Source of the DNA: Hysterium pulicare CBS 123377
Taxonomy: Eukaryota > Ascomycota > Dothideomycetes > Hysteriales > Hysteriaceae
Length of the DNA stretch: 27,652 nucleotides
NCBI GenBank assembly: GCA_000467715.1
Contig: AJFK01000241.1
Span: forward strand, 1 to 27,652
Reading direction: 5' to 3'
Positions 1 to 27,652 of the stretch are shown in pieces. The position numbers and the translations under genes are program-made. The notes below the pieces were generated by a model. It had not been told where the DNA came from, did not search any database, and was given only the letters and a program-made list of their open reading frames with translations. How positions within the stretch are numbered: position 1 is the stretch's first letter; every line of letters starts with the position of its first letter.

Positions 1-701
1 GGCATTTGGACTTTCAGAAGATACTAAAGAAGTCATCGCGCAGAGAGTGGCTGGGTCTCTAGGCATAGACTACTCTACCGCTCGTCGCATCGGCTTTTTG
101 GAGGACCAGTACGCACACCGGGAGGGTACGGTCGTGATTACTATGGCCCGGGAGAATCTTTGGTTCAGACATTATATCCATGAGGAATTTCAGAACAGAA
201 CCCCGCCAGCTATGGCACGAGCTTTGTGTTGCTCAACTCGAGAAGGAAGAAGTACAAGAGATAATCGACTTTGACGGAGACGAAGCTGTTGATCTATTCG
301 TCCGGTCGGATTTCCGTGTATTTGAGACCGATATGGGTAAAGGAATTTCCTGGGCCTTGATGACTTCGCGTGGGGAAAGCTTGCATCAAGATTGTCGCGA
401 CGCAGTTGCCGCTGAGATGAACAAGGAATCCTTAGACCAGGTGACTTCTTTGAAAAAGCTGGCGACTGAAGTATACAAGGGCTGGTATCCATACGTGGGC
501 AAGCCTTCTGACTGGCTGTTTCTTATGACACTGACAGTGTTAACAGTCGAGGCTCGTGATAAGGAACTTTTACCGCCAATTGAGGACCAAGCCTTTCAAG
601 TCATGACGCGGAGGCTCATCGAAGCTGCGGGCTTTTGTATGGATGAAGGTGTAAACCCGGACGGTGATTTCGGACGCTGGTGGATAGGCATACCAAGTTG
701 A
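1..701 (+). CDS. Unrecognised protein, 3' part of a gene cut by the left edge
   Basis: Two overlapping open frames together look like the end of one gene. The first is open from position 2 to about 125; the second runs to a TGA at 699-701 and ends in GRWWIGIPS. A 43-nt GT...AG segment (126-168) joins them in phase and gives one open product of about 218 residues before the left edge. The intron is short and lacks a clear branch site, so a one-base frameshift is the alternative. The product is acidic and mostly helical in composition, with a Trp-rich stretch (KGWYPYVGKPSDWLFLMTL) that could be a buried helix. I recognise no family, signal peptide or catalytic motif. The 5' end lies outside the window. 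Coding status is fairly likely; function is unknown. Confidence 0.5.
126..168 (+). other. Possible 43-nt intron in the left-edge gene
   Basis: The segment starts GTACGG and ends TTCAG. Removing it joins the frame open from position 2 to the frame that ends at 701, through a phase-1 split codon (G|AC). It is at the lower limit of fungal intron size and has no good CTAAC branch site. Confidence 0.35.
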
Positions 702-1152
702 TTTATACCTTTTGATGGATAGTAGTGTCCTATTGTGGAAATTTTTGACGCATGCCGCGGTCTATAACACTAGACAATCATAATATAATGAGAGAAGACG
801 AATGGATGTTAGTCAACATGTGCAAAAGTGTTAAGATCGTCAAGCTGTGAGTCCTTCATGAAGGATAGTTGGGGGCTGATGTAGCCCATCATCATTGTTT
901 GCATATTCCAACACAAAGTGAGAAGGACAGAAGGCAAGCCACTTCGACCGCCAGAGGGAATGTTTCCGTGAACAACCTTCGCCTCTAGAAAATTACCTCA
1001 CGGGCACTTGAAGAAGACAAGATGGTGATGATGGTGGGCGTTCCTCAATGGTGCAGTTGTGTGATGGTGTCAAAGAAGGAGAAGGCGGGAAAGAGATTGG
1101 GATGACTAAGGAAACGCCCACTTTCCCCATGCGCGACAGGAACATCACCACC

Positions 1153-1185
1153 ATCATGCAGCATCATGCAGCATCATGCAGCATC
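1153..1185. repeat. Short tandem repeat, GCAGCATCAT unit
   Basis: About three direct copies of a 10-bp unit (GCAGCATCAT) follow a CATCACCACCATCAT run. This is a simple microsatellite-like array, with no spacers and no inferred function. Confidence 0.8.
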
Positions 1186-1460
1186 TGGTCCTTGCCCCTC
1201 TGGCTGGTCTTGGAAACAACCTTATCACATCCAAACTGCCTGAATGGTAAGGATCTGCAAGGAACCACGATCAACACGCCCATTCAACGGTCGTTCCGCT
1301 GCTGGCCCTGGCCGGCTTGGCGCAGGTGCTCCGCTTAAAAGCGTGCAACCTTCCCAAGCAGGCAAAGAGCTGGCCTCACATCCTTCCACCTCCCCGCCGT
1401 GGAAGGATTACTTTTAATCAATGCTCAATGGCGAAATCCAAGAGGACTGTGCCACCCACG

Positions 1461-1466
1461 TATAAA
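1461..1466 (+). promoter_or_regulatory. TATA box candidate of the sedolisin gene
   Basis: TATAAA lies 92 nt upstream of the sedolisin ATG and is followed by a pyrimidine-rich stretch (about 1500-1545) typical of fungal transcription start regions. The position is plausible; no other support is available from sequence alone. Confidence 0.5.
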
Positions 1467-1552
1467 GGCCATGCGTGCTCCTCTGCTGCGAGACGTGAGC
1501 TCGCCGTCAACTGTATCGCTGTCGTCGTCCCCATCCTCATTGTCTGTCCACA

Positions 1553-3742
1553 ATGCGCGCATTCACTACCTTACTTTCGTTGGCAATTGTTGCTCAGACT
1601 GCCTTTGGCAGCCCCATCAAGGCTCGTTCTCCTTATGTCGTGAAGGAAACACATACTGCACCGCGCCAATGGACGAAACTGGGACGTGCGAACGGTGCTC
1701 AGAAAGTCCATCTGCAGATTGGACTGAAGCAGAGTCGATTCGATGAGCTGGAGAGGCACTTGTATGAAGGTAAGTCGGCCAATTATTATGATCGCGTTCC
1801 GGAGCAGCTTCAGACTGTAAGCATGCCTCGGCATCATTTAGCCTTCCAAACTTGGAAGCCTGTAAGCAGCCGATACGAGCTTGTAATCTATAGTACCTTG
1901 GCTTTATGGTACACCGCGTTGTGATGCCTGTACAACGCTGCTCAGACGGCACTTTGAAGCAACAGCAAGGGCATCTCTATACACAGCTTGAAGTCGGGAT
2001 TGGAGGTTTCCTGGTGAGCAATGACTGATTTGAAATAGTCTCCGACCCAGCCCATGCTCGATACGGCCAACATCTAAGCCTAGACGACGTTAACGAGCTC
2101 GTCAAGCCCACCAAAGATGCTCTTGATCTTGTGCAAGAATGGCTCAAGGAGAACGGTGTCAGCGATATGAGCTACAGCTCTGCCAAAGATTGGATCATAA
2201 TCTCCATTCCTATCGAGTTTGCCGAGCGGCTCTTGGACACGGAGTATCACACCTTCGAGCACAAAGATGGAACCCGTCTGGTCCGCACATCTCGCTGGTC
2301 CCTACCTGCGCATCTTCATGAGCATGTTGATGCCATTCAGCCCACTACTTCGTTCTTCCGGACACCGGCTCAAAAGGTTCAATATGTCGAATCTCCACCC
2401 GTTGTCCCACCATCATACAAACGCCCTACCGATGACGACATTGCGAAAGTGTGTAACGTTAGCTCTGTGACGCCGCAGTGCTTCGAAACGCTCTACAAGA
2501 CCAAAGGCTACAAGCCGAAGGCGGCGGGGAAGAACAAGGTTGGGTTCACCAACTATCTTGGCGAGATCCCTATCCGACCGGACACGAAAAAATTCCTTGC
2601 TAGGTACCGACCATCGGACATTCAGGCCGCTGACACCTTCAAAATGATTTCCATTGCAGATGGCCCGGTTCAAGATGGACCTTTGACATACAACCAATCT
2701 CTAGGAGGAATTTCAAAGGAGGCAAACCTCGATGTCCAAGCAATTTCCGGCATAAGTTTCCCAACTCCCATCACAGCATACTCAACAGGTGGAGAGCCGC
2801 CTTTTATTCCAGACACGAACACACAAACCGATACAAACGAACCATACCTCGTCTGGGTCAACTGGCTCCTTAATCAAACAAACATCCCCCAAGTCATCAG
2901 CACCTCCTACGGCGACGACGAACAAACAGTTCCAAAATCTTACGCCGAGCGCGTCTGCCGCCAGTTCGCCCAGGTAGGAGCAAGAGGCACATCCCTTCTC
3001 TTCTCTAGCGGCGATAGCGGTGCCGGCCAACCGGGAAATTGTATAAGCAACGACGGGCAGAACAGGACGATGTTCACGCCGGAATTCCCTGCCGCCTGTC
3101 CATACGTCACAGCCGTTGGCGCAACGATGAACTTCGAGCCCGAGATGGCCGTCTACAGAGCCCCGTACAACGACACCCATGGGAATCACCACGGTCTGTA
3201 TGCCAGCGGTTCTGGATTCAGTAATTACTTCCCCACACCAGAGTATCAGAAAGAAGTCGTAAGCGAGTACATCGACAACCTCGACGGCAAATACGACGGT
3301 CTCTACAACAAATGTAAGTTCCCCTTCAACCCGACCCAGCCCCTCTGACCTAACCCTTCCCGACTAACCCCTTCCAGCCGGCCGCGGCTACCCCGACATC
3401 TCCGCCCAAGGCCTCTACTTCTCCTACGTCTGGAACAACACCTTCGGCGTCATCTCCGGCACCAGCGCCTCCTGCCCCCTCACATCCGGCATCATCTCCC
3501 TCGTCAACGACGCCCTCCTCGCCGCCGGCAAACCCGCCCTCGGCTTCCTGAACCCCTGGATCTACTCAAAGGGCTACGAGGGCTTCACCGACATCACCGA
3601 CGGCCAGAGTTACGGGTGCGATACGGATGGGTTTCCGGCTACGGAGGGCTGGGATGCTGTTACGGGGTTTGGGACGCCGGATTTTAGGGAGTTGTTGAGG
3701 GTTAGTGGGGCGGATTGCGATGATGATGATGATGATGAATGA
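1553..3742 (+). CDS. Secreted sedolisin-type tripeptidyl-peptidase (S53), 3 exons
   Basis: Exons 1553-1769, 2039-3313 and 3378-3742 give 618 residues, a usual size for fungal pro-sedolisins. Sedolisins are acid serine proteases; fungal secreted members release tripeptides from protein N-termini. Residues 1-20 form a signal peptide. The propeptide follows (YGQHLS, then NELVKP, near residues 79-95). The catalytic residues are visible as the ExxxD pair (E300, D304), the oxyanion Asp in SSGDSGAG (D398) and the Ser in SGTSAS (S527). A Ca-site-like FTDITDG segment lies near the C-terminus. The exon 1-2 join (phase 1) restores the family pattern around YEVSDP. The first intron is unusually long (269 nt); the second is 64 nt with a CTAAC branch site. 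The last residues are six Asp and one Glu from a GAT run. Secretion and proteolysis are secure; the exact specificity is not. Confidence 0.93.
1770..2038 (+). other. Long (269-nt) intron 1 of the sedolisin gene
   Basis: The donor GTAAGT and acceptor AAATAG restore the conserved propeptide frame. Its length is about two to six times that of most other introns in the window, and it contains further splice-like sites (GTAAGC near 1817 and 1861, GTGAGC near 2014). It may be nested or alternatively spliced. Confidence 0.7.
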
Positions 3743-4521
3743 ATGGGGAGGGGATATGGGATTGGGTGTAGGGGGAAAAGTTCGGGGGGTGCAGCGGCGC
3801 ATGTACCCGCGCGTTCTATCGCTGGCTTGTGGGTGGTGATGGTGATGTATATGTATTATCTCTCATGAGAAAGAAAAGCAAAATGGATTGCTAAATGAAT
3901 AAGCAAAGTGTCTGTACAGAACATTGCAGAATAAGATCGCAGACTAAAAGGGGTGTACATCACGTGTTAAGCCATTTGACCTTGAAGGTTGGAAGCCTCC
4001 TCGTCTAAACTTGCTTATCGACGCTAGAAAGGTGGTCTAAAATAAGCCTCGTTTAGTTACAAAAATATAGCGCGTAAAAGCGATATACACAGCGAGAAAC
4101 ACTAAGCTTTAGGTGTCGTGATTAGTAAACAGGCTTCAGAGTAGGTGCTTCCCTAGTAAGTGCTTCCCTAGTATGCTTCCCTGGTAAGTAAGTAGTAGAA
4201 ATTGTCAATTACTTATTAAGAAAGCATTACCACCTACCTACCTAGGTACAGAGAATCTGACAATCGTTTTAAATCCAACCACAGGGTACTCGCCCGACGC
4301 GCCAAGACTGCGCTGGTCGAGTAAGAGTGCGCCTTGCTCGCTGCCACAATATGCAGGAGACAGAAACGAGGCCTATTAGTAGTTGGGCATCAAAACAGGG
4401 CGCATCTACGGAGTAGATAAGCCTTGTCGAAGGACTGGAGGTGCGGGGTTAAATACTCTCCCATTCCCCTCGAGCAAGGCCGTTTGTTTGAAGCTATTTA
4501 TATCAGGTAGCCTTATACAAC
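3743..4521. other. Intergenic region, AT-rich, with short repeats
   Basis: No gene is seen. The stretch is AT-rich (about 3850-4260) and contains a short degenerate tandem repeat around TGCTTCCCTAGTA (4145-4190) and a CCTACCTACCTAGGTA palindrome-like run near 4235. The last part is the probable promoter of the gene starting at 4522. Confidence 0.6.
4145..4190. repeat. Degenerate tandem repeat, TGCTTCCCTAGTA
   Basis: Three imperfect copies of a 12-14 bp unit (TGCTTCCCTAGTA, TGCTTCCCTAGTA, TGCTTCCCTGGTA) are separated by 0-2 bases. No function is apparent. Confidence 0.7.
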
Positions 4522-5469
4522 ATGCAGAATTGTACCATCGCAGCAAACTTCACATTACCCACCTTCTGCAGTTCGTTATGGGCTGTAACCGCTACCTCCG
4601 TCTGGTCCTCCAACTACCTGTTACTGAGTCGCTTTCTGGGCACGGTCAAGAGCACAGTTTCGACGACGCGAGTGACCGCAATAGCTACGCTCAACGACCT
4701 AGAGACGAACTGCTTGCCCGGTCCTGTCGGGTGCAGTTTTTCCTACAGTGGTGCGCGTTGTCCTTCTGGGTATACAGCCCTGAGTACAGGAATTGCAGAT
4801 GGGTATACGTCGGAAATCTGCTGTCTTGGGTAGGAAACTCCATCGGCACTAGGAAGTGAAGATTGCTAATCATCGAAGCTCCACTGTAAAATGGGGATTG
4901 TTTCAAACGAGTGGAAATGAGTTAACCAGCGAGGTTTGTATTGCGCAACTTCCATTCGGGACGCGAACAGGCCTTACAAGTACCACAATACTGGAGGCTG
5001 CCAACGGCACCACTGCGACCATGACTGCAAATGTAATAATCATGTCTGAAGTTGCCATTGTGGTTACATACACTTCCGTGAGCTCAAGCTCAAGTCCGGC
5101 CTCCCCAGCCTCCAGCTCTATCCTGGCATCGAGCAGTGCCCCTTCCACGACTGCCCCCACATCTACAGCGTCCGCACCCTCGTCCCATGACCATTTGAGC
5201 ACAGGCGCCAAAGCCGGAACAGGCGTTGGAGCGAGCATTGTCGCAATCATATTTGTTAGCCTCCTCGCTTGGGTGTTGCTCCGCCGACGACGCCGTAGTC
5301 GTTTGATGCGAGAGCAGAGCTTCAGAGTTTTGGAATAAAGGTGCACGGACAGGCAGTGGACAAATCCGAGAATGCGAGGGAGATTGAAGGTGAGAGGATA
5401 TACGAGATGCCTGATACTGGTCAGCCTGTTGAAATGGGAGAACATCGCGCGAGGGAGCCGGAAGATTGA
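4522..5469 (+). CDS. Single-pass membrane protein with Ser/Thr-rich stalk
   Basis: Exon 1 is 4522-4829. A 49-nt intron (4830-4878, branch GCTAATC, acceptor GAAG) leads into exon 2. The product has a Cys-containing N-terminal region (CPSGYTAL..., then EICCLG), a Ser/Ala/Thr/Pro-rich stalk (about residues 170-210), one membrane helix (about 216-238) and an Arg-rich cytoplasmic start (RRRRR). This layout is common in fungal cell-surface sensor-like proteins; no ligand or partner can be named. The simple reading stops at 5338 (255 residues). A further 40-odd codons with an acidic tail (EIEGERIYEMPDTGQPVEM) lie in another frame and end at 5467-5469. A possible second intron (5295-5356, 62 nt) joins them in phase to give 278 residues; a frameshift is the alternative. 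No cleavable signal peptide is obvious, so an upstream exon may be missing. Confidence 0.68.
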
Positions 5470-5747
5470 GTTCATGTATTGATTGCGAGCGTAGCGTACG
5501 TAATAATGAGTGGTATCCTATGTGCCCTTTAGGAAGCTTGAAGACTTGCATCTTTGACGTTTTAGACTCAACATTTTTTTAACCCGCTCCCGGTGGCCGT
5601 GATTAAAGAAGCATACACAAGGAATTTTAAGTAGGATTTCCGTTAATCCTTCCATCATCTCATTCGACTCTCAACCCTCGAAACGCCACACACCATGCAT
5701 CATAACGCATTAAGCAGCCACAAACACCAAACTTTTGTCTCACATCC
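5470..5747. other. Convergent intergenic gap
   Basis: This gap between the convergent membrane-protein and pescadillo genes has no recognisable gene. It should hold both 3' UTRs. Confidence 0.6.
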
Positions 5748-7935
5748 CTAAGCATCCCCAACCTTCCCACCCTTTCCCTTGTCAAGCTTTCTTCGCTTCT
5801 TTCTCAATGCCTCTGCCTCCTTATCTCTCTTCTGCGTCCCATGTTCGATCCTATCCAGCAACTTCCTCTTTCGTTGTGGCAACATCATCTTCAATCTCTC
5901 TCTCTCCTCTTGCTCCTGCTTGCGTTTCTTCTCAGCTTTCTTGCGGACTTCGGACTTCTTGTTCTTGGGGGCGCTTGCGCCGTTTAGGCTGTCGAGTGGG
6001 ATGCCGGTAGCTTCAGCTTCCAATTCGCGTTGGTGTTGGAGTCTCAAGGCTTCGGAGTCGGAAATATCGGATTCGGCTTCGGATTCTATACCATCCCATT
6101 CTTCGCGTGCGATGGCATGCTCGTCATCTTCCTCTTCTTCGGACTCGGATTCCGAGACTGCAACGTCCATGCCTTCGCCTGTTTCGATTGAGTCTTCACG
6201 GTCAAGTAGGGCATCTCCATTCTGTGCTCTATTCTGCTTAGGCGCTTCAACTTCGCTTTCCGCATCCTCTTCGCCTTCCACTTCTTCGTCAAGCTCTGCC
6301 TCAAACTCCTCAGCCTCGCCTTCCCGCTCTTGCTCCTCAAGTGGTAGATTTGGATCATATTGGCCTTTCTTAGGTTTCACCCAAGGACTTAGATGCGGTG
6401 GTAATGTCGCTCCAGGCGCATACAAATCTGGTCTTAGAAGCTTCCCTTGATTGACGCAATCCCAGACCCACTGAGGCTGTATATATGTCCGCCCCGGCAT
6501 CCTTGATCGCGGCCATTGTGCCTTATGTGCAGGCGCATCCTCGTTTTCTGCTGGCGGCTGGTCGGGAACGGCTGGTAGACTGTCGTGTGGAAGGGCTGGT
6601 CGGTCAACGATTTGATGGGTTATTGATGGGTCAGATTCGTTGGTTGTAAAGGCACCGTCGCCGAGGATACTATCCCATCCAACGCGTTTACATCCGAAGG
6701 CTTTGAGGATGAATTCGAGGGGTGCACGGGGCGTTTCTCGAGAGATGTAGAATGTGAATGGCGCAAATAAAGAGGCCGCTTCTGTGCTACTTGCTTGTGG
6801 CTGGGGTAGTATATCTGCATCTTGTGCTGTGGTCTCGAAATTATCAATCGCTTCGGTGTTTTCGTCTTCGTCAACTTTTACGAGCGATGTTTGTTCCTCG
6901 TTTTCGGTTCCTTCTGCGGTTGAATTGGTAGCGATTCGATCCGCCTCTGCTTGGGCTTCCGCGGATGTAATTGTTTGTTGTACATCACCATCTGTCGTGG
7001 GTTCTTCGTCTCTTGCCACACCTTTTCCTTCCAGCTGGAACGCTCCTAGCTCGCCTCCGCGCTCATCGCTGCTCGCATTGAATTTGGGTGGGTATACGAG
7101 GCCCACCGAAGTATAAAGCCTGAAGTTAACGAACCCAAGAAGTGTCGTGTAGAATTCGATGAATGTGCCCATTATCCGGAAATCGATATCTCCGCCAGTC
7201 CTTTGCACAAATTTGTATGGCACGAGCCATAATATATCTTGTCCTTGTATGGTCGCCTGGTAGTAGATACCTTTTATCGAGAGGAAAGTTTTTCGCAACG
7301 AATGGGAAACGATCACGTAATGTTCGAACTCAAGACACAATCGTTGGCAGAGAGCGATCGTCTTAGGGGGTACATGGGGCGTGGACGGCAAGTTGCCGAA
7401 CAGATATAGCATAGACAAGGCATCATCCAGGTCTCGCAGAGCGTCGATGAAGGTCGGATATCTTTCTTTTATGATATGATCGAGTGTGATTTTGGGAATG
7501 TGCGTCTTCTCTAACCGGGATGCATCTCCGACTTCGCCTCGGCCAAGGGCACGGCCAATTTTCTTCGCTACAGCTTTATGTTCTCGGAACTTGTTCAAGA
7601 GGGGTTCGTGAAAAAGGTATTGGATGTCTTTCGTGTAGTAGAACGTGGTAGATGGAGTGGCGGTCTTGGAAACCTTCTTCTTGTTTCGAGGTTCGCGAGG
7701 ATAGATACCCTTGAAGATGCATAGTCTCCGGAAATCTGGTAGAGATATTTGCAGCTTCTTCACCGCTCGAGTTCTGGTTATGAAGTTCTTAGCCGCACCA
7801 GAAGTTCCTACGAAGCATTTAGCACAAGTTCAGGGATTGGGACTGCATATAATGGAAAATGGGTTGAGCGGCTGCAGAGATCTTGAGGAACGAGGAAGAA
7901 GCATTAGTCTTACCTTTTTTCTTTATGCGCCCCAT
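5748..7935 (-). CDS. NOP7: Pescadillo homolog, 60S ribosome biogenesis factor
   Basis: The exons are 7914-7935 (22 nt, from the ATG) and 5748-7807, joined across a 106-nt intron, giving 693 residues. The tiny first exon restores the expected start MGRIKKKG, followed by [20 protein letters not shown]. Pescadillo/Nop7 acts in the nucleolus with Erb1 and Ytm1 (PeBoW complex) in pre-rRNA processing and 60S assembly. The N-terminal pescadillo domain fills roughly residues 5-265 ([28 protein letters not shown]). A BRCT domain lies at about 355-465 (FYISRETPR ... [13 protein letters not shown]). The C-terminal third is very acidic and ends in a Lys/Arg-rich coiled coil typical of the family. Its start faces the PIG-U gene across about 190 bp. 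Family assignment is secure. Confidence 0.95.
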
Positions 7936-8126
7936 TGTCGTTGATCCTTTGAAGTTACGGCATGCAAAGCTCCAAAAATGCGGGTTGCGATAAAAAAATA
8001 TTAGCGTGATTATACTCGGCGCACGTTGTTCCGTTCCGTCCTCCGACTTGGCATTAAGCTCCGTTTGGATACACCTCCACGACTCAATTCCGCAATATGG
8101 AAGAATTATCGAGGTAGCAGCTTGCT
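7936..8126. promoter_or_regulatory. Shared divergent promoter region NOP7 / PIG-U
   Basis: Only 191 bp separate the two start codons, so both promoters and both 5' UTRs must share this stretch. It contains an AT-rich segment (AAAAAAATATTAGC near 7993). No specific factor site was identified with confidence. Confidence 0.6.
8097..8117 (+). promoter_or_regulatory. Possible upstream ORF before PIG-U
   Basis: ATG at 8097 opens a six-codon frame (MEELSR) that stops at 8115-8117, nine bases before the main ATG at 8127. If transcription starts upstream of 8097, this uORF could reduce or regulate PIG-U translation. The transcription start is unknown. Confidence 0.35.
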
Positions 8127-9612
8127 ATGGCAACTGACCAACAAAAAGCGCTTCTATTTGGCGCTGCTGCGGCAGTACGCTTACTGCTGTTTACTGCCTT
8201 CCCGTCCTTACCAAATCTCCTAACTGGCCGTGTTGAGATTTCGACACCTGTTACCAGCTTCAAGAGACGTACGTTCAAGCTGAGAGACTAGATCTGTTGT
8301 ATAAAGCGCTGACCTGAGTAATCTTATCTAGTTCAAGAGGGAGTCTTCCTATATACGCATAATGTCTCTCCATACGACGGCGGCATATTCCACCAGGTAC
8401 ACAACCTCTACTAGAATACCGCGTCGAGCTATGCCTTACGCTCATAGGCTCCTCTACTTCTGCCACTATTCTCCCTCCTACCAAATCCGGTATATCATCC
8501 GTTTGCGACCAATCTGTTCTATACAGCCATTGACATTCTTGGGGCAAATGCTTTGATGCAAATCGCAGAGACAGGACAGTCTGTTGTGCCCAGGCTATTT
8601 AAATCATCACGGAAAGATTTACGCTGGAGTAGCGTTGCAATTGGCGCAAGGTTAGATATTAGCTATCATCTTCAGGCTTCCTGGCTAATGTTTGCTCTAC
8701 AGCTTCCTATTCAATCCTTTCACAGTCATAACATGCATTGCTCGCCCCACGTCCGCCTTGACTAATTTCTTCATTCTGACCGCGATCGCAAAAGCCGCAC
8801 AAGGTGCTAGTATTACGTTCGTCCTCGCACTATCGTTCGCCTCCTATCTCGCTTTACATCCTATACTTCTCTTCCCACCGCTCGTGCTCCTCTGTTACGA
8901 TGTGCGCGTCACGAAATCGAATACACCCCCGAACCCCTTGGTGTACTCCATATCCAATATATCTGGTCTTGCTGGAGCCTTAAGCATGCTTTTATATCTT
9001 TCAAGACTACTCACCGGATCATGGGAATTCCTAGCCGCAACTTACGGCGTGCGACTGTTGCTCCCTGACTTGACACCAAACGTTGGTCTATGGTGGTACT
9101 TTTTCACCGAAATGTTTGACTCTTTCCGGGAGTTTTTTCTCGGTGTCTTTTGGTTACATATGGCTTCCTATGTTGGAGGTCTCACTTTTCGATTGCGGCG
9201 GCAACCGTTATTCGTTGCTTGCACATTGACCGGGATCTTCGCGATTTTTCAACCATACCCTAGCATTTCCGATAGCGCATTGTATCTTTCCCTTGTACCA
9301 TTATTTCGGCATCTTTTCCCTTGTAAGTCCCCATCCGTCCATCATGGAGGTGAGTCGAACTGACCTGTGCCAGTAATGCGTTACAGCTTTCTAGCATCCT
9401 CGACCCTTCTGTATGCCTCATTTCTTGGTCCCGCGTTCTACTATCTTTGGATATATGCAGGCTCTGGCAACGCCAACTTTTTCTATGCAATTACTTTGGT
9501 GTGGAGCCTTGGTTTGTCTGTCATCGTTGGGGATTCGCTCTATGCCGCTCTTCGAGATGAGCTAGATGTAGACCGGCCCGAGCTGTGTGGGAAAGAAGTC
9601 AAACGAATATGA
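8127..9612 (+). CDS. GPI transamidase subunit PIG-U (Gab1/Cdc91-like), 5 exons
   Basis: Exons 8127-8268, 8332-8396, 8448-8650, 8703-9322 and 9374-9612 give 422 residues, close to family size. PIG-U is a multi-pass ER membrane subunit of the GPI transamidase, which attaches GPI anchors to C-terminal signals of secretory proteins. Family hallmarks read straight through the splice joins: VEISTPVTSFKR at the end of exon 1, YTHNVSPYDGGIFHQ in exon 2, APLLLPLFSLLP at the start of exon 3, and FLFNPFTVITCIARPTS spanning exons 3-4. The chain is strongly hydrophobic with many membrane helices and a short charged C-terminus ending KEVKRI. All four introns are 51-63 nt. The start is chosen because it gives the conserved N-terminal helix. 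Identity is secure. Confidence 0.93.
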
Positions 9613-10317
9613 AGTCATGAGATTTCAAACAGAATACACATACTTTCTCGATCCCTCTAAAAGAATGCTTGTGTATGCAATATCTTCTGGTTGCCATTCC
9701 TTCATGTCCACTCTTGAAGCTAAGATAACGGAATAGTCAAATGGCCCAAATCCAGCCCCGTATACGTCACATTGTGACATCTTTAGGCCTCCTCATACAC
9801 CATGATGCTCGAATGTCAGTCATCTGATTTTCTCACGTGATACACCAGTCCGCAAAGATTCACTTCACATGTCTGACCTTGTCCCTCCAATAGTCTCCCA
9901 TCTCCCCCTTCAATTCTGACATGGTTAGGAACTATGACCACGATTATCAGAAGAGTTAATCTGGATGGTCGCACAAGTCGTCCAGGCATTACTAGTGTGG
10001 CGCCACTGTATATGCAACGCGTGCGGTGAAAGATGTGATATATCACAATTGCGAGGACGCGTAAAGTGCAGCAAACGCGCAATTTCACTTCACTTTCTCA
10101 CCTGGCCCAGCAACAGTTTTTCACCGCCGAAATCCAGTTGTCGAGACTGTTGCCTAGCCGCCCATAAATTCTTTCTTCACCTCGAGTTTCGATTCTTCTT
10201 CAACATCCTCTTCGTCCTTCAATAACAAGCTTCACGAAAGTCACATTCAGTCTTCTCTTCTTGACCCAACACGCTTCGGCTTTCAATAACCAAACAAAAC
10301 TATCGACATCTGTCATC
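9613..10317. other. Intergenic region and promoter of the gene at 10318
   Basis: No gene is seen. The last 200 bases are pyrimidine-rich with many TTCTTC-type tracts and lead into the ATG at 10318, as expected for a fungal promoter and 5' UTR. Confidence 0.6.
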
Positions 10318-10949
10318 ATGACTTCCACCGACAACAAAGACAACGGAGGCATCAGCTTCAGTGGAAACGAAATGAAGCTCCTCGCATACGCTTGGCAATG
10401 CATGGAAACAGAACCCAAGGCACGTTCAATACCCTCCCATCTGATTACACTTCAACTCCTCCTCCTTGCTCATCTTCGTCGTCATTCAAACATATCCATA
10501 ACCATTTCCTCAGCGCCCCATCAACTTCACCATCACTAACATGTCCGACTTCACAGATCGATTTCGATAAACTGGCCCCAATGGCAGGCTACACCGTCGG
10601 CAGCGCAAAAGTCACTCTCGGCAAGCTCAAGCGCAAGATGAAAGAGCATGCCGGCATCGCCAACGGTGCCGCCAACGGTGGCTCTCCAGCCAAGGCTTCA
10701 GCGCCCAAGACACCCAAGTCGACACCGAAACGCAAAGGCGGTGCCGCAGCTGACGGCGAATCTCCAACCAAGCGCAAGAAAGCGAACGGCAAAGCCGCGA
10801 AGGCGAAGATGAATGGAGGTGGGGATGATGAGCTCGATGACGAGTACGCTCATGCTCCGATCGTCAAGAAAGAGCAGGAGGACGTGGTAAATGGAGCCAT
10901 GGATTTCTTCGCCGGACCGTTTCCTTATGGAGACGATGATCGCATCTAG
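10318..10949 (+). CDS. Small basic nuclear protein with N-terminal helical domain
   Basis: Exons 10318-10419 and 10557-10949 give 164 residues. The N-terminal part (about residues 12-60) is a compact helical segment (ISFSGNEMKLLAYAWQC, then IDFDKLAPMAGYTVGSAK, then LGKLKRKM), like Myb/SANT- or winged-helix-like domains of many small fungal nuclear proteins. It is followed by a Lys/Pro/Ala-rich tail with a likely nuclear localisation signal (SPTKRKK and flanking basics), a possible CDK site (SPTK), a sumoylation-like VKKE and an acidic end. DNA or chromatin binding is plausible but unproven. The only in-frame join uses a GC donor (AAG|GCACGT); the GT four bases on gives a stop. A CTAAC branch site near 10536 and the acceptor TTCACAG support the intron. 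Confidence 0.75.
10420..10556 (+). other. Apparent GC-AG intron (137 nt)
   Basis: The intron starts GCACGT after AAG and ends TTCACAG, with an ideal CTAAC branch site about 20 nt before the 3' end. No GT donor nearby gives an open frame into exon 2, whereas the GC donor gives a clean phase-0 join. The flanks match the strong 5' consensus that GC donors usually need. Confidence 0.65.
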
Positions 10950-11536
10950 AGCATCTCGTCTCTCTTCAGATGGTGGTGGAGCTTTGAGTGTTGGATTCTT
11001 GGGCGGCCTCTTGGTCTTCGTTGTTCTTGCTTGGATCTTCGGCGACATGGTCACATCCTCCCTTTCATCTGCATATCCATCACTTGCAATCACTATCACC
11101 GATCTCTAACGTCAATTCCCATCACTGCATATGTTGTACGAGCATCCATTGCCCCGTCCCGACCCGTCCTTCTCATACCCTTTCCCTTTTCTTTTTGGCT
11201 TTGGTATCACGGGGATACATTCTTGGGCATTACGTTGGGAAACATCATGAATCATTCATTCAAACATAGCAGTCGGCGCACTGTTATCGATGCACGTTAT
11301 CCTCCTTATTTCTTCCACCTCATCTATACTTCCTTAGGGGAATTAGGAAAAAGGTGTGAAGGGTTGTGTTAGCGACGTATCATGTCCAGGGTTGGTTTCG
11401 TAGCGTAGTTGGCTACCATCGAACAAGTTCAAAACGTTACATTCCAATTTCTGCAGACTTTCAAGTTGGGCATTCGTGCCTGTGCTTTGAGTTGAAATGA
11501 CATAACCATCCTACCTAAAGTCATGCTCATCCAATC
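10950..11536. other. Convergent intergenic region
   Basis: This stretch lies between the gene ending at 10949 and the small minus-strand gene ending at 11537. Short open frames exist (for example 10891-11109, hydrophobic) but overlap the known gene or look accidental. It should contain both 3' UTRs. Confidence 0.5.
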
Positions 11537-11803
11537 TCACAAGTCAGCCTTGTCGCCACGCATGGCGTCTCCTTGGAAAATCAGCCTGGCACACAACAAC
11601 AAACCTGATTCGCCCGGCTGCACTAAGAATAGAAGCACAACCATCAAGATAAGAGCCAGCCACAAGGCTACATCATCTAGAAACTCGTACGTTAGCAAAA
11701 AGAAAGAAAAGGAAATGGAGGGATGATGTTGAAGTTTATACATAGCCTTACGTCCTTCAAAAAGCCAAACAGGCCAGTTTCTTTCGGAACTCCCAAATAA
11801 CAT
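11537..11803 (-). CDS. Tiny two-exon membrane protein (63 aa), unrecognised
   Basis: Exons 11752-11803 and 11537-11676 are joined across a 75-nt intron (donor GTAAGG, branch TGCTAACG, acceptor TTTCTAG), giving 63 residues. The intron ends are close to ideal and the join is in phase (C|AT). The product starts MLFGSSERNWPVWLFEG, has one membrane helix (about residues 20-36, ALWLALILMVVLLFLV) and a short tail ending GDKADL. Its length and single helix resemble small subunits of organelle or ER membrane complexes, but I do not recognise the family. An unspliced reading gives 88 residues across the polypyrimidine tract and is less likely. Its ATG lies only 19 bp from the divergent ATG at 11823, so the 5' UTRs must overlap unless one start is wrong. 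Confidence 0.5.
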   Translation of the reverse strand: MLFGSSERNWPVWLFEGRKAMYKLQHHPSISFSFFLLTYEFLDDVALWLALILMVVLLFLVQPGESGLLLCARLIFQGDAMRGDKADL

Positions 11804-11822
11804 GTGCTAGAATGAAAACAAA

Positions 11823-12221
11823 ATGTCTGCAGCATATTCACAAGCCTCTCAATCCACCACTTCTCCGACACTCCCCAACGCAGCCACAGCAAATGGGCCT
11901 AGAACCCCACAGCAAAAACATTCCCCAGAGCGTCTAACGTCTCTGGAGTTTGCTCTAGACTGGGGCATCAAAGTACTAGGTGTGACGGCCGCTATTCTCT
12001 TTGGTATCTGGGCTCCGATATCGTACAAGGCTACCACGGACGGCAACTCGAGTAACAATGTTGCCCAGAGCCAGCTGATGAGTTCGGCATCGGCCGCAAG
12101 TGTTCAGGCGGTTGATTTGCTTTCTGCTGCCCCTACCCTAGTGGTTATTGGTGCTATCATAGGGCTGATTGTGTTTCGACGGAGGTATAAGAGAGAACTC
12201 AAGGAGACTTCGTCACTTTGA
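11823..12221 (+). CDS. Two-helix membrane protein (132 aa), unrecognised
   Basis: This is a single open frame of 132 residues. A Ser/Thr/Pro/Ala-rich, low-complexity N-terminus (about 1-40) is followed by one hydrophobic helix (about 45-68, DWGIKVLGVTAAILFGIWAP), a polar Ser/Asn-rich loop, a second helix (about 102-118, TLVVIGAIIGLIVF) and a basic end (RRRYKREL). Both ends should lie on the same side of the membrane. I know no family with certainty. A CTAG just upstream (11807-11810) could be a 5' UTR intron acceptor. The start context AAAACAAAATG is good for a fungus. Confidence 0.65.
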   Translation: MSAAYSQASQSTTSPTLPNAATANGPRTPQQKHSPERLTSLEFALDWGIKVLGVTAAILFGIWAPISYKATTDGNSSNNVAQSQLMSSASAASVQAVDLLSAAPTLVVIGAIIGLIVFRRRYKRELKETSSL

Positions 12222-12641
12222 GGAAGTGGCAAGTGGGAGCTGTGAAGTTGGAGTCTTGGGTGAATTGCATGCGTAATCTTTTGAGCAGGTAAGGTGGGTT
12301 TGTTGCGTATTGTGCAGGCCGTAATGAAGTGATACGTTCTACAGCCTAAAGACGGCGAAGGGGCTCTGATGTGAGACGACAACCGTAATACCAACTACCT
12401 TTTTATTTCGCTCAAAATTACGAATAGATCTTCTTGATCTAGTCTTTATGACAAGGAAGGGCTGAAAGGATAAGCCGCTGAAAAATAACGATACTCCACC
12501 GAAACCCATAATTTCCCCAAATAACCATATTTGAAAACAACCTTCTTCAACAACTTCAACCACACCACCTCATTACCACCTCCACATCTTGTAACATCCA
12601 CAATTTCCCATCTACCCTCTATTCCCCAAACAAATCAGCCC
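12222..12641. other. Convergent intergenic region before MSH6
   Basis: No gene is seen. The stretch is AT-rich and pyrimidine-rich on the plus strand. It lies between two convergent genes and probably holds both 3' UTRs. Confidence 0.6.
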
Positions 12642-15600
12642 TCACAACCCCTCGATAGCCCTCCTAAGCACCTCCAGCGTCCCCTCCCCAAACCGCTCCA
12701 CCTCTTCTCTAAGAATCCAAGCAACATCACTCTGCACCCCCAGCGGCACAAACACTCTCCCTTCCCCCTTCTCAAGCTCCATCCTCTCCCCAAGTCTGGA
12801 GGTATGTTCCCAGTCCTTTGCCGCTTTCTCGGCATCTTGGATAATCCTTTGCGGGATCCCGCACATGGCTGCACAATGCATACCGAAGGACCCTTCAGCG
12901 ACGCCGCTTTCGAGTTTATAGAGGAAAGTGACTGTTTTTGTGGCATCGTCGACTTGGATACGCATTCTCTTTGCGGCGATCTCGGGGTGGGTTTCGAATT
13001 CGCGGGCCAGAGAGCGGTAATGGGTGGCGAAGAAACCCACACAGCCGACTCGGGTAGCGACATCATGTAGCACAGCCTGAGCAACTGCAACGCCATCGTA
13101 GGAGGAAGTTCCACGACCAAGTTCATCGAGGATGACGAGAGAGCGCGGCGTGGCTTCAGAAAGGATCTTTTGGGTTTCGGAGAGCTCGACGAAGAATGTA
13201 GATTGTGCGGCGAATATGTTGTCGTTAGCGCCGAGACGTGACATGATACGGTCGATTGGGGTCATCCGAGCCTCTACGCAGGGTAGGTAGCAGCCGATTT
13301 GGGCGAGAATGACGGCTACGCATGTCATTCGAAGAATTGTGGATTTGCCAGCTGCATTGGCTCCTGTGAGTAGATCGATGTTCGGGGAACGGCCGCCAAG
13401 ATGGATATCGTTGGGGATGAAGTCGTCTACATTGTTCATGTATGGATGTCGTAGCTCTGAGAACTCAATGACAGTGCGCTTATCGTTGACAAAGTTGGGA
13501 CGGCAGCTGGGTTCACCGAGAGAGGCTGAAGCTTTGGCGAGACTGATGAGGCAGTCGAGTTGGGCGATGATCTTAATTGCGGCGAGCCAGGTGGTATAGT
13601 CCTCGTCGAAACGCTGGTAGAAGCGGCTAGCAACTTCTCGGACGATTTGACCGTGGGTTTCCTGCGCTTCTTGAAGAACTCGAACAAGCTTGCGGAGTTC
13701 GGGGTTGTAGAAGCGTTTGACCTTCGCTGTGGCTGACATCTGATCCCAATTCTTGGGGATGTTCTTGATCTTGATGGGGACCTCTAGCTGGTAGATCTCC
13801 TTTCCATTGTCTCGGAAGCAGATGGCGGTAGAGCCTAAATCTCGCCTGGCCTTTTTCAAGTGTTTGTCAAGCTCTGCTAGGCATTTATCAATCTCTGCTT
13901 GGCTGTCATCGAAGTCTTCTTCCACTCCGGGCTCTGGAACCAGGATACCATCTTGCTTTGCCTTTTCACGATTGAAGGCGGACTTCCATTTGTTAAGTGC
14001 TGCGGCGAGATCTGGCATAGATGAGATGAGCTGCCCAATGACGCCCTCACCCCCTCCGAAGGAAGTCAATAGACTCATGGTATACTCGATTTGCTCAAAC
14101 CCTTCGAGAACCTTCAGGAAGTCTTGAGCTTTGCATCGACCAGCATGCACCCGAGAGATGAGACGTTCCAAATCTGGCAACTTGCTCAAAGAAGATGTGA
14201 ACTGATCCATAACGGTGTTGTCTGCATTAAGCGAATCAACAGCATCAAGTCTCGCATTGATCTTCTTCGCGTCGGCTAAGGGATGACAGACCCATTGCCG
14301 AAGTAGACGCTTCCCAAATGGTGTAATACATCGATTGAGCATAGAGAACAAAGTGCCTTCGGTCGAGCCATCAAAACTATTTGCGAAGATTTCAAGGTTG
14401 ATCAAGCTTTGCCCATCGAGAACCAAGCTCGTTGCTTTTCGAATGGGATCGTACCACTGGAAGTTACCTAAGGTAACGAGGTCACGCTCGATTTTCAGAG
14501 TCCTCAGGTATTGTAACAGAGCACCAAAGGCCGACATGACCAGCTCTTGCTCTCGTGCTTCGCGTAGCACTGGTGGCCATGCTTCGATGTTGTCCTGGTC
14601 AAACGAAACGAAGTACTCGCTTGCGTCAATCTCTCGGCACGTTATATCCGCTGACCAAAACTCCTTGGTCGGTTTCAAGGAATTCCATATTGTTGTAAGG
14701 CCAGTGTTGTTCTTGAGAATTCGAAGAGCTTTGGCGGAGATGCAGGACTTCTCCAGTAATAGCTCACCAGGTCGGAGTTGAGCTATTAAAGTCTCAAATT
14801 TGGTCATGTCGATGTCGTCGGTAAACTCGCAAAGATGGAACTGTGCTGTGGCAGTATCGACGAAGGCAATACCAAAAGCAGGGAGATTGTCCCGGTCGAT
14901 CTCCTTGATTGCTACACAGTAGGTCGACATATCATTCGTGAGCATACCGGTATCGACTAAGGTACCAGCAGTGAGAACAGCAGCCAGCTCTCTCCTGATA
15001 ACCTTTTCCTCTTTTTGAGGCTTCACGGCCTTCCCAGGCTTCTTATCATCTCTTTCGCGCATCTCCTTTGCCAACGCGGATTCCATTTGATCAACTCTGG
15101 CAACCTTGTAACCCTTGGCCACGAATTGGCTTGCCCATTGATCTAATGATGCTTCAGGTACACCAACCATCCTCATATTGACCCGATCTGTGAGTTTCAA
15201 GTCGAATAGTTGATGTCCAACCGTAGCATCATTCTCGTACAGTTCGTAGAATTTTCCCTTCTTGAAGAACACAATGCTGTCCCAGAACTTCTGCTTGATC
15301 TCCCAGTATTGCTTCTCGAAAGGTGAGAACTTGCTCCATGCCAATGGGGGAATGTAGATTGTTCGAGGGTCATACTCAGGGTGTCCAGGAGGGTTTCGGT
15401 CAGCGTCGAGTATATTGGCGAGCCATGTATACCGTTGGTCCGGCTCTGTCTGGTGAGCTTTCTGTTTCCCTTTATTTGCGTTTGACTTCTTTGCCGGAGG
15501 GGAAATCGAACGTGGATTCAGGGGCTCGAGGTTCTCTGGGTCATACGTCCATTGCTGTGCCGTTGAGACACTCGGCATCTCGACATCGTCATCAAACTCT

Positions 15601-16516
15601 TCGATAGGAGGTGGAGGCGGGCTACGCTTCTTGCGAGATTGGGACGGTTGCTGGCGTTTACGTTTCTGCGGTACTACTGCTTCTTCATCAGAGTGATCTG
15701 GCGCGATGGAGTCGTCCATGTCTACCATGGGTTAGTGAACCAGGTAAATTGATAACGCGAGAAAAGCTAAACATAGTCGAGGTAGCACGCTGCGAACGCG
15801 TATTTGCCCATGGTTCCAATGTTGCACCAATCGGCCAAAATATAGAAAGAGACAACATACCATCATCAAGCATAGCTTCTTGTGTAGCAGCATCTAGACC
15901 AAATTCATCATCTGAATCTTCCAGGCTGACCCGCCTTCTTTTCGTCGCTCGTCCCTTCCTAGCGTTGGCGGAGATGGGCTGGAAAACCTCGTCTTCATCA
16001 TCGTCTGACTCGGCGTAGTTGACGGCTTTCTTAGACTATCAAGATCATTAGCACCTGTAGCATGACAACTTGGAGGGACGGTCTCAATCTCACCTTTCTC
16101 GAGGGACTGCTGAAAGCGACGCCTGCAACCTCTGACGAGATACCGTCAGCTACAATCCCGGCAGGGGTGACAGGAGATGGCAGACCATTCTCCTTGTTTT
16201 TCCCTATCCCGCTATCGCTCTCGCTGGGTACGGGACTTGAGGGTTCAGGAGCATCGCTGCTAGGAGCAGGCGTTAAAGCTGAGCTGGGTCGTCGATTGAC
16301 GAGAGATTTCTTCGTCGAGGATGCAGGAGCCTTCTTGACGGGAGTCGGTTCGGGCGGAGAAGATTTGGGAGCGGGACTTGAGCCTGTCTCCGACTTCCTT
16401 TGGAAGAATCCCAGAATGGATTTCTGGTTCTTAGTGGGTTGAGAAGATGATGGCTGTTTCTTGAGAGTTGGAGGTCGAGGAGTCGACATCTCATTGCCCT
16501 CAATGCCACGAGCCAT
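12642..16516 (-). CDS. MSH6: DNA mismatch repair protein MSH6
   Basis: Exons 16094-16516, 15861-16035 and 12642-15721 (introns of 58 and 139 nt, both in phase) give 1225 residues, normal for fungal MSH6. MSH6 pairs with MSH2 as MutS-alpha and binds base mismatches and small loops in the nucleus. Visible motifs, N to C: a PCNA-interaction box (QKSILGFF, residues 31-38), an acidic/basic linker (KRRRVSLEDSDDEFG), the mismatch-contacting FYE (about 357-359), the Walker A P-loop (TGANAAGKST, about 985-995) and Walker B (VILDELGRGTSS, about 1063). The ATPase ends with FFATHYRSLAREF. The first ATG gives nine extra residues before MSTPRPP; either Met could be used. The whole C-terminal half is intact. 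Identity is secure. Confidence 0.96.
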
Positions 16517-16681
16517 ATTTATGGTGGAACAAAGCCAATTGATGGTGTTGATGGACAGGAGTGGAGAGAGATTGAGCTCAGACGAGAAGACGCGAGAACG
16601 CGCCTCGCGATTAAGAGCAGGCTTGGCACCCGAACGTGATTCCGCGGTGACAATGCAAGGCTTGACCGGACACCAACCATA

Positions 16682-17728
16682 GTGAACATTAGCTTAAAAC
16701 CTAGGGCGGGAACGATGCCAACTCCAACATCCCCAGAAATCGACCCTGGATGGACACAGCTGTCGGTGAAGAGGAATGAAGTTATTATTGTTTCCGCAGA
16801 TTGTCCCGAACGTCCATGCAGAGAAATTCATGCTTTGAAGGATCTGCCTTACGAAATACGAGTGGACTATACAGAGAGTGTAAGGCAGGTATATTGCGAC
16901 TTTACGCGCTGGTGGATTCTTACTCATCGATCTCTTCGAATCCTATCCACAGTTCATGTACATCCTCAAAGGACATGGCAGAGCACACTTGGCCCGATGG
17001 ACGCCCAGGGTGAACCCAATCTGAGAGAGGAAGATCATCCAACCTGGTGTCTCTGGTATATGGGAAAGAGCGACTGGACCCAAGGGACTCTTCCGCTCGA
17101 AGGCTGTCCTTATAATGCTTCGGGCGACACTATACCAACCTTGATCATATTCAATCAACTGAATCTCCCTTCCATTTGGGACTCACTGGGATCAGGATCG
17201 GAACCATCGAGGCTATTCTTCCTTATCCTTTCTTTCATACGCGCATGTGGTCAACGGAGATGCATTCAGTCTACCTCAAGATCTTCGATCCAATCGGAGA
17301 AGCAGGCACCTTCAATCAAAAGGATGCTAAAGGTATGCGGAAGGGCAAATACTCCATGCGATGGCTTCTCACTACTTTTACGACCGGAGACAGGTTCCGC
17401 GCTTATATTCGAATCCGACTCTCGAATGGAGAACGGAAGTAGATAGAAGACTGCTTGAAGACTTGTCTATCCCTTGTCACAGCCCATGCTTTTTTAAGGC
17501 TACTAACGACCAGCAAAGTCTTTGCCTGCGACAGCGAGAGTTGGAGACATCATTTTTCTTTTATACGGTGGAAAAGTCCCGTATCTGTTGCGAAAGAAAC
17601 CTCTCTCATCCACAAACGAGGTCTCGGAGAACCAGTATCACTTCGTGGGCGAGTGTTTCGTCGAGGGGAGAATGGATGGTCTTGCTATTAATGAACAGAT
17701 GTCTCCGGAGACCTTTACCCTAGTCTAA
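16682..17728 (+). pseudogene. HET-domain protein relic (C-terminal half, frameshifted)
   Basis: The reading resembles the part of fungal heterokaryon-incompatibility (HET) proteins that follows the HET domain. The segment VDYTESVRQVYCDFTRWWI (about 16860-16920) is followed by SLRILSTVH and DHPTWCLWY. The match then jumps frame near 17168 to GIRIGTIEAILPY. A stop occurs at 17440-17442. After more frame changes the typical HET C-terminus appears (PATARVGDIIFLLYGG ... QYHFVGECFVEG, ending ETFTLV at 17726). At least three frame changes have no room for introns, and the HET domain itself (YxALSYxWG, IDxxCINQ) is absent. It is a truncated, decayed copy lying directly upstream of MSH6, in opposite orientation to the intact HET gene. 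Confidence 0.75.
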
Positions 17729-17893
17729 AGTACGAACAACATTGCTGGTTGCCTGCAACGGACAGCTGATCGCTGCCGCCTTTGTTGACATTCACATGCC
17801 TGATATCGGCAAGGCCACTACCAGCTCCAAGATCGAGTCCTCGTATTACTCGTCTTACGTCTCGTCGCGAAGCACACCGATGTCATAAATTAG

Positions 17894-17898
17894 TCGTT
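17894..17898. repeat. Target-site duplication, left copy (TCGTT)
   Basis: TCGTT directly precedes the 5' LTR and is repeated exactly after the 3' LTR at 18349-18353. A 5-bp duplication is normal for LTR retrotransposon integrases. Confidence 0.85.
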
Positions 17899-18000
17899 TG
17901 TTGAAAGTAGCTTAGCCAGTGGCTAATGCGGACCTTGGTTGGCATATAAAACCCCTAAATGCGCGTCCAACCTTCCTCTCTTCTTCAATTCACTTTAATA
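17899..18000 (+). repeat. 5' LTR of the miniature element (102 bp)
   Basis: It matches the 3' LTR along its full length, with a few substitutions, mostly C/T, and one 4-bp length difference (near 17951-17958). Its end reads CTTTAATA where the 3' copy reads CTTCAACA, two C-to-T changes. It contains a TATA-like GCATATAAAA and a CT-rich run. Confidence 0.85.
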
Positions 18001-18023
18001 GATTATAAGCCCGGGCAGCGCTC
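18001..18023 (+). other. Possible primer-binding site
   Basis: This sequence directly follows the 5' LTR. It does not start with TGG, as sites for an intact tRNA 3' end do. Its reverse complement contains CTTATAA within a D-arm/anticodon-like context, which is compatible with priming by an internal tRNA fragment, as known for copia and Ty5. The tRNA is not identified. Confidence 0.3.
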
Positions 18024-18059
18024 TTATATCTCCTCCTTTTATACGAACTAGGGGAGCGT

Positions 18060-18204
18060 AGAGCTACTTACTACTATATACTAAAGAGCAAAGGCCTAAG
18101 GGCTAGGCTATAGAGCTATTTACTACTGCATACTAAAGAGCGAAGGGCCTAAGAGCTAGGCTATAGAGCTACTTACTACTGCATACTAAAGAGCGAAGGG
18201 TAGA
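18060..18204 (+). repeat. Tandem repeat of about 53 bp inside the element
   Basis: Two full units (18060-18111 and 18112-18164) and most of a third (18165 to about 18200) start AGAGCTA and contain ACTACTGCATACTAAAGAG. The copies differ at a few bases. No open frame is kept across them, so this is non-coding structure within the mobile element. Confidence 0.85.
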
Positions 18205-18250
18205 GCTATTAACCTTAATAAATGAAGGCCACCTCCTAATCTAGGGGGAG

Positions 18251-18348
18251 TGTTGAAAGTAGCTTAGCTAGTGGCTAATGCGGACCTCGGTTGGCATATA
18301 AAATGAATGCGCGTCCAACCTTCCTCTCTTCTTCAATTCACTTCAACA
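18251..18348 (+). repeat. 3' LTR of the miniature element (98 bp)
   Basis: It is preceded by the purine tract CTAGGGGGAG and ends TTCAACA, which is the inverse of its start TGTTGAA. It is followed by the right target duplication. Confidence 0.85.
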
Positions 18349-18353
18349 TCGTT
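18349..18353. repeat. Target-site duplication, right copy (TCGTT)
   Basis: This is an exact copy of the 5 bp before the 5' LTR, so the element is a complete insertion and not a recombined remnant. Confidence 0.85.
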
Positions 18354-18414
18354 TTAGAAGATAGGTCCGCGCCTAGCACCTTCTGCATATCGCACGCTTC
18401 CAAATCTCTCACCT

Positions 18415-18597
18415 AACCCGATCATTTTGCTCGTAATCAAGAGCCAAATCAGCATTATCTCGCAATCTATCAGCCAATGTCAGATACCCTGGTTTTAACT
18501 CCTTTTGATGGAGAATCTGGGGCGCAAAGCGATCAGCAAGTTTTGAAAAGCATTTCAGGCAACGATTATTATTCACTATCAGCCTTGGGATCTCCAT
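18415..18597 (-). pseudogene. Coding-like fragment of unknown origin
   Basis: On the minus strand a short frame reads like conserved protein (CLKCFSKLADRFAPQILHQ, then LKPGYLTLADRLRDNADLA), ending in a possible splice donor (TTAG|GTGAGA). Just upstream, in another frame, lies a second protein-like run (LQEKIVREDGDPK). Both the frame change and the lack of any further exon suggest a relic, possibly cut by the LTR insertion. I do not recognise the family, and chance composition is possible. Confidence 0.3.
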
Positions 18598-18746
18598 CCT
18601 CCCTCACAATCTTCTCCTGAAGCCCGCGCATAGAGCTTTGTTCTGGTCATTTCTTTGCAACTTGCTTTTTACGCAAAATAAATGTTCTCACGGCGACATC
18701 CAATAACATCTCTTATATCGGTCTCTGTATATCCTGTAGTCATCTC

Positions 18747-21105
18747 TCAAATAATCTCAATTTGAACTAGGTCTGTGGGCTTGGTCTTTGCCCACACCTC
18801 GTTTTTCATCGCTCCAATAACAATAGCATCGCCCACGAGCTGGTACTTCCCGTCAGGGATGCGTCGACGAAGGATAATTGGACTGCTGCATCCTGGCACC
18901 AGAAAGACTTCATCGTGAAGACGTGCTCTGAGCGTGGCCCAACCAATGCCAAAGGAATCATCATCCAGATACATTAAGCGCATGTTCTGAGATGCCATTC
19001 TTTTCAGATCCCGAAACAGGCTGCCCGCTGTAAGACAGCGGCTGCTCCAAGCAGACATTCCACAATGAAAGAATGGATGATAAAGGCGTTTAGCATGATG
19101 CTTCAGATATCGGCCCCCAGCGAAAAAGTCTCGGTTTGCACAAAGCCATTTCGTTAGCTCGTCTTCCACGTTTTCGGGATCGTAGTTTCCGTGAGTCTCG
19201 AGGAAGGCACTGGTGAAGCTGTAGCCTCGGACTTCCCCCTTGGACAAAAAAAAGCATCTAGTAAACCAGTGCCAAATAGGATCGTTGTAACAGTAGTCGT
19301 TTTCGAGCATTGCATAATACATCATGTTGGAGATATCAAGTTTTACGCAGGTTTGAGCCCAGGCGGTATCACACATCGGGAACTCGCTTCCTTCCGGTTC
19401 TGACCATGTCCTTCCCAGGCTGCGTACAGACCCGATGCGGCGTGCGGATGAGTGCAAAGCGACTCCTCTGATTGAAACTGCTGCAGGTGCGGTTCCTGTT
19501 GCGGACCATCTCCATTTCGAATTTCCCTGCACCGAAAGACGATAAATGCGATGATCCGGGGGATATTCATCATAGCTAAAGTAATCGGGAGACCATGATG
19601 GCATGCCTGAAATTTGATCGTGATGGGAGGCAAGTAGAATAATGTTAAGGGAACGTGTCTCGATGTGGGATCGAGTCATTGAGGTCGACAAATCGTCAGT
19701 CTTAAGTTTGTAGTCGATCTCCGAGAAATATTGCAACGCATCCGGCACTATGCCCAATAGACCAAAGACTCGGTCATGCCGACTATCACATAATGACTCT
19801 TTCGTCTCATAGAGTAAATCTAGTAGTGGCATTGGCTTGGCATTCTTCCAGGATTTTCGAATGTCGAAGATGGCATTGACACGATTCCATTGCTGCGGAT
19901 CAGGTTGACGGGCAAGTAGATCAAGAACCGTATGTACCTTATCAGCCCTTACGATCGAAGTACCCACGAGTAACTCAAGATTGTGTCCTAGCGCAAACTC
20001 TTGTATGATCCAGATTCGATTCCAGTATTCATCATTGCAGAAAACCTCAAAAGCTGACATAGTTGCTCTGTCTTTGAGTAAAGTCCCCACTTGGGCCGCT
20101 TGGTTGTCAAGTGCGAGTGTGGGATCAATGAGCGTGAGTAACCGCACAATCCTTTCGGCATCATCTTTTGGCGTGTTGACTGCAACTAGCACTGGCCGTG
20201 CCCCGGCATATATCCCCTGCATGCGCAAAACCTGGGCACTGCGCTCCTCGACACTGGTTTGGTTGATACAAATCGCATCAATCTTGATCCATGTTAGCAA
20301 GTTGACCCATCCGCGCAACTATAGTAGTATTGCAACGTCATGGAGAGCACACGTACCCAGATCAAAGTGTATTGGAGCGAACGCATTCTCCGAAGAATAC
20401 TTGCAAGATTGGGTCTTACTTGCATCTCTTTTCCATCAAGGAAGATGGCGACTACAGCCTCTTCACTTCCCCATGTGTAGGATAGAGCAGTGTAGCCTTC
20501 TGCTCGTGCTGCAAGTAGTGAAATATGTATCGACTCAAGATGAAGCGCAGTGGAATCGTCTCTTGAATGAAGGACCCGAAGCAGCCGTATGTCATTATTT
20601 AAAAGTGGTGAGTATACATATGCCTTGGCTGTTTGAACGTAGCTCTTGCCAGCAGCGTTTGCGTCCTGATCAGATTCAGGTGCTACTGGTTGATCAGTTA
20701 CTTTTTGTTGTACTGGTACTTCCCCGATAGAAATTGTGCTTTCTTCGCGTGGCTGACTACGCTTGAAGAGCCTTGTACGACGAGTAGGAGTCGTACTATG
20801 GCCGGCTACGGTGAGATTTGAATTATCAGCAATTGCATCGATAATCCTATAATGGTCAGTTTGCAGTGATTAAGACTAATGGAGCCATACTTCTTTGTTT
20901 TAAAAAGTGACCGTCCAGAACGGTTCCGGCGAACAAGGGGTTCCATACAAAGCGAGATAAGGAGGGGCAGGCTAAACCATACTGCCAGAGCGAATATAGT
21001 ATTCCGCCCCTCTATACTAGGAGGCATTGAAAACGATATACTAAGTGTAAGGAGGATAAGGACACCAGTACCAAAAAGGCAACATCTTCCATGAGGGGCC
21101 GACAT
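18747..21105 (-). CDS. HET-domain protein with two N-terminal membrane helices
   Basis: Exons 20891-21105, 20357-20846 and 18747-20282 are joined across introns of 44 nt (20847-20890) and 74 nt (20283-20356, branch GCTAAC), both in phase, giving 746 residues. HET domains trigger cell death in vegetative incompatibility and are TIR-like in fold. The hallmarks are present and cross the second splice join: YTALSYTWGS (about 190-199), NLASILRRMR, then LIW|IDAICINQ (236-243), ER..QV..M..IY and DRVFGLLGIVPD. The C-terminus has the usual YQLVGDAIVIG. Two hydrophobic helices (about 8-27 and 36-54) precede RRNRSGR and a Ser/Thr/Pro-rich linker, so the HET domain should face the cytosol from a membrane. 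The start at 21105 has a better context (ACAAAATG) than 21207, which would add 34 residues. No NACHT or repeat domain is present. Confidence 0.85.
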
Positions 21106-21770
21106 TTTGTTTATGATAAGGATGACCTTTTGCGTAAAACGTATCCTTCCAAGGGCTCGTGTGTGGGTTCCGTGCTCTTTAAATAATAGCCAGGTTGACG
21201 TGAACATGCATTTGGCGGGAACTCACCCTAGTCAGTTACGTCAGAGGCATCGGTTCATTGGTTGGCTGCCTTGTCCGCAGTCATGTACGGCGTCAGGCTG
21301 AGTCTCAGCCTTGCGACCTTCGGATGAGGTGACTAGAACTGAGCGCTCTTGGTGATGGAGGGATCGAAATGATTGAAATAATATAGAACTGATTTAGCAT
21401 TAAGAGAGTAGTACGCTCAGGAGACGCATGAGCTACTAACCAATCTAGAACCAGGCAAGCCCGGTTGTGTAACAGCATTGTCCAATCCGTTACTCAGTGA
21501 CAAAATCGACACGGTGCCACGTAGAATGCACGCTACTACTTCTGACCATTTACCGTCACTTTATGCAGCTTGTGTAATTACATAACTACAGTGAAGTGAA
21601 CGCAGCAGCAACTACCCGCTTTGGCAAACAACATTATAAAGGCAGAGTAGCCTCCATTACAGCTTCTGTTCCCTCCACGATCTAAGCAGGGCCCGTTACC
21701 TCTTCGAAACATAATTTCAGTTCGAATTTTCTTCATCAACAAAGAGTGTCGCCGTTGCCGCCAGCTCAAA
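21106..21770. promoter_or_regulatory. Divergent promoter region HET / TPR-SET
   Basis: About 665 bp separate the start codons of the divergent HET and TPR-SET genes. The stretch includes a CCAAT sequence near 21482. The last 150 bases before 21771 should be the 5' UTR of the TPR-SET gene. No open frame of note is seen. Confidence 0.5.
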
Positions 21771-24096
21771 ATGGATGTTCACGATGTTACCGACCGTTAC
21801 TTCCAGATGCTTCAAAGTCAGAAACAGACTTTGCAAAAAGCCAAAAAGCGCCAAGGTCAGCGTCCTCGTGATCAGAAGTCTAGGGAAGAGACGTACCTTA
21901 AATTTATGATGGTGCTTGCGACAACTTCGAGAAAGATGAGCCAGAAAGGTCACATGATTCATTCGTCATTCATCCCGCCAGCATACCTGCCATGCACTAC
22001 GCCTCTGGCTGAGCTCAGACGCGTTGGGATCCGAGATCTTCAGCTTGAGACACATCATCGAGGCACATATCTTCTACTGCGAGCTATCACACCACCTAAC
22101 CGGATGACCGCTATCATGGTTTTGGTTGAAGATGATTGTGCTAATGTCATTTTGCTACAACTGTACCAGCAGGAAGAAGAGGATACTCGTGAAGCCGCCG
22201 ACATCATCAATGCTGGCACAATCTTAGTAGTCAAGGAGCCCTATTTCAAAGTCATGGCATCCGGCGAGTACGGTCTACGTGTAGATCATCTCTCCGATGT
22301 CATTTATGTCGACAAGGATGATCCAATGATACCCGAATCGTGGCGCCCACGAGTTGTCGATGCGGAATGCTCAGCCGAGTCGTTGAAGGCCAAGGGAAAC
22401 TCTTTCGTGGGAGAAGGCAGATACTGGCAGGCGATTACAGAGTAAGCATATCACACCAGAGAGTCATAGACGCGTGCTAATCGGCCTGAACAGGTATTCG
22501 GATGCCCTTTCGCAAGCAGCAGCCACAGTGAACGAGATCGAGATTATCAAACGCAACAGGTCGCTTGCTTTTCTCAAAACCAAGCAGTTCGACGCTGCAC
22601 TCTCTGATACGGGCTTCCCCAACTTCGGCTCCAACCCTACAGAGAAGGCGCTGTTCCGGGCGGCGGAGGCTCTGTATTTCCTCGGGCGGTTCAGCGAATG
22701 TTGCGAGGTGCTGGAACCGCTTCGCACCAACTTTCCAAACAACAAACAAGCGCTCGTGGTACTTGATCGTGCTCGGAGTCGATACTCAGAGCAAAATACC
22801 GGAGACTACAATTTCAAGCTGCTTCAAGCAGAGGCTAAGAAGCTTCGGCCACCTCAGTTGGATCACGCTACATACATCGGGCCTATTGAGATAAGAATGA
22901 CGGAGAACAAGGGCCGTGGGTTGTTCGTGACGAAGGCTGTAAAGGCAGGAGACTTACTCCTATGCGAAAAAGCTTTCTGCCATGCTTACGCAACCGAGGG
23001 TGATGAGAGTAACTCAAAACTCAGTCTCTTAATGAATCCTGAAACAAATCAAGGATTCATGGGTGGCCAGGCTGAGCTCATCAGGATGATCGCGCAGAAG
23101 CTCTATCGCAACCCATCTGTCGCTAAAGCATTCACCTCTCTATATCGTGGAACCTACGAAGGGGTGAGCACGCCTGCGGTGGATGGAAAGCCAATAGTCG
23201 ATACGTAAGTCTTCATTCACAAGAAATCGCAGATGGTGTTGTCTGTACTAACACTTTGCGCACCCAGGTTTCTTATTGAACGGATCATGTCCTTTAACGT
23301 CTTTGGCTGTCCCCTCTCCAGCTTGCTCACTTACAAAAATCTCCTAGATAACAAATTCAAAGAATCGAAAGCTCATCATTCATGCGGTATCTGGATCCAA
23401 GCCTCCTATATCAACCATAGTTGTACTAGTAATGCCCGCCGCTCATTCATTGGCGACATGATGATTGTACGCGCAACCCAAGACCTGGAGCCTGGCACAG
23501 AAATCACATTCTGGTACCACTGTCCCGACGGCACTAGTCCGAAGGACTTGCAGGAAAAGCTCAAACATTGGAAGTTTGTCTGTGATTGCGCCATCTGTCA
23601 AGACGCCAAGGAGACAAAGGCTGCCGTCGTCGCGGAGAGACAGAAATTGCTAGAAAAAATGAAGCGAGTGTGCGAGTCATCTGCGCAACATGGCATACAG
23701 ACGGATAAAGTTGAGCGTCTACTCAAGGCTTTGAATAACACATACACGCGGCCTGCGGACGAGGTGGCTCGCCTCTTACTCTGGGACCCGCAATTGCTGC
23801 TGGCACGCGTCTATATTGCCCAGAAGAACATGACCAAGAGTGTGGAATCTGTCGGCAAGGTTCTGACCGCACTTGGCTTTGTGATCGTTGGCGCCGACTC
23901 TTCTTCTGCAAGCTTTAGAGTTGTTAAGTGGGGCTTGGTGGTGGATCATCTGGTGGAAGCATTCCTGCATGCACGGACTGCCTTTGAGGGCTTGGGGGCT
24001 TGGGATGACTCAAGGCGAGCGGAGGAATATGCAAAGGTTGCGTATAGAATTGTGGTTGGAGAAGATACTTCCTTCGGCTCGGCATATGGTAGATAA
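21771..24096 (+). CDS. TPR and SET domain protein (SMYD-like methyltransferase)
   Basis: Exons 21771-22441, 22494-23204 and 23268-24096 (introns of 52 and 63 nt with GCTAAT and ACTAAC branch sites) give 736 residues. TPR-like helices lie at about 205-310 (AKGNSFVGEGRYWQAITEYSDAL, then RNRSLAFLKTKQFDAALSD). The SET domain runs from about 350 to 545, with GRGLFVTKAVKAGD (364 on), YINHSCTSNA (NHSC at 510-513), the catalytic-type GTEITFWY (about 536-544) and the post-SET cysteines CDCAIC (566-571). The family transfers methyl groups from S-adenosylmethionine to lysines of histones or other proteins; the substrate cannot be told. The order TPR then SET is a common fungal arrangement. The N-terminal 200 residues are not recognised. 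It starts divergently from the HET gene. Confidence 0.9.
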
Positions 24097-24733
24097 AGGA
24101 GTTGGTGGATATCGGTGATAGGTTGAAGGCTCGATTCTTGTCAGCAGAATTGCGTACCCTTTTCACAATGTTAGTGTCCAAGATGGAAGAAAAGACGATC
24201 ATGAGGAAGAGAAACCCTTTATGTAGACGCTTTCCATAAGTCAAGCTTGAATAGTCGGGTACGAAGTTAACTATAAATGAGAGCTTTAAATATAATCACC
24301 GCTTACGCATGGTTGAGCTTTATCAAACTCTTCTTCAACAGTCGGGGTGCTGTCGAATAAGTGAAACCCTCAAGGGTTGTGGTCAGATATGAGGTTGCAG
24401 GGGTAAAGCGTAGCGCCTTACATGGTTTAGCTATTGGTCCTTGCTACTCGTCGAGAACCACTAAGGTGTTATAACTTGTCGTTTTGGGGGATAGGCCATC
24501 TTCTGAGACAGCGTAGACATAGTCCATTAGCTTATATTGGCAAGGTTTCCAGTCTGCCAAACGGTTAAACTTCTATTAGTTGACGCTAAAAATTTTGAAG
24601 TCATGATTAAGTAGACTATAGAACAGCCTCCGGACTCGCTAAAGCGACAGCGCTAGACTTAAACTACACAATAAGAAAAGAAGAAAAAGGAAAAGGAAAA
24701 GAATAAAAGAACATATAGGACTAGACAATAAAC
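24097..24733. other. Convergent intergenic region, AT-rich, with dispersed repeat
   Basis: No gene is seen. A diverged repeat unit lies at 24350-24445, and an A/G-rich run (AAGAAAAAGGAAAAGG) lies near 24676-24710. Confidence 0.6.
24350..24445 (+). repeat. Diverged dispersed repeat, copy A (96 bp)
   Basis: It aligns without gaps to 26622-26717. Both copies start CTGTCGAAT, keep TGAAACC and TCAAG in register, and end in GTCCTTGCT after TTTAGCT. They differ at roughly a third of positions. This is probably an old, decayed mobile-element remnant. Confidence 0.55.
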
Positions 24734-25655
24734 CTAGAAAGGAACGTTATCGCCTTCCTTGGCATAGATACTCTTAAACGTTACAAAATTATCCTGTGTA
24801 TACCATATAACGCCAGACTTGGGCCAACCGAAGAGAGTGTCCGTTCCGAAAAAACTGTTCTCGAACGGCACTGCCGACCCGTTCAGCTTATAAGCAGACA
24901 GTGCCTGGTACACGGCGCTGTCTCTGATCTCTGCTGCGCCCCATACCACGCTCACTATGGCAAGATCGGGACTACTGGGTCCCTGTCGCGTAATCTCTGG
25001 CGCATTTGGGGATACAGTGGCGTTTAGCGTGAACGGTCCATCAAAATCGCAAGCGACAAATGTTCGAATAGAGGGACCATATGAGTGAAGAAGGGCAAGA
25101 CACTTTTTAACATTAGGCCATGGATCGCCGCCGGCCCAAGGGCCTGTATTCGACATGTTCAGAACGAGATCCGGGCCTTGCTGCATGGCGGACCTGGCCT
25201 TGGTGGTGACGTCGACATTGCCATATATAGCTTGAATGATAGCTAGAGCCGTGGGCGTGACAACAGACGTTGTAGATGTGGTAGAAGAAGAGATTTGAGA
25301 AAAAGGGGTTTCAATCGAAGTTGCTAAGATAGAAGATGTCTTAGTCGGAGTTGCTGTAATACAGTACAGGTAAGCCAGATCCAGAAAGTATTTAGTGGCC
25401 TGATGTAAGCAACCTACCGGTATGGCTTTTATGTTTTGTCCCAAGCACTGCTCCAACGACAATCCCAGCAATGACAACGATTATTACGAGAGAAATGAGA
25501 ATGAATGCTGTCCTAGGAGCTAGCCCTAGAACCTTTTTCTTATGCTCTCCCCCAACCGAGGGTCCACCTTCCCGGTTGCCCGACCCTGTTGCCCGGCTCT
25601 CTGGGACAGCTTCTGGAGCCGAGCGTTGGTACTCTGCATACATCTTAGAAGCCAT
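24734..25655 (-). CDS. Single-pass membrane protein with extracellular C-terminal domain
   Basis: Exons 25418-25655 and 24734-25353 (64-nt intron, donor GTAGGT, acceptor TTACAG) give 285 residues. A short polar N-terminus is followed by HKKK and one strong membrane helix (about 49-72). After that come a Ser/Thr-rich linker (TSSILATS..., SSSTTSTTSVV) and a C-terminal domain of about 190 residues with conserved-looking motifs (PWAGGDPWPNV, FVACDFDGPF, GWPKSGVIWY). Several N-glycosylation sites (NMS, NAT, NGS) support an extracellular C-terminus, so it is a type II protein. I do not recognise the domain. The start at 25655 has a good context; the longer open frame upstream lacks an ATG. Confidence 0.75.
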
Positions 25656-27050
25656 GGCTAAATATAGATTCAGCAGAGTGTTCACGGTGGAGATACAAAG
25701 AACAGTTAGACGAGTATGTTCCTGGTAAAAGTATCATGCTAGGCAAACATCCATGGATGTAGGAGGGGTAACCGGGGAAGGCTGTGCAAAAACCCTCCGG
25801 TCAAGAAGCTGAAGAGCCCACGTCATTACGCCACAAGCGAGCTGCCCCCACACGAGCTGCCACCAATTGGAACTTATATTTGACGAGGATGCAGTTAGAA
25901 TTGAGCGTAATGGATCTCTTCGAAGCAGGCGGGACAAAAAAGAGAGGAGCACTGGAAGACCACGTCGCTTTGAGGTCTTCTAAGAACGGAATGGAAAAGA
26001 GTGGATAAAATGAGCAAGCGAGCGTGTTGACTGCTTGGATTGGATATTGTGACTGTAAAGTACCGTCGTGATACCTACCTAGGTGCAAGCTCCAGTTACT
26101 CTACAATTAGAAACCAATAAGTGCAGCAGGGGAGCTAGGAAGCACGATAATAAGGCTGTTGTGTAAACACAAAAGCTAGGTAGCCGGCCTTACCCATTCT
26201 TGAGGTATCAAAGTTGAGACATTATTCGTCGCATGCTGAAGTTTCGCCAAAAAACTTAAGCACTTTAGATCCCGCGGATCTCACGGAACCATCTCCGGAG
26301 ATCTGAGATCAGTTCTTGCCCTGGTAACCGCCCAGCGCACTGGCCTCACGACCTGTTTATTCACTTTTCAAAGTTTGTCATCTCAAGTCTCTGTTATCTA
26401 TTTCAAAGACTCAATGCAACTCGCACAACTGTGCGGCTGCTGTAGGCGAACAAGATTTGAGCCTTTAGAGTGAGCGAAGGAAATAATGTGAACCAAGGAC
26501 TTGAGAGGAGAGAGACGTTGATATTTATGCTGAGTTTCAAAACACGGGGGAAACGCTTGACCTGAATTGACATGCTAGACTGAAGTAAATAGCTTATAAA
26601 CAGATACGAACTATATAAAGCCTGTCGAATGATTGAAACCGTCAAGTTTTATGTTCATGTCTGGAGTTCCGGGATTAAAACGTAGGGCCGTGCTTGATTT
26701 AGCTCTTAGTCCTTGCTGCACATGTGTATAACAGCCCTTCTCTTCTTTAACTGCCCAATCCAACCATCACCTCCTATTTCTAATTGTACTAGCTCGCCAC
26801 AATTTCTCCGAGATTGTTTGGATATTGATAATCGGGTTTTTTCATCTTAAGATGCCTTGAGCACCAACGACATTTCCACCTCCTCCCATCTCCTGTATAA
26901 TAGCAACCCGGTGAGCTTGCAACGCATGGTCGAACATCAGGCGGCAGCGTCCTAGTCCTGTATACGTTGGTGAAGGCATGTTCAAACCTCCCCGCAAGTT
27001 GATAGCCTCCCGGAGGGTATCTATCCTATGTCCGGTTAGTGATCGGTCAC
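25656..27050. other. Long intergenic stretch, about 1.4 kb
   Basis: No convincing gene is seen on either strand. Short open frames (25784-26008 plus, 25801-26088 minus, 26403-26645 minus) lack coding features. The stretch contains a CCTACCTAGGTG run near 26075, the GATC-rich segment ATCTCCGGAGATCTGAGATC (26291-26310, with a perfect palindrome at its start), and repeat copy B at 26622-26717. Confidence 0.55.
26622..26717 (+). repeat. Diverged dispersed repeat, copy B (96 bp)
   Basis: This is the partner of copy A at 24350-24445, in the same orientation about 2.3 kb away. The alignment needs no gaps. Beyond both ends similarity fades. Confidence 0.55.
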
Positions 27051-27652
27051 CTAATTTGAGAAGAAGCTCTTGGTTCTCACAAATGCATATCCATCTCGAA
27101 TCTTGCTTAGCCAGTCTTGCTGGGGTTGGCTGAAGAGGGTTTCAGCAGTAATACGACTGACGAAGTTATCCCACGTGTTATTGTCCCCATCGGTCTCTAT
27201 TTGCTCTATCTCCAAGATAAAGCCTTGATCGTAGAAACGAGCAAGAAGAGGAAGCGCGGCTTCTATCCACCGGTAGAACTTGACATTAGGGAGGCTGCAT
27301 GAGTCGAAGGTCCTCGTAACGATAACAATGATTCTCAAATGGGTCACACGGCGGTTTTTGATCTGTAGCAGCTGTTCAAACATCTGAGTGGAAGCAGACG
27401 CTAACTCATCGTACTTCGCAGCTATGGATTGCGGAAACTCTGGAAGATCCCAGTAGGGAGGCCGAAAGACAACTTCGAGGTTGCGAATATGGTCGCGTGG
27501 TATGATACCTGGTACAAGGAAAGAGGTAGTGAGAAACATGTTTAAGTGCTCCACCCCATAAATTCGCAACATTGTTTTCTCGCAGAGCATCTCCGCGAGC
27601 TCTCTTTTCATGTCCATGAGCTCCTTTGACATGTTCTTATCGGCGGGTGGGC
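27051..27652 (-). CDS. Unrecognised protein, C-terminal part, cut by the right edge
   Basis: The open frame runs from the stop at 27051-27053 to the right edge without interruption, at least 200 codons. Codons before the internal Met at 27632 are also open (PPADKN), so the true start is probably outside the window. The visible part is globular and helical with a conserved-looking core (LEVVFRPPYWDLPEFP, then RVTHLRIIVIVTRTFD). It has no membrane helix and no catalytic motif that I know. The style resembles large lineage-specific fungal families of unknown function. Confidence 0.6.
   Translation of the reverse strand, partial: PPADKNMSKELMDMKRELAEMLCEKTMLRIYGVEHLNMFLTTSFLVPGIIPRDHIRNLEVVFRPPYWDLPEFPQSIAAKYDELASASTQMFEQLLQIKNRRVTHLRIIVIVTRTFDSCSLPNVKFYRWIEAALPLLARFYDQGFILEIEQIETDGDNNTWDNFVSRITAETLFSQPQQDWLSKIRDGYAFVRTKSFFSN

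What the first reader, a model, noticed from the sequence alone, without database searches (positions are those of the whole stretch)
17894..18353. Complete TRIM-like miniature LTR retrotransposon with perfect 5-bp target duplication
Seen directly: about 100-bp terminal repeats, TG...CA ends with short inverted repeats, a purine tract next to the 3' LTR and TCGTT duplications on both sides of a 450-bp non-coding element. TRIMs are well known in plants but much less documented in fungi, and this one is among the smallest complete LTR units one could expect. The intact target duplication argues for a real insertion by a parent element in the same genome.
Basis: partly seen in the sequence, partly recalled or inferred. 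Interest (0 to 1): 0.75.

Follow-up and report, generated by a model that had tools for sequence, protein, structure and literature searches.

The report
Fungal miniature LTR retrotransposon with solos
A 450-base non-coding jumping element in a fungal genome is real and belongs to a small family of dispersed copies; it is an ordinary new member of a known class of miniature retrotransposons for which no coding partner was found.

Summary
Window 17899-18348 is a two-LTR, non-coding element flanked by TCGTT. The host assembly (37.2 Mb, 596 contigs) shows close LTR copies at 10 places (a lower bound): this copy, a second two-LTR copy (C404, LTRs 102/102 identical), one copy without a 3' LTR (C42) and seven solo LTRs. 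Of the 9 insertions with both ends, 6 have perfect 5-bp duplications and 3 have 4 of 5, all different; flanks share nothing.

It is best read as a Copia-type TRIM. The first 14 internal bases of C404 are complementary to bases 27-40 of the host's inferred spliced initiator tRNA-Met (half-tRNA-type primer site); this copy keeps 12. A purine tract precedes the 3' LTR; much of the interior is a 53-bp tandem array. Relative to C404 this copy has C-to-T changes concentrated at CpA, RIP-like. No coding partner was found, a soft negative. TRIMs are already reported from fungi, ascomycetes included. New member of a known kind.

In passing, and more surprising: the three tRNA genes looked at (two initiator Met, one Ile-UAU) carry GT-branch-AG inserts resembling spliceosomal introns, besides the usual anticodon-loop intron.

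The parts
17894..17898 (+). left target-site duplication TCGTT
17899..18000 (+). 5' LTR, 102 bp; starts TGTTG, its CA end is mutated to TA in this copy; TATAAA at 17945
18001..18014 (+). primer-binding site, 12 of 14 complementary to bases 27-40 of the inferred spliced initiator tRNA-Met (C404 copy 14 of 14)
18059..18200 (+). internal tandem array, period 53, 2.7 copies
18243..18250 (+). polypurine tract AGGGGGAG next to the 3' LTR
   Evidence: read; also present in the C404 copy
18251..18348 (+). 3' LTR, 98 bp, TG...CA; TATAAA at 18297
18349..18353 (+). right target-site duplication TCGTT

Best explanation
A Copia-type terminal-repeat retrotransposon in miniature (TRIM). Inferred cycle: RNA polymerase II starts in the 5' LTR at the TATA box; the short RNA is packaged by Gag of an unlinked autonomous Copia element; a 5' half of initiator tRNA-Met (cut in the anticodon arm) primes minus-strand synthesis next to the 5' LTR; the purine tract primes the plus strand; the helper's integrase inserts the DNA with a 5-bp duplication. 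Later LTR-LTR recombination left solo LTRs, and RIP-like mutation decayed the two-LTR copy in the window. Shown: anatomy, dispersed copies, duplications, solo LTRs, complementarity to the host tRNA, mutation bias. Inferred: transcription, packaging, trans-mobilisation, recombination, RIP.
For: Anatomy. LTR at 10 places; duplications 6 of 9 perfect, 3 of 9 with one mismatch, controls 0 of 72 and 2 of 72; no shared flanks. C404 LTRs 102/102 identical. Primer site: C404 14 of 14, C189 12, C42 12, diverged C485 relative 10 of 14; the genome's one degraded Copia element (C348) 13 of 14. TATAAA in 11 of 12 LTRs (read off the alignment). No long frame: longest ATG frame 30 codons here, 41 in C404. 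Mutation bias C189 against C404: 36 C>T/G>A against 11 reverse; 15 of 22 C>T at CpA (15 of 31 CpA sites, 7 of 94 other C).
Against: No helper sharing LTRs found: RVT_2 one place (C348, different LTR, no 3' LTR found), rve none. The copy number is small. G>A at TpG is not clearly raised (4 of 17 sites), and TA/AT is high in C404 too (1.52), so the RIP index does not separate them. One C-T or G-A mismatch stands in the duplications of C404, C110 and C94. The primer match beyond 14 bases stops. No RNA or protein data.
Confidence: 0.92

Rival explanations
1. A deletion derivative of a full-length Copia element that arose locally and never moved as a miniature unit; the solo LTRs come from the full-length parent.
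For: No autonomous element with these LTRs was found that would tell parent from derivative; only two copies have both LTRs.
Against: C189, C404 and C42 sit at three unrelated sites and share the same short interior (250-253 bp between LTRs in the first two, about 85% identical) with the tandem array; C189 and C404 have their own duplications.
Confidence: 0.06
2. A pol III-driven TRIM (Helenus-like, tRNA-derived sequence in the LTR).
For: The LTR holds an A-box-like word with one mismatch (11 and 21 of 1000 shuffles as good); Helenus also makes 5-bp duplications and occurs in fungi (PMC10886601, passages).
Against: No B box (4 mismatches, 989 and 993 of 1000 shuffles as good), the diverged C485 LTR lacks the A-box word, TATAAA is kept in both; no Rfam match at E<=5.
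Confidence: 0.03
3. A chance pair of short repeats, not a mobile element.
For: None beyond its small size.
Against: Ten places, duplications and unrelated flanks.
Confidence: 0.005

Closest known systems
TRIMs of Cochliobolus heterostrophus (PMC4112212, passages)
   Same: Ascomycete, non-autonomous, mostly Copia-related (7 of 9), 5-bp sites for most Copia elements, solo LTRs present.
   Different: There the seven Copia TRIMs are tied to a coding family (Copia-1_CH); here no coding family shares the LTRs. Sequences were not compared.
Plant TRIMs / SMARTs (PMC4717578, passages; SMART length from PMC10886601)
   Same: Short LTRs, PBS, PPT, no coding; 278 of 289 plant subfamilies also lack a known coding partner.
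   Different: Half-tRNA-type primer site and internal tandem array here; the tandem TRIMs in those passages are arrays of whole elements. SMARTs are smaller (292 bp).
Helenus (fungal TRIM with tRNA-like LTR; PMC10886601, passages)
   Same: Fungal, two short LTRs, PBS and PPT, 5-bp duplications, solo LTRs.
   Different: No tRNA-derived promoter found here.
Fungal Copia groups GalEa and FunCo1 (PMC5445492, passages)
   Same: FunCo1 also pairs with an internal region of a tRNA.
   Different: FunCo1 site is for tRNA-Lys; fungal GalEa have no PBS but a hairpin. Here initiator tRNA-Met, as in Drosophila copia (recalled).

Membership tests
TRIM | two LTRs around a short interior, under about 1000 bp, no coding capacity | tested here: met
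   450 and 457 bp; longest ATG frames 30 and 41 codons
TRIM | PBS after the 5' LTR and PPT before the 3' LTR | tested here: met
   PBS 14 of 14 in C404, 12 of 14 here; AGGGGGAG in both
TRIM | dispersed insertions with target-site duplications | tested here: met
   6 of 9 perfect, 3 of 9 with 4 of 5 bases
TRIM | moved in trans by an autonomous LTR retrotransposon | tested here: inconclusive
   no coding element with these LTRs found; soft negative
Ty1/Copia superfamily | 5-bp duplication, TGTTG..CAACA ends, internal half-tRNA-Met primer site | tested here: met
   degraded Copia C348 has the same primer site, 13 of 14. These traits are suggestive, not exclusive to Copia.
Ty1/Copia superfamily | Copia-order pol genes | not testable with these tools
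   the element is non-coding and no coding relative with its LTRs was found
Helenus / TRIMp3 | tRNA-derived A and B boxes in the LTR | tested here: not met
   A-box-like word only, B box at chance level; no Rfam match

The most novel reading that the evidence does not exclude
The 52-53-bp tandem array is a cis-acting module (for example for packaging or dimerising the RNA) that lets the miniature be carried by unrelated Copia helpers that prime from the same half of initiator tRNA-Met; the array would then explain why it is kept in all three short copies and in a diverged 726-bp relative, and why no helper shares the LTRs.
Probability: 0.12. Interest if true: 0.5.

Novelty: new member of a known kind. 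Interest (0 to 1): 0.3.

Why it matters
It adds a small, apparently recently active TRIM family, with a half-tRNA-type primer site and an internal tandem array, to the fungal record, and offers a case where solo LTRs stay nearly identical while a two-LTR copy shows RIP-like decay. As a kind of element it is ordinary. The primer search exposed tRNA genes with spliceosome-type inserts, which would matter more if confirmed: RNA polymerase III transcripts for an essential tRNA would depend on the spliceosome.

Tried and rejected
RNA folding of the interior is no better than shuffles: z -0.36 for C404 (74 of 200 shuffles as good), z 0.55 for the window copy (140 of 200). Rfam on 17800-18450: no match at E<=5. 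LTR pattern in IMG/VR and GTDB contigs: 0 matches in each, expected for a fungal element. Comparison with C348: best E 1.2, so no shared sequence beyond the primer site. First attempts at the primer tRNA failed: a recalled initiator-tRNA pattern gave 0 matches, and 7 places with RGGCTCATAACC held no tRNA by ARAGORN, because the genes are interrupted. Aligning C42 over its 3' end is unreliable after about base 350 of the element. 5.8S search to name the fungus: none, 39 of 1289 candidates scored; the species remains unknown, and 'fungus' rests on gene content such as the HET domain and on my judgement.

LTR divergence was not turned into an age: the 5 LTR-LTR differences here are all transitions, mostly RIP-like, so not clock-like.

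Full report
Anatomy. The element spans 17899-18348 between two copies of TCGTT. The LTRs are 102 and 98 bp; 93 of 98 aligned positions agree, the 5 differences are transitions and the 3' LTR has lost 4 bp. The 5' LTR's CA end reads TA. The 250-bp interior starts with the primer site, contains a tandem array of period 53 (2.7 copies, 18059-18200) and ends with AGGGGGAG. The longest ATG frame is 30 codons. It lies between an ORF ending at 17723 and the low (stop) end, 18747, of a minus-strand ORF with a HET domain.

Copies. The LTR query gave 12 matches at 10 places in the host assembly, a lower bound by the tool's own note: C189 (window, two), C404 (two), C42 (one) and single LTRs at C139, C107, C359, C32, C110, C94 and C197. 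The interior query found C189, C404, C42 and a diverged relative at C485. C404 is 88% identical to the window copy and its LTRs are 102/102 identical. C42 has LTR, primer site and array, then similarity stops short of the purine tract and no second LTR follows. C485:117427-118152 (726 bp) shares array units, the stretch before the purine tract and parts of the LTR; its 5' LTR is largely unrecognisable. C423 holds one LTR-like fragment, 76% over about 90 bases. These last two were left out of the count of 10.

Insertion. Of 9 insertions with both ends, 6 show identical 5-bp flanks and 3 show 4 of 5; the nine differ from one another. Pairing the left flank of one with the right flank of another gave 0 of 72 at 5 of 5 and 2 of 72 at 4 or better. 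BLASTN of up to 1500 bases of flank on each side of the 10 places gave no match between different flanks at E<=1e-3. So the would-refute conditions of the finding were tested and not met.

Primer. The base after the 5' LTR begins GGTTATGAGCCCGG in C404. Two initiator tRNA-Met genes of the host, once their inserts are taken out, fold as 72-base tRNA-Met(CAT) (ARAGORN), and bases 27-40 are exactly complementary to that site: 14 of 14 in C404, 12 in the window copy, 12 in C42, 10 in C485. The only RVT_2 place in the genome, C348, is a degraded Copia element with a 129-bp LTR-like stretch (identified by eye), the same primer site (13 of 14), Pol_BBD and RVT_2 matches, and no second LTR found on its contig. 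Outside the primer site it does not resemble the TRIM (best E 1.2). Priming by a 5' half of initiator tRNA-Met is the mode I recall for Drosophila copia; no call showed it.

Promoter. TATAAA stands at LTR position 47; 11 of the 12 LTRs keep it, C197 has CATAAA (alignment), and the C485 LTR has it too. An A-box-like word (one mismatch) is rarer than in shuffles (11 and 21 of 1000), but the B box is at chance level (989 and 993 of 1000), so a pol III promoter is unlikely.

Mutation. Against C404 the window copy has 22 C>T and 14 G>A but 5 T>C, 6 A>G and 5 transversions in 449 columns. Fifteen of the C>T fall at CpA: 15 of 31 CpA sites against 7 of 94 other C (Fisher p 2e-6). On the other strand TpG is not clearly raised (4 of 17), and direction is inferred from one relative, not from an ancestor. 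This looks like repeat-induced point mutation acting mainly on one strand, but CpA deamination by another route is not excluded. Solo LTRs differ from each other by 0 to 6 of 102 bases (21 pairs).

Helper. rve: 0 matches; RVT_2: 1; RVT_1: 3. These are six-frame searches with a limited first look, and repeats may be missing from a 596-contig assembly, so the negative is soft. In plants 278 of 289 TRIM subfamilies lacked a coding partner too (PMC4717578, passages).

Known context. TRIMs are reported in fungi: nine in Cochliobolus heterostrophus, seven Copia-related (PMC4112212, passages); three of five Boletales genomes (PMC5689174, passages); rusts (PMC10067951, passages); and Helenus (PMC10886601, passages). 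I saw no internal tandem array in the passages read, which is no proof of novelty.

tRNA genes in passing. A D-arm pattern gave three places, all read. C41 and C323: initiator tRNA-Met with inserts of 58/54 nt after base 25, 22/21 nt at the usual anticodon-loop site, and 54/58 nt before the T arm. C433: tRNA-Ile(UAU) with a 34-nt anticodon-loop intron and a 52-nt insert in the T loop. The five extra inserts begin GTRRG, carry CTRAY with its A 10-13 nt from the end, and end YAG; the three anticodon-loop introns do not fit. The pattern was written after seeing them; composition shuffles fit in 0, 0, 0, 0 and 1 of 20000. The two Met genes differ by changes on both sides in one acceptor pair and two T-stem pairs, and T runs follow the three genes, which speaks for working genes. 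Against: unspliced, ARAGORN reads C41 as Val, C323 as Lys and C433 as nothing, Rfam finds no tRNA in the unspliced pieces, only three genes were seen, and there is no RNA evidence. Searches and passages of PMC4090602, PMC11782384 and PMC13149111 showed no report of spliceosomal introns in nuclear tRNA genes; the library lacks most subscription journals.

Noticed in passing
G000:C41:53497-53706 (L067, L070), G000:C323:32812-33017 (L069, L072), G000:C433 around 128950-129112, minus strand (L068, L071); approximate ends: Two initiator tRNA-Met genes and one tRNA-Ile(UAU) gene hold, besides the anticodon-loop intron, five further inserts of 52-58 nt with GT...CTRAY...AG ends that look like spliceosomal introns; removing them restores full cloverleafs, and the two Met genes differ by compensating stem changes.
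   Followed up: partly
G000:C348:1898-5814 (L032): Degraded Copia element, the only RVT_2 match in the assembly, with a different 129-bp LTR-like stretch but the same initiator tRNA-Met primer site, no integrase match and no second LTR found.
   Followed up: partly
G000:C485:117427-118152 (L031): Diverged 726-bp relative with the 53-bp units plus a second 38-bp tandem array of its own.
   Followed up: partly
G000:C42 (L030), 3' of the tandem array: Third copy with a longer tandem array that breaks off before the purine tract.
   Followed up: partly
G000:C423:21269-21355 (L033): LTR-like fragment, 76% identical, perhaps an older LTR lineage.
   Followed up: no
window 18747-20318, minus strand: HET-domain ORF next to the element; MutS-like (12642-15728) and Pescadillo (5748-7763) genes also lie in the window.
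   Followed up: no
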